This document shows positions 1 through 55,341 of a stretch of 55,341 nucleotides of DNA, piece by piece; within the stretch, counting starts at the first letter, position 1; each line of letters starts with the position of its first letter. The notes beneath the pieces were generated by a model. That model was not told where the DNA came from. It searched no databases and was given only the letters and a program-made list of their open reading frames with translations. Position numbers and translations under genes: made by a program. This DNA is from a virus. The stretch lies in the IMG/VR virus record IMGVR_UViG_3300033146_002149, positions 1 through 55,341 of that record. One strand, written 5' to 3'.

Positions 1-2250
1 AGAAAACACTGCAACATCAATATCCCATTTTGCTCCAAGCTTAGAAGTTACTGCTTTTCGTTCATCACTCGTCAATGTATCAGAGAAAGCGTATATCTCT
101 CCAATTTCACCGGAAAAATCTGCACCTGTTGCATCACTGGCTCCGATCAATAGATCTGCTGTCCCTGCTGGTATTGCAGCAACAGTATAACTTGAAGTCC
201 CCAACAGAAAACCATTTTTATATGCTTTTGCCCCTTCACCCGGCACCCATTCGATTTGCAGCACTTGCCATTCACCATAATTAGATGAGTAATTTATTAC
301 TGCTTCATTTCCTGCGGCAGATAGTTCGCTATAAATAGTAAGATTGCTCGTGTACATCCTCCATTCTCTTTGTGGGGTTGCATCATAATATTTCGACATA
401 ATAGCATCGTTGGTGTTAGCAGCTTTCACAACAGCAACAATCGTCATCCCACGACCTGCCGTATTATTATGTATATCGTTATCTCCGAAACTCAAAGGAG
501 TATTTGATGTGTCCCATAAAGCTGTTTTTAATCCATTCTGAGTAGTGTCATTATAAGCAACGCCTGTAACTGCTGATGGAACGCCATTCCATAAATTAAC
601 GCTGTCCACAACATTCGTAATGTGATCATTACTATCTACCGTAACTGAACTTTCATCACTAAAATCAACATGAAAACTTATATTAGCAATACTTTCTATA
701 GCAATATTGAAGCTTGTATTATGCGAGGCAATAATAATCCCTTCATTCCCTACTCTTTCAAAAATAATATAACCGCCAGGATAAATAGCTCTCTCCTGTG
801 TTGAGCCTCCCCAAATTGCTCCATTAGGATCAAGGATCAAATTATGAGTCGATCCTGTATTGACAAAAGTTTTGGTTGCTCCACTCGGTATCCCTGCAAA
901 ATATGTAGGATTTAATGTTGCTGTTATATCTGTTGTTGCAGAATTGGCACTTAATATCCCAAATTCCCAACTTTCAGTCTCATCGTAATCAGCAGTTATA
1001 TTAATTAATTTCTTAATTATATTCCCGCTCATTTGAAGATCACCTTCACTAGGACTATTGACATACGAGTATTCCCCATCGCCAATAATCCCATCTTCTG
1101 CCACAATATCGTCAAAATGAGAGTAAAGAATATCGCCAGCAGCAATATTCCCGATGTAATTTTTATCAAAGCCAGTGATAGAAATTCTATTACTGGTTGA
1201 GTGGATATGCCCGCCAGTGCCCGCAGCTAAATGGTAAGGCTGTCCATAAGAACCTGCTGCTCCACTTAGAGTTTTCATAGATATTTTGTTGCCCATTGAC
1301 TCAAATTCACCAACAGAATCCATATGGACAAAGTCCAAATGCCCTTCAAAACTCGCTGTTGGTGCATCAATAGTGCAATCAAAATCTCGAATTATGCTCA
1401 AGGCAGTTGATTCGTAATTAATAAAATGTACATGATCAGTTGCTGCAATTGCAGCAAATTGGATATCCCCGAAGCCTTGCAAAATATTAAACACAACAGA
1501 ACCAGCAGCGGAAATAAAACTGCTCACACCTCCTGAAGTGCCTGTAGCATCTAAATCAAATTTACAATTCATAAAAACATGAGATCCAGATTGCAAATCA
1601 ATGATTTTTTCAGTATATCCGTTAGATAAATTATAATCAAATACTGAGTCCAAGAAAGAAACCATCATACCTTGGCTACTCACTAACTTTGCTATATTCA
1701 CACCTGATACTGTGGATTTCAGCTTGAGATTCCGAATAAAAACCATAGTCATCATAGTTGACGGGACAGTCAAGACATTGCCCACGTTTGCTTCTATAAT
1801 GACACTTCCCATATTACCACGCCCTTCAAGATTTGTTGTGGCTCCAGCTTTAACTGTTATATTTTCTGTGTAAGTTCCTGGATAAATAATGATTGCATCA
1901 CCACTATTGGAAGCATTAATGGCTGCCTGAATGGTGTCATAATCACCGCCTGTTTTTGCAACTATAATTGTATTTGCCTTAGCATTCCCCGCTGCTGCTT
2001 CTGCCCATTTTACCCCACCTGCTTGTGTCGAATCAGCAGTCAAAACATAATCATCCGCTCCAACAGGTAATTTTCCCGGCGTATCTGCCGCAGTGGCAAT
2101 TAAAAGGTCTCCCTTGGCATCATATAACTCGTTTTTGTGCAATCCTTCAGTGGTGTGTTCTACCAGCATCAATCTGTTAAGTGTATCTGGTTTTGTCCCA
2201 TGACCGGCACCGACCATTTCTTCTGTATATTGTATCCTTTGATCAGCCAT
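1..2250 (-). CDS. Tail spike / tail fibre protein with beta-helix start and LamG-like end (partial)
   Basis: Open frame of 750 codons that runs off the left edge, so the C-terminus is missing. The ATG at 2250 directly follows the stop of the upstream gene. Residues about 40-75 (LYDAKGDLLIATAADTPGKL) are the head-proximal linker type common in phage fibres. Residues about 92-134 (GGDYDTIQAAI, then YPGTYTENI) match the start of pectate-lyase-type beta-helices. Residues about 520-750 look like a concanavalin/LamG jelly roll, ending in the typical DERKAVTSKLGAKWDI. The protein probably binds or degrades a host surface glycan at the tail tip. Its place at the end of the virion gene run fits this. 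Catalytic residues cannot be assigned from sequence alone. The domain calls are by eye. Confidence 0.85.
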   Translation of the reverse strand, partial: MADQRIQYTEEMVGAGHGTKPDTLNRLMLVEHTTEGLHKNELYDAKGDLLIATAADTPGKLPVGADDYVLTADSTQAGGVKWAEAAAGNAKANTIIVAKTGGDYDTIQAAINASNSGDAIIIYPGTYTENITVKAGATTNLEGRGNMGSVIIEANVGNVLTVPSTMMTMVFIRNLKLKSTVSGVNIAKLVSSQGMMVSFLDSVFDYNLSNGYTEKIIDLQSGSHVFMNCKFDLDATGTSGGVSSFISAAGSVVFNILQGFGDIQFAAIAATDHVHFINYESTALSIIRDFDCTIDAPTASFEGHLDFVHMDSVGEFESMGNKISMKTLSGAAGSYGQPYHLAAGTGGHIHSTSNRISITGFDKNYIGNIAAGDILYSHFDDIVAEDGIIGDGEYSYVNSPSEGDLQMSGNIIKKLINITADYDETESWEFGILSANSATTDITATLNPTYFAGIPSGATKTFVNTGSTHNLILDPNGAIWGGSTQERAIYPGGYIIFERVGNEGIIIASHNTSFNIAIESIANISFHVDFSDESSVTVDSNDHITNVVDSVNLWNGVPSAVTGVAYNDTTQNGLKTALWDTSNTPLSFGDNDIHNNTAGRGMTIVAVVKAANTNDAIMSKYYDATPQREWRMYTSNLTIYSELSAAGNEAVINYSSNYGEWQVLQIEWVPGEGAKAYKNGFLLGTSSYTVAAIPAGTADLLIGASDATGADFSGEIGEIYAFSDTLTSDERKAVTSKLGAKWDIDVAVFS

Positions 2251-2592
2251 TTATACTACCACCTTTGCATCTGCTTTAATAGTGATGCTAATTTGTGCCC
2301 ACACAATACCATTGATATTACTCGCATCGTATACAATCAACTCTGCTTTTTTATCAGTTAAAACAACTCCCATATCTATCATGCCAGCAGTTATCATGAC
2401 TTTAGCTGTACTTTTGTAGGTTGTCCAGTCAAACAGCCCTGCATAATCTGCACTACTATAATAAGTTCCATTAAACAAGATTTCTATTTTCGTGATAGCA
2501 TCCATTTCAAGCTCAGTTAAAAGCTCCCCGCCTTTGAGGAGCTGAATGAAAGACGGATTGTCACGATCTTTCCAAATCGTTATGCTTGCCAT
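2251..2592 (-). CDS. Small virion-region protein, 113 aa, unknown function
   Basis: Complete frame whose TAA stop touches the ATG of the tail-spike gene, so the two are probably translationally coupled. The protein is acidic to neutral with alternating short beta-like segments (ITKIEILFNGTYY, KVMITAGMIDMGVV, AELIVYDA) and a WKDRDNPSFIQLL start. No cysteines, membrane segment or signal peptide are visible. I do not recognise the family. Its place between a duplicated-domain tail protein and the spike suggests a small tail component such as a spike adaptor or chaperone, but that is inference from position only. Confidence 0.7.
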   Translation of the reverse strand: MASITIWKDRDNPSFIQLLKGGELLTELEMDAITKIEILFNGTYYSSADYAGLFDWTTYKSTAKVMITAGMIDMGVVLTDKKAELIVYDASNINGIVWAQISITIKADAKVVV

Positions 2593-2607
2593 TCCTTATC
2601 CTCCATA

Positions 2608-3432
2608 TTAATCTAATGCTGCATCATAGGCACCAATAGCAATTTCTATTGTATCCCCATCCCCTGGCTCTTGATCAACTACATTTGCATTGTCATAAGC
2701 AAGGATATTGCCTGCTGTCAGATGATCCATAGTCACGAGAGCTACAACTATCCCCCAAGATCCAGATGGAGTGTCAAAAGTAATCGCTGTGTTGTTTGCA
2801 ATTGTAGCAGAATCCGCAACGTCAAAACTTGTCGCAGGCACAGGTTCCCGTGCATAACCATTTCCTGAAGACTCGGTAAAGTCCCCAGTAACAGCATCCT
2901 GATCATCAAGTATTGTCGTACTCATGGCAATGTGGAGAGATGTCGATGGTGTGGGGTAAGCAGTTGCTTTAAACATCAATTCAAGCAATTTATGAACAAG
3001 GTAATCTGAAAAACCAGCCCCTGAAGCAGTAGCAACAATCTCAACTTCAACTTCAGATATAGGAACTTTTGGAGTGTTCCCGGTCACTGGGGCAAAAGAA
3101 CTTATAAAACTTCCAAACGCCAACATGTTTCCTGATCCATGTGTTGCAGAATCACATATGCTGTAATGTGTAATCGTTCCCCACACTCCAGATGCCTGAT
3201 CAAAATCAACCTGTGCAGATTGAATTATTTTTCGGGATGCTGCTGTACCGAACGTAATGGCCTTCCTGGCATAACCGTTTGCGTCTGCTACTTCAGACAT
3301 GCTTGCACCTGTTCCGGCAATTGTTGGATCTCCAGTACAAAGACAAAGATAAATAGTGCTTCCAGTTCCGTAAGCTGATTTAAAAATGTGGTCAAGAAGT
3401 TCGTTTTTTGCGAATGTTGATAATTTACCCAT
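2608..3432 (-). CDS. Tail/virion protein made of two copies of one beta-rich domain
   Basis: 274 residues. Residues 1-137 and about 141-274 share the same layout: a helical start (LLDHIFKSAY versus LLELMFKATAY), a short strand ending in a T-rich loop, the shared NGYAR, a WG centre (GVWGTITHYSI versus GSWGIVVALVT), then GNMLAFG versus GNILAYD and an acidic end. Single-copy forms of this roughly 130-residue module are common among phage tail-fibre-associated proteins. Here it is tandemly duplicated and the copies have diverged strongly. It lies just upstream of the spike cluster and is probably co-transcribed with it. The exact virion location is unknown. Confidence 0.7.
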   Translation of the reverse strand: MGKLSTFAKNELLDHIFKSAYGTGSTIYLCLCTGDPTIAGTGASMSEVADANGYARKAITFGTAASRKIIQSAQVDFDQASGVWGTITHYSICDSATHGSGNMLAFGSFISSFAPVTGNTPKVPISEVEVEIVATASGAGFSDYLVHKLLELMFKATAYPTPSTSLHIAMSTTILDDQDAVTGDFTESSGNGYAREPVPATSFDVADSATIANNTAITFDTPSGSWGIVVALVTMDHLTAGNILAYDNANVVDQEPGDGDTIEIAIGAYDAALD

Positions 3433-3449
3433 GGTGTTTAGTTCCTATT

Positions 3450-4742
3450 TTATATGGTGCATGAAGGTATTAAGATGCTATATGCCTGGTTGCTTGTAAT
3501 TAAAGTTGAGGCTGAAGCACTTGTTGTTATTGAATAATCATTAGCAGTAACATAACAGGTAGGACAAACTACAATCCCAAGCGAACTAAGTAGTAATAAA
3601 ACATCTATTGTATTTGTCTCATTAGTGAGATTGTTCAATAATACCCGTAAAACAAGTTGATTAATATTTGATGTAATTATATCGTTACTGTTGTCAATTC
3701 TAAAAGCTCTAGTACTTTGCCTATCAATATCTGATGTAAGAGTGCTGTTGTCAATGCTTGCCAGAAATGATAATAAGGCAAAATTCGTTGAAGTTGCAGT
3801 TGCCGTATTGGTGGTATTATCAATATTAATAAATAATAATCTATTAATTAACTTATTAATATCAGGAGTATTGGATTCATTGGAATGATTTAAAAGAAAT
3901 GAGATTATCCCAGCGATATCAATAGAAATAGTTGCTGTATTTGTATCGTTTGATAGGTTAATTAAAATCGCTCTAGCAAATATTGCAGAAATCTCAGATG
4001 CTTCTGTACTGTTTGAAATATTGATCAAAAATGCTTTAACAAGATCATAACTTATGGTAGTAATGTTTGTATTGTCAGTAAGATTGATTTGCAAAGCTCG
4101 TGCAATCAGACTTGCTAAATCAGATGTACTTGTTAAATTAGTTGAATTGTTAAAAAATGCTCTAGTAAGCAACTTGCCAATATCTGTTGTTTCTGTTGTG
4201 TTTACATGATTGAGGGCAAGAGATATAATACCTAGAATGATAGGGTTTATTTCTGATGCTTCTGTTGTATTTTCAATGTCAACAAATAAATCTCTAATTA
4301 TTATTGAAGTTATGTCTGAAGTATCTGTATTACTTGCAAGATTAAATAAAAATGATCTAATAAACACATGATCAATAGTAGTTGTGTATGTATCATTAAT
4401 TATATTGCTAGATAATACTCTTGCAATTTTTCCATATAGGCTAGTTGTACTGGTTGTGTTAGCTATATCAACAAACACCCCCCTGGAGATTAAAATATCA
4501 ATAGCTAAGGCATCTGTATTATTTGCAATATTTACCGTTAATGCTTTTTTAATCAATTTGTCTATATTGGAAGCATCTGTAACATTATTCAGATTCACCA
4601 ACAAAGATCGATCTATAAACATATCTATATCAGCAGTATCTGTACCATTCACAGGAGCAACAATAAACGATCGGATACATAATCCAGCATAACAACTGCC
4701 GTCTGCTAATTCACTACCGTCTGCTATTACTGGACAAGGCAT
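3450..4742 (-). CDS. Virion-region protein made of about 17 tandem 21-residue repeats
   Basis: 430 residues with an AGGTGG Shine-Dalgarno before the ATG at 4742. After a short cysteine-containing start (MPCPVIADGSELADGSCYAG), residues about 25-375 are tandem units of 21 residues, some phased 24+20. A unit reads roughly [AS]-[FL]-L-[IV]-N-[IL]-x-N-x-T-x-[TA]-S-[DE]-I-x-x-[LI]-I-x-R, for example AFLINISNSTEASEISAIFAR. The end (about 375-430, with CPTCYVT and an S/T-rich tail) is not repeated. The regular hydrophobic spacing suggests a solenoid or fibre. I do not recognise the family. Its position between the giant polyvalent protein and the fibre genes suggests a tail appendage or an ejected protein. 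Confidence 0.75.
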   Translation of the reverse strand: MPCPVIADGSELADGSCYAGLCIRSFIVAPVNGTDTADIDMFIDRSLLVNLNNVTDASNIDKLIKKALTVNIANNTDALAIDILISRGVFVDIANTTSTTSLYGKIARVLSSNIINDTYTTTIDHVFIRSFLFNLASNTDTSDITSIIIRDLFVDIENTTEASEINPIILGIISLALNHVNTTETTDIGKLLTRAFFNNSTNLTSTSDLASLIARALQINLTDNTNITTISYDLVKAFLINISNSTEASEISAIFARAILINLSNDTNTATISIDIAGIISFLLNHSNESNTPDINKLINRLLFINIDNTTNTATATSTNFALLSFLASIDNSTLTSDIDRQSTRAFRIDNSNDIITSNINQLVLRVLLNNLTNETNTIDVLLLLSSLGIVVCPTCYVTANDYSITTSASASTLITSNQAYSILIPSCTI

Positions 4743-4750
4743 TATCCCAC

Positions 4751-7700
4751 CTATTTTATTACATTGAATTGCTTATAAAGATCTTCACGCTGGGCATTTA
4801 ATTTACCAAGTTCAGTCAAGACTGCCGTGGATTGCTGTGGCAACTCTTTAAGTTTGTTTTCTTTCGATTTATTTTTACGTAAGGCACTTTGATAGGCTTC
4901 ATAAGTTTTCATCCCTTTAAAAGCTTCTTTATTCATATTAAGGAAGAGCCGCTTATTAGTTGCTTCCTCAAAAGACTTTTTGAACTTCTTTACTTCTTTC
5001 CCTGCCTTGTTAAAATCTTGCTCAGGAATACTCTTCTTAAACTCAACTCCTTTGCCCATATGCCAGTAATAAAGTTTACCAATTCCAGGAATAGAATCTA
5101 CAGACCGGATGCCTTTTGAAACATCTCCAGTAACATCTTTCGATAGGGCATCTACAAACTTTGTCGGAGGTAAAATTTGGCCTATGATTGCCGATCCTAG
5201 ACCTTCCTGATTTATCTCTGCTTTCATATATCTGGAGGCTCCACCAAGGGTAAGAAGGTTTTCAATTACGTGATCTTCAAACCTCATTTCCTTGCCTAAC
5301 ATTAAGTCTTTTATTTCATCCGCCCCAGCATTAGCAAGTGTTAATAAGGTAGTTATGGCAACCATATTACTTATGCCTGTTATTATCTTATCTTGCTCAC
5401 CACTTTTAATGTTGTTAAACACCTCTCGGCGAAAAACATCAAGCTGTTTTATTGTGTAAGTCTTTAGCATATAAAAAATTCTGCCATTGCCTGCATTAAG
5501 ATATTTTTCAGGCATTTCAGAAAGTGCTACTGGCTGAAAGTCCAACAATCTATGGTAGACCAAAAGTTTTACGTTGTCCGTAATTGGGTTTCCAAGTAAA
5601 TCTTGTATGACTTGATTAGATTCTTTCCCAAAAATCGGTCTGATATCCTTAAGTAGTTGCTGCCTACCAGCCTCTGTACTTGCCCTATTTTTATAGTTAT
5701 CTAAAGAATTGTTTATCAACACCTCTTTACCGATGGAGTCCATCTTCTCAAGACCAACTGCCCAGAACACTTTAGATACCGCTTTGCTTAACGAATCATT
5801 TCCTGCAAACTCTTGTGCAATTCTATCCAGGCCTAAGTTTTCTTTAGTAATATTTGACCTTTTCAATACCGCAGCATTGAAGTTTTTTAAGGTGTTGCTA
5901 AATCCCCTGGGTGTCCAAACCTTTCCAACATACATTGCCCAGGCAAGATCACCAATCTGAGTAGCGGCCGACGTAAAGCTGCCCATGGTATCTATGTAGG
6001 AAGCATTCTTAATTGTATTTGTAATACCTGTTGTGCCGTGCTCGTGGAATCTGGCGTCCAGAATATCATTTACTAGCTTCTCATCTTTTTTCCCTAACTC
6101 ACCGGAGATCATCAAATCTGAAATATACGTCCCAATGTTGTCAGTATAATCTCGTTTGTTCTTATACTCTTCGATCTTCACCGAATTGAGTTTTATATTA
6201 TCTTGGAGGGATTTAATCTTTTTGCTATAAGCATCTTTATTTGTTGTATCTGCTTCGGCAGTATCCAGTGCTTTGAGTTGTTCGTACTTAATTAGGTTTG
6301 TTTGATCTCGTTTAACTGCTGACTTTGCTTTACTTATCGCTGCTGGAACCTTACCAAAGAAGCGTCTTGCCTCAATTTTTTTAGTCATACTATATATGTA
6401 TGTCATCAATGCAGCGTCAGAATCTTCATAGAATTTTGCATACTTTGATTCAATCTCTTTAAATACTCTGCCTTGAATATTGCCCGGCCCAGATATTCCA
6501 GTAGGATGACCTAAGATTATGTTGCTAATAATATCAGCACGGACTTCAGGATAGGTACGATTAAACTCTTGGACACTTATATCAAGTTTAGCTGCTTCAG
6601 CTTTTATGGCATTACTATATATTGGTTGCTGTGAAATCTCTTGGGTTTCCTGAAGAAAGCCTTCCATATCTTTGATTACACGAGGCCAATATTCATCAAT
6701 ATAGCCTACATTGTAGCCAACATCTTCAGCATCTTGCCTGAGCTTATTAAGCTGTGTTCTTACGTTATTATAGTCTTCAGTCAATCCATACTTCTGAGTC
6801 AACTGATCAATTTTACCTGGATCACTTTGTTTTCTCGCCCAATCCCATTCGACTTTATCCTTGGCGGACATTTGTTTCTTTGCTTTAAGCATAAGCGGAT
6901 GAGCTGCTTCTAAGACGGATGCTACAGATTGGCCAGTCCGGAAATCGAGGTTTCGATATTCAGCAGCAAGCTTTGGACTTATGTTTTGTAATCGAGTATG
7001 GGTAGAACCCAACAGTTTGTCCCCAAGCAGCTTTATGTCAGTGGCCTTCATTCGGAAGATTTGCTGGATGTCTTTAAGTAAATTGTTTTTTTGGGTAAAA
7101 ACTTTGTCATATGTTTCTTGAGGGACTATTTGCTCCCTGGTTTCAAACATCGGCATGCCTTCACGCATTGCCTTGCTGCGCATCCGATCAGTGATCTCCA
7201 TACTTGGCAACTTCATTCCATCAACTTGAATAAAATCCAACTTAGCACTTCCCCACTGACCTTTACCAAATTCTTTCTGAAGCATCCTTGGAAGCATCTT
7301 ATTATAAAACTCTACCATGCCTTCCTTTCTGGGAAGATATTCACCAGTAGGATTTTCTTGCATGCGTTGCCATAACTTATCTGCTGTTTTATCTAAATAC
7401 TCTTCCCAAGTCTTCTTGGAATATTCACCTTCTTTATGTTTCAACACATCTTTAATATGATCATAGACATCATCACGAGAACTAATAAAATCAACTAAAT
7501 CAAATGTTTTACCTTCTAACTGTGCCGCCATCCCCATAAAGGCATCACCAGCAACTTGTGCAAAACCACTTAATTCTAAATCACCATCAAGATTTGTTTT
7601 CCAATTAAATGCTTCACTTCCCCAGCGTTTGACTTGTATATCCGCACCTGACCAAGCTATTTTGTTAAAACCATTCTCTGCAGCATACCTTACCATTCGC

Positions 7701-10700
7701 TTCATACCCAACATTACAGCATTTTCAGAGAATGGATTTCGCTCAATCCCTTGATCACCATCAGATATTAAAGATAAATCATTTCTAGCTTGTTCTTGTG
7801 TTATTTCGCCAAGAGTAAGAAGCTGATTAATTTTATTTTTTAACATCATATCTGATCGTACTGTAGGCATCCCATTAGGATTTCTTTTTACTGGGATATT
7901 ATAAAAAGAATATAAGTCTTTACTTTCACCTTTCTTTCTTAATTCCTGATCCCAATCACTTTGAACTTCTTCAGCATGAAGTATCTTGGAACCATTTTCA
8001 GCAAATCGGGTTAATATTCTAAAATGAACTACTGGATTAGAAGTGTCACCCCAATGAGCATTGGAAGTATACTTTGTTTTTCCAGGTAGAGTTATAATAA
8101 GTTCTTTGTAATCTTGACCACCGGCTTCTTTGTAAGCATAAAATTTAGTGCCTGTTTCCTCAGAAAAGAAATCACTCCGAATTGTTAAAGCATCTATCTC
8201 ATCCTCAACTTCTAATTGCCTTTGCTGCATTAAAGGAGAAAGATTTTCTTCTTGATCAAGATAGGCTTGTTCCGAATAAAGAGCTTCTAATTCTTGTTCA
8301 ATATAAGAAAAGTCATCTAACACAACCTCTTCAAGCTTCACCTGATGTTCATTAAACCAAGTTGTTATTTCATCCTTAGTTAATTTCTTCTGTGGATTTT
8401 CTAACAACATTGCAGACAACCCAGTCCAATCAAGTTCATCCTTTTTAATTCCTGGAGCTTTTTTAATATTATTTAACCACGCTCCAGCTTTAGCAGACTT
8501 CATATTGCTAGCATCAATGGTCTTGGCAATAGTGGAATACCATTTTTCAGCAGTAACTTCTGTTTGAGGCTTAATCGTTTGAACTGACTTACCGTTTACT
8601 TGCCTTTCGTATATTTTGCCACTTTCAACTTCACTAATCAAGCCTGATATGGATTGCCTACCAAGCCCAAGCATTTTATTGAAAAATTCCATTATCTTCT
8701 GGATAATTTTCTCAAAAGTTGTGCCTGCATAAGCATCTTTGTTAACCATTATCTGAGCGAACATATTAGCTCGATTTTCTTCCATGGCTTTTATAGGATC
8801 AGTATGAGTACTTAAAGCAAAATCTAACTGGCCTGCCTTATTAAGTTTATTAAACTCCTTATTCAACGCGGCATTATCAGCTTTAGTAATCATTCCAAGA
8901 TTGTCAAGAACATGCTTGTTTTCATGCCACAGAGTTCTATTATCAGCAAAATTCTCGTCGAGTAAAATATCGCTGCCTAGCGTAACACCGAGGATCTTAC
9001 CATTTTTTGACATTTGCCCAGTGGAGATTGCATACTGAATAAAGCCTTCCCCTGCGTCTTGGATACTCTGGAACGTGATGCCTTTACCATTTTTGAGTTT
9101 TACAGATATCAGGCCATCCTCATTTTGAAAGACTTCCTGATCTTTGTACATGTTCTTAATATCAAGGAGGCTTATTCCTTTTGAAGGTGTCTTGTCATTT
9201 CGGATTTCTGCCTGCATTATATGCAGTTTTTCTTGATTACGTTCCAACAATGCTACTTGATCAAGAACTTTTTGATCCCATAAAACGTAATTCAAATTAC
9301 CTTTACCCTCACTACGACTCATTCCATCTAAATACTTATTGCCTGGAATACCTAATGAAGCTAAATATTCTGAAGCAGCTTGCTTACTTCCAAGAACATA
9401 TCTTAATTCTTTGTAAAGTGCCCTGCCAGTAATACTTTCTTCCTTAATATGTTTAAGTTCTATCGGAGCAACTTTATCTTTATGCAGAAGTAAAAAATCA
9501 GTTACTTGCTTTAAAATATTTTTTACATTAGAATTTTGTTGCTTTAACGATTTGTCCCAATCCAAAAGTTTTGGTATAACAGAATCTGGAATGTCGAGCT
9601 TATATAATGAGCCTGATTGAGAAGGATATTTATTAAGTTTGTCAGTTAATTGTTTATGTAAAGATTCTTTACCTTTTAAAGAATTTCCAGAGATATCAGA
9701 AATATCTGCTAGTTGATTAACCAAATAATCAAAAGAAGAATCTAAATAAGATGCTCCTACTTCCTTACTGTCAGCACTATACCATCCAGCACCATAAGCC
9801 CAAGCACCTTCACCAACAACCTCTTTATTCATGATCATATCAAGGCGAGGCCGTCCATTTGGAAACCCAGGCTCTGGTTGCCATTGATGAGGAGTACCAT
9901 GATAAACTATTTGAAACTGCGGCGTAAAAGATTCAATTGCATTTTTATTAAAAACTCTAATAACATTAGCACCATCTTCAACTTGCCAATTAGCTTCAAA
10001 ACCTAAATCTTTCAAAGCCCAGAAAACTTGTGGATCTTCATAAAAGTTAAAGCTGCCTTCTTGCGCATTACTAACTTGCCCATCTTTACCGTTCAACTTA
10101 TTTATGTGAGCAGTCTTTTCAGCAATCTTATCTAATGCTTCAGCATGTTCAGGTTTTCTTGCATCGAATATTTTTTCTGGTGGAATGCTTAAAGTTGCTT
10201 CATGGACTGTACCAAACTTACTTGCTACAGTAGGATCTTCAGTTAGAAAATAACCTCGGTGACCATCAGGAAGATCCTTTCCTGACGTAAGCCCTTCTCT
10301 GCTTGATCCATGATAAAGTTTCCCAATAGCTTTTGTAGGAGCTAAATTACTAGCCTGCATTGAATCAATTAACTGCTTTTTAAGACGAGCAAGAAGTCTT
10401 TTTTGTGGTGCAGGTAATTTTTCTTTTGCTTCAAGGCTTTCAATTTCCCATTGAAGTTTCTTCTGGGCTGATGTTAGTTCTTCAGTAATTTGAAAAGAAA
10501 CTGGATCAATATTAGGTAATTCTTTTATTGCCTGCTGTTGACGATCAGTAATTTGCCCAAAAGCATAAATATCTGATGGATATGAATAACGCATCTCAGG
10601 ATCAATTTTTTTACTTGCTTCTGGCCCAACATCATGAACATTTCTAGCCAGAAGAACTGATCCAGGAGCTAATAATTTTGCTTGCTTATCAAATTTAACC

Positions 10701-13700
10701 TTATCAAAAAAAGCTGTTTCTTGCTCAAAGTCGATAATTTTAGTTACTGGAATCTCCAGAGCTTTAATTATTCCTTTAGCTCCAGAATAACTTCTCGCTA
10801 TATTTTTATCTGAACTACCAAAAAGATTATAACCTTCTCTACTTAAGTGTCCAGGTCTATCTTTACCCATACCACGGTAAATTTTTACAGTATCCGTAAA
10901 AACCATATTTTGATAATAGATTTCTTTTAATTTTTTTTCTAATGCTCTCCCTTCTGGGGTTTCCATAACATCTATTTGATCAAAGATATCCATTGCATTA
11001 ATTTTATCATCTAAGGCTTTTTCTTTTGCTGTTAATTTTAAAGTAGTTTTCTGTTTTTTATTCGCAATTTCATGCGGGAGGCTTATTCCTTTTGAATGCG
11101 TTTGATCAGTTCGAATTTCAAAATAAGCTTTAACTGCGTCAGATGTACTATTCTTTTTATTTGGTTTTCCAAAGCGCTCAGTCTTATCTAACGCAGATTG
11201 ATACTTAGGTAATGTCATAGCATCAAACCAATCAGACATAGGTAATGATTTTAATTCATTAAGAAGAAAAAGATCCTCCGCAGTGAAAAAATCTTTTGCT
11301 TCTTTAGGCTTATTTCTTTCTGGTAATAAATTATCATCAAAAACAGCAATTTCATAAGCTCCTGAAGGTAACTTTTCTTTTGCTCCTTTAATCCCATGTT
11401 TAACCAATAGCTTTCTAGCTTTCTCAGCTCCTACAGTATGAACTAAAGCACCAATAACACCTCGACCATGTTTGAAATTTGATTTATGATTCTCAGCTTT
11501 AGTGATTTTTTCTTGTGTATCTAAACCACCTTCAGCAAGAGCTGCTTTAAGTTTTGGAGGTATAGGATCATTTAGGACATCATAAAAATCATCTGTTTCA
11601 ATAGATATTTTAGTCTCATCACCATATTTACTGTAAACATTTTTAGCTAAAGCTAAATCAGTAGAAAAGTATATTCCTGGCCCAAGAATACTACTTCCTT
11701 CACCAGAATGAAGCATGGCAGATAAAATATCGCCACCTCGATAAGAGCCATAATGAATAGCATCAGTTATTTGAAACTGCGGAGTAATTTTAAGCTTCTC
11801 ATTTTGCGCTGACAAATCCTGAGCTTCTTGCAGCAATGCTTTGCGTGTAGCCTTATCTTTTTCAACATCCAGCTCATTCATGATTTCGTCAATTCGAGAT
11901 TCATTCGAAGTTATTTGATCATCAATATTTGGCACAACTTCTTTTTTCATTGCATCTAATTGTTCTAATAAATCACTTTTTTGGCTAAGTAAATCATTTT
12001 CTTGTCCACGTAAAGTTGCTGATTTCTGTCTTAGGCGATCATAATCTTCTCGCTCAATATATTCATTTTCAAGTTCATTAATTGTTTTATTATATTCATT
12101 TTGAAGACTTCCTAATTGATCTTCATTTTCCTGATATTTAGATTTAAGATCAGTACGAATTTGATCTTCTTCCTGCTGTGTTTCAAGATCAAGGGCGGCT
12201 TGTTGATTTGCTTCTATGCCGACTTGTTGTTCATTTTTGAACACACTCGTTTCATCGGTTGGTAAGTTCTGTTTTGTTCTATCAATCAGGCCTGACTCAC
12301 CCATTCCTTGTGCTGAACCAAGTTTAACAGCACCTAATTGATGTTCTCCAGGAATTGTTCGAGCTCTATCTTGGCCAGTTGCCACCCTGTTGGGATCAGT
12401 AACATCCCCGAGGTCTTTCGCAATTTGTTGAAACCACCTTTGGCGTTTATACTGTTCAGCTAAAGGAACTGTACCTTTTAATTTTGTTGCCTCATAAGAT
12501 TCCTTAGCATCAAGATCTTCTTGTATCTTCTTTTCAATCTCTTTTGCATGACGGGCAAGAAATCTTTTCTTCATTGCAGCGCCTTGCTCTTTAAGCATTT
12601 TAATTTGCTGCTGTTTTTCTATTTCTGTTTTAACTTCTTGCCAATAATCATCTTCAATATTAGCACGAACTTCATTAGCTTTTTGTCGGGTAGATGCAAT
12701 AACTTGTTGACTTTTTGTCAAAGCATCTTTTTCTGCATTAATCTTATCAATAGCATTTACAATTGAATCTTGATAAGTAGTTATTTCCTTTAAAAGTTCT
12801 TTTTTCCTAATTTCAGCACGAACTTTTTCTACTTGATTTTTAGTAGTACTGATTACTTCTTCACTATGGGCTAAAGCCTCACGATCTTTTCTAAGTGCGT
12901 CAGTAGTATTAACTAAGTCATTTTGAAAAGCCTCTATTTGTTTAATGGCTTCTTTATTACTGATTTCTTGCCTGACTTGAGCTGCCTTAACTTTAGTAGA
13001 TGCAATAACTTCTTGGCTTCTAATAGAATCTTCTTGATCAGATATTTTATCTACCCGTGATAAAGCTAAATCAACTTGATAATCTTCAATACTTCTTTTA
13101 TTTTCTTGCTGGACATCTCTCTGTTTGATTTCTTGCTTAATCTCAGAGGCAAGTTTTCTTGTTTGCTGAATGTTTTGTTGTCCAGCAATAGTATTTCGTA
13201 TAGATGACTGATAATCACTAATAGAAGTTTGTCGATCTTCCTCTAGAATAGTTGGTTTATTCGCCGTAAGTATATCAGCAGATTCTTCTGCTCCTTTATT
13301 CACAGATAGTCCAATAGATTGCTCAAGGCCAGCTTCACGATTTTGCCGGAGTTCTTCTTCACGTAAGGATTTACCAGGCGGAACAACATTATCTTGGCTT
13401 TGTAACGGAATTGCCTTAGTAATCTGATTAGCAAGATTAACCATATCTATGCGGACTGCTTTCTTAGTATCAGCTAAACTTAAGTTACGTTTAACAGATT
13501 CTTCTTGCAACAGTTCCGGAGTAGATAAAAGCAACTGGAAGTTTCTTACTTGATTTTGCAAGCCTTCAGGAGTTTTATTAAATGCTTCTTGCTGGATGTT
13601 ATCACGCTTTGCTTGAAGCTCATAAAGTCGTGACGTAACCCCAGCTGGAGGATTCTCAACTGCCTCCAAGTTCCCAATTTGTTTATTTATCTCAGTAATA

Positions 13701-15019
13701 TCATCAGGCAGGGCAAAGGCATCTTTATTTATGCGATCGTCAACTGGGGTAGCTCCAGCAATAGGTACTTCTTCTCCAGTTAGTTTCGATACAATCTGGG
13801 AATTAACATCTGTTTCGGCAGTCAATTGAGCTGTAAAATCATCAATAGACATACCTTCAGCCTGGGCAGCTCTTTGCACTCTCAAGGGATTATTCAATAT
13901 CTTTGTATTAGCTGCATTTTGTTCCGTCAAAGATACTACTGCTTGCTGAATATTTGCTTCTCCAGCAGACTTAATATTATCCACACGTTCGTTAATACGT
14001 GCTTCTTGATCTGGTGCTTCCGAAGTTTTGCCCATCATAGTATTAGCTGCACCACCAAAGCCTCCGCCTACAACACCAGCAGCAGCACTTTCCAAGATTT
14101 CCCACTTATTATCATTTGTGAAAAACTTCTCATCAGTATTCAAAACTGTATTGAGTATACCAATCGCGGATTGTCCCGCTTCTTGTAAGCCTTCTTCGCC
14201 CATATTATGAACAATCTCAAGTGCTCCACGTTTAGCTGTTTTTGCACTCCCAGATGCGATACCATTAATCAGAGTTCCGATTAACTTACTATTCCCGCCC
14301 AGCAGTTCAAGTGCTCCAGACAAAGTACCTAAAGCAGCAGACATTGCTGGAGCTTTAACACCATGAGTTTCCAACAGATCTGCATACATTCCACCAGCTT
14401 CTTGTGTTGCTACCGTGGATACCATGCCAGCTTGGGCAGCTCTTGTCAATCCTTTCTTTGTTAAGCCTGTAATAAGTTTTTTAGCTGCAAATCCACCAGC
14501 ACCACCACCAAGTGCGGCAGTAGCCATACTTGGAAGTAACGAACCGATTGTGCCCTGAACAAAGTCTGCTGTTCCACCAAGTCCGGCCTTACCATCCCAT
14601 ACGTCTTTAAAACTATAGCGGGCAGGATTCTCAGCAGCTTCAGCCAAATTTCGGCGATAACCTTCCATACCAAAATCTTGCATCCTTTGACCAACATTAT
14701 CTGCACCCATATTCTCCAAAGCACGACCGGTCAATGCGACTGCTCCGTAACCAGCTCCTTGAGTCTGATCGATATTGCGTTTTATGCCTGTTATAAAATC
14801 ACCTTGAGCTTCAAGGTTCGCCAAGCCTCGTTCTTTACTAGCTTGCTGTTGCTTCACTGCATTTAATGTTTTGGGTGAATATACTTCTTGCTGATCTCCA
14901 AACAACACCTTATATCTTGGCTCATTTTCCCAAAGGTTATTATGCTGTTCTTCACCTATATCATCAATGAATTTATCATATCCATATTCTTTAATTGCTT
15001 CTGGTGTTGCTTTTGCCAT
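4751..15019 (-). CDS. Giant polyvalent virion protein (3422 aa) with ADP-ribosyltransferase-like segments and an HEXXH motif
   Basis: One uninterrupted frame of 10.3 kb. Visible parts in order: a glycine-rich hydrophobic stretch (about 150-190); a long coiled-coil/Q-rich region (about 430-860) with repeated units near 58 residues (SQQVIASTRQKANEVRA, SEEVISTTKNQVEKVRA); four ADP-ribosyltransferase-like cores opening at about 1089 (HYGSYRGG...GPGIYFSTD), 1381 (IYRGMG), 1570 (LYHGSSREG) and 1706 (VYHGTPHQW); HENKH, a zincin-type HEXXH, at 2032-2036; a polyvalent-protein module around EEVQSDWDQ (2347); a junction-like EGMPMFETRE (about 2620); and a helical C-terminal part with a hydrophobic segment near 3212-3237. 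Proteins of this class are thought to be packaged and injected, delivering effector domains to the host. Enzymatic activity is inferred. Catalytic residues beyond the motifs were not verified. Confidence 0.85.
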   Translation of the reverse strand: MAKATPEAIKEYGYDKFIDDIGEEQHNNLWENEPRYKVLFGDQQEVYSPKTLNAVKQQQASKERGLANLEAQGDFITGIKRNIDQTQGAGYGAVALTGRALENMGADNVGQRMQDFGMEGYRRNLAEAAENPARYSFKDVWDGKAGLGGTADFVQGTIGSLLPSMATAALGGGAGGFAAKKLITGLTKKGLTRAAQAGMVSTVATQEAGGMYADLLETHGVKAPAMSAALGTLSGALELLGGNSKLIGTLINGIASGSAKTAKRGALEIVHNMGEEGLQEAGQSAIGILNTVLNTDEKFFTNDNKWEILESAAAGVVGGGFGGAANTMMGKTSEAPDQEARINERVDNIKSAGEANIQQAVVSLTEQNAANTKILNNPLRVQRAAQAEGMSIDDFTAQLTAETDVNSQIVSKLTGEEVPIAGATPVDDRINKDAFALPDDITEINKQIGNLEAVENPPAGVTSRLYELQAKRDNIQQEAFNKTPEGLQNQVRNFQLLLSTPELLQEESVKRNLSLADTKKAVRIDMVNLANQITKAIPLQSQDNVVPPGKSLREEELRQNREAGLEQSIGLSVNKGAEESADILTANKPTILEEDRQTSISDYQSSIRNTIAGQQNIQQTRKLASEIKQEIKQRDVQQENKRSIEDYQVDLALSRVDKISDQEDSIRSQEVIASTKVKAAQVRQEISNKEAIKQIEAFQNDLVNTTDALRKDREALAHSEEVISTTKNQVEKVRAEIRKKELLKEITTYQDSIVNAIDKINAEKDALTKSQQVIASTRQKANEVRANIEDDYWQEVKTEIEKQQQIKMLKEQGAAMKKRFLARHAKEIEKKIQEDLDAKESYEATKLKGTVPLAEQYKRQRWFQQIAKDLGDVTDPNRVATGQDRARTIPGEHQLGAVKLGSAQGMGESGLIDRTKQNLPTDETSVFKNEQQVGIEANQQAALDLETQQEEDQIRTDLKSKYQENEDQLGSLQNEYNKTINELENEYIEREDYDRLRQKSATLRGQENDLLSQKSDLLEQLDAMKKEVVPNIDDQITSNESRIDEIMNELDVEKDKATRKALLQEAQDLSAQNEKLKITPQFQITDAIHYGSYRGGDILSAMLHSGEGSSILGPGIYFSTDLALAKNVYSKYGDETKISIETDDFYDVLNDPIPPKLKAALAEGGLDTQEKITKAENHKSNFKHGRGVIGALVHTVGAEKARKLLVKHGIKGAKEKLPSGAYEIAVFDDNLLPERNKPKEAKDFFTAEDLFLLNELKSLPMSDWFDAMTLPKYQSALDKTERFGKPNKKNSTSDAVKAYFEIRTDQTHSKGISLPHEIANKKQKTTLKLTAKEKALDDKINAMDIFDQIDVMETPEGRALEKKLKEIYYQNMVFTDTVKIYRGMGKDRPGHLSREGYNLFGSSDKNIARSYSGAKGIIKALEIPVTKIIDFEQETAFFDKVKFDKQAKLLAPGSVLLARNVHDVGPEASKKIDPEMRYSYPSDIYAFGQITDRQQQAIKELPNIDPVSFQITEELTSAQKKLQWEIESLEAKEKLPAPQKRLLARLKKQLIDSMQASNLAPTKAIGKLYHGSSREGLTSGKDLPDGHRGYFLTEDPTVASKFGTVHEATLSIPPEKIFDARKPEHAEALDKIAEKTAHINKLNGKDGQVSNAQEGSFNFYEDPQVFWALKDLGFEANWQVEDGANVIRVFNKNAIESFTPQFQIVYHGTPHQWQPEPGFPNGRPRLDMIMNKEVVGEGAWAYGAGWYSADSKEVGASYLDSSFDYLVNQLADISDISGNSLKGKESLHKQLTDKLNKYPSQSGSLYKLDIPDSVIPKLLDWDKSLKQQNSNVKNILKQVTDFLLLHKDKVAPIELKHIKEESITGRALYKELRYVLGSKQAASEYLASLGIPGNKYLDGMSRSEGKGNLNYVLWDQKVLDQVALLERNQEKLHIMQAEIRNDKTPSKGISLLDIKNMYKDQEVFQNEDGLISVKLKNGKGITFQSIQDAGEGFIQYAISTGQMSKNGKILGVTLGSDILLDENFADNRTLWHENKHVLDNLGMITKADNAALNKEFNKLNKAGQLDFALSTHTDPIKAMEENRANMFAQIMVNKDAYAGTTFEKIIQKIMEFFNKMLGLGRQSISGLISEVESGKIYERQVNGKSVQTIKPQTEVTAEKWYSTIAKTIDASNMKSAKAGAWLNNIKKAPGIKKDELDWTGLSAMLLENPQKKLTKDEITTWFNEHQVKLEEVVLDDFSYIEQELEALYSEQAYLDQEENLSPLMQQRQLEVEDEIDALTIRSDFFSEETGTKFYAYKEAGGQDYKELIITLPGKTKYTSNAHWGDTSNPVVHFRILTRFAENGSKILHAEEVQSDWDQELRKKGESKDLYSFYNIPVKRNPNGMPTVRSDMMLKNKINQLLTLGEITQEQARNDLSLISDGDQGIERNPFSENAVMLGMKRMVRYAAENGFNKIAWSGADIQVKRWGSEAFNWKTNLDGDLELSGFAQVAGDAFMGMAAQLEGKTFDLVDFISSRDDVYDHIKDVLKHKEGEYSKKTWEEYLDKTADKLWQRMQENPTGEYLPRKEGMVEFYNKMLPRMLQKEFGKGQWGSAKLDFIQVDGMKLPSMEITDRMRSKAMREGMPMFETREQIVPQETYDKVFTQKNNLLKDIQQIFRMKATDIKLLGDKLLGSTHTRLQNISPKLAAEYRNLDFRTGQSVASVLEAAHPLMLKAKKQMSAKDKVEWDWARKQSDPGKIDQLTQKYGLTEDYNNVRTQLNKLRQDAEDVGYNVGYIDEYWPRVIKDMEGFLQETQEISQQPIYSNAIKAEAAKLDISVQEFNRTYPEVRADIISNIILGHPTGISGPGNIQGRVFKEIESKYAKFYEDSDAALMTYIYSMTKKIEARRFFGKVPAAISKAKSAVKRDQTNLIKYEQLKALDTAEADTTNKDAYSKKIKSLQDNIKLNSVKIEEYKNKRDYTDNIGTYISDLMISGELGKKDEKLVNDILDARFHEHGTTGITNTIKNASYIDTMGSFTSAATQIGDLAWAMYVGKVWTPRGFSNTLKNFNAAVLKRSNITKENLGLDRIAQEFAGNDSLSKAVSKVFWAVGLEKMDSIGKEVLINNSLDNYKNRASTEAGRQQLLKDIRPIFGKESNQVIQDLLGNPITDNVKLLVYHRLLDFQPVALSEMPEKYLNAGNGRIFYMLKTYTIKQLDVFRREVFNNIKSGEQDKIITGISNMVAITTLLTLANAGADEIKDLMLGKEMRFEDHVIENLLTLGGASRYMKAEINQEGLGSAIIGQILPPTKFVDALSKDVTGDVSKGIRSVDSIPGIGKLYYWHMGKGVEFKKSIPEQDFNKAGKEVKKFKKSFEEATNKRLFLNMNKEAFKGMKTYEAYQSALRKNKSKENKLKELPQQSTAVLTELGKLNAQREDLYKQFNVIK

Positions 15020-15033
15020 TAGTTACATCCTTA

Positions 15034-16095
15034 TTAATTATCCTGGAAAAGATATAAAAGTTCTTGTGCTGTTTTATTTGGGTACTTTTTCCGTAAGTCA
15101 GGATAAGCTGCCCTAAAACCTTTTTTATCGTATCTTTCTGTGGATGGCATTAAATCAACATTCATATTTCTTTGTATCGGAGTTGGGGTAGAATCATATT
15201 GAGCAAGATTCTTTCGTAATGCTTGAAAATTATTCGAAATAGTTGGGGCACTATTCCTTTGTACATCAAGAGCAGATTGTTTTTGTAAAGATTGTAATTG
15301 TCCTGTACTTGGGGAAGGACGTAATCTTCTGGCAGCAGGCAATGTTTGGGGTCTTTCAACTATTGGAGCTACATCAGGCTGCAATGATTCATTTCTAGTT
15401 GTATTGCTTGGGTTTATTTGTGCTGGTAAACCTTGATTAAGAAGATTAACAACATTCATATTTTCGCCACGACCACCAGAATTATCAGCTGGACTATTTT
15501 TAACTGCATTCATAAATTCTGTTATTGGAATACCATTTACAGTGCCACCAGAATTTATCTTAGATTCCTTCTGAGTAGTTAAAGGTTCAACCGGATCAGC
15601 AAAACTAAACGGAGATCCAGAAGCAGTTAAAGGATCTTGATTGCCAAACAATCCGCTTTGATTTTTTAGTGAATTAAAAACTCCAGAATTAAGTGATTTC
15701 TCTCCAGTAACACCAGTTGATGTTTTTCCAATATCAGCTAAGAAATTTAATTTATTTTTATTTCTTTGCTCGCCAAGATCTAAAGCTTTACGACTATTCA
15801 AACCAGATTCAGTCATCCCAATTTCTGATAACTTCCCAGCATTTTGTAACCCAGTATTTGCAAGCTGGCCTTTATTTTTTAAAGACTGTATATTGGCTAA
15901 ACCACGATCTTTTTGTTTCTGCTGATTTAAGGTAAATTCCCTTGCTGTCTTGGCATCTGCAAGTTGTTGTTGCCTGGCTTTCCAAGCATCAGAGTCTTGA
16001 CGAATCATAGCAACTCTTTCAGCTTCTTTTGCAGCATTTCGTTCAAGTACACCTGGCCTTTTATTTGAATCTCGATATTTATAAGCTAAGTCCAT
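15034..16095 (-). CDS. Q/N-rich, largely disordered virion protein
   Basis: 353 residues. The N-terminal third is a charged helix rich in Q, K, R and E (AWKARQQQLADAKTAREFTL). The middle is low-complexity, rich in N, Q, S, G and P. A short ordered end (about 330-353) reads FRAAYPDLRKKYPNKTAQELL. No transmembrane segment or enzymatic motif is visible. It sits 14 bases upstream of the giant polyvalent gene and 17 bases downstream of the coiled-coil gene, so it is part of the tail/ejection-protein run. An internal virion or ejection role is inferred from position and composition. The family is not recognised. Confidence 0.65.
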   Translation of the reverse strand: MDLAYKYRDSNKRPGVLERNAAKEAERVAMIRQDSDAWKARQQQLADAKTAREFTLNQQKQKDRGLANIQSLKNKGQLANTGLQNAGKLSEIGMTESGLNSRKALDLGEQRNKNKLNFLADIGKTSTGVTGEKSLNSGVFNSLKNQSGLFGNQDPLTASGSPFSFADPVEPLTTQKESKINSGGTVNGIPITEFMNAVKNSPADNSGGRGENMNVVNLLNQGLPAQINPSNTTRNESLQPDVAPIVERPQTLPAARRLRPSPSTGQLQSLQKQSALDVQRNSAPTISNNFQALRKNLAQYDSTPTPIQRNMNVDLMPSTERYDKKGFRAAYPDLRKKYPNKTAQELLYLFQDN

Positions 16096-16112
16096 ATATT
16101 ACCTCATATAAA

Positions 16113-18062
16113 TTATGTTACTGGATGGTTATAAGTGTGGGTCTCAGTAATGCTTTCTGATTTAAAAACATCTGGACGATAAGCATAAGTACCAGAGCGA
16201 CTTGATCCGAATCCATAACTTGCAGAAGCATTAACAGAGTTCATGGCAGATGCAGCTAATTGAGAACCGACATTCATTATACCTTCTGTACCTTTGACTT
16301 GAAGTTCTTTTAACGCCACATAGGACTGGACGGTAAGCTGTAATTCTTGGACTATCTTCTGAACTTCTAACTGAGCCTTAGATATTAAAGTTTTCATCTC
16401 TTCGATTTTTGTCAAATTAACAGCTTTATCCGCTTCTGTTTCAACTGAATAAGCTGTGGACATAGCCTGAAATGCTTTCAATTCCCTATCGTTTGTGTTG
16501 GAATCAGCTTGAAGTTCAGCCTGATATTTGGAAATATTCGCCCTGTATTTTTCAATCAAATATTGATTCTCTTTCAATTGAAGTTCTTTAACAGTTACTT
16601 CAGTGCCAATCTTTAAACGTTCAGCCTCAACCTTTGTTTTAAAAGCTTCGATAGAAGCAACATAGGTTTCTGCTTTAACCTTCTCAGCCCCTACTTTAGA
16701 AGTATAAATATCAATTTTCATTTTTTCAGCTTCTATTCCTGCTACATAAGCCTGAACAGATTTACTAAAAGTCTCGATTTTTAATTGCTCAATTTCTGTC
16801 TCAACTTTAGCACCATCCATACGAGTTTTATAAACATCATATTGAGCTTGTATTCCAGCAAGTTGCCCTAAATAAATGTCAACTTCAGATTTATTGATAT
16901 CTACTTTCATCCCGATTGCTTGAATTTGACTTTTATAAAGCTCTACAGATGCGAGCTTTGCCCTTATTTTAGTTTCATAAACAGCAGCTTCAGTCTTATA
17001 AATTTCAAGTTTTAAATTATGTTTTTCAATAGCTGCTTTATAAATCTCCATAGAATAGGCAGCGATTATTTTTTGTTGCTCAAATGTTCGTGTAGCAGTC
17101 TGATTAAAAAATTCTTTCATCATCCCTTCATACTGAATAGCTTTATCCACCATGAATTGTTTGTATTCTCTGGCAAGGTTTGACTGCCCTAATAGGATCT
17201 CATAATTAATTTCGTCAAGCTTTCGAGTGATTTCCATCTGAACTTCTGAAAGCTTTGCCAGCATGATACCGGTTGGAAGGTTAAAGCCTGATGCCCCGTA
17301 CTCTAACGAAACTGCTTGATACATGGCATCGTTTTCTCTCTGTTGTCGATTCTTTGCCCGATCATAAATAACCTGCTCGACAGCTTCATTTATACCGGTA
17401 GTACCCATTCCTACTTGACCATTATAAGCATGTCCCGTATTCAAACCGTCAGAAATTATCTTGAAAAGAGTTGTCTCTATTACAGATGAATAGGTATCTT
17501 CTGTATAAGAAAATTCTGTTGGAAGCTTATCTATAAAAGCACCAACTTCTGTAGCAGAAAAAGCCCCAGGATCATAAATTATTGCTGCAGGGAATTTAAT
17601 CGAGGTAAAGGTAGGAATCTTAGGAATAGAACCTGTTAAGGTTAATTTCTCTGGAATCGTTACAGAACCTGCTGTTACTGGTGATGGTTTTTTAGGTAGA
17701 GTTATGGTGTCAAGGTTATGAGGTACTGATGTAAAGGCAGGTACAGGTGTTATTTTAGATAAGTTTTTTGTTGATACGTCAGCAATATCATTATATTTTC
17801 CACCAGGGTTTATAAATTTTGCATCCCCACCAGAGAAAAGAGTTGTTCCCATTGTTGGTCTTGCTGCATAATTAATCGGTGTTATGTCAGGGACATCTAT
17901 ATCGCTTATATCACTTACATCCGGAGATTTTAATTCACCCAATAAGACCTGCAAAGCATCAACATAATCACTTGTATTAGCAAAACTTTCTGAAGCATAA
18001 GTTTCAGCAGAGGCAAATTTATTTTCTACTAAATCTTGTGCGGTATCTTCATAGCCAGACAT
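16113..18062 (-). CDS. Long coiled-coil virion protein
   Basis: 649 residues. Residues about 60-170 are P/T/I-rich and extended. Residues about 270-590 form a near-continuous alpha-helical coiled coil with recurring units such as VELYKSQIQAIGMKV, AYVAGIEAEKMKIDIYTSKV and TYVASIEAFKTKVEAERLKI. The tail (about 590-649) is A/S/G-rich with aromatics. The gene overlaps the stop of the 730-residue gene by one base (TAATG), implying coupled translation. Similar helical-repeat proteins occur in tail/ejection clusters of short-tailed phages. Structural or DNA-ejection roles are plausible but not demonstrable here. Confidence 0.7.
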   Translation of the reverse strand: MSGYEDTAQDLVENKFASAETYASESFANTSDYVDALQVLLGELKSPDVSDISDIDVPDITPINYAARPTMGTTLFSGGDAKFINPGGKYNDIADVSTKNLSKITPVPAFTSVPHNLDTITLPKKPSPVTAGSVTIPEKLTLTGSIPKIPTFTSIKFPAAIIYDPGAFSATEVGAFIDKLPTEFSYTEDTYSSVIETTLFKIISDGLNTGHAYNGQVGMGTTGINEAVEQVIYDRAKNRQQRENDAMYQAVSLEYGASGFNLPTGIMLAKLSEVQMEITRKLDEINYEILLGQSNLAREYKQFMVDKAIQYEGMMKEFFNQTATRTFEQQKIIAAYSMEIYKAAIEKHNLKLEIYKTEAAVYETKIRAKLASVELYKSQIQAIGMKVDINKSEVDIYLGQLAGIQAQYDVYKTRMDGAKVETEIEQLKIETFSKSVQAYVAGIEAEKMKIDIYTSKVGAEKVKAETYVASIEAFKTKVEAERLKIGTEVTVKELQLKENQYLIEKYRANISKYQAELQADSNTNDRELKAFQAMSTAYSVETEADKAVNLTKIEEMKTLISKAQLEVQKIVQELQLTVQSYVALKELQVKGTEGIMNVGSQLAASAMNSVNASASYGFGSSRSGTYAYRPDVFKSESITETHTYNHPVT

Positions 18063-20254
18063 TATATTTCCACCCCTATTTCAGTTGTTGTTTCTATTTG
18101 CTTAAAAAACGCACGATGATAAAGACCATCATCACCAACTAAATAAGCATCTCCAGTATCCAAAACTGTAAATAATTTGTTTGTGTTTGAATCTTTATAT
18201 ATTACACAGCCTGTTTTTACTATTTTTGCTTGCCCAACTTGTTCTGATGACCTACAAGTACCTTTTAATAATAATGATTTCCACGTATGATCATATGGGA
18301 ACTCAGTATCGATTGCAGCTAATGTTTTTGGGTGCCCTTCATTTATTTCTTTATCTAAATCATGATCAATCACACAAGATAACAATAAGCCAGAATCAGG
18401 CACAGCTTCTTGTACGTATGTATATTGATTGGTTTTTGTGGTTATGTTGCCATAAATATCAAAAACACCACCAACGAAAGCATAATCATACATGCCAAGT
18501 GGTTCACACATATCACCTATACCAGCCGCAGTGGCTTGAACTGGAAAACTATTTATTGGACGAGTACCTTTAGAAAAAGAATCTGTGAAAACATCTAACA
18601 TTGAGGTAAAGCCTCTTGCCCCTTTATTATATTCTAACGTACTGACTCCATACTCACCAAGAACATAAATATCTTGTTTGTTCAAGCGAATTTTAGTTGT
18701 TACATCTACAGACCAAAACTCAACGCCATGCTCAGTATAATAATCTTCAAAATCCAAAAAGGCTGGTCGTATTGCTTGAAACACAGGCACATCTGTAAAA
18801 GTCGCACTTCCCCAAATAAGATCCATAGTAATTTGTTCGGAAAGTTGTCCAGTAGCAAGATAACACATTGAGTGGCAATATTTTTCTACCCATAAAATAG
18901 GGTTGCCAGTATAAAGATTTTGCGTAAGATAAGTATCAATCACCCTATCCCAAATAAAAAACAACTCTTTACTTATCGGATTCCAGATTGCTGTTTTAAT
19001 ATTAAGGTCTGTATCACCTGAGTTATTTGACAAAGTTAGAAGTGTTGATGTCACATGCCCAGTTAAATCAATTATATCTTCATAATATTGATTTTCATCA
19101 TAATTAAGTAAGCCCCATGAAGCATAATGTTTTTGCGTCTTTTCTTTAAAACCATAACCTAATAAGCGAATATGTAGTTTTGGTTTATTTAAATAAGACC
19201 AAATAGAGCCAAATTCTTTGCTTAGACTTTTTTCCCACTGAAGACTGATGTTTTTATTTGTTATGTTAATTATCCACTGAGAAACCCTTGCTTCTTGTTC
19301 TGATAAAAGGCCTATATAATAAATTATTTCTTTACTTACTGGATCTTCTGTTCCCCAAATATCAAAGCCCATATGAGTATCTGTAGTAGTTCCAAAAGCA
19401 GTACATATACCTAAAGAACACACCTCTCTTGTGAATCCTTCCGAAGGATAAGTATTTCCAGAGCCTTCCCATTGAAAAATACCATCTTTATAGGAAAGAG
19501 AGACAACCCATTTTAATGGAACTATAGGATATAGCGGAGGCTCAAAAGTATAGGCAGTTAAAATAAAATCATCATATGTTTTTGACCATACGTTTCGATA
19601 AGTTGGAGCATCTTTACAGGAGACATTTGATAATGGTGACAAATCATAAGGTGAAGCAAAACTAATAGAGCTAAACTTGTTTTCGTTTTCAGCACCTAAC
19701 AAAGAACTAAATACCTCAACATTATTATAAAGTCTATCATAAAAACGACTTTGACACTCTTCAACAACTCCTTTACCACCACTATCTTCACCCTCAATAA
19801 GAACTCCACTAGACCAACACTTTACAAATGACCCGAATAGTTTAGTTTCATTTCGGTAAGTAAAAAGCCCCGATCCATCATCACCAGCATCCCCACAAAA
19901 CACAGCTTCAGAATCATTAAATTCAGTAATAAAATCTTCATTATAATGGAATTTAATCCATTCCTCTGCATTACCATAAATGATAACAAGAAGGTTTTTC
20001 TTTATGGTCATAATATTTGATTCTTCTGCTTGAATAGTTATAGGAACAAAGATTTCTATCGACTTAATATTATAGTTTTTACTGCAAAGGATAACACTAC
20101 CGTCAGGCATAGAAAGCCGTCTTGACGCTTGCTTCAAATTTTGGAACTGCATACTATTTTCAAGAATATTCATCTGGCTTTTTGCAAACCCTAAAGCATT
20201 AATAGCCTGCCTTTTATTACCTAAAAACTTTACTCCTATGGGATAATTAAACAT
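18062..20254 (-). CDS. Large virion-region protein, 730 aa, unknown function
   Basis: Opens with MFNYPIGVKFLG and a helical stretch (about 12-50), followed by a long beta-rich region with many aromatic residues (repeated W, Y and F) and scattered cysteines. It resembles the large beta-rich phage tail proteins that assemble around the nozzle, but no specific family is recognised. Segments such as KQDIYVLGEYGVSTLEYNKG and AYLVGDDGLYHRAFF look propeller-like. It overlaps its neighbours on both sides by one base (stop/start TAATG), so 18062-20721 forms a tight translational unit with the 155- and 649-residue products. Confidence 0.65.
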   Translation of the reverse strand: MFNYPIGVKFLGNKRQAINALGFAKSQMNILENSMQFQNLKQASRRLSMPDGSVILCSKNYNIKSIEIFVPITIQAEESNIMTIKKNLLVIIYGNAEEWIKFHYNEDFITEFNDSEAVFCGDAGDDGSGLFTYRNETKLFGSFVKCWSSGVLIEGEDSGGKGVVEECQSRFYDRLYNNVEVFSSLLGAENENKFSSISFASPYDLSPLSNVSCKDAPTYRNVWSKTYDDFILTAYTFEPPLYPIVPLKWVVSLSYKDGIFQWEGSGNTYPSEGFTREVCSLGICTAFGTTTDTHMGFDIWGTEDPVSKEIIYYIGLLSEQEARVSQWIINITNKNISLQWEKSLSKEFGSIWSYLNKPKLHIRLLGYGFKEKTQKHYASWGLLNYDENQYYEDIIDLTGHVTSTLLTLSNNSGDTDLNIKTAIWNPISKELFFIWDRVIDTYLTQNLYTGNPILWVEKYCHSMCYLATGQLSEQITMDLIWGSATFTDVPVFQAIRPAFLDFEDYYTEHGVEFWSVDVTTKIRLNKQDIYVLGEYGVSTLEYNKGARGFTSMLDVFTDSFSKGTRPINSFPVQATAAGIGDMCEPLGMYDYAFVGGVFDIYGNITTKTNQYTYVQEAVPDSGLLLSCVIDHDLDKEINEGHPKTLAAIDTEFPYDHTWKSLLLKGTCRSSEQVGQAKIVKTGCVIYKDSNTNKLFTVLDTGDAYLVGDDGLYHRAFFKQIETTTEIGVEI

Positions 20255-20721
20255 CAGTGAAACCTATTTCTAATAATTGGCAAGATTCTTATTTCATCAA
20301 TAGAAAAGTCCGATCCAGATGTGCCGTTAGAAATTTTAAACGTCCAAAATCTGCCGTACAAAACCCGACTTATTGGGATACGAATATCTTGTTGCCCAAC
20401 AGTAGAAATAGCAATAGGATATGATATTGCAGTAACCTTTTCAGTATTAATATCAACTTGTAAATTTCCAGTAGCTTCCAGAGACAAATATAAATAACGT
20501 AATCTTTTATCATTCCCTTGACCGAAATCCATTGTAGCAGTCACAAAGTAAGCAGAAATAACTGTTGAAGTTAAATCTGTATTTCCTGTAATTTTTAGCA
20601 AACCCTCTTCGGATGATGCAAAATACTTCCCATGAGCTTTAGTCAGAGAATTAATACTGACCCCACGGTATTGCGTAGTGGCGTTGTTGCTTTTTAAATT
20701 AGTATTAAGAATTAATGTCAT
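20254..20721 (-). CDS. Small beta-rich tail protein, 155 aa
   Basis: Complete frame overlapping the upstream 441-residue gene by four bases (ATGA) and the downstream 730-residue gene by one. The sequence has alternating strands: TVISAYFVTATMDFGQGNDKRLRYLYLSLEA cut at its middle by a GN loop, then a C-terminal WTFKISNGTSGSDFSIDEIRILPI that looks like a jelly roll or immunoglobulin-like strand pair. No cysteine, membrane segment or catalytic motif is seen. The gene is embedded in the tail gene run between two beta-rich proteins, so it is probably a small tail or virion-surface component. I cannot name the family. Confidence 0.65.
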   Translation of the reverse strand: MTLILNTNLKSNNATTQYRGVSINSLTKAHGKYFASSEEGLLKITGNTDLTSTVISAYFVTATMDFGQGNDKRLRYLYLSLEATGNLQVDINTEKVTAISYPIAISTVGQQDIRIPISRVLYGRFWTFKISNGTSGSDFSIDEIRILPIIRNRFH

Positions 20722-22043
20722 CTGATAGCCTCTCTTATATGATGCAATGCACTATCTATAAAATTGAAGCTATTATTTTCTATTTGGATTAGGGGAAGAG
20801 AGCATAAGAGTTGACTTAAAATTGAGGCATCACCTTCCAGGGAACAAATTAATCCAGCAGAAGTAAAATCAATATTACCAATATTCCCTACATCACCAAG
20901 CGAACTAAAAACAAGTTGTTCTTTTGAAAAAATAAGCTCACCAACAATAGCAGGATTGGCAGATATATTGACTGAAAACATTGGAAAAAGACTATCAAAA
21001 TTTGATAAAAAACAACCATTTGAAATAAAACTTGACTCAATAATTGGAAGGTTGATGTCAATAGAAGCTTGGCTAGAGCACCCCAAAGAAGTTCCATCAA
21101 ACAACATCATTGGGATAAAGATGTTTGCAACTGCTCCAGCAAAAGACTCCACCAACAGAGTTGAAAGATCAAAAGTTAAAGATGCTATTCGGCTGCTATT
21201 ACCTGAAAAAACAAAATCAATTACGGGAAGTTCAAAAGCAATTCTATTGTAGCCATTCATAGTGGCTGTAAAAACAGGAAGTTTAAAATCAAAATCTATC
21301 TTGTTCGCTGTCAATGACCCAGAAATTGCTATTGCTGGAAAAGAAGCTTCTATGTCAGCATATCGAGGAGCAAATGATGCTGACATAGAAACTGTTTTCA
21401 TTGGTAAATCAAGAAAAATACCAAGCGGCCAACTGGTTGCTTCTATAGAAGATTCTAAGGATGGGAAGCTTGGCATGATTGCAGCATTACCTAACCAACC
21501 GACTGACTCCACTTGCATTAAAGGTAAGGAAAGGTCTATGCTAGGAAAAACTAAAGTGACTGTTTGATCATCTTCTGTATCTGTAGCTACATGCGCATTT
21601 ATTTGACTAGCAAAGATATAGGCAGAAGATGCTACAGGATCATTATATATTGTGCTTGTAATGGATTCTGATGAATATTGGACTGTAAAGTTCTTGATTC
21701 CATAAGTTATGTTACTGCCAGAACCATGATAATTATTAATAACAATACTTGAGAAAGTTTGTTCTGTATCAAAAACAATAGTTATTCTTACATTCACTGA
21801 ATCCAGTGCCAGCCAAACAGTATTAATTGCTGTACCTGTTTTTGATAGAGAAGTATCAAAAGCTCTTTCTCCTTCAGCCCAAGTATATGGAGAAGCCTCA
21901 GCATATGTCATAGAATTAGCGCTTGAGATAGATAACTTTGAAGCACCATTATAAAACTCAATTGATCTAACGCCTAAATATGCTGAATAACCCCAATTGT
22001 CTTCTATATCAAAAACAACAGACTTTGCAGTTACAGTAGTCAT
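20718..22043 (-). CDS. Virion protein with discoidin-like start and LP-motif repeats
   Basis: 441 residues. The first 150 (VRSIEFYNGASKL, TWAEGERAFDTSL, TVWLALDSVNVRITIVFD, IVINNYHG) resemble a small carbohydrate-binding F5/8C-type jelly roll. Residues about 165-420 are irregular tandem units of roughly 25-30 residues around a hydrophobic core, for example FPAIAISGSL, LPVFTATMNG, LPVIDFVFSGN, LPIIESSFISNG and FPMFSVNISANP. Similar repeats with LPAL-type cores occur in some phage structural proteins. A surface-binding or fibrous role is inferred. The gene overlaps the next gene by four bases and lies 10 bases below the 240-residue gene. Confidence 0.65.
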   Translation of the reverse strand: MTTVTAKSVVFDIEDNWGYSAYLGVRSIEFYNGASKLSISSANSMTYAEASPYTWAEGERAFDTSLSKTGTAINTVWLALDSVNVRITIVFDTEQTFSSIVINNYHGSGSNITYGIKNFTVQYSSESITSTIYNDPVASSAYIFASQINAHVATDTEDDQTVTLVFPSIDLSLPLMQVESVGWLGNAAIMPSFPSLESSIEATSWPLGIFLDLPMKTVSMSASFAPRYADIEASFPAIAISGSLTANKIDFDFKLPVFTATMNGYNRIAFELPVIDFVFSGNSSRIASLTFDLSTLLVESFAGAVANIFIPMMLFDGTSLGCSSQASIDINLPIIESSFISNGCFLSNFDSLFPMFSVNISANPAIVGELIFSKEQLVFSSLGDVGNIGNIDFTSAGLICSLEGDASILSQLLCSLPLIQIENNSFNFIDSALHHIREAIR

Positions 22044-22053
22044 CTAAATACCC

Positions 22054-22776
22054 TTAACTTGCAGGTTGAGTGATGCTTACTGTGTCGATAGTCACTGTGC
22101 CCCCGGAAGTAATTGCTGTATTGCTTATGTTAAGAGCTGCCCCTGAAGTGGCAATATTACCATCAAATCTAATACCTGTAGTTGATGCTCCAGTAGATAA
22201 TGAGTTATCATAAAAGCGGAACCAGCCTGCTGTGCCTGTAGTGCCTGCTACACCAGACCAAACTTCTCCGGTTTCAGTAGCAAGCACACCAGAAGAAACA
22301 TTACCCATAAGCAAACCGTTTGTGTCAGTTCCAGCAACAAAGGCTCCTGAGCTTTGGGTGATCTCAACAAGGGCTGTAGATCCTTCAGTTGTATCTGCAT
22401 CAGTTGGCATTGATCCCGCGAAGATGCGAAGAACACCATAGCGAAACAAGTCAGCTAGAGAACCACCTCTTGCAGATGCAAGGACAACCGGATCACCAGC
22501 AGCCTCAGTTGAGGTAGCACCAAGAGCAATTTCAATAGCTCCAGCAGCAACAGCCAATATCTCAGCAGTAAAAGTATTACTCGTTGAGCCTGTAACCGTT
22601 ATTTTGTCACCAACTGAGAAACCAAGCAAACCATCTCCAGAATCCAATATCTCATCATTACCTCCGGTTCCTGTACCTGAGCCAAATGAAATTGTAGTCG
22701 CTGTTAACTGATATTGTGCTACTGCTTTCTGATCAAGCATTGCATTTCGTAGACCCGTACTAAGTCGAACTGTCAT
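22054..22776 (-). CDS. Phage structural protein, 240 aa, G/T/S-rich
   Basis: Opens with MTVRLSTGLRNAMLDQ, a start seen in short-tailed-phage structural proteins. It continues with repeated small-residue segments (FGSGTGTGGNDEILDSGD, FSVGDKITVTGSTSNTFTAEIL) that suggest a beta-sandwich or immunoglobulin-like fold, then FRFYDNSLSTGASTTGIRFDGNIA. No cysteine or membrane segment is present. Just upstream, at about 22783-22805, is a run of alternating AT that lies between this gene and the nozzle-like gene. It is probably a tail or head-surface protein, and the exact role is unknown. Confidence 0.7.
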   Translation of the reverse strand: MTVRLSTGLRNAMLDQKAVAQYQLTATTISFGSGTGTGGNDEILDSGDGLLGFSVGDKITVTGSTSNTFTAEILAVAAGAIEIALGATSTEAAGDPVVLASARGGSLADLFRYGVLRIFAGSMPTDADTTEGSTALVEITQSSGAFVAGTDTNGLLMGNVSSGVLATETGEVWSGVAGTTGTAGWFRFYDNSLSTGASTTGIRFDGNIATSGAALNISNTAITSGGTVTIDTVSITQPAS

Positions 22777-22811
22777 GATATTACCCCCATATATATATAT
22801 ATATTTTTTTA

Positions 22812-23729
22812 TTAATTCATTCCATGGATGAACTCATATCCGATCAATGCACCAAAACCAGTTGAAACATTCTCAGGATAAACAATCTTTGTTTTTGTTA
22901 AATTGATAATACTGCCACTTGGCGTCCCAAGTATTGCTCCCTCAGTACTTGCCCATAAGGCACAAAGCCCAGGATCATATCCGATATCTCCGCCGTCTAC
23001 ATATTCGATTGCATCTGACCATTCTACCGCCGGGAAACTTGCAACCTTATGCAAAGTGAAGTCTTCGGGGGATAGTCCAGAAAGGAAATAAGTATTACGG
23101 CCACTTGATATATAAAGCCCACCATCAACAGGCTTGATCATCCTAATGCCAGTGTTGAACTGAACGAATGAATCAGCCAGGTTGAACAGATCAAACCTGA
23201 AGAGTTCAGACCACCATAATACCTTACCGACCGAGGCAAACATTCTTCCTGAATGAATCTGTAAATGAGTCATTGACTCAGGAATTGTGAAATTGCGGTT
23301 TGTTTCTGGGCCATGATATGTTCCAACATCCCACGCTCCGGAAGAACCGGATGTTATGATTCCCCTATCAATGCCGTTACTGTAATAGGTTTTGTCCCCA
23401 TGTTGTGCCCATGACATCTTATGGCCACTTGTTAAACCAGATCGTAGCCCTGACAAAGAACCATCCGCAGCAACTTGCATAATTGCATCGTCAGTTGCCC
23501 TAGTCTGAATAACAAAGCAATCCTCGGTATTGCAAAAAAGACTATGAAAGGAACCAGCTTGAAGTAAGGAAAATCCCGGTCTTCGTGACGGTCTGTTATA
23601 TTGATCAATCCTCATGTTGACTATTTCAGCAACATCGTTTATGCCAGCTTCGGTCATTGGAATACGGGCAGGATCAGCAACAATATTTAAACCTGAAGTA
23701 CCTCTAAATATGGTGATAGGATCAGTCAT
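22812..23729 (-). CDS. Nozzle/stabilisation-type tail protein
   Basis: 305 residues. It begins MTDPITIFRGTSGLNIVADPARI and carries propeller-like segments: SWAQHGDKTYYSNGIDRGII, HSGRMFASVGKVLWWSEL, LYISSGRNTYFLSGLSPEDF and DPGLCALWASTEGAILG. This style matches tail tubular B/nozzle or stabilisation proteins of short-tailed phages, which extend the portal-adaptor channel toward the tail tip. It is shorter than T7 gp12 (about 790 residues), so a smaller relative is more likely. Ten bases separate it from the adaptor gene upstream, the expected order. No membrane segment is visible. Confidence 0.65.
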   Translation of the reverse strand: MTDPITIFRGTSGLNIVADPARIPMTEAGINDVAEIVNMRIDQYNRPSRRPGFSLLQAGSFHSLFCNTEDCFVIQTRATDDAIMQVAADGSLSGLRSGLTSGHKMSWAQHGDKTYYSNGIDRGIITSGSSGAWDVGTYHGPETNRNFTIPESMTHLQIHSGRMFASVGKVLWWSELFRFDLFNLADSFVQFNTGIRMIKPVDGGLYISSGRNTYFLSGLSPEDFTLHKVASFPAVEWSDAIEYVDGGDIGYDPGLCALWASTEGAILGTPSGSIINLTKTKIVYPENVSTGFGALIGYEFIHGMN

Positions 23730-23738
23730 TATAATACC

Positions 23739-24392
23739 TTAATCAGATAGAAGATTAACAATTTTATTTTCATATGGAATTGTTAATTCAAGATTTTTTA
23801 AGGCAAGGTAAAAACTATTCATATACCTCTGCGTATTGACACCAACGCCTTCAATGCCATCCTCGATTAATTCGAATATTCGCCAGCAAGCATGGTTCAG
23901 CAATAATGATCGTTGAAGCTGAATTGGTATGCCATCAGGTTCGTCTTCATCATCTTCCATTTCTACAGGTAAACGATAATAATGAATAGTTAAATCAGTA
24001 GCAACCGTAGGGATTCCTTGATAATACAATAAATTACCAAACTCAATGCATTCTGAAATTGTCCCGATTCGATCAAGATTTGGATATGTTGAGGTAAAAG
24101 AATTGAAAGATTCTGCAAGGATTAACTCATAACCTTCGGATGAAGCAACTAATTGTAAGTTTCTCTGAAAATCTGTAGGCATACTAAGATAGGGAGTAGC
24201 AAGAACTGTAGTCACCGTACCGATGGTTAAAAGTCCAGGTAATGGTGGAGTAATCCAATCACCTAAAGCAGACTGCATTCCACCAGCCACCTCAAGCTGA
24301 GCTTGATTCAAGTACGTACCTATCATTTCTTCAGTAAAGAAATCATCTTGAATAATATTCTGTACTGCTGAAATAAGATCTGAGAAGGGCAT
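23739..24392 (-). CDS. Head-tail adaptor protein
   Basis: 217 residues. It opens with a short helix (FSDLISAVQNIIQDDFFTEEMIGTYLNQAQLEVAGGM, read in two pieces) typical of portal-adaptor proteins, then LPTDFQRNLQLV-type text (here MPTDFQRNLQLVASSEGYELILAES). An aromatic YRLP loop follows and a helical end (LQRSLLLNHACWRIFELIEDG). Such proteins bind the portal ring below the capsid and receive the nozzle. The stop/start overlap by one base with the zinc-finger gene and the position after the capsid gene fit this. It is a functional counterpart of gp4 of P22 or gp11 of T7 by position. Sequence-level identity is unverified. Confidence 0.65.
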   Translation of the reverse strand: MPFSDLISAVQNIIQDDFFTEEMIGTYLNQAQLEVAGGMQSALGDWITPPLPGLLTIGTVTTVLATPYLSMPTDFQRNLQLVASSEGYELILAESFNSFTSTYPNLDRIGTISECIEFGNLLYYQGIPTVATDLTIHYYRLPVEMEDDEDEPDGIPIQLQRSLLLNHACWRIFELIEDGIEGVGVNTQRYMNSFYLALKNLELTIPYENKIVNLLSD

Positions 24393-24667
24393 TATAAATC
24401 ATCTCCAGTCACAGGGGTTGTTAGGAAGTAACCATCGTTAGGTGCTTCAGTACCAGTTAAGAAGTTCAATGATTCTTCTTTCCTTAGCACTGGGACAGAC
24501 TGCTTCTCACCTTTTGGCTTAGGTGGAGTAAATTGTTCATGCTTAGGTTCCCAGCAATTAGCAGAGCATACAAACCAATTATCCCAAGTCATGCGGCATT
24601 CTGAGGCATAAAACTGAAAGCCACAGCGATCACAAATTACTTGATAATCACCAGGAATATAAGGCAT
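24392..24667 (-). CDS. Small zinc-finger protein of the head-tail region
   Basis: 91 residues. Cysteines at 12 and 15 (CDRC), then 24, 34 and 38 (CSANC), fit a CxxC...CxxxC zinc ribbon in the first 40 residues, followed by WEPKHEQF and a proline/charged tail. Very similar short proteins with CDRCGFxxxASE, a W-rich core and WEPRHPQ are frequent next to the adaptor gene in short-tailed phages. The SD GGAGA precedes the ATG at 24667. The role is not established. It could be a minor structural or assembly protein. Confidence 0.7.
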   Translation of the reverse strand: MPYIPGDYQVICDRCGFQFYASECRMTWDNWFVCSANCWEPKHEQFTPPKPKGEKQSVPVLRKEESLNFLTGTEAPNDGYFLTTPVTGDDL

Positions 24668-24770
24668 GAAAAATCTCCTACTTAATCATGATACGTACAT
24701 ACGGCAGAGTTAAGATAGCAGCAAAAACAATTGATTGCTTCTGCTGCTAGGTATTAAATTACTCGAGGCC

Positions 24771-24784
24771 GTTCATTTTTGAAC
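24771..24784. repeat. Intergenic palindrome GTTCA-N4-TGAAC, copy 1
   Basis: GTTCATTTTTGAAC lies 12 bases past the stop of the major capsid gene (24797) and upstream of the zinc-finger gene. It is one of four perfect copies of GTTCA-N4-TGAAC in this window (others at 33297, 39161 and 45233). No T-run follows in the leftward direction, so it is not clearly an intrinsic terminator. A processing site, attenuator or operator is possible. Confidence 0.6.
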
Positions 24785-24796
24785 ACCAAGTCGTTA

Positions 24797-25717
24797 TCAG
24801 GCACCAGGAGAACCAAAAATGCCTCTTGGATCTGACCAACCAAATGATCCTCTGAAAGTTGCTTTAAACTTAGCATTTTCAGTATCAAAATCATTCTCAG
24901 TGCCAAACGCATCTGCCCTTCTTTCCATATACTTCAGGCCGTCAGGACAATTGGTCTTAATAAACCAGGCATCATCATCAGTAAGATAATGATTTACTGT
25001 AGTTCCTTTTGGAAACTTTTTAGACGCCTTAAGAGCATTAATATCATTGTTGGCTGTACCAGACTGTCCAATTGATTCCAAGATCCGGAAGGCATCAAAC
25101 TCCAAAGATTGAGGAATGATCAACTGCTGCGGCATAATAGCTATTGTGAGACCACGATCAGTTTTGAATCCAGCGATATCGATACATGCCTGCTCTAGAG
25201 CAGCTTCACTCAGATCAGCAGCTGTAGTAAGTTCGTTCCGCCAAATACCACCAGATTTGTTCGGATGATCAAGAGCACAAAGCTCTTTGTTATCAGAATT
25301 AGCTCCCATGGTGTAAGAACTATTGAACGCCCTATTAAGTACGTTAGCACCGATGATTTCTTTTGTCTGCCGGATTGAGAAGGCCAACGCATTTGCCCGA
25401 CGCAAAGAAACAGTAACAGCTATGCCGTCTTCATACATTTCCCTGGTGATAATGAATCCCAGGCCGTATGTAATGTGGGTATATCGAGATACAAAACCCT
25501 GCTCTTGATCGTCATAAGCGATGCCGGCACCCTCAGTTTTTACGGCAGCCAGCCCCATACCGGTAACACCAACTTCCTCTTCAAACGCTCTGGTGGAACC
25601 CATCTTTTCGAAGATATCCAGATATTCAATTGGATACTCTTTGTACTTTTGACCGAACCAGGTTTTTACGCCAGGTACCAAGTCTTTTGCAAAATTTGCA
25701 GTTGTAATAACACCCAT
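24797..25717 (-). CDS. Major capsid protein
   Basis: 306 residues starting MGVITTANFAKDLVPGVKTWFG, with AAGGAG-type SD before the ATG at 25717. It contains a conserved-looking core (YDDQEQGFVSRYTHITYGLGF, read here in two pieces, and IITREMYEDG), NRAFNSSYTMGANSDN and a C-terminal WFIKTNCPDGLKYMERR strand. The size and motif style fit the HK97-fold capsid proteins of short-tailed phages, resembling the Mu gpT group. It lies after scaffold and decoration genes, as usual in this module. The capsid-fold assignment rests on position and text similarity only, but this is the best candidate for the shell protein. Confidence 0.85.
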   Translation of the reverse strand: MGVITTANFAKDLVPGVKTWFGQKYKEYPIEYLDIFEKMGSTRAFEEEVGVTGMGLAAVKTEGAGIAYDDQEQGFVSRYTHITYGLGFIITREMYEDGIAVTVSLRRANALAFSIRQTKEIIGANVLNRAFNSSYTMGANSDNKELCALDHPNKSGGIWRNELTTAADLSEAALEQACIDIAGFKTDRGLTIAIMPQQLIIPQSLEFDAFRILESIGQSGTANNDINALKASKKFPKGTTVNHYLTDDDAWFIKTNCPDGLKYMERRADAFGTENDFDTENAKFKATFRGSFGWSDPRGIFGSPGA

Positions 25718-25769
25718 GGTAAATCTCCTTAAAGTATAAACACTACATAATGCTTATACGAATCAATTT

Positions 25770-26357
25770 TTAAACGTCAGTAGCGACAAGCATTTCATGC
25801 TCTACAAAGAGGACTTCCCATTTACAATGAGTGCCAATTGCATTATCAACCCGATCTACAATTCTGAGAATTTTGCACTGCCCCAAAGCTGTTGCGGTAT
25901 CACTGGAGTCAAGCTCCATTGCTGATTTGCCCGTCACAGTGTTTCCAGCCCCAACAGCGATGTCAGTAGACAAACCTACCATAGCAACGCCGATATCGTT
26001 ACCTACACTGTCTTCTTGGACTTCAAAAATAACGAAAGGATCATCAACTACCAGGCAATACATTGCAGTTGAAGCCGCCCGATGATTCATGACCAAATTA
26101 TCTGGATTAATCAGACAAGATGGATCTGTTCCGAAGCCGATAATGACTCCTCTAATGAGATCAGTAGCCGCAGCTTGGGCAACTGTAGGGTATTTTCCAG
26201 TGACATCAGCAGATCCAGCAGATTTAACTGCATCTCCAACAAACATTGCCACAGCATCAGTTGATGGAATATAATATACATTGGCTTTGCCAGACCAAGG
26301 AACGCCTAGCAAATGTTTGACCGGCTTAAATCCGGAAGGAATATCAGAGTTTGCCAT
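25770..26357 (-). CDS. Capsid decoration/stabilisation-like protein
   Basis: 195 residues opening MANSDIPSGFKPVKHLLG. Motifs YYIPSTDAVAMFVGDAVKSAG and IIGFGTDPSCL, with a beta-rich body, are typical of the small decoration-type proteins found just before the capsid gene in many short-tailed phages. The position between the 132-residue gene and the major capsid gene supports this. No membrane segment or enzyme motif is visible. The exact capsid location (outer decoration or cement) is inferred. Confidence 0.7.
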   Translation of the reverse strand: MANSDIPSGFKPVKHLLGVPWSGKANVYYIPSTDAVAMFVGDAVKSAGSADVTGKYPTVAQAAATDLIRGVIIGFGTDPSCLINPDNLVMNHRAASTAMYCLVVDDPFVIFEVQEDSVGNDIGVAMVGLSTDIAVGAGNTVTGKSAMELDSSDTATALGQCKILRIVDRVDNAIGTHCKWEVLFVEHEMLVATDV

Positions 26358-26392
26358 AATTCATACCTCATTATAACTATAAAATATTAAGA

Positions 26393-26791
26393 TTAAGAAA
26401 TATTTACGCTTCCAGTTAAGCCATCTTTACCAGGGGACTTGGAATTACGCTTGATTTCAGATTCAACCGAAGTAATTTTATTCTGTTTTACCATCATGTC
26501 TTCTTCATAAATGGCTTCTGGAACCTCCATTAGAACTGCCCTTTGATTTTGACTCACAACTGGGTTAGTAATGCTGCCGATTGAATTAGCTCTCCCGAGT
26601 TTAGTGTCTCCAACAGGGATGTTTTCATCAACTACTGCCCAACCAGCTTCTTTGAATTGCTGCACACGATCGGCAATATCATTAACGAATCGACGTTTGA
26701 AGCCTTTTTTACCCGGAGCGGTTAGTATGTTTCTTGTTCCGAGTGGAATACGTTTTCTACTTACTTCCTTCATTTCTTTAGCTTCTATCAT
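26393..26791 (-). CDS. Conserved-style small head protein, 132 aa, unknown function
   Basis: Basic start (MKEVSRKRIPLGTRNILTAPGKKGFKRRFVND, given in part: RKRIPLGTRNILTAPG), then DRVQQFKEAGWAVVD and LMEVPEAIYEED, finishing with a lysine-rich tail. Proteins with the same layout occur between scaffold and capsid genes in related short-tailed phages. The gene follows the scaffold stop by two bases. Possible assembly or scaffold-related role. No catalytic motif is recognisable. Confidence 0.65.
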   Translation of the reverse strand: MIEAKEMKEVSRKRIPLGTRNILTAPGKKGFKRRFVNDIADRVQQFKEAGWAVVDENIPVGDTKLGRANSIGSITNPVVSQNQRAVLMEVPEAIYEEDMMVKQNKITSVESEIKRNSKSPGKDGLTGSVNIS

Positions 26792-26793
26792 AA

Positions 26794-27684
26794 TTAGGCT
26801 CCCTGGAGTTTTGCAATATCTTTAATATATTGATCTTCTGTCATGATTCCGCCCTGAACAAATTGCTTCATAATCGTTGATTGTGCTGCCGTAAGATTGG
26901 TTTTACTAAAACTTGGTGAAGCGGCAGTGTTTGTGGCTGCTTCAACTGGACTTGCCGGCCCGACAGGCTTAACTGACCAAGCAGGTGTTTCTGAGTCAAA
27001 CTTCTCTGGAAATACTTCAGCTACCTTAGCCCTGACTATGGAATAAATCCTGTCTATAGGAGCACCATTATATTGCTCAGCTACTTTATCAGCATAAGCG
27101 GCCATGGAATCGTCAGTCAAATACCAATCGTTATCCTTCACCCATTCGGTATAAACATCGTTTGTGGAAACAGCTTTTTTTGGCTCCGGCTTAGATAAAT
27201 CTTGCTCAATATTATTTATTTGTTTATCAAGAGCATCAACTTTATCTACATCAGCCAGCTCAATAGCGTCACGTTTCTGGGATTTTAAATTCGTAATTTC
27301 AGCCTGCATTTTCTTCAATTCTGCCTGATAAACTCGCTCGTTATGATCCTTGAGTGTATCAACAGAACCTTTTAGGTTATTTAACTGGCTCTTGAGATCT
27401 TTATTATGATCCCGCATAGAGTCTTGAATTTCACGAGACTTGAGAATGAAAGCAGCAGAATCGACAGCATCTTCGCCTTTGTGATCTGCCCGCCAGCCTA
27501 GCTGTGTCGCAAGTTCATCAACCGTCAAAGTTGGAGGCACATCAGCAGTTGCCACATCAGCAATAGCTGGAGCTTCAACAGATTTTTCAACTACTGGAAC
27601 TTCTGTTTTATCTGTAATAGGCTCACTTGCCGGAACTTCAACAGCAGCATCAGCAATAATATCTTCAATAAAGTCTTCTGACAT
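26794..27684 (-). CDS. Scaffolding protein
   Basis: 296 residues if started at the ATG at 27684, which has GGAGG 6 bases upstream. The longer frame begins at a TTG that overlaps this SD and is unlikely. Acidic N-terminus (MSEDFIEDIIADAAVEVPAS), central coiled coil (about 90-150, ELKKMQAEITNLKSQKRDAI) and a basic-hydrophobic end (LTAAQSTIMKQFVQGGIMTE) match the usual phage scaffold layout. Such proteins template the procapsid and leave or are degraded at maturation. Position between portal and capsid genes supports this. Confidence 0.8.
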   Translation of the reverse strand: MSEDFIEDIIADAAVEVPASEPITDKTEVPVVEKSVEAPAIADVATADVPPTLTVDELATQLGWRADHKGEDAVDSAAFILKSREIQDSMRDHNKDLKSQLNNLKGSVDTLKDHNERVYQAELKKMQAEITNLKSQKRDAIELADVDKVDALDKQINNIEQDLSKPEPKKAVSTNDVYTEWVKDNDWYLTDDSMAAYADKVAEQYNGAPIDRIYSIVRAKVAEVFPEKFDSETPAWSVKPVGPASPVEAATNTAASPSFSKTNLTAAQSTIMKQFVQGGIMTEDQYIKDIAKLQGA

Positions 27685-27696
27685 AATAACCTCCAA

Positions 27697-28038
27697 CTAA
27701 AAAAGCATCTTGGCTAAGATGTCATTGTCGTTAATTAGAACATAATCAGTATTGTCCTTGCCAGTCATAGCAACCCCAGAATATTTGGCATAACTTATAA
27801 TGTCGCCAACTTTTGCCCAGGGCAGACCATCATCAAGATCTTTCCATGCAGATGATCCAATAGCAACAATGGTTCCTTTAGTCGCTGCGGCTTGCTCATT
27901 ATCTCGGATGATAGCAGTCAAAATGATTCCACCAGAGGTTTTTTCTTCCACTTTTTCTGGAAGGATTAAAACATGCCCGCCTGTCGGGATAATACCTGAA
28001 GAATTAAGTTTCGTTATTTTAGTAATTGAAGCAATCAT
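27697..28038 (-). CDS. GroES-like co-chaperonin (Cpn10)
   Basis: 113 residues with a clear Cpn10 layout: VLILPEKVEEKTSGGIIL (about 24-41) covers the first strand and the mobile loop that contacts GroEL, and YVLINDNDILAKMLF closes the barrel. An insertion around DNEQAAATKG and a WKDLDDG segment fit phage-type GroES variants. In T4 (gp31) and other phages such proteins replace host GroES so that GroEL can fold the large capsid protein. It sits between the small portal-linked protein and the scaffold gene, an unusual but logical site for a capsid-folding helper. Confidence 0.8.
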   Translation of the reverse strand: MIASITKITKLNSSGIIPTGGHVLILPEKVEEKTSGGIILTAIIRDNEQAAATKGTIVAIGSSAWKDLDDGLPWAKVGDIISYAKYSGVAMTGKDNTDYVLINDNDILAKMLF

Positions 28039-28061
28039 AATTATGCCATCCTTTTTAGTTA

Positions 28062-28289
28062 TTACTCGTCATCATGATTGAAAGTAATATTTAATAATTG
28101 ATTCAGGCCATCTATTTGACCAACTAACTTGTTTGTTAATCCATGAGTTGTATCTGCCCTTTGGCCTAGCGTATTACCATCTGAGAAGCTATCCAGTAAT
28201 TTTTGCCTCATTATGATTATTTCAGCAAATATTTCCTTCGTCACCGGATGAGATTTCCATTCATCGAATTGTTCTTCGTCTATGTGCAT
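28062..28289 (-). CDS. Small helical protein next to portal gene, 75 aa
   Basis: Acidic helical protein (MHIDEEQFDEWKSHPVTKEIF, then EIIIMRQKLLDSFSDG). It lies 12 bases downstream of the portal stop and 23 bases upstream of the GroES-like gene, in the portal-scaffold cluster. Similar short helical proteins often follow the portal gene in short-tailed phages. No specific function is known. No membrane segment or cysteine is visible. Confidence 0.6.
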   Translation of the reverse strand: MHIDEEQFDEWKSHPVTKEIFAEIIIMRQKLLDSFSDGNTLGQRADTTHGLTNKLVGQIDGLNQLLNITFNHDDE

Positions 28290-28301
28290 TGTTATCCTTA
28301 C

Positions 28302-30440
28302 TTATTGTTGCTTATTGTTGGTTTCTAAACCGTATTCTCGCTTACTCGGATTTGATTTGTCATTTTTTAGTTGCGTATTATCTGGCCGATTGATTTGATC
28401 AATTGTTTTTACTTCTTCCAGAGCAATCTTTTTCCCATTATTTATGATTTCAGCGGTAGTACGGGTCATATTAGATTGTTCAGTAGCCGCCTTGACATAA
28501 TTAAGTGCAGTTTCAGATTGAATATGCTCAATTTTAGCAGATAGTTCTGTCAGCTCAAGTTGTAACTTCTCCAAAGATAATTGTTCCTGCGGATCTTGTT
28601 GCTGCTCTTGAGGAAACAATGATTCGATATCTTGAACGTCCATAGCGAGTAAATAGCGACGCAAGATTTCTTGATCATTAAGACCTTGACCCCTTAGTTC
28701 TAACATTGCTTTCGCTTTCATTAAGCGCTGCATCATAGTTGTGCTATTAGGATCAGATACGGGAAGAATATCGAAGTCACTTGCAGAAAAGTCAGCCTGC
28801 ACTATTGCAGCATCATCATCTAAAGCAGTACTATAAGTCATCTGATCCAAATAAAGTGCATTAAGCCTTTTTAACTTGGCAAACTCTTTATATTGCGCAC
28901 GATGAATGCGTTTGTGAATTGAAGAATATACTCGTAAGCCCTGTTCGATTAATGCGAGAACAGATTCAGCAGGTACGTTAGCTCCAGGTGAATTGCCCGC
29001 CAGGATTTCGGTCATGCCAGCGAGTTCTTTCCCACTATCAATTAAAAGCCCTAACAAGCTAAACAATACATTAGATGGTTCACGGATAGGCATGGGGAAA
29101 ACATTCTTTCGTAAGTCATCGCCAGTTGACTCAACAGGCTTCCATTCTCCGGCCTTCAGTTGAATTGATTTTCCCCTACCTAAACGCAATCCCCGCCCAA
29201 GGAATCCCGATTGTCTATTTGAAAGTGTCCCAGCGTCTAGAAGCTGATTTAATAAAGTGTTTATTGCAGAGTTGGTGCTCATCAGAAGTGAACCGAATCC
29301 CATGCCATAGAAGCCACCGTCTATAGATGGCATAAACAAGAAACGAGTAAAATAATGTTCAGGCATAATCTTAATAATTTGATTACCGCCATCAGGTGAG
29401 CGTATGATTCCATCTGTGGCGAATCTAGCGGATATTCGAACTAACTTCTGGGTTTGCTCGTGGATAGTTACGATGTACGGTTCTTGATAGCCATCACCGT
29501 CTAGGTCGTACCACCTATGTTGTTCAAGGAATAAATGTGGAGTATCATCGTCTATGTCAGAAGTTTTATCAGATATAGCCTGACCTAATTCGGCAACATC
29601 AAATTTTGTAAACACACCAGAGTTTATTCGCTCAACTATTTCGTTATGATACAAATATATGCGATGAGTAATTCTTGGTGCTCGTTCAAATGATTCAGTA
29701 AAGTAATTAACTATTAAGTCATCAGCGAAGACCATTTGAGAAATGTTTTTTCTCTCAATAGAATCAAAATAGCTCTTTTTGAATGCACAGCCAATAGCAG
29801 GTAGTGTGAACAACAACTGATCAACGCCTTCTTCCCAGTCATCCATGTGATTTAAGACTTGGAATGACATGAACTCGGAAACACGCTGGGCTTTATCGAA
29901 CTTCAAGCCGTCTGGATCATTGCCAATTACCTTGCTTTTAACTACTTCATTCCCTTTGACTATTTCTGGATATGCCCGAGCTGCGAACTGTATACAGGCG
30001 TTAATAATTAATGGGTATTTAACATTAGCTACTACTTCCCCAGCATAAGTCTTCTTCTTTACTAACAACTTAGCCAGGTCGATGATTTGCGTATTTAAGG
30101 ATTCCCAATCTTCACGGCTAGCCAGGTCAGTTTTATATCCTTCAAAGACTTTAGTTGTCAGGTCTTTGATGATTTCATCTGATTGTTGGGGCACGAGATT
30201 TGTGATCATTACCGCAGCTTCAGCCCGCAACACTTCTTTCTCTACCACAGCATTGAACATATCATCAGATTGATCTGGAGCAATGATATCGGATACTGCT
30301 TCTTCAGATGCCCATACCGGCGGAGTGGAATCCATCCCAGGTTGAGGGACTTCAAGATTATTATCATCAACTAACATGGAATCATCCATAATTGAAGAAA
30401 CATCATTTTGGTTTGGGATTATAAAATCATCAACTGCCAT
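28302..30440 (-). CDS. Portal protein
   Basis: 712 residues, large acidic N-terminal part (1-60) then a body with PLIINACIQFAARAYPEIV (about 145-165), KRVSEFMSFQVLNHMDDWEE-like text (RVSEFMSFQVLNHMDDWEEG), CAFKKSYFDSI, and RRYLLAMDVQDIESLF near the end. It ends with a C-terminal polar helix, NNKQQ. This matches the P22-type/short-tailed-phage portal family: a dodecameric ring that carries the terminase and adaptor. It follows the terminase gene by one base, as expected. A 10-bp tandem duplication (CTTATTGTTG twice) spans the stop and the last codons. Confidence 0.8.
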   Translation of the reverse strand: MAVDDFIIPNQNDVSSIMDDSMLVDDNNLEVPQPGMDSTPPVWASEEAVSDIIAPDQSDDMFNAVVEKEVLRAEAAVMITNLVPQQSDEIIKDLTTKVFEGYKTDLASREDWESLNTQIIDLAKLLVKKKTYAGEVVANVKYPLIINACIQFAARAYPEIVKGNEVVKSKVIGNDPDGLKFDKAQRVSEFMSFQVLNHMDDWEEGVDQLLFTLPAIGCAFKKSYFDSIERKNISQMVFADDLIVNYFTESFERAPRITHRIYLYHNEIVERINSGVFTKFDVAELGQAISDKTSDIDDDTPHLFLEQHRWYDLDGDGYQEPYIVTIHEQTQKLVRISARFATDGIIRSPDGGNQIIKIMPEHYFTRFLFMPSIDGGFYGMGFGSLLMSTNSAINTLLNQLLDAGTLSNRQSGFLGRGLRLGRGKSIQLKAGEWKPVESTGDDLRKNVFPMPIREPSNVLFSLLGLLIDSGKELAGMTEILAGNSPGANVPAESVLALIEQGLRVYSSIHKRIHRAQYKEFAKLKRLNALYLDQMTYSTALDDDAAIVQADFSASDFDILPVSDPNSTTMMQRLMKAKAMLELRGQGLNDQEILRRYLLAMDVQDIESLFPQEQQQDPQEQLSLEKLQLELTELSAKIEHIQSETALNYVKAATEQSNMTRTTAEIINNGKKIALEEVKTIDQINRPDNTQLKNDKSNPSKREYGLETNNKQQ

Positions 30441-30441
30441 A

Positions 30442-32496
30442 TTAATAACCTGTAATTAAATTAGCTTCAACTTCATTAAAAATATCTGATTCCTCATAAG
30501 CTTCGAGTTCCCAATATGGCCTTGCTACCGCTCGATCCAGGCCAGACATGACTAAGTAGCGAACACAATCCATTAAATGATCATTTGATTTTACAATCTT
30601 CCCGTTTTCGTCCCGTCTGTAGATGCGAAATTCTGAAAACCAATTGACCAACGATGAGAATACTTTTAACCGGTTTGTGGATAGCATTTGCCATACTTTG
30701 TACAGGCCAGCTTCTACGGATTTATTAGCGTTAGATATATCAAGACCGTGATCTAAATAGATTTGAAACATTTGCTTACCATCTTCTTGTGACCTGCCGT
30801 GAGCAGCAGAATCAATTACGCCTGGAATCCATAACCCGCGAGCTTTAATGCCTTCAGCGTGAATAACAGGCTCTGCTTGACCTTGATAGTACTCAGAGTA
30901 TAAGTAAGTTATCTTTGCTGTAGGATCAGTAGCCGCCCATAAACATGCAGTTTTCTTCCATCCGATATCTAAGGCATAACAGCGGTGCCAATGTTCGGGG
31001 ATTTGAAAATCTGCCACAGTAATGTTAGATTCTTGGATTGGGAATATTGCCCCAGAACCAAGTTGAGGAATACCTTTTGACCTGGCTTCTCGTTGGTGGG
31101 GAGGTAATGCGGCAAACAGCTTGTCTTTCTGCTCTTTAGTAAGATGTGGAGCATCATCCCAGGTTGCCATTACCAAGCATTTGCTACCATCTTGACGTTC
31201 CTTCACCTCTCCGTCAGGCATAAACTGCATAACGGTGTCCGTGAGGCCTTCCAACGGGGTGAATGTAAGCATGATCAGGCCGTTTGTAGTCATGGTTCGA
31301 GTTACGCACTCAACGTATATGGACATCGGGCATTCTTCATCCAACCAAATTAAGTCTTGCTCTGTACCTTCGAATGATTTTCTGCCTTCAGCATATGACT
31401 TGATCTTACAGCGTGAAATTCCACCAGATATATGCTTCACGAGGATGGTATCTACTGCATTTGGAACGCCACCGGCCTTGGGAGTAGTCTTAATGATGTG
31501 TTTTTTCGGAATTAGTCCGGTACCAAATTCTTCTGGATTCCCAATGAGCTTGAGTTGTACGATATCTCTAGCGGTAGTGGATGTTGTTCCTGCTGCCCAG
31601 CATGTTATAGGGCGAGTGAATCGATGACCTTCCCACCAATCTGGATACCTACCGGTTAGATGCAACGTAGTTTCATATGCACCGATGCCTTCAGAGTTAT
31701 GGGTAACAATTCCACCAGTAAGAATAAAAGTATGTTCTGAATGAGATACTTCAATACAAGTACACGGAGCTGTTTCACCTAAATTAATTTGTGTTATTTG
31801 ACAATCAATAAGGTGACTATCTAATTGTTGTGTGTTTTTGAGATAATTTTCACTTTGAGTAAAATAGTCTTCAGTGATCGGGAGGCAGTTGCCGCTGCTA
31901 TTAAGATGAACAACTCTTGGAACAAAAATAACTTTCCCAGCAACAATAAATTTAATAAGTTGTTCCGTATTTGTGACTTCCGGAAAGTTGTTTGTTAATA
32001 ACTCTTTGGCAGTGATGTCTTGTGACTGGCTGTCTTGTGACTGGCTGGACAATTGTCGTTGCCGTAGGCCGGAGGAATATTTCCAAAGATGTTCACCACA
32101 ACAAGTTACCTCTTCATCGGAATCAAAGAGTATTTTATAAAGTTGTTTTTCTCCTTGAGGATAAATACCAATAACATCGGTCAATGAACCATCAGCTGCA
32201 ATAACAACCTCACCTAAAATAAGCTCCTCAATAGCTTTCCATCCATATGGAGTAGCTACTTGAGTTCCATGCTTAAGAGCTTTGCCTATCCTATTTGCAG
32301 CCATAATACATCGTTCAGAGTATTCTGTGCCGAGTTGAAAGAACTTCATGTGCTTGGGATAATTGAATCTTGATAGCAGGCCAGTTTTAGGATAATATTG
32401 ATCTAGCTTGGCTTGTTTTAAGCGGAGGTTTTTTGCTCGCAGAAGTTTTAAATACTCTTCTTTGGAATCCCTATCCATTGTGGAAATATCAACCAT
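30442..32496 (-). CDS. Large terminase with intein in Walker A
   Basis: 684 residues unspliced, about 489 after removal of the intein (residues 73-267). The N-extein ends AANRIGK and the C-extein starts SEGIGAYE, so splicing restores the Walker A motif AANRIGKSEG of terminase ATPases. Later motifs: Walker B-like LIWLDEECP, coupling LTFTPLEG, nuclease acid YALDIGWKKTACLWAATDP, GVIDSAAHGRSQEDG and NDHLMDCVRYL. The protein cuts and pumps concatemeric DNA into the capsid with the portal. The gene stop lies one base before the portal start. The insertion means ATPase activity should appear only after splicing. Confidence 0.9.
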   Translation of the reverse strand: MVDISTMDRDSKEEYLKLLRAKNLRLKQAKLDQYYPKTGLLSRFNYPKHMKFFQLGTEYSERCIMAANRIGKALKHGTQVATPYGWKAIEELILGEVVIAADGSLTDVIGIYPQGEKQLYKILFDSDEEVTCCGEHLWKYSSGLRQRQLSSQSQDSQSQDITAKELLTNNFPEVTNTEQLIKFIVAGKVIFVPRVVHLNSSGNCLPITEDYFTQSENYLKNTQQLDSHLIDCQITQINLGETAPCTCIEVSHSEHTFILTGGIVTHNSEGIGAYETTLHLTGRYPDWWEGHRFTRPITCWAAGTTSTTARDIVQLKLIGNPEEFGTGLIPKKHIIKTTPKAGGVPNAVDTILVKHISGGISRCKIKSYAEGRKSFEGTEQDLIWLDEECPMSIYVECVTRTMTTNGLIMLTFTPLEGLTDTVMQFMPDGEVKERQDGSKCLVMATWDDAPHLTKEQKDKLFAALPPHQREARSKGIPQLGSGAIFPIQESNITVADFQIPEHWHRCYALDIGWKKTACLWAATDPTAKITYLYSEYYQGQAEPVIHAEGIKARGLWIPGVIDSAAHGRSQEDGKQMFQIYLDHGLDISNANKSVEAGLYKVWQMLSTNRLKVFSSLVNWFSEFRIYRRDENGKIVKSNDHLMDCVRYLVMSGLDRAVARPYWELEAYEESDIFNEVEANLITGY
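31696..32280 (-). other. Class 3-type mini-intein in the terminase Walker A motif
   Basis: 195 residues between GK (position 72) and S268. The first residue is Ala, not Cys or Ser, so it cannot be a class 1 intein. It carries the WCT triad expected for class 3 inteins: EHLW in block B (Trp at intein residue 66), CIEV in block F (Cys 175) and THN at the end (Thr 193, His 194, Asn 195), with Ser as +1 residue. No homing-endonuclease domain fits in this length, so it is a mini-intein. It contains a small internal DSQSQD duplication (about residues 80-90). These are sequence observations. Splicing itself is inferred. Confidence 0.85.
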
Positions 32497-32498
32497 TG

Positions 32499-33164
32499 TT
32501 AATCAGCCATATTGCGAAAAGGATCAAAAAGAACGTTTTCTAAAATAGTTTCATCATCTAGCGAAGTGGAAGCTTCAATAGGTGGAAAATCACCAGGAGT
32601 ATCTGGAGTATCTGGAGCAGATTCTTCTTTTGGTTTATTGGTGTTGATTGAATTTTCCATGGCTGCGATTTCTGCGTCGATTTCCTCATCCGTCTTGGTT
32701 TGTAAAGTCATGTCGATGGTAAGTTTATCGGGGGCTTTATAGCCATTGCGGTCGAGTATGTCTTTAGCGGCTGATAGTTGGACATTAAAAGGTGCTTTCT
32801 GCTTAACATCTAAAATTCTACTAAATGCGGAAAGAGCATCTTCGTTTAGGGCAATCAATTTTTTACGTACATCGATTGTGGATTCTTTCATTTTGTCATG
32901 TAGGCCGTTCATGTAAGCTTTGCCTAAAGGTGAATGAAGAATAATTGATACGGTGCTTGGGGTTATTTCCAGTTTTTCAGATATCTCGTTATTAGTGAAT
33001 CCATTGAAGGACATTTGGATTATGTTGCGATGGCGAGCTTTGAGTTCTTTTAGCATAAGGGCACCTTCAATTGGGATGATAGTTAAAAATGGTGGAACTG
33101 CTTTAATAGATAGAGCTTTCTGTGAGGGTAGTTTAACTGTACCACGTAATGGGTTTGGTGTCAA
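32499..33164 (-). CDS. Small terminase subunit
   Basis: 221 residues from a TTG at 33164. The ATG at 33056 (MLKELKARHRN) has GAAGG 8 bases upstream and may be the real start. Helix-turn-helix at FNGFTNNEISEKLEITPSTVSIIL recognises the packaging site. A coiled helix follows (KKLIALNEDALSAFSRIL, then RNGYKAPDKL) and an acidic, proline-rich tail (about 165-221) that may bind the large subunit. The gene lies two bases upstream of the large terminase gene and ends at the divergent control region. Confidence 0.8.
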   Translation of the reverse strand: MTPNPLRGTVKLPSQKALSIKAVPPFLTIIPIEGALMLKELKARHRNIIQMSFNGFTNNEISEKLEITPSTVSIILHSPLGKAYMNGLHDKMKESTIDVRKKLIALNEDALSAFSRILDVKQKAPFNVQLSAAKDILDRNGYKAPDKLTIDMTLQTKTDEEIDAEIAAMENSINTNKPKEESAPDTPDTPGDFPPIEASTSLDDETILENVLFDPFRNMAD

Positions 33165-33296
33165 GGGAAATTAACAGGTTTTTGAAAATAGTTGATAGGT
33201 GTGTTTTGTGCCGGAAAGCCTCCCTTATAAATATGCGACTCTAATATATAATAGGCAAGTTGAAAGAAATACTCAGTTGTTTTTTGAAAACTGGCC

Positions 33297-33310
33297 GTTC
33301 ACAAGTGAAC
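33297..33310. repeat. Intergenic palindrome GTTCA-N4-TGAAC, copy 2
   Basis: GTTCACAAGTGAAC, embedded in a wider dyad (CTGGCC to the left). It is followed on the plus strand by CGACTTTTTA, so a T-run is present. It lies about 130 bases upstream of the small terminase start at 33164. It could be an operator for the leftward late promoter or part of a terminator. Confidence 0.6.
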
Positions 33311-33485
33311 CGACTTTTTAAAAGGAGTCATTGTGAAAAACTGTTTGCTCCATTCTTGTATATAGACAAGTAAAAGCACTATCAGAAAACCGAGGCATCC
33401 TTATATAGAGATTGTGCGTACCTTAATTGAAAGCAGCAGCCAACAGGTAACAGCAGCCAATTGGTTAAGGATACCTGATGGTAGG

Positions 33486-33530
33486 TAGCTAAAAATAATA
33501 AATAGCTAAAAATAATAAATATCTAAAAAT
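33486..33530 (+). repeat. 17-bp tandem repeat array, 2.6 copies
   Basis: TAGCTAAAAATAATAAA occurs at 33486-33502 and 33503-33519, and a degenerate third copy begins at 33520. The core CTAAAAAT recurs every 17 bases. It is directly followed by two GGTAAGGATAT-like copies (33532 and 33551) and the extended -10 promoter. It may bind a regulator or support DNA melting. Confidence 0.6.
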
Positions 33531-33559
33531 GGGTAAGGATATAAAAATAGGTAAGGATA

Positions 33560-33568
33560 TGTTATAAT
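33560..33568 (+). promoter_or_regulatory. Extended -10 promoter candidate
   Basis: TGT followed directly by TATAAT, a perfect -10 with the TGn extension, at 33560-33568. No good -35 lies 16-18 bases upstream, consistent with an extended -10 promoter. It would drive transcription to the right toward the early genes, through about 390 untranslated bases. Confidence 0.55.
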
Positions 33569-33870
33569 AGTGACAAGTTCAGAATAATAAACCCTGGCAA
33601 ACAGCATGATTATGTAATGATATCAACTAGTTACAGCATACTCACCACATGTTTACCTTATAACGGTTTACAATTTTAAACTTCAGCAAACTGACTAAAC
33701 ATCCAATGATTTCAGGTAGTTATGGTTATTTTGGAGTAATAATCATGATAGTTGGTTCATTATCCTAAACTTTTAACCCCACCATGGGGGTAAGGAGGCT
33801 AAACAGGGGTATAGCATAATGAGTAATGATATCAGTGGGTTGTGAGATAAATCGGGCTTTGTCGGGTACT

Positions 33871-33886
33871 TGGCACAGGGTTTGCA
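33871..33886 (+). promoter_or_regulatory. Sigma-54 (RpoN) promoter candidate
   Basis: TGGCAC AGGGT TTGCA, with the preceding T giving TTGGCAC. The GG at 33872-33873 and GC at 33884-33885 are separated by exactly 10 bases, the diagnostic -24/-12 spacing. It is 75 bases upstream of the ATG at 33961, which has a GGGAG SD. This would give a start near 33897 and a leader of about 65 bases. Transcription would need a host bacterial enhancer-binding protein. Confidence 0.7.
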
Positions 33887-33960
33887 ATGATAACCAAACA
33901 AGTAGAAAAAAGTTTTTCTGCTAAAACATTTTAACCTTTATCTAGTAGGGAGAAACAAAC

Positions 33961-34161
33961 ATGAATAACATACAAAAGATGATAGCAACCTTACGTTGTG
34001 CAAAACAAGAAGTTAGACAGATTGAATATGAGTTAAACCAAGAACTTATGACTCTTGACAGCGGGATAAAACAGGCATACTTGCAAGGGATTATTAAGTT
34101 TAATTTTACCGTGATGCCATACACCATTGAAAAGATGCAAAAAGAGCTGGGGGAAAGATAA
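33961..34161 (+). CDS. Early helical protein, 66 aa
   Basis: First gene of the rightward arm, with GGGAG SD before the ATG. Entirely helical, charged sequence (MIATLRCAKQEVRQIEYELNQ) ending MQKELGER. Two bases separate it from the next gene. Not recognised. It is the first product after the sigma-54 promoter candidate and may act very early in infection. Confidence 0.65.
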   Translation: MNNIQKMIATLRCAKQEVRQIEYELNQELMTLDSGIKQAYLQGIIKFNFTVMPYTIEKMQKELGER

Positions 34162-34163
34162 AA

Positions 34164-34415
34164 ATGAGTAAAAAATTCATTATTGGATTAGATAGTAAAA
34201 ATGAAGCGCTAACAAAGTGGCTGGTTAAAGAGTTGACTGATTATTTCCATGAGTTAGGGATAACCATAATAAGGACAACTCAAGAAAAAAATGTTTCTCG
34301 AGCAAGATTGCTATGCTCCAAAGATATGGAGCAACAAAGTTATGAAGCAACAATTGATTTGTTACAAAAACATTTAGGCGGTCTGAACCTTGTTTTTAGT
34401 CCAGTTAATTCGTAA
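34164..34415 (+). CDS. Early protein, 83 aa, alpha/beta
   Basis: Begins KKFIIGLDSKNEALTKWLVKEL, and continues with HELGITIIRTTQEKNVSRARLLCS and a helical end (YEATIDLLQKHLGGL). It has the look of a small alternating alpha/beta fold. The SD is GGGGGAAAG just before the start. Not recognised. It is co-transcribed with 33961-34161. Confidence 0.65.
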   Translation: MSKKFIIGLDSKNEALTKWLVKELTDYFHELGITIIRTTQEKNVSRARLLCSKDMEQQSYEATIDLLQKHLGGLNLVFSPVNS

Positions 34416-34425
34416 TATACTAAAT

Positions 34426-34453
34426 AATGTACTGGTCATAAGATCGGTACATT
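34426..34453 (+). repeat. Hairpin between early genes
   Basis: AATGTAC (34426-34432) pairs with GTACATT (34447-34453) around a 14-base loop, with partial pairing GGTC/GATC inside. It lies between genes ending at 34415 and starting at 34496. It is followed by a tandem 14-bp duplication (CATTTAATAAAAAG, twice) that sits just before the SD. Possible attenuator or mRNA-stability element. Confidence 0.5.
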
Positions 34454-34495
34454 TAAAACATTTAATAAAAAGCATTTAATAAAAAGGAAATTATC

Positions 34496-34987
34496 ATGAC
34501 AACAGAAGTGAAAACATCACAGAGTATTTATATTACATTGGATACATTGACAACTGAAACATCTGTACCTGGACAAAGCCCAAAAATGCAAAAACATACA
34601 TTACCACGTAAGGCATTCCCTACCAGTGAAGAGTTTGAAAATGAAGAGTTGTTGCTAGCATGGACGGAAAAGAATAAGGTAACTCACGCCTGCTTGCAAA
34701 AAGGTATCAAAGCGCATTTAATTGACATTCGAGCAAAGTTTAAATCATGCAAAAAAGATGATACATGGTCGAATGAATATGGGCAAAAAAATGTAAATGC
34801 TTATCCATGGGAGGTGCAAACCCGTCCGAATAGCAAACAAAATGAGGCAAAAGCAGCAGTTTTGACCGCTGGAATGGATATGGGAACCGCAATGAAAGCT
34901 GCTGGCCTAACAGATGAGTTAATCAGAATAAGCTTGCTTCCAGTATATGGTAAAAATGACACTGAAATGATCCTAGCTAAGTTGTAA
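34496..34987 (+). CDS. Early protein, 163 aa, unknown function
   Basis: The SD AAAAGGAAA precedes the ATG. Residues about 1-50 are T/S/E-rich. A central part has NEELLLAWTEKNKVTHACLQKG and lysine clusters, then PWEVQTRPN, and the C-terminal half is helical (AKAAVLTAGMDMGTAMKAAGLT). No motif of known enzymatic type is seen. It is the last gene before the large gene-poor control region. It may bind nucleic acid, judging by charge only. Confidence 0.65.
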   Translation: MTTEVKTSQSIYITLDTLTTETSVPGQSPKMQKHTLPRKAFPTSEEFENEELLLAWTEKNKVTHACLQKGIKAHLIDIRAKFKSCKKDDTWSNEYGQKNVNAYPWEVQTRPNSKQNEAKAAVLTAGMDMGTAMKAAGLTDELIRISLLPVYGKNDTEMILAKL

Positions 34988-35060
34988 ATGTAACAGTAGT
35001 TAAAGCCCATAAGGTTAGTAAGTGTAACAACTTGCTGGCCTTATCCGTGTTTGAATCATG

Positions 35061-35169
35061 ATACTTGTTAAGACAACCCTTTTAGGGGATGATGACCTTG
35101 TAGGGTAGGGCATATTTGGATTGGAAGGTCAGGAGATGGGTTGTCAAGTGAAAGGGTTGTTACAAGTAT
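35061..35169 (+). ncRNA. Candidate structured RNA with two alternative long stems
   Basis: ATACTTGTTAAGACAACCC (35061-35079) can pair with AAAGGGTTGTTACAAGTAT (35151-35169) in a near-continuous long stem. The same left arm (GACAACCC) can instead pair with GGGTTGTC (35138-35145), because the right side holds two near-copies, GGGTTGTCAAGT and GGGTTGTTACAAGT. Inside is GACCTT...AAGGTC. More hairpins follow up to 35280. The alternative folds suggest a switch or regulatory RNA. No family is recognised. Confidence 0.45.
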
Positions 35170-35359
35170 GCGTGGTCTGGCGTCCGTGGGATATTATGAC
35201 CCGGAGAACCGCTTAAAAATGCCTATCCTGCACGTTTTTAGCATCATAAGACCGTGGTTAGAGGGTAAACACGTCTAACCATACCAATAATTAGCCTACC
35301 GCACTAAAAACCACCATGCTCGTCCCCGCCTGTACCAATAGTGACAAGCATACTTCCAG

Positions 35360-35388
35360 CCATTCTAGCCTGTTCCCCAGTAGAATGG
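35360..35388 (+). repeat. Perfect 8-bp hairpin
   Basis: CCATTCTA (35360-35367) pairs exactly with TAGAATGG (35381-35388) across a 13-base loop. It lies in the gene-poor region and no T-run follows. Could belong to the upstream structured RNA or serve as a protein-binding element. Confidence 0.5.
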
Positions 35389-35404
35389 TTCCTGAGTTGG
35401 GTGT

Positions 35405-35429
35405 GGTAATGTTTACGAAAACATTGACC
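35405..35429. promoter_or_regulatory. Palindromic operator candidate with ATGTTTAC half site
   Basis: GGTAATGTTTACGAAAACATTGACC is a near-perfect dyad with arms AATGTTT and AAACATT. It is followed by a C-tract at 35430. It resembles, in inverted order, the dyad at 35593-35618 preceded by a G-tract, so the two form a mirrored pair flanking about 160 bases. Confidence 0.55.
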
Positions 35430-35483
35430 TCCCCCCCCCTGCGTAAAATAGGAGTAGATAGGAGTAAATAGGAGGCATTAGAT

Positions 35484-35502
35484 GTTACGTATGATACGTA
35501 AC
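35484..35502. repeat. Perfect 19-bp palindrome
   Basis: GTTACGTAT G ATACGTAAC is a perfect dyad of nine bases each side around one G. It lies between the mirrored operator-like dyads, directly after a cluster of TAGGAG-type repeats (35447-35473). It is long enough to be a dimeric regulator or replication-initiator site. Confidence 0.6.
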
Positions 35503-35592
35503 AATTAGTTCTTCATTTTTTTTTTGTAACTTTAAAAAGGAGGTATAGCTCTATATGTAACCCTATATATCATATTCTCGTACAGGGGGGGA

Positions 35593-35618
35593 GGTGAATG
35601 TTTACGTAAAACTTCACC
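35593..35618. promoter_or_regulatory. Palindromic operator candidate with TTTACGTAAA centre
   Basis: GGTGAATGTTTACGTAAA and the following ACTTCACC form a 26-base dyad, 22 of 26 positions symmetric. It shares the ATGTTTAC half site with sites at 33649, 35409, 35918, 38169 and 38199. It lies just before the iteron-like array. Confidence 0.55.
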
Positions 35619-35683
35619 CACCATCAAGTTATGCCCACCATCAAGTTATAACCAAGCATAAGTTATAACCAAGCATAAGTTAG
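35618..35683 (+). repeat. Iteron-like array, four AAGTTA cores every 17 bp
   Basis: CCACCATCAAGTTATGC is repeated at 35618 and 35635. AAGTTATAACCAAGCAT is repeated at 35643 and 35660. AAGTTA cores fall at 35626, 35643, 35660 and 35677, exactly 17 bases apart, so one regular array underlies two different unit sequences. Seventeen bp is close to the spacing of known replication iterons. This is the best origin candidate in the window. Confidence 0.6.
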
Positions 35684-35873
35684 CCAGCATTTTTTTGGGT
35701 TCAGGCGGTTATTTAGGGTCGTCGGCACCACGGTTGCTACGCACGGCGCGTTTCACGCCATGTTTCACGGGCTTTAAACATTTTTACCTAGAATCATACC
35801 GGGCATACCCGGGCATACCCAATCAACCATTTTGACCACGTTTTTGTTAGGCAAATTATTTTTCACTTTTTTG

Positions 35874-35903
35874 TTGACAGGCGCACCGGAGCCGTGATAT
35901 AGG
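35874..35903 (+). promoter_or_regulatory. Sigma-70 promoter candidate upstream of small early genes
   Basis: TTGACA at 35874-35879, then TATAGG at 35898-35903 (spacer 18). It carries CCGGAGCC in the spacer, a motif seen again near 41880. A GTAAACAT half site follows at 35918-35925. The first gene starts at 35977. Confidence 0.65.
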
Positions 35904-35976
35904 TATAACCGTATCAAGTAAACATCACAACAGGCCACAGAATATACTTTCCACTTTTTTACCCAAAGGAGCTTTT

Positions 35977-36303
35977 ATGATCTTATGCAATCGTTGTGGT
36001 TATTGTTGCTGCAATTATGCAGTAATAATTGTTAAACCAACAATTGTTAAACCAAGCCTAATCATAGCAGAACTTTCATCAGATGCCTTCACCTTATTTA
36101 ATGGAGATGGTACAACTTGTTGCCCACACTTAACTTGGGAAAACAATCAAGCAGTTTGCCTTTTACATGATTATAGTTGGTTCAAAGATTTACCATGCCA
36201 CCAATATAATCACAACCTTATTTGTATGATTGGTCAATATGTTGTAAAGAATAATAAGAGTAATCCTTATCAATATTTAAAACCTTATTTTGTGAAGCAA
36301 TAA
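35977..36303 (+). CDS. YkgJ-type cysteine-cluster protein
   Basis: 108 residues. The N-terminus has CNRCGYCCC at 4-12, and further cysteines occur at CCPHL and VCLLHDYSWFKDLPC. The CxxCGxCC start followed by distant cysteines is the hallmark of YkgJ-type iron-sulfur or metal-binding proteins. An internal 15-bp tandem duplication makes IVKPTIVKP. The SD AAAGGAG is 7 bases upstream. It is the first gene after the promoter at 35874. Metal chelation is inferred from the family. Confidence 0.7.
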   Translation: MILCNRCGYCCCNYAVIIVKPTIVKPSLIIAELSSDAFTLFNGDGTTCCPHLTWENNQAVCLLHDYSWFKDLPCHQYNHNLICMIGQYVVKNNKSNPYQYLKPYFVKQ

Positions 36304-36379
36304 ACTTAGGAGCCACAGCATTTTACAAAGATGAGATTCATTATATTGATACTACAAAATTATTTAAAGAGGTATTATC

Positions 36380-36538
36380 ATGGAAATATTAGCAATTATT
36401 ACAATTGGACTAGTTATAATCATTAAAGTTATTCAACAAGATAAAATACGCCAGCAGGCTAGGTATACCGAAAGACTCCGCCTAGCCTTGTATTTGAGAG
36501 ATCAACGACTTGCTGAAACAATCCTAAGTTTAAACTAA
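36380..36538 (+). CDS. Short single-membrane-span protein, 52 aa
   Basis: MEILAIITIGLVIIIKVIQ begins with a hydrophobic stretch of about 17 residues that looks like one membrane span, followed by a basic amphipathic tail (RQQARYTERLRLALYLRDQRLAE). SD AGAGG lies 7 bases upstream. Its length falls below common gene-finding cut-offs. Not recognised. Could be an early membrane-targeted host-modulating peptide. Confidence 0.6.
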   Translation: MEILAIITIGLVIIIKVIQQDKIRQQARYTERLRLALYLRDQRLAETILSLN

Positions 36539-36622
36539 CCCAATTGTGAAGCAGCAAGCAAGGAGTTAAACAAAAGAAGTAACAGCATCTTACAAATAAT
36601 TTAACGCCCAAGGAGCCTCACC

Positions 36623-36808
36623 ATGAAGAAATATATCACCACTAACAGCAGGCACACGTCAAATGATTCAAAACTCCATTCCATGCGAACCTTCCCACGT
36701 AAATATGGACAGATATTTGACTCAGAAAAAGAAAAAACTGACTTTATCTCAATATCAGTTACTAAACTGATTAATAAGATTCAAAATGAGCGAAGCATCA
36801 TCAGGTAG
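36623..36808 (+). CDS. Small early protein, 61 aa, unknown function
   Basis: Basic, S/T-rich protein (MKKYITTNSRHTSNDSKLHS) with an AAGGAG SD 8 bases before the ATG. It contains KEKTDFISISVTKLINKIQ, likely a short helix. No motif is recognised. Part of the early unit from 35977. Confidence 0.55.
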   Translation: MKKYITTNSRHTSNDSKLHSMRTFPRKYGQIFDSEKEKTDFISISVTKLINKIQNERSIIR

Positions 36809-36845
36809 GCCAGCCTAACAGCTTTAATTGTTTAATAGTTTAACA

Positions 36846-36867
36846 GGGCAAGGATTTATTCTTGCCC
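36846..36867 (+). repeat. 7-bp hairpin before the gene at 36883
   Basis: GGGCAAG (36846-36852) pairs with CTTGCCC (36861-36867). No T-run follows. It lies between the gene ending at 36808 and the SD of the next gene (GGAGAAC), so it could modulate expression within the unit. Confidence 0.45.
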
Positions 36868-36882
36868 TAATTGGAGAACATT

Positions 36883-37179
36883 ATGTCAACTTTGACGCAC
36901 TTACTAGATAAAAAACATGAGCTTTTGATAATCCTATATAGTGATAAGCAAGCAGACTTGGAACCATACACACAATATTACACAACCGACCAGGCCTTAC
37001 AATCAGGGAATGTAATCAGCACGACTAAATCAACGATCCTTCCCGTGATTAAGGCTATCATCTTAGATGGAAGTATCAGTCATTTTGAGGTCATCTATAT
37101 TGATCTTTCACCAAAAATTCCAGTAGCATCTTTATTTGATGCCAACGGACAGGTTAAGTCTTTCTTTATTATGTACTAA
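36883..37179 (+). CDS. Early protein, 98 aa, unknown function
   Basis: Start at 36883 (MSTLTHLLDKK), which has GGAGAAC 5 bases upstream. A TTG 12 bases earlier lies inside the SD region and is unlikely. It is a small alpha/beta protein (LLIILYSDKQ, VIKAIILDGSISHFEVIYIDL) ending with an aromatic FFIMY. No recognised motif. Close to the next gene, so co-transcribed. Confidence 0.6.
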   Translation: MSTLTHLLDKKHELLIILYSDKQADLEPYTQYYTTDQALQSGNVISTTKSTILPVIKAIILDGSISHFEVIYIDLSPKIPVASLFDANGQVKSFFIMY

Positions 37180-37194
37180 CAAGGAGTAATAACC

Positions 37195-37479
37195 ATGCAA
37201 AATCCTTACCCACAAACAACTTATAGGCAAACAGAAATTGAAGCCAGTCATCTTAGTAAGATGACCTTCATTGAGAAGCATACCAATTTTATTTCTCTTG
37301 GTGTATTTGATTATGCCCTACCACAGGGCTGGCTTGATTCATTTGTAGCTCACCATGATTTAAACTACTCTCAAGTTTTGTTTTCCACGGTATGGCTGTA
37401 CCCTCCAGGTCATTCATGCGGTCTACCGATATCGTTTAACACCCAAGTACAAGCCGCCATTAATTCGGACAATTTCTAA
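37195..37479 (+). CDS. Early protein, 94 aa, unknown function
   Basis: SD AAGGAG lies 9 bases before the ATG. The sequence is rich in H, Y and W (SFVAHHDLNYSQVLFSTVWLYPPGH). It has a single cysteine pair region (GHSCGL). Not recognised. It lies between two other small early genes. Confidence 0.55.
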   Translation: MQNPYPQTTYRQTEIEASHLSKMTFIEKHTNFISLGVFDYALPQGWLDSFVAHHDLNYSQVLFSTVWLYPPGHSCGLPISFNTQVQAAINSDNF

Positions 37480-37492
37480 TAGGAGAACAACC

Positions 37493-37648
37493 ATGCAAGA
37501 ATTAACATTTACCGAGGACTTTTCAACCTTATTGGAAGCAGACAACCTTTCGTTAGCTACAATATCGCAAGAGCAAGCATATTGTGATGAAGACCAGCTG
37601 GTGGAAGATTTTGAAGATTTATTTTACGCCGAGCAGCTATATAGCTAA
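37493..37648 (+). CDS. Highly acidic small protein with no Lys or Arg, 51 aa
   Basis: 51 residues. 14 are Asp or Glu, none is Lys or Arg. Begins MQELTFTEDFSTLLEADN, ends EDFEDLFYAEQLYS. The SD AGGAGAAC precedes the ATG. Such extreme acidity is seen in some DNA-mimic inhibitors of phages, but length and sequence resemble none I can name. Too short for usual gene calls, yet well placed within the early operon. Confidence 0.55.
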   Translation: MQELTFTEDFSTLLEADNLSLATISQEQAYCDEDQLVEDFEDLFYAEQLYS

Positions 37649-37713
37649 AAAAGCGTAACAGCCTACAATCTTTTGAATCATACGTATTAGCGTTTTTTAA
37701 GGATATTTGACTT

Positions 37714-37899
37714 ATGACTACTATTAAACAAATACTAATTTCCCGTGACAACATGACTGCAAGCGAAGCAGATAATTTGATTGCCGATGCAGCAGAAGCA
37801 GTGGCTAAATATTTGTCTTACGGAGATATTGAGTCCGCTTATTCTGTTTGTCAAGAATATTTTGGCTTGGAACCTGATTATATAGAGGAACTTATTTAA
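37714..37899 (+). CDS. Conserved-style small phage protein, 61 aa
   Basis: Contains NMTASEADNLIADAAEAVAKYL and a C-terminal CQEYFGLEPDYIEELI. That ending, with acidic LEPDYIEEL, is a pattern shared by many short phage proteins with a helix-hairpin layout. No function is known. It overlaps the next gene by one base (TAATG). Confidence 0.65.
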   Translation: MTTIKQILISRDNMTASEADNLIADAAEAVAKYLSYGDIESAYSVCQEYFGLEPDYIEELI

Positions 37900-38132
37900 T
37901 GGCACCTAATAACATAGCAAAAAACAAATATGTGACCGGAGCAATCATGACTAAAGCAATCTTGGAGAAACCCCAAGAAGGTAAAACTAAAACTGATGCC
38001 TGTATCCAAGATGATAAATATTCATTTATTGGATATATAGAACTAAACTCAAATGAGCTTATACCTCCGGACAAAGTTCAAATTGATGGTTTCTGGTATC
38101 TTCGGGCAGCTAAAGTAAAGTGGAATGATTAG
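37899..38132 (+). CDS. Early protein, 77 aa, unknown function
   Basis: Overlaps the stop of the previous gene. A second start at 37947 (MTKAILEKPQ) has CCGGAGC upstream and could be used instead. It is a charged protein ending GFWYLRAAKVKWND. No motif recognised. It lies just upstream of the promoter/operator at 38162. Confidence 0.55.
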   Translation: MAPNNIAKNKYVTGAIMTKAILEKPQEGKTKTDACIQDDKYSFIGYIELNSNELIPPDKVQIDGFWYLRAAKVKWND

Positions 38133-38161
38133 CTAAGGTGAAAGAAGTTACCGTTGTAGTA

Positions 38162-38210
38162 TTGACAGGTAAACATAACCATGGTATATATATAGGGTAT
38201 GTTTACCTGT
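38162..38210 (+). promoter_or_regulatory. Strong sigma-70 promoter overlapped by a perfect 13-bp inverted repeat
   Basis: TTGACA (38162-38167), 17-bp spacer, TATATA (38185-38190) preceded by TGG, so also extended -10. ACAGGTAAACATA (38165-38177) is the exact inverse of TATGTTTACCTGT (38198-38210). The repeat overlaps the -35 and brackets the -10 and the predicted start, ideal for repression or looping. The next gene starts at 38244. Confidence 0.75.
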
Positions 38211-38243
38211 AAACCCCCAACAAGTTAAAAAAGGAACTAAATT

Positions 38244-38468
38244 ATGGCAAATCAAACTATTGAAACAGCACCAAAGGCGAAAGAATCAAAATCAGAGTTC
38301 AAGCAATCTTGGATGAATGCAAAACTTACTTTCCGCGCCAACATGAAAGGAGCCAGACCTTTTAAATGTGTCGATAAGCCAAACAAAACAGAAAGTATAT
38401 TCTGGCAACGGGCAGACAAGGCAACAATAACTCCCGCAGCCCACTGGAATAATATTAAAGACATTTAA
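38244..38468 (+). CDS. Small early protein, 74 aa, basic
   Basis: First gene after the strong promoter. SD AAAGGAA 10 bases before the ATG. Begins MANQTIETAPKAKESKSEFK, contains SWMNAKLTFRANMKG and ends AHWNNIKDI. A net positive charge may allow nucleic-acid contact. Not recognised. Confidence 0.6.
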   Translation: MANQTIETAPKAKESKSEFKQSWMNAKLTFRANMKGARPFKCVDKPNKTESIFWQRADKATITPAAHWNNIKDI

Positions 38469-38522
38469 TTTACGTTGAAACAAAAGAGTTGGAACCGCAC
38501 AATTTAAAAAGGAACTAATATT

Positions 38523-38855
38523 ATGACAACAGAAAAGATTGTAGCATTACAAAGTAAAAAGGCCGCCTTAATTAAAACTTTCTCAAAACTAAAAGCAGAC
38601 AAGGAAACTGCCTACAATATTTTTGTCAGTGCTCAGATAGCATATATAAAAGCGAAAGATGAAGAACTACAAGCCAAATATCTTTGGGAAAAAACAGACC
38701 GAGAAGAGAAAATCATGATTCATGAAACAAAAAAACTTCTGCCACCAAAGATTAAGGGTAAAAAACCAGCTGTAAGTGCCGAAGCTGTAGCACTCAAAGC
38801 CTTGAAAAACCTTACCCCTGAGCAACGAGAAGCAATTTTGAATGCCTTAAAATAA
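38523..38855 (+). CDS. Coiled-coil early protein with shared C-terminal tail
   Basis: 110 residues, lysine- and glutamate-rich helix (TEKIVALQSKKAALIKTF). The end, ALKALKNLTPEQREAIL, recurs in the products of 41984-42346 and 47969-48256. SD AAAGGAA precedes the start. The shared tail hints at a common docking partner or assembly role. Function unknown. Confidence 0.6.
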   Translation: MTTEKIVALQSKKAALIKTFSKLKADKETAYNIFVSAQIAYIKAKDEELQAKYLWEKTDREEKIMIHETKKLLPPKIKGKKPAVSAEAVALKALKNLTPEQREAILNALK

Positions 38856-38869
38856 GGAAGTAGCAAAAA

Positions 38870-39124
38870 ATGGATAAAATCATCAAAGATAGTTACGTAC
38901 CAACTTGGTTAGAAGATTGCGAATTCTTTTTCACCCTAACTCCAGGCCAGCCACCTACATTATATGACCCTTCATATCCTGATGAAATAGAAATCTATAA
39001 AATTACCGTAAATAATAACATTGCCAAAGATGCTTTATTTGACTTAATCTTTGAAGCTGTCGGAGATAAGATAGAAAATGAAATTTCTGACCTCCGCAGT
39101 GATTATTTAACCAGCATTAATTAA
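38870..39124 (+). CDS. Small early protein, 84 aa, acidic
   Basis: Contains YVPTWLEDCEFFFTLTPGQPP and an acidic helical end (FDLIFEAVGDKIENEISDLR). SD AAGGAAG precedes the start. A 16-bp tandem duplication (CCAGCATTAATTAATA) starts in its last codons and spans the stop. Not recognised. Confidence 0.6.
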   Translation: MDKIIKDSYVPTWLEDCEFFFTLTPGQPPTLYDPSYPDEIEIYKITVNNNIAKDALFDLIFEAVGDKIENEISDLRSDYLTSIN

Positions 39125-39152
39125 TACCAGCATTAATTAATACCATCATACC

Positions 39153-39192
39153 AACTGGTCGTTCAAAAATGAACAGCCAGTTATTGTTTTTT
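39153..39192 (+). terminator. Hairpin with T-run; contains GTTCA-N4-TGAAC, copy 3
   Basis: AACTGGTCGTTCA pairs with TGAACAGCCAGTT across AAAA (39153-39182), followed by ATTGTTTTTT. The stem plus T-rich end fits a weak intrinsic terminator after the gene ending at 39124. The core GTTCA-AAAA-TGAAC (39161-39174) is the third copy of the recurrent palindrome. Confidence 0.6.
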
Positions 39193-39214
39193 AACTTATT
39201 AAGGAGAACAAATC

Positions 39215-39340
39215 ATGTTTGAAGAATACTGGAAAAAACAATCCGGTCAGATTATTACCTACCAAGTTAGTGGCCTACCAATTGCTACGATTATTCAATT
39301 CTTTGCACGCACAGTATATAACGGAGGCCATAAAGTATGA
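39215..39340 (+). CDS. Very small protein, 41 aa
   Basis: MFEEYWKKQSGQIITYQVSG, then LPIATIIQFFARTVYNGGHKV. SD AAGGAGA 9 bases upstream. Its stop overlaps the ATG of the next gene by four bases (ATGA), supporting real translation. Not recognised. Below common length cut-offs. Confidence 0.6.
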   Translation: MFEEYWKKQSGQIITYQVSGLPIATIIQFFARTVYNGGHKV

Positions 39341-39522
39341 AAAAAGACAAGTCAGTATTAAAAAACGTAAAAGATACTCCAGATTTGTATGAATGGGAAT
39401 GCCCAGAATGCTCACAAGTAGGCAACTATATTGATATCAGATATTTTGATCAAGGAGTAGATTTTTGTCCAGATTGTCATACAGAAATAATTTGTACCGA
39501 TAATCAAGCCTTGCAAAAATAA
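39337..39522 (+). CDS. Zinc-ribbon protein, 61 aa
   Basis: Two CxxC pairs (ECPECSQ at about 22-25 and FCPDCHTEI at about 44-47), spaced like a zinc ribbon of rubredoxin or TFIIS type. The flanks are acidic. Metal binding is likely. Role unknown, possibly interaction with host RNA polymerase or DNA. Coupled by overlap to the preceding 41-residue gene. Confidence 0.65.
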   Translation: MKKDKSVLKNVKDTPDLYEWECPECSQVGNYIDIRYFDQGVDFCPDCHTEIICTDNQALQK

Positions 39523-39549
39523 CAATATTTATCTAAAGGAGTATTTAAA

Positions 39550-39942
39550 ATGCCAAGTCCAACCATTTCCTTCAGGCTGAAACCGTACCAAATTGCAAGA
39601 GGCCTCCAAATCATAAAGGCCATCAACCCAGACTACCAGCCAACCAGTCTCAGTGACATAATAAAGACGGTATATTTTGATTACGTGGCTAAAATGAGTC
39701 TTAATCGCTCAGATGATGTAGACCCAGCTTATTGGGGAGAAATTCAAAAGTTGATGTCTACCAAAATAATACCAAGCACTACTTTCATGGATCTCATAAA
39801 CCAGCAAGGCTCAATACCAATTACGGAGACAAAAAAACCCGTACACATACCAACTTTTGAGGAACCCTCATCAGCACCAACAGACTCTAAGATAAAAACT
39901 GTCACTAATTTCGCTCCACCCACAGATTGGCTAACAGACTAA
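39550..39942 (+). CDS. Ribbon-helix-helix-like protein, 130 aa (paralogue of next)
   Basis: Begins ISFRLKPYQIARGLQIIKA, then SLSDIIKTVYFDYVAKM, a layout of a beta strand and two helices seen in ribbon-helix-helix DNA-binding proteins. The tail is P/S/T-rich and disordered. The next protein shares the same core (YSLRLNPIELAKARDGL). SD AAAGGAG precedes it. DNA binding is inferred from fold style only. Confidence 0.6.
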   Translation: MPSPTISFRLKPYQIARGLQIIKAINPDYQPTSLSDIIKTVYFDYVAKMSLNRSDDVDPAYWGEIQKLMSTKIIPSTTFMDLINQQGSIPITETKKPVHIPTFEEPSSAPTDSKIKTVTNFAPPTDWLTD

Positions 39943-39960
39943 AATAAAGGAAACAAAAAA

Positions 39961-40200
39961 ATGAAAGCTTCCAAAATAAAAGAGTCCAAAATAAAAGATA
40001 AAGTATATTCTTTGCGTCTTAATCCAATTGAGCTGGCTAAAGCAAGAGACGGTCTTCTAACCATTGGAACACCTCCAGATGCGATGACCACCATAAGTCA
40101 AATTATCCGCTTAACTTTTTATTACGGAATTCTGGCAAACAACCCAGATCCAAAAGCCACGCCTTCTGAAGGCAGCCTAGCATTTATCCAGCCAAAATAA
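39961..40200 (+). CDS. Ribbon-helix-helix-like protein, 79 aa
   Basis: VYSLRLNPIELAKARDGLLTIG with MTTISQIIRLTFYYGI repeats the strand-helix-helix layout of the preceding protein, so the two are probably paralogues. It may act as a small repressor or partition-type regulator. It is a candidate binder of the palindromes in this window. Confidence 0.6.
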   Translation: MKASKIKESKIKDKVYSLRLNPIELAKARDGLLTIGTPPDAMTTISQIIRLTFYYGILANNPDPKATPSEGSLAFIQPK

Positions 40201-40209
40201 GTAATACCT

Positions 40210-40242
40210 GTCAGGAGAAAGCATATTAAACCTTCTCCTGAC
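40210..40242 (+). repeat. 10-bp hairpin after the RHH-like genes
   Basis: GTCAGGAGAA (40210-40219) pairs exactly with TTCTCCTGAC (40233-40242) around a 13-base loop. CTTTAATTA follows, so it may act as a weak terminator or as a mRNA element before the helicase gene at 40273. The left arm carries an SD-like GGAG. Confidence 0.5.
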
Positions 40243-40272
40243 TACCTTTAATTACAGGGAGAAACAATCATC

Positions 40273-41757
40273 ATGATCCGCTACAAAGGCAAGACTCTAA
40301 CCAATGAGCAAGAGTCCCACATTAATACTATTCTTACCAAGTCCGATTACGCCATCCAAGCCCCTCCAGGCTCAGGTAAGACTTTTCTTCTACTCGCCTT
40401 AGCTCGCAAAATGCCTGGCTGTGGCCTATCAATTAGTTTTAACAAAATCTTAGCTGTTGAGGCATCTAAGAAGTTTTGCCGCTCTGTGACATGCAAAACA
40501 GGCCACAGCCTAGCATATGGTGCGATAGGCTACAAATATAAAGACCGCCTAAAGAAACTGACCGGACAGCATCTTGCAAGTTGCGAAGACATTGGCGACC
40601 TTAATCATTACAATACAGCTGCTAATAAGGGTTATTTAATCTTAAATACCATCCGAAAGTTTTGTTACTCTTCAGATTTAACAATAACAAAATATCACGT
40701 ACCACAGCTGCAAATCATGGATGACTTTATATATAATGAGATGACAGATGATTTAGTCCTTCAAGCAAATAATATCTTTTCCAGGATGGCAAATCAAGCA
40801 TCATCCCTACCAATAACGCATGACATTTATCTCAAACTATGGGCGTTATCCAAACCATCCTTACAGAAGGATTATATATTTTTTGACGAGTATCAAGATA
40901 GCAACCCCGTAATTTCACAAGTCATCAAATCACAGGATTGCCAAAAGATATTTGTAGGCGACCAGTTTCAGCAAATCTACAGTTGGCGTGGTGCCGTTAA
41001 TGCACTTACCGACCAGTCTTTAAAAATGCTATACATTACACAAAGCTTCAGATTTGGCTCTGACATAGCAAATCTGGTAAACAAGATCATTTTAAGCTAT
41101 TATCCCTATGATTTCAAATACATTCCTTTCAATGGAAATATTGATATTAATTCTAGCATTTCATATCTTCCTATAAATAAGGTAGATTGCATAATATGCC
41201 GTACAAACAAAGGCGTTATCACAGAAACTATTAATGCTCTCGCTACCAGCAAGAAAGTCCATATACTCGGTGGCACAAAACAGATTATTTACCTAATAAA
41301 ATCAATTGAATCCTTAAAAAACGGTAAGCCCACAACTCATCCTGACTTATTCTTATTTAAAATCTTCACCGATTTACAGGAATACGCAAATTCATCAATG
41401 GGTGGGGATTTAAAATCCGTCCTAAAATTACTCGATCAATATAATGTTCCACGGTTATTATCGATACTGAGGTCAACTACAAATGATCCCGCTAAAGCTG
41501 ATATCACCATAACCACTGCGCATAAATCCAAGGGCTTGGAATGGCCGATAGTTAAGCTGGCAAATGATTTTAAGCTGCCTTCAAAAACGGGTCTACCAAC
41601 CCTCGAGGAAACCAACATATTGTATGTAGCTGCTTCTCGAGCATTATTACAACTTGACTTATCTGCCTGCCAAGCCTGTAGTCCAGCAAATTTAACGTTG
41701 GCAAAAAAGCTAAACTATGAAAATTATATCGTTGATATGAAAACATTAAATAAATAA
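40273..41757 (+). CDS. UvrD-like superfamily 1 DNA helicase
   Basis: 494 residues, short for the family. Walker A APPGSGKTF at about 30-38, Walker B FFDEYQDSNP at about 203-212, motif III VGDQFQQIYSWRGA, motif V TTAHKSKGLEW, motif VI NILYVAASRAL at about 449. The presence and order of all motifs indicate a working 3'-5' DNA helicase, likely for replication fork or recombination work. The 2B-type insertions of large UvrD are reduced. It has a GGGAG SD. Confidence 0.85.
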   Translation: MIRYKGKTLTNEQESHINTILTKSDYAIQAPPGSGKTFLLLALARKMPGCGLSISFNKILAVEASKKFCRSVTCKTGHSLAYGAIGYKYKDRLKKLTGQHLASCEDIGDLNHYNTAANKGYLILNTIRKFCYSSDLTITKYHVPQLQIMDDFIYNEMTDDLVLQANNIFSRMANQASSLPITHDIYLKLWALSKPSLQKDYIFFDEYQDSNPVISQVIKSQDCQKIFVGDQFQQIYSWRGAVNALTDQSLKMLYITQSFRFGSDIANLVNKIILSYYPYDFKYIPFNGNIDINSSISYLPINKVDCIICRTNKGVITETINALATSKKVHILGGTKQIIYLIKSIESLKNGKPTTHPDLFLFKIFTDLQEYANSSMGGDLKSVLKLLDQYNVPRLLSILRSTTNDPAKADITITTAHKSKGLEWPIVKLANDFKLPSKTGLPTLEETNILYVAASRALLQLDLSACQACSPANLTLAKKLNYENYIVDMKTLNK

Positions 41758-41811
41758 AGTAAGTTTGTCAAGGGTTACGGTTGTAAAGAAATAATTTTTT
41801 TGAAAAAAGAT

Positions 41812-41840
41812 TTGACTTTTCCGTTCCGTTTTGTTATAGT
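41812..41840 (+). promoter_or_regulatory. Sigma-70 promoter with extended -10
   Basis: TTGACT (41812-41817), 17-bp spacer, TATAGT (41835-41840) preceded by TGT. It lies in the gap after the helicase gene. A 15-base imperfect inverted repeat (41823-41837 and 41844-41858, with GTTCCGT and ACGGAAC arms) overlaps the -10. It drives the unit starting at 41984. Confidence 0.7.
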
Positions 41841-41858
41841 AGCACAACATGACGGAAC
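41823..41858. promoter_or_regulatory. Operator candidate GTTCCGT...ACGGAAC over the 41.8 kb promoter
   Basis: The left arm GTTCCGTTTTGTTAT and right arm ACAACATGACGGAAC match in 12 of 15 paired positions across a six-base centre. Further CCGGA and TTCCG copies follow up to 41955. Overlap with the -10 suggests repression. No regulator can be assigned. Confidence 0.5.
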
Positions 41859-41983
41859 ACACCGGAAAAATCCACACCATCCGGAGCCGGTATAGTCTTG
41901 TCAAATTATAGTAAAAGTAGCAATTTAGCCCTACCGGACATTCCGTCCATTATTTAACGTACCATCATTTAAGGAAAACAATC

Positions 41984-42346
41984 ATGGCTATGATTAAAGT
42001 AGTTAGTAACCCCGCAAAACGTGATATCACAGTAGCAGAACCTACAGTTTTGGAACTCACCACACTGGCAGAACTTGCAGAATCCCTTGGAGAGGATCTC
42101 TGCATCAATCAGATTAAAGCACAGCTTAAAGTAAGTTTCCGAGCTGTGGTTCGTCGAAAATTGGAAGAGAAAGACGATAATGAGGAGTTTGTCAATTCCG
42201 ATGATGTCATCATATCTGAGGATTTCTCAGAATGGAAACCGGTTTACCGAGTAACCAAGACCGCAGAGGAAAAGGCACTTGAAGCTCTCGGCAACCTGCC
42301 TCCAGAAGTACGTGAAGCTATCTTGGCTAATTTCCAAAATGCTTAA
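41984..42346 (+). CDS. Acidic protein with shared C-terminal tail, 120 aa
   Basis: First gene after the 41.8 kb promoter, SD AAGGAAA. N-terminal beta start (MAMIKVVSNPAKRDITV), middle VVRRKLEEKDDNEEF, C-terminus ALEALGNLPPEVREAIL, closely matching the tail of the 38523 and 47969 products. No other motif. The tail may be a docking peptide. Confidence 0.6.
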   Translation: MAMIKVVSNPAKRDITVAEPTVLELTTLAELAESLGEDLCINQIKAQLKVSFRAVVRRKLEEKDDNEEFVNSDDVIISEDFSEWKPVYRVTKTAEEKALEALGNLPPEVREAILANFQNA

Positions 42347-42362
42347 ATAACTGCCTTTGACT

Positions 42363-42447
42363 TGGCAAGCAATAAAGCAAGTATAGTTTGTTTTTATTAT
42401 CTTTCACTGGGGTGAGATCTTGTGAAAAGGGTCTTTATTGCTTGCCA
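42363..42447 (+). ncRNA. Candidate structured RNA with perfect 15-bp stem
   Basis: TGGCAAGCAATAAAG (42363-42377) is the exact inverse of CTTTATTGCTTGCCA (42433-42447). Inside the 55-base loop CTTTCAC can pair with GTGAAAAG. TTTTAATC follows the stem, then TTTTTT. It may be a terminator with a large loop or a processed small RNA between two genes. Confidence 0.5.
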
Positions 42448-42483
42448 TTTTAATCATCATTTTTTAACATGAAAGGATTTTTC

Positions 42484-43458
42484 ATGAATTACAAAAAACG
42501 AATAGATTATTCATCCTTATCAACATATATGTCCTGTCCGAGAGAATTTCTTTTTCAGTATCAAATGAACCTCCGTCCAGCAGGGCAAAGCATCCATTTA
42601 GTTTTTGGCTCCTGCTGGCACTACGGCTTAGAATCCACGTACAACCTTCTTATGGAAGAACAGTCAATTACTGCTATGGACGCGACAGTTAATTCCATCA
42701 AGGCATTTAATGCTTTATGGAAATTAGATGGTGCTCCAATTTGGAAAAACGAGGATCTTATCTTTCCAAAGAGTCCTGGACATGCAGCTAATATGTATAA
42801 AGCATATTGGGATCGTTTCTTGACATTGGATACCAAAGACCGAAAAATAATCTTTGTTGAAGCTCCATTTTCAATTGACCTGACTCAATATGGCTCAGAC
42901 TTACCTAACTACATCGGAAGAATGGATCTTGGTTTATCAGATGGTGACACCGGTCTGGAGATTATTGACCATAAGACAGCAAAAGTAATATACAAAACCA
43001 CTCCGCAGAATTTCGAGATGTCCTTCCAGACTGACGGTTATTTAACCGCAGGTCGTTTATTCTATGATAAAATCCCCTCCATGACCTACCGAATGGCTTT
43101 ATGTCAAAAATCAAAGATTGACTTCCAGCCGATTACAGTCAACAAACGAGCTGCATCCATCGATCATTTTCTTCATAACCTTGTTTATTACTGCAAAGAG
43201 ATCAGTCATAATATTGACTTATTAACTGAAGATAAAATAACTTGCACCAGCCGGACGGATATCCTTAATTCTTTCCCTCGCAAGCCAGGATACGCTTGTA
43301 CTACTTTCATGTCAACATGTGTTTTTTATGATCTTTGTAGGCTCCGCAATAATCCGTTACTCTGGCTTGATAAGGCTCCACAAGGTTTTCACTATGACGA
43401 ATGGGATCCAAGCAAAATGGAAGAAAGTATTAAAAAACGATTAAAGGAAAATGAGTAA
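42484..43458 (+). CDS. Cas4/RecB-like PD-(D/E)XK nuclease with possible Fe-S cysteines
   Basis: 324 residues from the ATG at 42484, which has AAAGGA 6 bases upstream. The ATG at 42469 lies 15 bases earlier and includes that SD. Motifs: GRMDLGL (about 145), EIIDHKTAK (about 159-167, the E/D-x-K of the active site) and QTDGYLTA (about 182). Cys 18 and Cys 272, 279 and 285 (C-x6-C-x5-C) could hold a 4Fe-4S cluster as in Cas4 and AddB. It lies near Sak4-like and SSB-like genes, so it probably processes DNA ends for recombination. Confidence 0.8.
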   Translation: MNYKKRIDYSSLSTYMSCPREFLFQYQMNLRPAGQSIHLVFGSCWHYGLESTYNLLMEEQSITAMDATVNSIKAFNALWKLDGAPIWKNEDLIFPKSPGHAANMYKAYWDRFLTLDTKDRKIIFVEAPFSIDLTQYGSDLPNYIGRMDLGLSDGDTGLEIIDHKTAKVIYKTTPQNFEMSFQTDGYLTAGRLFYDKIPSMTYRMALCQKSKIDFQPITVNKRAASIDHFLHNLVYYCKEISHNIDLLTEDKITCTSRTDILNSFPRKPGYACTTFMSTCVFYDLCRLRNNPLLWLDKAPQGFHYDEWDPSKMEESIKKRLKENE

Positions 43459-43553
43459 TGCTTCACCAAATAAACCGGTAGGCTTCATATTTATGATGAA
43501 CAAGCATCCTTTGCTGGCCTATGAGTTGAATGCTTACAACTTCACTCTTATGA

Positions 43554-43592
43554 CGATAAGATTATCGGTTCTCCTGGCAGTATAGCCTGCCA
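43554..43592 (+). repeat. Two short hairpins before the Sak4-like gene
   Basis: CGATAA (43554-43559) pairs with TTATCG (43562-43567), and TGGCAG (43575-43580) pairs with CTGCCA (43587-43592). They lie in a 156-base gap with no supported gene upstream of the SD AAAGGAA for the gene at 43615. Possible leader RNA structure. Confidence 0.4.
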
Positions 43593-43614
43593 ACATATTT
43601 AAAGGAATTTTAAA

Positions 43615-44391
43615 ATGGAAACAACACCAAAATTTAAGAAAACCAAACTTAAAGAAGCCACCAGAAAGTTTGACTTAAAATTTTTGCTAACCGGAAACTC
43701 AGGAAGTGGTAAAACACATTTTACCGCAACTTATGATAATCCTTTGCATTATTACCTTTTCGACAAGGGTGGGGAGAAAACAGTTGAAAAAATATCCAAA
43801 GACAGAGAAGACATCACTATTGATAACTTTTCTACATCAGACATGTTGTTCAGTGATTTCTGGAAGCAATATCAACAAGATGCAACCGACGGTTTCTTTG
43901 ATTATCTTGCATCAATTGGTGGGATGCTTGTTCTGGACAGCTTGACTAATGCTAATAAAAAAGCCATTGATGAAATTGCCAAGAAAAGTGCAATTACTCC
44001 TTCAGGAATCGGCAAGAAGTTGGATATGAAGAAAGGAATGGCTCCAGCACATTGGGGGCAGCTCTTGAATTGGATGACTACCTTAGTAACCTCTTTGCAA
44101 GAACTCCCTTGTGCCGTGGCAGTTACCGTCCACTTACACACCTTGATGAATAGTAGCCAAGAAGTAGTTGCCAGATATCCCGCAGTAAACGGGCAATTCC
44201 GGCAGCTTCTGGCCTGCGATTTTGATGAAGCTTATTTGTTGACTACAAAAGGCACAAAGCGTACAATATTTTTTACTGAAAAGCTGGCCTTTGAAGCAAA
44301 GTCAAGAGTGTTTGATATGGCAAAAGTTGAAAACATCACAATGACCCAACTGGCTAATGCTTACTTGGCAGGTAAAACTGTGATAAATTAA
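43615..44391 (+). CDS. Sak4-like recombination ATPase
   Basis: 258 residues. P-loop LTGNSGSGKTHF (about 26-37), Walker B-like GMLVLDSLTN (about 101-110), a conserved-looking MAPAHWGQLLNWM and later TVHLHTLM. This is the layout of phage RecA/RAD51-fold Sak4 proteins, which catalyse single-strand annealing or support exchange with an SSB. The SSB-like gene nearby (44760) and the nuclease gene upstream support a recombination module. Confidence 0.75.
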   Translation: METTPKFKKTKLKEATRKFDLKFLLTGNSGSGKTHFTATYDNPLHYYLFDKGGEKTVEKISKDREDITIDNFSTSDMLFSDFWKQYQQDATDGFFDYLASIGGMLVLDSLTNANKKAIDEIAKKSAITPSGIGKKLDMKKGMAPAHWGQLLNWMTTLVTSLQELPCAVAVTVHLHTLMNSSQEVVARYPAVNGQFRQLLACDFDEAYLLTTKGTKRTIFFTEKLAFEAKSRVFDMAKVENITMTQLANAYLAGKTVIN

Positions 44392-44402
44392 AAGGAGGTA
44401 AA

Positions 44403-44501
44403 ATGGCAAAAGAAAAGTATTTTACTATCAACGCAAAAGATCCAGAGAATAAGATTTTAGACATTACTTATCATGAATATAAATTAAAAGGGGTTAACTA
44501 A
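44403..44501 (+). CDS. Tiny protein, 32 aa, after the Sak4-like gene
   Basis: MAKEKYFTINAKDPENKILD, then ITYHEYKLKGVN. A very strong SD (AAAGGAGGT) lies 4 bases before the ATG. It starts 11 bases after the previous stop and ends two bases before the next gene. Translation is well supported. Function unknown. Confidence 0.6.
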   Translation: MAKEKYFTINAKDPENKILDITYHEYKLKGVN

Positions 44502-44503
44502 TT

Positions 44504-44710
44504 ATGGATGAAAATGACATAACAATAATTGAAGCTTTATCAGACATTATCCTGCAAAAAATGAAGGGTTTAGCATTTGAGCAAAAAGAACCCAGTTTTG
44601 ATGTCGACAAATCAGATGATAGCATCAAACTTTTAACCCAGCAAATTTATGGACTTAGGAAAATCCGTGCTGATTTTGAAATCCTGATTACTGCTGTACA
44701 TTTAAACTAA
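44504..44710 (+). CDS. Small protein, 68 aa, acidic helical
   Basis: MDENDITIIEALSDIILQKM with later IKLLTQQIYGLRKIRADF. Helical, mixed charge. The SD AAAAGGGG precedes it. Not recognised. It lies between Sak4-like and SSB-like genes and may assist one of them. Confidence 0.6.
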   Translation: MDENDITIIEALSDIILQKMKGLAFEQKEPSFDVDKSDDSIKLLTQQIYGLRKIRADFEILITAVHLN

Positions 44711-44759
44711 CTAAAATCTTTAAATAACTTAAATTAAAATTAAAAAAGGAAATACTACC

Positions 44760-45182
44760 ATGGCTATGATACCTAATCTTTCAGAAATTAAAGACCGCAA
44801 ACCTGTAGAAGCTGGTGAGTACGATCTCCGTGTAACCAAGGCAAAAGAAACTAAGTCCAAGAATACCGGAAGATATGGCTGCATGTTGATTATTGAAATC
44901 GACGGAGAAGATAACGCCGACAATATCTTTCACACCTTATGGTATGGGAACTACAAAGACTTTGCTGGGGACGATGAAGATAAGAATAACATGATGTGGC
45001 GTATGGTTAAAGATTTCCTCCGTTCTTTGGGCTTAGATCCAGAGCAAGAAACTGATGAAAGTGATCTGGTAGGGTTGGAGTTTTCCGCAGACGTTTCATA
45101 TAACGATGGCATGGACACTGATGATGACGGTAATCCAGTCAAAGTTGGACAGCCTCGCAATGAGATTGCCAGAATAGTATAG
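44760..45182 (+). CDS. SSB-like DNA-binding protein
   Basis: 140 residues. Begins with a strand-rich part (EAGEYDLRVTKAKETKSKNTG), then IFHTLWYGNYKDFAGDDEDKNN and an acidic end (YNDGMDTDDDGNPVKVGQPRN). Small OB-type proteins with this style accompany Sak4-like and other phage recombinases. Single-strand DNA binding is inferred. SD AAAGGAA before the ATG. Confidence 0.6.
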   Translation: MAMIPNLSEIKDRKPVEAGEYDLRVTKAKETKSKNTGRYGCMLIIEIDGEDNADNIFHTLWYGNYKDFAGDDEDKNNMMWRMVKDFLRSLGLDPEQETDESDLVGLEFSADVSYNDGMDTDDDGNPVKVGQPRNEIARIV

Positions 45183-45232
45183 CAGATTTAACTTTACACA
45201 ATCATTATTGATTTTAAATAACTAAACTTGAC

Positions 45233-45246
45233 GTTCATTTTTGAAC
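45233..45246. repeat. Intergenic palindrome GTTCA-N4-TGAAC, copy 4
   Basis: GTTCATTTTTGAAC, followed by AGCCAGT as in copy 3. It lies in the 109-base gap after the SSB-like gene. No T-run follows on the plus strand. Confidence 0.6.
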
Positions 45247-45323
45247 AGCCAGTATAAGGCTTACCCAAGTTAATACTGACTAAATCAAGAATGAACGTCT
45301 ATTTAATTAAAGGAATTTTAATT

Positions 45324-45584
45324 ATGTCTATTGAAAGTATTATTTCATTTAATTGTCTTGCTTGTCAAGAAGAGCTTTTTTATACTTTCCCAGAAGATGT
45401 GGTAATAAAATATAAAACTAACTTGAAATACTCGCACAAAACAACACCTATAGAGATCGCAGAAAGAATAATAAAGAAAAAAATTACCTGTACTAAATGT
45501 AATAAGAAATTCATTATAACTGACCAACCATATGCGGTAAGTCTTTATTTACGTCCAGAATATTTCAAGGCAGAGGAGATATAA
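45324..45584 (+). CDS. Zinc-ribbon-type protein, 86 aa
   Basis: Start at 45324 (MSIESIISFN) with AAAGGAA upstream. The earlier ATG at 45291 lacks a good SD. Two CxxC pairs (CLAC and CTKC, about 40 residues apart) fit a zinc ribbon. The tail is basic. Role unknown. It lies just upstream of the ligase gene. Confidence 0.6.
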   Translation: MSIESIISFNCLACQEELFYTFPEDVVIKYKTNLKYSHKTTPIEIAERIIKKKITCTKCNKKFIITDQPYAVSLYLRPEYFKAEEI

Positions 45585-45587
45585 ATC

Positions 45588-47384
45588 ATGCTAAATAAAG
45601 AAGTTTTAATAGATAAAATAAGTAAAGCAAATGCATCATACGCCGCTGGCATTCCTTTTATATCCGATACAGAGTATGACATCCTTTGGCAAAGCCTTTA
45701 TACTATTGATCCTACAAATGATTTATTATATCACACATCACAAAATCGCACAAACTTGACTGGCCTTCCCTGGCATAAACACCAAATATTCGGCACACAA
45801 AAAGCATTCAATATGCTTGATATGAAGATCTTTCTCACAAGATTTGGTGATCAACCGCTTGTATTTGAGCCAAAATATGATGGTTGTGCAGCGGTATTAA
45901 CAAAGACCAAGGAAAGTTGGTTGCTCTGTCTTAGTGGCAACGGTCAATGTGGGACTAACATTACTCATATGATGCCCTTCATAGATTTTCCCTTCCCCCT
46001 ACGGAATTTTCAATCAATTGAAATCATCCTTCTGACTAAAGATTGGTCATCAGATTTTGGAGCTAACCCAAGAAATGTTGTCGCCGGATGGTTAGCCCGT
46101 AAACATGGCGAGCCAGAAGCAATAATGACAGCCGTTCCTCATGATTTTGGCACTTTCCAGGAGCATTATACTTACGATGGTGATTTAGATAAACTTAGTG
46201 AAATCCTCCTAAAGCTACACGCTAAATGGAGGGAAACATATCCAATTGATGGCATCATGGTAAAAGTTGCTGATGATAATGTTAGGTTAGTATCGGGGAA
46301 TAATGGGCAAGTTAATAGTTGGTCAATTGCCTGGAAACCTCCAATTCAAATGAAGAAAACAATTGTTGAAAGCATTGAATGGAATGTTAGCCGCCTAGGT
46401 AGAGTTATCCCAACAGTTGTTTATTCCCCAATTGACTTATGTTCCACGATTAATACTCGTGTAACTGGAAATAATGCCAAATGGTTATATGAGAAACAAA
46501 TTTGTATCGGAGCAACTTTGTTAGTTGGTAAAGCAGGTGAAATCATACCAAAGATTATCACAGTAAATAATGAAAATAATCCTATCGGTGAAGTAACTCC
46601 AGAAGATATAGATCTCCCAGAAGATTGCCCCATTTGCCATGAGCCTTTATCTTTCCAAGGTGTTCACTTAATATGTACTGGGGATAAATGTATTGCAAAA
46701 CTAACTGTCTCTATAGCTTATTTTTATAGTCATAAAGGAGTCAAGATAGATGGTATAGGCGAAGGAAGCATCATTAAGTTATTAGAAGATCCTCATTGTT
46801 TTGCTATCTTATCTATTAAGCCTTGGGCATTATTAGCGATGACAACATATGATCTTCTACCCAAGGTAATAAGTATTCTTGGGAATAAGATTACTGCCAA
46901 TATTTTAAGAGAAATTAAACAATCTAATGAAACAAAAACTATGGCACACTTTATATCCGGCCTGGGCTTACCAAGTTTGGCTTATAAATCTTCATTACGA
47001 TTATGCCAATATGTAAAATCAGGGGAATTAAAAGGTCATATTACAGCCCAGGCAAGAGAAAACTTTGCAAAAGCAGCTGTCTTGTTTATGGAAGCAAAAG
47101 AGGAAATGCTTACTGAGTTTACGTTCGCCCAATTACCAAACACAGCCAAGGCAATATATTGCATAACCGGCACATTAAACTCATCTCGGGAAGCAATCAT
47201 AGAATATCTATCTCTTCAAGGATATGAATATTCCTCCCATATTACCAGATTAACAAATTACTTAATTCTTGGTGAATCCCCAGGCAAGACAAAGATCAAC
47301 AAAGCAATTAAACATAACATACCACAAATAACTGAAGAACAATTTATGAATCTTTTAACAAAGGAAAAGAAAGATGAAACCTAA
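45588..47384 (+). CDS. ligA: NAD-dependent DNA ligase (LigA type)
   Basis: 598 residues. Adenylation motif EPKYDGCA with Lys 96, then an OB-type part, a four-cysteine zinc finger (CPICHEPLSF... GDKC, about 347-368), a helix-hairpin-helix-like part (about 390-500) and a BRCT-type end (about 523-590). Somewhat shorter than bacterial LigA (about 670). It seals nicks during phage DNA replication using NAD+, independent of the host enzyme. SD GAGGAG precedes the ATG. Confidence 0.85.
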   Translation: MLNKEVLIDKISKANASYAAGIPFISDTEYDILWQSLYTIDPTNDLLYHTSQNRTNLTGLPWHKHQIFGTQKAFNMLDMKIFLTRFGDQPLVFEPKYDGCAAVLTKTKESWLLCLSGNGQCGTNITHMMPFIDFPFPLRNFQSIEIILLTKDWSSDFGANPRNVVAGWLARKHGEPEAIMTAVPHDFGTFQEHYTYDGDLDKLSEILLKLHAKWRETYPIDGIMVKVADDNVRLVSGNNGQVNSWSIAWKPPIQMKKTIVESIEWNVSRLGRVIPTVVYSPIDLCSTINTRVTGNNAKWLYEKQICIGATLLVGKAGEIIPKIITVNNENNPIGEVTPEDIDLPEDCPICHEPLSFQGVHLICTGDKCIAKLTVSIAYFYSHKGVKIDGIGEGSIIKLLEDPHCFAILSIKPWALLAMTTYDLLPKVISILGNKITANILREIKQSNETKTMAHFISGLGLPSLAYKSSLRLCQYVKSGELKGHITAQARENFAKAAVLFMEAKEEMLTEFTFAQLPNTAKAIYCITGTLNSSREAIIEYLSLQGYEYSSHITRLTNYLILGESPGKTKINKAIKHNIPQITEEQFMNLLTKEKKDET

Positions 47385-47610
47385 GTACGATGAAAACCAA
47401 AACATTATCTATGAGCGCAAAGTAACTGCCCGCATAAATAATAAGCTATACACAAAGGTGAATGAACATTTCCATCATGGGCAGCAAACGATGTTGTTCC
47501 GCCATATATTTGAATCACTAGCAAGCTTGATTGATGCTGGTAAATTTGATCAGGTTACTGATTATCTGTATAAAAAAGAATCTTTAACCTTACCAAAGGT
47601 GGAAGCTTAA
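47374..47610 (+). CDS. Ribbon-helix-helix-like small protein, 78 aa
   Basis: Overlaps the ligase gene end by 11 bases. YERKVTARINNKLYTKVNEHF with MLFRHIFESLASLI has the strand-helix-helix layout of ribbon-helix-helix proteins. It is a possible regulator. The overlap suggests coupled translation. Confidence 0.55.
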   Translation: MKPKYDENQNIIYERKVTARINNKLYTKVNEHFHHGQQTMLFRHIFESLASLIDAGKFDQVTDYLYKKESLTLPKVEA

Positions 47611-47612
47611 CT

Positions 47613-47969
47613 ATGAATAGACAACAAACAGCTCCGAAAAACAACAACTTGGAAGATAAACCGCAAGTTTCATTGCTCCCGTTAGATCTACTGATACCAA
47701 TGCTCGAACCTGCTTACAGGGAAGGCATCATAAAATATGATCGAGAATCTTGGCGGCTTGGATTTACCAGTACAATTATGTATGACGCTCTAATGAGGCA
47801 TTTGCTAAAATGGTTTTTCAACAACGAAACCTTTGACCCAGAATCAATAAGCAAGCATAACATTAATAAACATCATTTAGGAGCAGTTCTTTTTTGTGCT
47901 ATTAATTTATATAATACAGAAATGAATTTTCCTCACCTGGATGATCGTCCGAATAAAGGAGAAAAATAA
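47613..47969 (+). CDS. dATP/dGTP diphosphohydrolase-like protein (dGTP_diPhyd_N type)
   Basis: 118 residues. PQVSLLPLDLLIPMLEPAYREG, then KYDRESWRLGF, YDALMRHLLKWFFNNETFD and HHLGAVLFCAINL match the layout of the phage dATP/dGTP diphosphohydrolase family, relatives of MazG-type enzymes, with RH and acidic metal-ligand-like residues. It could tune deoxynucleotide pools. In some phages with 2-aminoadenine DNA a relative (MazZ) works with PurZ, but PurZ is not in this window. Confidence 0.65.
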   Translation: MNRQQTAPKNNNLEDKPQVSLLPLDLLIPMLEPAYREGIIKYDRESWRLGFTSTIMYDALMRHLLKWFFNNETFDPESISKHNINKHHLGAVLFCAINLYNTEMNFPHLDDRPNKGEK

Positions 47970-48256
47970 TGCCTTTAATGGATCGGATATATTGTAAATC
48001 TTTTCTTGATATGTCTTTTGAGAATCAAAAGTCATTAATTGAACGAATCCGCACGATACGCAGTTCAGCCCTGAATGCAGCAAAAGTTAGTTCAAAGCGA
48101 ATTACTAAATCAGCCATGAAGAACATTGCCAAACGAGCTGGAACTAAGCAAGGAAAGAAGATGCTGAAAGATCCAACTAAAGCAGCAAAAGCAGCCTTAG
48201 CCAAATTAACGCCAGCCCAAATAATGGCAATAACTAAACAATTACAAGGACTTTAA
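47969..48256 (+). CDS. Basic protein with shared C-terminal tail, 95 aa
   Basis: Start overlaps the previous stop (TAATG). Very basic middle (KRITKSAMKNIAKRAGTKQG, KKMLKDPTKAAKAALAKL). The end ALAKLTPAQIMAITKQL resembles the tails of the 38523 and 41984 proteins. Nucleic-acid binding is likely from charge. Function unknown. Confidence 0.6.
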   Translation: MPLMDRIYCKSFLDMSFENQKSLIERIRTIRSSALNAAKVSSKRITKSAMKNIAKRAGTKQGKKMLKDPTKAAKAALAKLTPAQIMAITKQLQGL

Positions 48257-48259
48257 AAC

Positions 48260-48586
48260 ATGAAAACAACCCCAGCAAAAACAGCTCCAGTGAAAACTTT
48301 ACATAACTCCACAATCCCAGGATCAGGTGCAATTGATAATGTCAAAGATATTCAAAGAGTTGGCAATCCTGATATGTTCCAACTTCTTTGTAAGGCATCA
48401 AGTGAAGCTGAAGGTTGGATGAAAAGCACTAAAGCAATGGCAACTCCCACCGGATGTGTTGTGCAAGTAACTACGCAGCAACGAAATCCAGATAAAACAT
48501 ACGTAATTGCTGAAGCCCTTACTTTTGTACCTGGAGTAATGCTTGTTGATGATAATAATAATGGCAGAAAACTTGTTAGGAAATAA
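48260..48586 (+). CDS. Phage protein, 108 aa, unknown function
   Basis: Low-complexity start (TTPAKTAPVKT), then a compact part with MFQLLCKASSEAEGWMKSTKA and TYVIAEALTFVPGVMLVDD. Beta-rich C-terminal half. No catalytic motif recognised. It sits between the basic tail protein and the ParB-methyltransferase gene. Confidence 0.6.
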   Translation: MKTTPAKTAPVKTLHNSTIPGSGAIDNVKDIQRVGNPDMFQLLCKASSEAEGWMKSTKAMATPTGCVVQVTTQQRNPDKTYVIAEALTFVPGVMLVDDNNNGRKLVRK

Positions 48587-48599
48587 AGGATTATAAAAC

Positions 48600-50015
48600 A
48601 TGCAACTTTTCCAAATAGAGCAACGTCAAATAGCAGACATACTTATAATTGACCGTGCCAGGACAGATGTAGGCGATATCACCGGTTTGGCAAAATCAAT
48701 TGAAATGGTAGGCCAGCTTAATCCAATCTTAATCGATTCAAACAACAAATTAATTGATGGTCTTAATAGATTAAAAGCAATAGAATCTTTAGACCGTACA
48801 ACTATTGAAGTCCGCATAGTAGATGGGATTACAAACGCAGACCATACTCTCATTGAATTGTTAGCTAACATGGATAGGAAGGAATTTCTATGGCATGAAG
48901 AAATTGAACTCAAGCATAAGATTCATAACTTTTGGGTAGCCGCAGCATCTGAAGCAGGTAATAATTGGGGCTACCGTGAGACTTCTAAAAGGCTAAATTG
49001 CAGCCTCGGTGGTCTTTCAACTGACTTGGCTTTTTGTGAAGCATTGAAAATCTTTCCTATGTTGAAAGAGCAAACTACCAAAGGCCGTGCAAAGGAAGCA
49101 TATAAAGCATTAGGTGAGCAGGCCAAAGCTTTACAGAGGATGGATAATTTTAGCCCAGAAGAAAAAGAAAGACTGACTAACCTTCAAACTGGCAACATAA
49201 AGATTCCTGCAAAAAACACAGCTCCCAACACAGCCATTGAGAAAACCAAACAATTAGGTAAAGAACTATCTTTAGATGCACAAAATAAAGCTGATGCTGA
49301 CCAAACTAAAGTACCAGAAGCAGTTTATGTGGCTGAAAACTATAAAACCTTTATAAATAAGATTCCAGACAATTCTGTAGGCATGGTAGAGTTAGATCCT
49401 CCTTATGCAATTGATTTCAATACTAATTATGGAAAGACATCAAAAATTGAAAGCAAAGCTACAGATTGGACTGAGAAAGAATTATTTGAATTTTATTTTC
49501 ATTACCTACCTGTAATTTATACTAAGATGCTTGATTCCAGTTGGGTGTTATGCTGGACAGGCAAGGAACATGTAGTAGAAATCCAGAAGATTGCTACAGA
49601 AATAGGATTTTCAATACAGCAGCCTGGAGTCTGGGTTAAGCCTGGAGGCAGCACCAACCAGCCTAAACGCAACCTAATTAGTAACTGGGAAATGTATATG
49701 CTGTTCCGAAAAGGTGATGCCACATTCAATACCCCATCATTACCTTCTGCAATTCAAATGAATACAGTAAACAATGCAAAGCGGATTCATCAGTGGGAAA
49801 AGCCCATCGAGCTTTATGATCATTTTATCAAAGCAATGGGTAAACCAGGCACGATCTTTTTATCTCCTTTTGCAGGATCTGGTAATTGTTTGATTGCTGC
49901 GGCTAAGGCAAAAATGATGCCAGTTGGCTGTGATAAAAGTCAAAAATACATCCCGCAGTTTTATAGTAATTTGAGTAATTACCTTGGCTTGGATGTAAAA
50001 ATTTCTGGGAGATAA
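48600..50015 (+). CDS. ParB-like domain fused to a DNA methyltransferase
   Basis: 471 residues. N-terminal ParB/Srx-type part (about 10-90: GLAKSIEMVGQLNPILID, LIDGLNRLKAIESL). C-terminal methyltransferase with DPPY near 266-269 first and AdoMet motif FAGSGNCLIAAA near 424, the order of beta-class enzymes (N6-adenine or N4-cytosine). The fusion may target methylation to specific sites, protect phage DNA or mark replication. Fusions of ParB-type and methyltransferase domains are known in phages. Target sequence unknown. Confidence 0.8.
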   Translation: MQLFQIEQRQIADILIIDRARTDVGDITGLAKSIEMVGQLNPILIDSNNKLIDGLNRLKAIESLDRTTIEVRIVDGITNADHTLIELLANMDRKEFLWHEEIELKHKIHNFWVAAASEAGNNWGYRETSKRLNCSLGGLSTDLAFCEALKIFPMLKEQTTKGRAKEAYKALGEQAKALQRMDNFSPEEKERLTNLQTGNIKIPAKNTAPNTAIEKTKQLGKELSLDAQNKADADQTKVPEAVYVAENYKTFINKIPDNSVGMVELDPPYAIDFNTNYGKTSKIESKATDWTEKELFEFYFHYLPVIYTKMLDSSWVLCWTGKEHVVEIQKIATEIGFSIQQPGVWVKPGGSTNQPKRNLISNWEMYMLFRKGDATFNTPSLPSAIQMNTVNNAKRIHQWEKPIELYDHFIKAMGKPGTIFLSPFAGSGNCLIAAAKAKMMPVGCDKSQKYIPQFYSNLSNYLGLDVKISGR

Positions 50016-50018
50016 CTT

Positions 50019-50207
50019 ATGATCATCATCGGAAAGATTATCCGTAATATCAGACAAAGCAATTCCATCGAAGTACAAGACATTAATACAAAGAAAACAT
50101 ATATCGTTGATCGGTATGCGGTGTTACGGATTATTAATCCGGTAGAGAATTTTAGCTCTAATAAATCTAATTATAATATGTTATATGAATTTAAGGTAAA
50201 GGAATAA
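50019..50207 (+). CDS. Small protein, 62 aa
   Basis: MIIIGKIIRNIRQSNSIEVQ, then KTYIVDRYAVLRIINP: short beta-rich protein of small-barrel look. Follows the methyltransferase gene by three bases. Not recognised. No motif. Confidence 0.5.
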   Translation: MIIIGKIIRNIRQSNSIEVQDINTKKTYIVDRYAVLRIINPVENFSSNKSNYNMLYEFKVKE

Positions 50208-50212
50208 TTTTT

Positions 50213-50410
50213 ATGAAACTTAAAGCTTTACAGACACCATATCATTTTAGTCGCCAAGAATTTACAGATCACATTTATCTTTGTGCCATTAAAGAGCGGA
50301 AAAAAACTTTATTTACTTCTGAGCTAGATGATAAAAAAATAAAACAAATACAAAGTGAAATAGAATGTATGGAAAACCGTTTGAAGAAGCTGAAAAACAG
50401 CAGGAGATAA
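50213..50410 (+). CDS. Small coiled-coil protein, 65 aa
   Basis: YHFSRQEFTDHIYLCAIKER, then a charged helical end (DKKIKQIQSEIECMENRL). Likely coiled coil. Coupled with neighbours by short gaps. Unknown function. Confidence 0.5.
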   Translation: MKLKALQTPYHFSRQEFTDHIYLCAIKERKKTLFTSELDDKKIKQIQSEIECMENRLKKLKNSRR

Positions 50411-50413
50411 AAA

Positions 50414-50644
50414 ATGAAAAATAAAAAAACATATTCATTTTATAAAAAGTTTTATGCCCAGCATAAAATAATAGCATTTCAACACCAGAATTTAAGAAAA
50501 CATTTTGATAAGTTGGTTGATGATGTTTTAGGTGAAAAATATTATAACTTAGGTTTAGATGTTTATCACACTGATAAATTATGTTGTGAAGATATTAAGG
50601 AGAAAGCCCAAAGTTTTTGGCAAAAATTATTTAAAAAGTTTTAA
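50414..50644 (+). CDS. Small basic helical protein, 76 aa
   Basis: Lysine- and aromatic-rich (KKTYSFYKKFYAQHKIIAF), ending FWQKLFKKF. Possible nucleic-acid binding. No motif recognised. SD AGGAGA precedes it. The end region carries a tandem duplication shared with the next spacer. Confidence 0.5.
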   Translation: MKNKKTYSFYKKFYAQHKIIAFQHQNLRKHFDKLVDDVLGEKYYNLGLDVYHTDKLCCEDIKEKAQSFWQKLFKKF

Positions 50645-50672
50645 TTCTTAAAAGGCTTTAATTCTTAAAAGG
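50640..50672 (+). repeat. 17-bp-period tandem duplication at gene end
   Basis: TTTAATTCTTAAAAGG at 50640-50655 and 50657-50672, separated by one C (period 17). The first copy spans the stop codon of 50414-50644, and the second provides a spare SD-like AAAAGG before the gene at 50683. Confidence 0.6.
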
Positions 50673-50682
50673 ATTTAAAAAG

Positions 50683-50958
50683 ATGACAAAATATAAATCA
50701 GGTCAAATTATGAAAGATGCTTCAAAAGAAAATGATCCTTCAAAATATTGCTGCCTTCATAAGAATATTGTGCCTATAGAGATTGGCTTTGCCTGTATTA
50801 CTTATCCAAACGGATATGAAGCTGATCCAAATTATAACTTTGCCATTAATCTAATCGGAGCAAACATCGCAAGAGTGAAATCTTATCTTTGCTTAGATTG
50901 TAAAATGGAAATCAAAGCTCCAAGTCAGGAACAAACCAAGAAGGATATCCTCATATAA
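50683..50958 (+). CDS. Cysteine-containing protein, 91 aa
   Basis: Has YCCLHKN and CLDCKMEI, two pairs of cysteines about 55 residues apart, and the FACITYPNGYEADPNYNFA segment. Possible metal site. Not recognised. It precedes the polymerase gene by 15 bases. Confidence 0.55.
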   Translation: MTKYKSGQIMKDASKENDPSKYCCLHKNIVPIEIGFACITYPNGYEADPNYNFAINLIGANIARVKSYLCLDCKMEIKAPSQEQTKKDILI

Positions 50959-50973
50959 CGTAAGGAAACAACT

Positions 50974-53499
50974 ATGATCATTCCAAAGATTTCTGTAGCA
51001 CCAAAAAAGTCTAAAGAAGTTTCTTTTGACGTGTTAGCTATAGATTGCCCGCCAACAGATAATATCAATTCCGCAGTTATTGCCATGGTCGGGGAGATTC
51101 CAACCGATTTAGAGCTCTTGAAGGAAGAACCTTTTGTCGGCCCCGTGGGTAGTCAGCTTAATCGTATATGTGCAGCGGTTCGGCTTGCTAGGTATCAAAT
51201 TTATTTGACACATGCTTGTAAGGCTAAAATCCCATCAAATAATTACAACAAACTATGGACAGCTAAAGGTTTCAGGCATTCTCAATGGGGAGAGCTACAA
51301 AGAAACTTGATTGATGAACTTGCAGCATTTCCAGGCAAAGTAATAATGTTACTCGGCTCTACTCCAATGAAACTCTTAATCGATGAGCCAAGGTTTGATT
51401 CAATCAGTAAATATCGAGGATCATTCTATCCAGCTGAAAAATTCCCGCATCTTAAAGATAAGCTAGCGGGCAAAATCATCGGATTCTCATACCATCCATC
51501 ATTTACTATGGTTTATGGTAAACCAATTCATTTCTATACAATTATAGCTGATTTCCTTAAAGCATTAAAAATCATCGATGAGCCAGAACTTCTTAAAGAT
51601 AATACGAAGATAATAATCCAGCCTACCTTGACTGAAATAACAAACTTTTATTCATTAATCAGTACGAAAGATTTTGTCGCCTTTGATATTGAAGCCACAC
51701 CGGAATTTATAACCTGCTTTTCATTGGCAATTTACGATGACGGTTTGATTAAATCTATGTCAATACCAATAATGGATAATCAAGGAGCGTATTGGGGTGT
51801 TGACGAAGAGACTAGAATTTGGATAGGTTTGGCTGAAATTCTGGGCAACCCTTCCATAGGCAAGATATGCCAAAATGGAATGTTTGACCTAATGTTTATC
51901 TTGCGCACGATGAATATAAAAACAGATAATTTTTATTTTGACACTATGTTGGCTCAGCATATTTGTTATACTGAACTGCCGAAAGGTTTGGATTATTTAA
52001 CTTCCGCCTATACTTATTATCCCTACTATAAAGACGAAGGTAAGCAATCACATCTTAAGGTAATTAAAGACTGGAAACAATACTGGCAATATAATGCGAA
52101 AGATTCAGCTTATTTGCTCCCGATATCTGAAGCCCTCATAAAAGAACTGGAAGAATTTGAATCCACTGATGCAATGGAATATACGATGGCTCTGCATAAG
52201 CCTTTAATGGAAATGGAGTTCAACGGTTTTTTGACAGATGTTCGGGGAATTAAAAAGACTAAAAAAGAGTATGAATTAAAAATCATTACGCTGCAAAAAG
52301 AACTTGACGATATCGCCGGGAAGGAAATCAACGTATCATCAGCGAAGCAAATGATTGCTTATTTCTACGGGATATGTATGATCAAACCGTATATTAATCC
52401 CAAAACGAAAAATGCAACTTGCAATACAGTAGCGTTGCATAGGATTGCTAAAAAAGGTGCTAAGGGAGCTGAAGAAGCGAAGTTGATAATCAAAATCAGG
52501 AAGTATAAGAAGTTAGTTTCAACTTATTTTAACATTGCCGTAGATGATGATAATAAACTTCGATGTAGTCATAAGATTTCTGGGACAGTATCAGGTAGAA
52601 TTGCAACGGAAAAGACTTTTTTCGGAACTGGATCAAACCTTCAGAATCAACCTTACATCTTTAAATATTTTCTCATAGCCGAGCCGGATTGGATTCTATG
52701 TGAATGTGATCTTGCTAAAGCTGAAGCCCATGTAGTTGCTTATCTAACCCAAGATGCTAACATGATTCAGTCGTTTGAATCAGGGATTGATGTACATAGT
52801 TTTAATGCCAGCAAAATATTTGATGTTCCAATAGAAGATGTTATCCATGAGGCTAAGACTAAAAAGGTAGATCAAAAAAGCACAATGAGGTACATGGGAA
52901 AGAAGGTTGTGCACGCCAGTAATTATAGCATGGGTGCGCAAACATTCTCCGATCAATTGGCAACTGAAGAAATTTTTAAAGGCATGGCTGATTGTAAGAA
53001 ACTCCTAATTAATTACACAGATCGATTTCCTGGTCTGAAAAGATGGCATCAATCCATTGAAGAAGAGGTCACAAATAGCAGGGTACTGTTTAATTTATTT
53101 GGCCGGCCTAGGAGATTCTTGGGTGATATGAATGCAGCTTTGTTTAGAAATGCTTATAGCTACAAACCTCAATCTACTGTAGCGGAGTTGTTAAATAAAG
53201 GAATGATTAAATGCTCCAATGATAAGCGGCTTATGAAAGATGGATTTGACATAAGATTTAATACTACTGTCCATGATTCAATGGTCTTTAGTTTTCATAA
53301 AAGCCAGATTGATAACTTACTCCAAATTTTACTTATTATTAAAGATCACATGACACACACTTTTACATATAAAGGAAAGAGTTTTACCATTGGCTTGGAT
53401 GCTAAGATTGGTCGGCAGTGGGCTGGCAAGACAGCTGAAATAGCAAGTTTTACTCAAAAAGAGATAGACGCTGCAATGGATAAGATAAACATTAAGTAA
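50974..53499 (+). CDS. Family A DNA polymerase with N-terminal uracil-DNA-glycosylase-like domain
   Basis: 841 residues. Residues about 35-200 resemble a uracil-DNA glycosylase (MVGEIPTDLE near 38, HPSF near 173). Then a DnaQ-type exonuclease (FDIEATPE near 237) and polymerase. Motif A CDLAKAEAHV (Asp 579). O-helix R639-x3-K643-x7-Y651 in the SNYSMG region. Motif C VHDSM (His 767, Asp 768, Ser 769) with Ser where Glu is usual. It replicates phage DNA. The glycosylase-like domain may read or remove uracil. No 5' nuclease domain is visible. Confidence 0.85.
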   Translation: MIIPKISVAPKKSKEVSFDVLAIDCPPTDNINSAVIAMVGEIPTDLELLKEEPFVGPVGSQLNRICAAVRLARYQIYLTHACKAKIPSNNYNKLWTAKGFRHSQWGELQRNLIDELAAFPGKVIMLLGSTPMKLLIDEPRFDSISKYRGSFYPAEKFPHLKDKLAGKIIGFSYHPSFTMVYGKPIHFYTIIADFLKALKIIDEPELLKDNTKIIIQPTLTEITNFYSLISTKDFVAFDIEATPEFITCFSLAIYDDGLIKSMSIPIMDNQGAYWGVDEETRIWIGLAEILGNPSIGKICQNGMFDLMFILRTMNIKTDNFYFDTMLAQHICYTELPKGLDYLTSAYTYYPYYKDEGKQSHLKVIKDWKQYWQYNAKDSAYLLPISEALIKELEEFESTDAMEYTMALHKPLMEMEFNGFLTDVRGIKKTKKEYELKIITLQKELDDIAGKEINVSSAKQMIAYFYGICMIKPYINPKTKNATCNTVALHRIAKKGAKGAEEAKLIIKIRKYKKLVSTYFNIAVDDDNKLRCSHKISGTVSGRIATEKTFFGTGSNLQNQPYIFKYFLIAEPDWILCECDLAKAEAHVVAYLTQDANMIQSFESGIDVHSFNASKIFDVPIEDVIHEAKTKKVDQKSTMRYMGKKVVHASNYSMGAQTFSDQLATEEIFKGMADCKKLLINYTDRFPGLKRWHQSIEEEVTNSRVLFNLFGRPRRFLGDMNAALFRNAYSYKPQSTVAELLNKGMIKCSNDKRLMKDGFDIRFNTTVHDSMVFSFHKSQIDNLLQILLIIKDHMTHTFTYKGKSFTIGLDAKIGRQWAGKTAEIASFTQKEIDAAMDKINIK

Positions 53500-53533
53500 A
53501 TATTAATTATATTATTTTAATTAGGTATAAATT

Positions 53534-54793
53534 ATGGCTAGGCAATTATCAGACTGGCTCGAGAATTACATGAAGTACACACAACGGACAGAACCTCCAG
53601 AATTATATCATCTTTGGTCTGGCCTAACTGCAATTAGCTCTGCCTTGCGTAGGAAGTGCTATTGTAATTGGGGAGCCTTGAGAGGATTTGTCTATCCGAA
53701 TATTTTTGTCTCATTAGTTGGGCCGCCAGGTGGGAGAAAAGGCACAGCTATGAAGATCGCAAAAGTTTTTGTACAGCAGTTAGATATACCACTTGGGGCA
53801 GACTCGTTAGGATCAACTCAAGCGTTATTTCAAACATTTATTGAGAGTGAAGATAGTTATGTTGATTCAAAAGGAGGTACAAAGAAACATAAAAGCCTAT
53901 CCATATGGGCAGAAGAGTTCCAGGTTTTTTTGAATGATAGAGATCAAATGTTAATCGCATCTTTGACTGATCTATTTGATTGTGCAGATGTTTGGAAGTA
54001 TAAAACATTATCAAGAAAAACAGAAGACTTATCTTATTGCTGGCTAACTATCATCGGAGCCATTACGCCTAGTTTGCTACAAGCCAGATTGACACAAGAT
54101 GCAGTAGGTGGCGGTCTGTTATCACGGATCATTTTTGTAGTCGCTCAGGGCCCCAAGCAACGGAGGGCTTTGCAGTTTTTAACACCCGAAGAGATGGACA
54201 TTCAAAAGAAGTTAGCATACGACTTACAGGAAATCGCCAACTTAGCAGGGCAGTTCACGTTGAGTAAAGATTTCCTCCAAGCCTATGTACGATGGTATGA
54301 GCATGAATATGACGATTCTGGGGTTTCATCTGAGAAATTCCTCGGATATAATCATCGTCGCCCGCTGCATATTAATAAAGTATGTATGTTGGTATCTGCT
54401 GCGGAAAGTAGTAATTTAATTATTACTGCTGAACATTTTAAGAAAGCCTTAGCGATAATGCAAATAACTGAAAAGGAGATGCCGAATGCGTTTTATGGCC
54501 TGGGGATGTCAAGTCAGGCAAATGTTTATGCGAAGATATTGAGTTTTATTGACTCCAAAGATACGTTTGATTGGAGTGAATTGCTGAGAAACTTTCATCT
54601 GGACGTGGAGAATATTAATCAATTACGAGGATACGTGGAAATGGCAGAGCAATCTGGTCGAATAATCGCCGAAAGTTCCGCAACGAGTAATCTTTACACT
54701 ACAGTTAAAGTAGACAAAAGTGTTGATACTTCAGATTATTTAGAACGTACTGTGTTTAGGTTGATGGATAGGAATTTGCTTAAAATAAGCTAA
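53534..54793 (+). CDS. DUF3987-like replicative helicase/ATPase
   Basis: 419 residues. Walker-A-like GPPGGRKGTA at about 63-72, slightly unusual (GGRKGT). A Walker-B-like stretch SLSIWAEEFQVFLND follows, then a C-terminal helical region. The layout fits the DUF3987-type helicase group found in phages and mobile elements, linked to primase or helicase loading. It follows the polymerase gene. Catalytic details unverified. Confidence 0.7.
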   Translation: MARQLSDWLENYMKYTQRTEPPELYHLWSGLTAISSALRRKCYCNWGALRGFVYPNIFVSLVGPPGGRKGTAMKIAKVFVQQLDIPLGADSLGSTQALFQTFIESEDSYVDSKGGTKKHKSLSIWAEEFQVFLNDRDQMLIASLTDLFDCADVWKYKTLSRKTEDLSYCWLTIIGAITPSLLQARLTQDAVGGGLLSRIIFVVAQGPKQRRALQFLTPEEMDIQKKLAYDLQEIANLAGQFTLSKDFLQAYVRWYEHEYDDSGVSSEKFLGYNHRRPLHINKVCMLVSAAESSNLIITAEHFKKALAIMQITEKEMPNAFYGLGMSSQANVYAKILSFIDSKDTFDWSELLRNFHLDVENINQLRGYVEMAEQSGRIIAESSATSNLYTTVKVDKSVDTSDYLERTVFRLMDRNLLKIS

Positions 54794-54860
54794 GGAATAA
54801 AAAATAAACGAACAATTATAAGAATTAATGTTGCCTATTTTGATAAATAAGGATGGTAAA

Positions 54861-55133
54861 ATGCCACAATTTAAAAAGAAATCTATAATAATTGAAGCGA
54901 GACAGTTTAATAATGATTCAGAGTCTTTTGGCCTAATTCATTGGATCAATGAGGGACAGTTCGCAAGGGGTGCTGATGTTCCATTTGCCACATGGATCAA
55001 TGGGAATTTGATAATCCCAACACTTGAAGGAGACCATACAGCATCCCCCGGAGATTGGATAATTAAAGGTATCGCTGGTGAATTTTACCCATGCAAACCT
55101 GGTATTTTTGAACAGACATACGAAAAAATTTAA
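54861..55133 (+). CDS. Phage protein with WIIKG-EFYPC motif, 90 aa
   Basis: Start at 54861 (MPQFKKKSIIIEARQF) with GGATGG upstream. The ATG 33 bases earlier has a poorer SD. Ends GDWIIKGIAGEFYPCKPGIFEQTYEKI (in two parts). This pattern occurs in many phage small proteins of unknown function, often next to replication genes. Probably cytoplasmic, one cysteine. Confidence 0.65.
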   Translation: MPQFKKKSIIIEARQFNNDSESFGLIHWINEGQFARGADVPFATWINGNLIIPTLEGDHTASPGDWIIKGIAGEFYPCKPGIFEQTYEKI

Positions 55134-55151
55134 ATACTTAATGTCTAAAAT

Positions 55152-55204
55152 AAGCCGCCGGGTGATAAACTCAACGCAAAAGTGGAGCTAACACCGGTCG
55201 GCTT
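55152..55204 (+). repeat. 13-bp imperfect hairpin after the last complete gene
   Basis: AAGCCGCCGGGTG (55152-55164) pairs with CACCGGTCGGCTT (55192-55204), 11 of 13 pairs. TTAATTTTG follows. It may be a terminator or RNA element before the gene at 55251. Confidence 0.5.
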
Positions 55205-55250
55205 AATTTTGCTTGTTAGGTAAAAAACTATAAACTGATTGGAGATAAAT

Positions 55251-55341
55251 ATGAAATGCAGGATTGTAGAAAGAACAGGCGTTGATGGAAAAGTTAATTA
55301 TGTTATTCAGCAGAGACATTTTCTATTCCGTTGGTGGTGGG
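55251..55341 (+). CDS. Gene start, cut by the window edge
   Basis: ATG with GGAGATAA SD upstream. Thirty visible codons (MKCRIVERTGVDGKVNYVIQ and on). Too short to name. The real length is unknown. Confidence 0.5.
   Translation, partial: MKCRIVERTGVDGKVNYVIQQRHFLFRWWW

Follow-up and report, generated by a model that had tools for sequence, protein, structure and literature searches.

A putative class 3 mini-intein in the Walker A motif of a phage terminase, at a bond shared with endonuclease-bearing inteins

The virus analysed here very probably encodes its terminase large subunit (TerL) as a precursor that is interrupted by an endonuclease-less class 3 intein, derived from a mobile LAGLIDADG-bearing family, and whose Walker A motif would be restored by predicted splicing. 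The window (the whole stretch of DNA that was analysed) is an IMG/VR virus record of 55,341 bases and the contig is a metagenomic assembly.

The interrupted terminase gene and its insert

The terL open reading frame is a single uninterrupted frame of 684 aa (30442-32496, minus strand), with a Pfam Terminase_6N match on TerL residues 272-491 (7.5e-22) and additional matches to PHROG terminase large subunit families. The gene downstream of terL (28302-30440) is a probable portal gene as judged from its sequence, and the upstream gene (32499-33164) is, on our reading, small-terminase-like. Elsewhere in the window, a giant 3422-aa open reading frame in the structural module (4751-15019, minus strand) apparently encodes a multi-domain virion protein. 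Within TerL, the Walker A motif reads as AANRIGK, a 195-residue insert and then SEG, with the break in NRIGK-SEG lying between Lys72 and Ser268. The first-pass annotation had proposed that an insert of this length split the motif, and its limits hold to the base, since residues 73-267 correspond exactly to 32280..31696 on the minus strand, starting with ALKHG and ending with THN before Ser. The features of the gene, all on the minus strand, are the following.

30442..32496 (-), terL precursor gene, 684 aa, a Terminase_6N-type large subunit with an in-frame intein (Pfam Terminase_6N, PHROG)
32281..32496 (-), N-extein, residues 1-72, ending in AANRIGK, the first part of Walker A, with Lys72 at -1 (alignment with the intein-less locus L007)
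31696..32280 (-), predicted class 3 mini-intein, residues 73-267 (195 aa), Ala1 to Asn195 (homology, L007 alignment, AF2 model, structural matches)
32077..32280 (-), N-terminal splicing part, intein residues 1-68, blocks A and B (GEHLW) (75-81% identity to endonuclease-bearing relatives)
32083..32085 (-), codon of Trp66 (B:12), the W of the WCT triad (sequence; invariant in the family alignment)
31765..32076 (-), central segment, intein residues 69-172, a linker without endonuclease (sequence comparison; much of it at low pLDDT)
32016..32047 (-), perfect 15-bp tandem duplication in the central segment (TGTCTTGTGACTGGC, 2.1 copies), encoding SQSQDSQSQD (sequence)
31696..31764 (-), C-terminal splicing part, intein residues 173-195, blocks F and G, CTCIEVSHSEHTFILTGGIVTHN (78-83% identity to relatives)
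31756..31758 (-), codon of Cys175 (F:4), presumed first nucleophile, where the branch would form (invariant in alignments A3 and A4)
31702..31704 (-), codon of Thr193 (G:5), the T of the WCT triad (invariant in alignments A3 and A4)
31696..31701 (-), His194-Asn195 (G:6, G:7), C-terminal cleavage residues (invariant in alignments A3 and A4)
30445..31695 (-), C-extein, residues 268-684, starting at Ser268 (+1) of the Walker A SEG (Pfam Terminase_6N)

In a phmmer search of the PDB, the insert matched the gp41-1 intein at 6e-11 and, at about 1e-5, class 3 DnaB inteins from Mycobacterium, and stretches resembling it were found by tblastn in 351 phage records, within terminases and helicases. A check against intein models left the insert below curated cut-offs (Pfam Hint_2, 21.8 against 28.4 bits; NCBIfam intein_Cterm, 12.3 against 15.6). 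The same holds for the HINT parts of the relatives with endonuclease, so both models are insensitive to this group. An AF2 model was built from 26 sequences, with a numbering that includes flanking residues. Ten-residue block means of pLDDT were 84-98 at model residues 11-70 and 82-95 at 171-200, and pLDDT was below 50 at model residues 105-162 (intein residues about 100-157, in the middle of the central segment). Foldseek returned 38 PDB chains at E <= 0.001, with inteins in the top rows, and the two best structural matches by VIA-align 2 were class 3 inteins, namely 6riy and 6bs8, both at Z 15.4, the former superposing 127 residues with an rmsd of 2.0 A. The HINT fold that was looked for is thus present in the AF2 model, with class 3 inteins ranking first by both Foldseek and VIA-align. 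Several features expected of an intein are found together: an in-frame insertion without counterpart in homologues, a HINT fold, a terminal Asn, a penultimate His and Ser at +1. From fold, homology and the empty site in relatives, the insert is taken to be an intein, with splicing itself as a prediction. For intein residues 1-68, pairwise pN/pS against relatives came to about 0.2-0.31, and the TerL exteins gave about 0.16-0.32; the measure also covers the time before endonuclease loss.

The residues of the WCT triad stand where the first-pass annotation had placed them, at Trp66, Cys175 and Thr193, as does Asn195. Position 1 is Ala, and with no Cys, Ser or Thr there the N-terminal nucleophile is absent. 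Other class 3 residues are also present, including His64 (B:10), His183 (F:13) and Ser268 at +1. Residues A1, H64, L65, W66, C175, T193, H194 and N195 are invariant in an alignment of 26 related inteins, whose own numbering is offset by five flanking residues. The family was gathered partly by the pattern CCGEHLW, so that the choice of sequences accounts in part for the invariance of H64-W66, whereas C175 and T193 are free of this effect. The earlier claim of a class 3-type intein in the terminase Walker A motif is therefore upheld by the full WCT signature, Ala1, Ser+1 and the HINT fold, and assignment to class 3 is supported by sequence and model, with the splicing chemistry predicted.

Relatives at the same bond and loss of the endonuclease

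Five IMG/VR loci (L002-L006) carry a homologous 361-aa intein at the identical TerL peptide bond. Two of these, L005 and L006, have the same protein over the region read, leaving four distinct inteins. Their C-exteins are about 80% identical to that of the window TerL, and intein residues 1-68 are 75-81% identical. The 361-aa inteins contain two LAGLIDADG-type motifs, LLGDG and LMDSDGY; L002 has Pfam matches to Hom_end (1.8e-7) and LAGLIDADG_3 (3.6e-6), and cut-offs for both families are passed in L002 and L004 and failed by the window copy. Directly downstream of the intein-bearing TerL of L003 lies an open reading frame (L003:5540-6235) that, on reading its sequence, looks like a free-standing HNH endonuclease. 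In a sister TerL (L007), the site is empty (AANRIGKSEG) and the insert is missing exactly; in the TerL tree L007 groups next to L003, though support is modest (80/77). Among 80 TerL loci, Walker A was empty in 70, occupied in 5 and unreadable by pattern in 5. More distant phage TerLs (L093-L098) also have endonuclease-bearing inteins of class 3 at the same position, between GK and T, and together with L002-L006 they make the Walker A site a repeated target. The intein tree (91 columns) gave no placement of the window copy among its relatives, and its branch was longer than theirs.

Profile searching gave no LAGLIDADG match within the insert, and no match to LAGLIDADG_3, HNH_3 or GIY-YIG, the three families searched, anywhere in the 55 kb record; a protein search found no second intein in the contig. 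That the insert has no endonuclease domain, as first annotated, is borne out by the lack of a LAGLIDADG match where the relatives carry motifs and Pfam matches. On sequence, the window copy is a mini-intein, an endonuclease-less derivative inside a mobile family, and, with none of the three tested families in the contig, self-homing should be lost. Three phage class 3 inteins without visible LAGLIDADG were seen in other records: L099:615-1268 (218 aa) and L100:2980-3447 (156 aa), in what read as terminase-like proteins, and L134:2813-3241 (about 150 aa), in what reads as a chaperonin-like protein. Given these, endonuclease loss looks recurrent. Loci L084:1-237 and L092:3001-3253 lie at opposite ends of a single contig, IMGVR_UViG_3300035698_011749, whose TerL intein spans the contig ends; the frame change in the endonuclease part in L084 may be decay or assembly error. 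Micromonospora and Isoptericola genomes (L152-L171, L173) share a common conserved class 3 intein, mostly 357 aa, between GTIEVAPLAYMRGR and TLNDAF of an apparently PhoH-like ATPase (sequence reading).

The 104-residue centre (residues 69-172) shares at most 8 of 72 ungapped identities with the linker of the relatives, no more than chance, whereas the full-length relatives are 68-78% identical to one another in the centre. DNA similarity to the relatives falls abruptly at intein residue 68/69, and in hhalign comparisons with distant class 3 inteins the alignment was confined to residues 1-74. Third-base G+C in the centre (34/104) differs from that of the intein ends (13/91, p 0.004) and not from that of the exteins (186/489, p 0.32), so that its composition resembles the host gene and the phage's own genes. 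No homologue of the central segment was found in phage or IMG/VR searches. A LAGLIDADG remnant was rejected as the origin of the centre, there being no LAGLIDADG match and so few identities to the relatives' linker, and matches to Pfam ATP10 (E 0.012, below cut-off) and to fibronectin domains (E about 0.4) were dismissed as chance. The sequence comparison suggests that linker and endonuclease were not simply deleted but replaced, perhaps by recombination with a second intein; the alternative is fast drift following endonuclease loss. A chimeric intein, with blocks A/B and F/G from the mobile LAGLIDADG-bearing TerL intein and a centre donated by a different intein lineage or by a resident mini-intein, is a tentative reading that we consider possible and somewhat unlikely; the replaced part would start near residue 69 and stop somewhere in 138-172. 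If it is true, the endonuclease was swapped for a different linker in one step and not eroded.

Codons of conserved amino acids differ between the window and L002-L005 at 29-33% in the intein ends and 55-62% in the C-extein (Fisher p 3e-4 to 5e-6). One reading is that the intein spread once the TerL genes had already diverged; the other is that AT-rich third positions hold the differences down, third-base G+C being 0.14 in the intein ends, against 0.38 in the exteins. Horizontal transfer of the intein appears likely from these comparisons; it is graded as likely and not as proven because this composition bias is a real confounder.

Proposed splicing route and alternative readings

TerL would be made as an inactive precursor, its Walker A loop (NRIGK-S) split by the class 3 intein, and, from the cut of the P-loop by 195 residues, we strongly infer that the ATPase is off before splicing. 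Once the precursor has folded, Cys175, activated by His64 and Thr193, would attack the Lys72-Ala73 peptide bond, leading to the class 3 branched thioester, and the N-extein would pass to Ser268 (+1) by transesterification. Cyclisation of Asn195, helped by His194, would free the intein; Lys72 and Ser268 would then be linked again by an O-to-N acyl shift, which would rebuild AANRIGKSEG. The intein presumably originated in the mobile LAGLIDADG-bearing class 3 family found at this exact site in related phages; with its endonuclease gone the window copy should no longer home on its own, and it should persist through vertical inheritance and because any loss other than a precise one would do harm. 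Splicing activity, the order of the chemical steps, loss of mobility and the dependence of packaging on splicing are all what we infer from sequence and model.

There is a slim chance that the intein is decayed, its HINT domain no longer splicing or only cleaving, with the centre rebuilt after endonuclease loss and TerL dead or supplied by co-infecting phages. Inactive class 3 inteins of similar sequence do exist (Arth_1007, PMC3196547), and the unrelated, low-confidence centre and the longer branch of the window intein would fit such decay. However, all catalytic residues are present, unlike in Arth_1007, the frame is intact, and pN/pS points to constraint on intein residues 1-68 and the exteins, pre-loss time included.

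It is less probable still that the intein belongs to class 1 or class 2 and that its WCT-like residues are coincidental, in which case Ser+1 would attack the N-junction directly. Ala1 alone fits class 2 equally, and the top phmmer matches are to versions of gp41-1, which belongs to class 1 and has the Thr by nature; yet class 1 requires Cys, Ser or Thr at position 1, Cys F:4 and Trp B:12 are invariant alongside Ala1 in the 26-sequence family, and the best structural matches are class 3. Equally improbable is a chimera in which the endonuclease or the insert was dropped or misjoined by metagenome assembly, an origin to which the metagenomic contig and the sharp similarity step at residues 68/69 could point. 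The frame is kept through 684 aa, both splice parts are present and similarly diverged, and the third-base composition of the centre is that of the phage's own genes, all of which speak against such an artefact.

Comparison with known inteins

Class 3 inteins, insertion into phage TerL Walker A and class 3 mini-inteins are all previously known, and the window intein opens no new mechanism. The first-pass description of class 3 as a rare group is not borne out, as 1701 class 3 inteins in nr were catalogued in 2020, 82.5% with LAGLIDADG and about 300 without (PMC7891396). What the window intein adds, to a modest extent, is the series of empty, endonuclease-bearing and endonuclease-less states at one bond, plus a possibly chimeric centre. 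With exteins about 80% identical, splicing with and without endonuclease could be compared in nearly the same host protein, and one may ask how a non-homing intein persists. The 195-aa intein is also a candidate class 3 mini-intein for protein engineering.

In the established class 3 chemistry, the first attack on the N-junction comes from Cys F:4, a second branch then forms through Ser+1, and Asn cyclises last (PMC5222942, PMC7664689). The window intein has the same non-nucleophilic residue 1 and WCT triad as the class 3 inteins MP-Be DnaB, Msm, Mch and Mle DnaB-1, Dra Snf2 and MP-Catera Gp206, and likewise has in common with known members B:10 His, G:6 His, G:7 Asn and Ser/Thr at +1. It differs in its host, a Terminase_6-type TerL, and in that its splicing is predicted. 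MchDnaB-1 shares the HINT fold of the window model (Z 15.4), and its active-site residues (His65, Trp67, Cys124 and Thr143 of 145; PMC7664689) lie at distances from the termini that match those of the window intein. Functional mini-inteins of class 3 are known in Msm DnaB-1 (139 aa) and Mle DnaB-1 (145 aa) (PMC5222942).

Compared with the DnaB-1 mini-inteins, the window intein is about 50 aa longer owing to its central linker. The AceL TerL split intein is presumably hosted by a TerL, going by its name. Both it and AceL NrdHF, which has class 3 chemistry like that proposed here (PMC7891396), are encoded by split genes, whereas the window intein is contiguous. Mycobacteriophage TerL1-a inteins sit at the Lys-Thr point of Walker A, likewise between its invariant Lys and hydroxyl residue, with a host protein of the Terminase_1 family instead, and the TerL inteins that this study names as class 3 occupy other sites (TerL1-c and -e), unlike the window's (PMC5050341). 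The closest counterparts are the inteins of L002-L006, of the same family and at the same bond, with ends 75-83% identical; they differ in their length of 361 aa, their LAGLIDADG endonuclease and their unrelated centre.

Follow-up and report, generated by a model that had tools for sequence, protein, structure and literature searches.

A sigma-54-type element at the head of the early arm

Is the early arm of this phage read by host RNA polymerase carrying sigma-54? The question is raised by a short sequence, TTGGCACAGGGTTTGCA, in the divergent control region of the window, by which we mean the whole stretch of DNA analysed, a 55,341-base IMG/VR virus record. The rightward arm carries replication genes (helicase, exonuclease, ligase and DNA polymerase) and the leftward arm the terminase and structural genes; it is from this gene content, with the replication genes downstream, that we infer which gene is the first early gene. 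The features of the region are collected in Table 1.

The consensus of sigma-54 promoters is YTGGCACGrNNNTTGCW. As the initial annotation had described, the sequence has the form TTGGCAC-N5-TTGCA with GG-N10-GC spacing; it begins at 33870, one base before the start of 33871 given there, and is separated from the ATG at 33961 by 74 nt, where 75 bases had been claimed. It is directed toward this gene and leaves room for a start site and a ribosome-binding site. With its GG and GC, the N10 spacing between them and the TGGCAY-N5-TTGCW context, the presence of a sigma-54-type element in the window is confirmed. The claim that it is a sigma-54 promoter at the early arm stands as regards the type, position and direction of the element, and promoter activity is predicted from its sequence.

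A scan of both strands of the window finds a single exact copy of the core, TGGCAC-N5-TTGC. The site scores 19.7 bits with a position weight matrix (PWM) whose frequencies approximate the published sigma-54 consensus, the exact-pattern results being independent of the PWM. When the 904-nt leader was shuffled 20,000 times with its dinucleotides preserved, no shuffle reached 19.6 bits or more on the + strand, and by chance the two strands of the window together should carry 0.005 sites of at least this score. Matches with two mismatches numbered 41 in the window against 43 by chance; since this looser matching is at chance level, it is the exact match that counts. A weaker second site at 35722 (14.9 bits) was set aside, its score being at chance level. 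The start in Table 1 was placed by a rule drawn from established sigma-54 promoters, in which about 12 nt separate the GC of the -12 box from the start of transcription.

Table 1. Features of the control region and the beginning of the early arm (window coordinates).
Feature	Coordinates	Strand	Remarks
terS	32499..33056	-	divergent from the early arm, on the other side of the leader; starts at 33056
Divergent control region (leader)	33057..33960	+	904 nt; holds the sigma-54 site
Conserved palindrome GTTCACAAGTGAAC	33297..33310	.	also in relatives without the sigma-54 site
CGAGGCATC, first half of conserved leader block	33391..33399	+	second half, TTGTTCCC, degenerate in the window
Candidate sigma-70 extended -10, TGTTATAAT	33560..33568	+	from sequence; rival to the sigma-54 site; no good -35; first gene begins about 390 nt downstream
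Sigma-54 -24/-12 element, TTGGCAC-AGGGT-TTGCA	33870..33886	+	GG at 33872-33873, GC at 33884-33885
Predicted transcription start	33895..33899	+	from the rule, about 12 nt after the -12 GC
Likely ribosome-binding site, AGGGAG	33948..33953	+	from sequence; 7 nt before the ATG
First early-arm gene	33961..34161	+	66 aa; no assigned function
Second early gene	34164..34415	+	83 aa; no assigned function
Third early gene	34496..34987	+	163 aa; family conserved in relatives, used to locate their leaders

The first early gene has a weak likeness to the first early ORF of a relative, L003. The 163-aa early protein had no match in Pfam, PHROG or GenBank phages, and a nucleotide search of the window against GenBank phages gave no match either. 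A profile search of genome contigs with the early-protein alignment yielded no named host. No Rfam family was found in 33000-36500 and no tRNA in the window.

The element is conserved in one clade

Relatives were gathered through TerL, TerS and the 163-aa early protein, giving several dozen contigs. In nine leaders the early strand carries 25 sites of at least 14.5 bits, with 0.11 expected per strand: single sites in the window, L136 (the same as L003), L007, L137 and L144, four-site arrays in L152, L107 and L091, and an eight-site array in L139. The opposite strand carries two, in L107 and L091. By blastn the leader of the window has no similarity to those of L003 and L007, and parts of terL and terS align.

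A TerS tree with 42 rows groups six site-bearing phages together (82/88); the window lies near this group without firm placement. The site label changes twice on this tree, against a mean of 6.6 after shuffling, with 0 of 500 shuffles as low (the weaker site of L134, 16.1 bits, was not counted in the label). Branches around L160-L188, L135 and L159 are without the site, and none was present in the stretches examined of EBPR podovirus 1, CV-1-33, StenR_269 and ct2G2228, the nearest TerL relatives among sequenced phages. L082/L083, which is the phage closest in the early protein (68%), has three sites, located after that gene and not before it. As the site is found in one group and is missing from other branches, it is a trait of one clade and not of the whole family. 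The conservation in relatives that the initial annotation had put forward as a check is thus seen at the same place in the nine leaders of this clade, and does not extend to the other branches or to the position of the sites in L082/L083.

Two further proteins of these phages deserve mention. The TerL of the relatives (L003, 3619-6171; L006, 5001-7553) is 850 aa long, with Hint-like and LAGLIDADG homing-endonuclease domains in mid-protein, and from these domains its insert is probably an intein; in the TerL of the window (30442-32496, 684 aa) the insert is shorter and matches Hint weakly, and it may be a mini-intein. A virion-arm protein of about 3421-3422 aa (4751-15019, - strand) had no Pfam, PHROG or PDB match.

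Tandem arrays in other phages

Such arrays are found in many phages and almost never in bacteria. At least 120 IMG/VR stretches carry two sites in tandem and at least 120 carry three; the same triple was found 16 times in 84,980 bacterial and archaeal genomes, these being raw counts from collections that differ in size. A permuted triple motif of the same base composition had no match in IMG/VR. Of the 16 bacterial and archaeal matches, eight resemble repeats in coding sequence whose copies are almost identical; among the remaining eight, L311 has a set of sites nearly matching that of the viral contig L247.

Among the matches listed, 24% of the viral clusters of at least two sites (n = 184) lie within an ORF of at least 100 aa, against 69% of random positions, and arrays reach 10 sites, also among the matches listed, some of them with the sites of the two strands interleaved. 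In twenty array records the number of exact sites ranges from 2 to 19, with 0 to 1 per strand for the reversed pattern. A TerL gene lies within the few kb next to the array in L222, L308, L334, L335, L341 and L352, and the TerL genes beside arrays belong to at least two families (phrog_2 and phrog_38). Two array regions compared with GenBank phages gave no match over the array itself. Bases at positions left free in the search also fit the known sigma-54 consensus: across 537 non-redundant array sites, the base before TGGCA is T or C in 0.89, the base after TGGCAY is G or A in 0.99, and the first base after the motif is A or T in 0.84.

Several forms of multiplication were seen. L210, L222, L227, L238, L257, L264, L340 and L349 carry arrays related to one another, in which eight or nine sites on the two strands are interleaved, with a unit of about 47 nt; that of L222, the one array of this set whose genes were checked, adjoins TerL and portal genes. 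L254, L263, L262 and L191 carry 12-19 sigma-54-type sites spread over several kb and not in one array, as if many genes each had a sigma-54 promoter of their own. JAIXLO010000160.1 (G040:C75, 383,427 bases; L318, L419-L421) has more than 30 sigma-54-type sites, nearly all on one strand, over 67 kb (296976-363343). It was binned as a Chitinophagales MAG and encodes a virion structural protein and an RNA ligase, both of phage families; it is probably a jumbo phage with sigma-54 promoters throughout.

Array spacing and the possibility of a decoy

Neighbouring sites on the same strand are mostly 25-29 bp apart and those on opposite strands mostly 17-26 bp. With the footprint of the holoenzyme, neighbours at this spacing would clash, and such tight spacing favours a role besides plain promotion: the arrays may titrate sigma-54 or its holoenzyme, or may offer a dense set of alternatives, with one in use at any moment. 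A simple early-promoter reading leaves the multiplication into arrays unexplained. A helical periodicity of the spacing was considered and rejected; inspection by eye suggested peaks at about 27, 36, 41 and 47, but at 10.5 the Fourier amplitude shows none.

The elements, above all the arrays, might accordingly be decoys or holding sites that titrate host sigma-54 or its holoenzyme, with host sigma-54 genes turned off or polymerase parked on phage DNA, and the single site of the window would then be an ancestral or reduced form that drives little transcription. The arrays of up to 10 sites, partly two-stranded and too tightly spaced for neighbouring holoenzymes, agree with such a role, as do their location mostly outside ORFs and the lack of recognisable activator sites in the nine leaders; it is also established that the sigma-54 holoenzyme binds without firing. 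However, 25 of the 27 sites in the clade of the window face the early arm, the arrays there have their best site in last place, and the one site of the window would titrate little unless copy number were high. We regard a decoy as an unlikely explanation of the element, if the one among the alternatives most to be reckoned with.

Possible sigma-70 boxes and a conserved cassette in the leader

The extended -10 further upstream in the leader could be a sigma-70 promoter for the early arm, judging by its sequence; a 12-base promoter scan did not report it. In most relatives, moreover, the last sigma-54 site is followed after N16/17 by TATTAT or a close variant, matching a -10 box at 4-5 of 6 positions, and 18 IMG/VR stretches, some of them from other phages, hold this combination. 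TTGGCA might thus double as the -35 of a composite promoter that sigma-70 transcribes and sigma-54 modulates or blocks. In the window, though, the position 16-18 nt after TTGGCA matches a -10 box at 2 of 6 bases, so that no such box is present there, and the GG-N10-GC spacing and the flanks are those of sigma-54. For this element a composite promoter is quite improbable.

In L404, L408, L415, L417 and L418, single sigma-54-type sites are followed by ATCCTTATTATATA. No leader palindrome was found upstream of them, and in most no GAGGCA block either; the combined element recurs outside the clade of the window.

The leaders also share a cassette that occurs whether or not the sigma-54 site is there. 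It consists of the palindrome GTTCAYNNRTGAAC and then (C/T)CGAGGCATC, with a constant 39 nt to TTGTTCCC in the clade, and is found in the window (33297-33399), L136, L007, L139, L107, L091 and most TerS relatives. We consider it a candidate packaging (cos/pac) or origin site. The palindrome GTTC-N6-GAAC was rejected as a specific activator site, being present also in 24 of 40 site-free leaders.

Search for the factor that reads the element

A search for sigma-54 (PF04552) in 24 phage records, the window included, gave no match, and neither did one for the enhancer-binding domain (PF00158) in 35 records; control genomes matched in both searches. A self-sufficient phage sigma-54 system is thus not apparent in these records, in which neither a phage sigma-54 nor an enhancer-binding protein was detected. 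The eight bacterial assemblies in which a non-coding array was found all have a sigma-54 gene. In the nine leaders no recognisable activator-binding site was found upstream, nor an NtrC-like site; the sole NifA-like match in the leader of the window, at 33560, overlaps the extended -10.

The motif might instead be bound by a protein that the phage encodes, whether a DNA-binding protein, a replication initiator or a polymerase, and resemble sigma-54 sites by chance. Arrays of this form are typical of iterons, and in several phages they lie in the divergent region beside the terminase genes. Yet the same motif with sigma-54-like flanks is kept across phage lineages with different terminase families, which points to a host factor rather than a phage factor. 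T7-type polymerase (PF00940) had no match in 15 records, the controls likewise giving none, and the virion-arm protein of about 3421 aa had no polymerase match, nor did it resemble the annotated virion polymerase of StenR_269 in any meaningful way. We hold a phage-protein site to be very improbable. A chance match without function, with which the chance-level number of two-mismatch matches in the window would agree, is the least credible explanation, being contradicted by the shuffles and by the conservation in the clade.

Discussion

We consider it likely, going by sequence and conservation, that the element is a promoter of the early (replication) arm to which host sigma-54 holoenzyme binds and which a host activator fires. 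The sigma-54 holoenzyme binds its box without opening the DNA; opening requires an activator driven by ATP. In the window, the host polymerase carrying host sigma-54 would sit on the -24/-12 box as a silent closed complex, which a host enhancer-binding protein would open; a transcript would start at about 33897 and the 66-, 83- and 163-aa genes would be read. As no activator site was recognised, the activator may work from solution or through an unfamiliar site. The element may operate beside a sigma-70 promoter further upstream, and part of early expression would be tied to the state of the host cell. The analysis shows the element in its place before the early arm, conserved in one clade, multiplied in relatives and other phages and fitting the consensus at the bases left free in the search, and it detected no sigma-54, enhancer-binding protein or T7-type polymerase in the phage records searched; binding, opening by a host activator, the start site and early timing are inferred. 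Against a promoter speak the lack of a recognised activator site upstream, the branches without the site, the position of the sites in L082/L083, the possible sigma-70 boxes and the array spacing.

The element shares with bacterial sigma-54 (RpoN) promoters the -24/-12 boxes, the GG-N10-GC spacing and the preferences for flanking Y and R. It differs from them in lying in a phage early control region, in the tandem arrays of relatives and other phages and in the lack of a recognised activator site. The same motif is found at sigma-54 binding sites mapped genome-wide in E. coli, many of which are not classical promoters (PMC4591121), and the main text of that paper contains neither 'tandem' nor 'prophage'. 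The nearest parallel that we found is the control of phage genes in Alphaproteobacteria by CtrA, a global regulator of the host, proposed there to defer lysis (PMC9437464). Phage genes would be under a host regulator in both cases, CtrA being a transcription factor and the factor proposed here an alternative sigma factor. In the open-access literature we found no reports of phage sigma-54 promoters or sigma-54 arrays. In the Psp response of enterobacteria to filamentous phage, which involves PspF and sigma-54, infection also meets a sigma-54 activator; the promoter there is the host's, whereas here it would be the phage's. We know of no arrays in CtrA-controlled phages.

A broader proposal is one that we make tentatively, leaning slightly against it: in many tailed phages of diverse lineages, tandem and partly two-stranded sigma-54 arrays beside the terminase and early-control region may serve as decoys or loading platforms to which sigma-54 of the host, or its holoenzyme, is drawn, and so tie infection to host physiology. 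Such arrays would be absent or nearly so from bacterial chromosomes, and the promoter of the window would be a single-copy member of an undescribed class. Sigma-54 promoters are silent until a host activator senses its signal, so a phage with its early genes under sigma-54 would read the state of the host before committing itself. Judging by the arrays, phages may commonly target or exploit sigma-54, a habit that has escaped notice.
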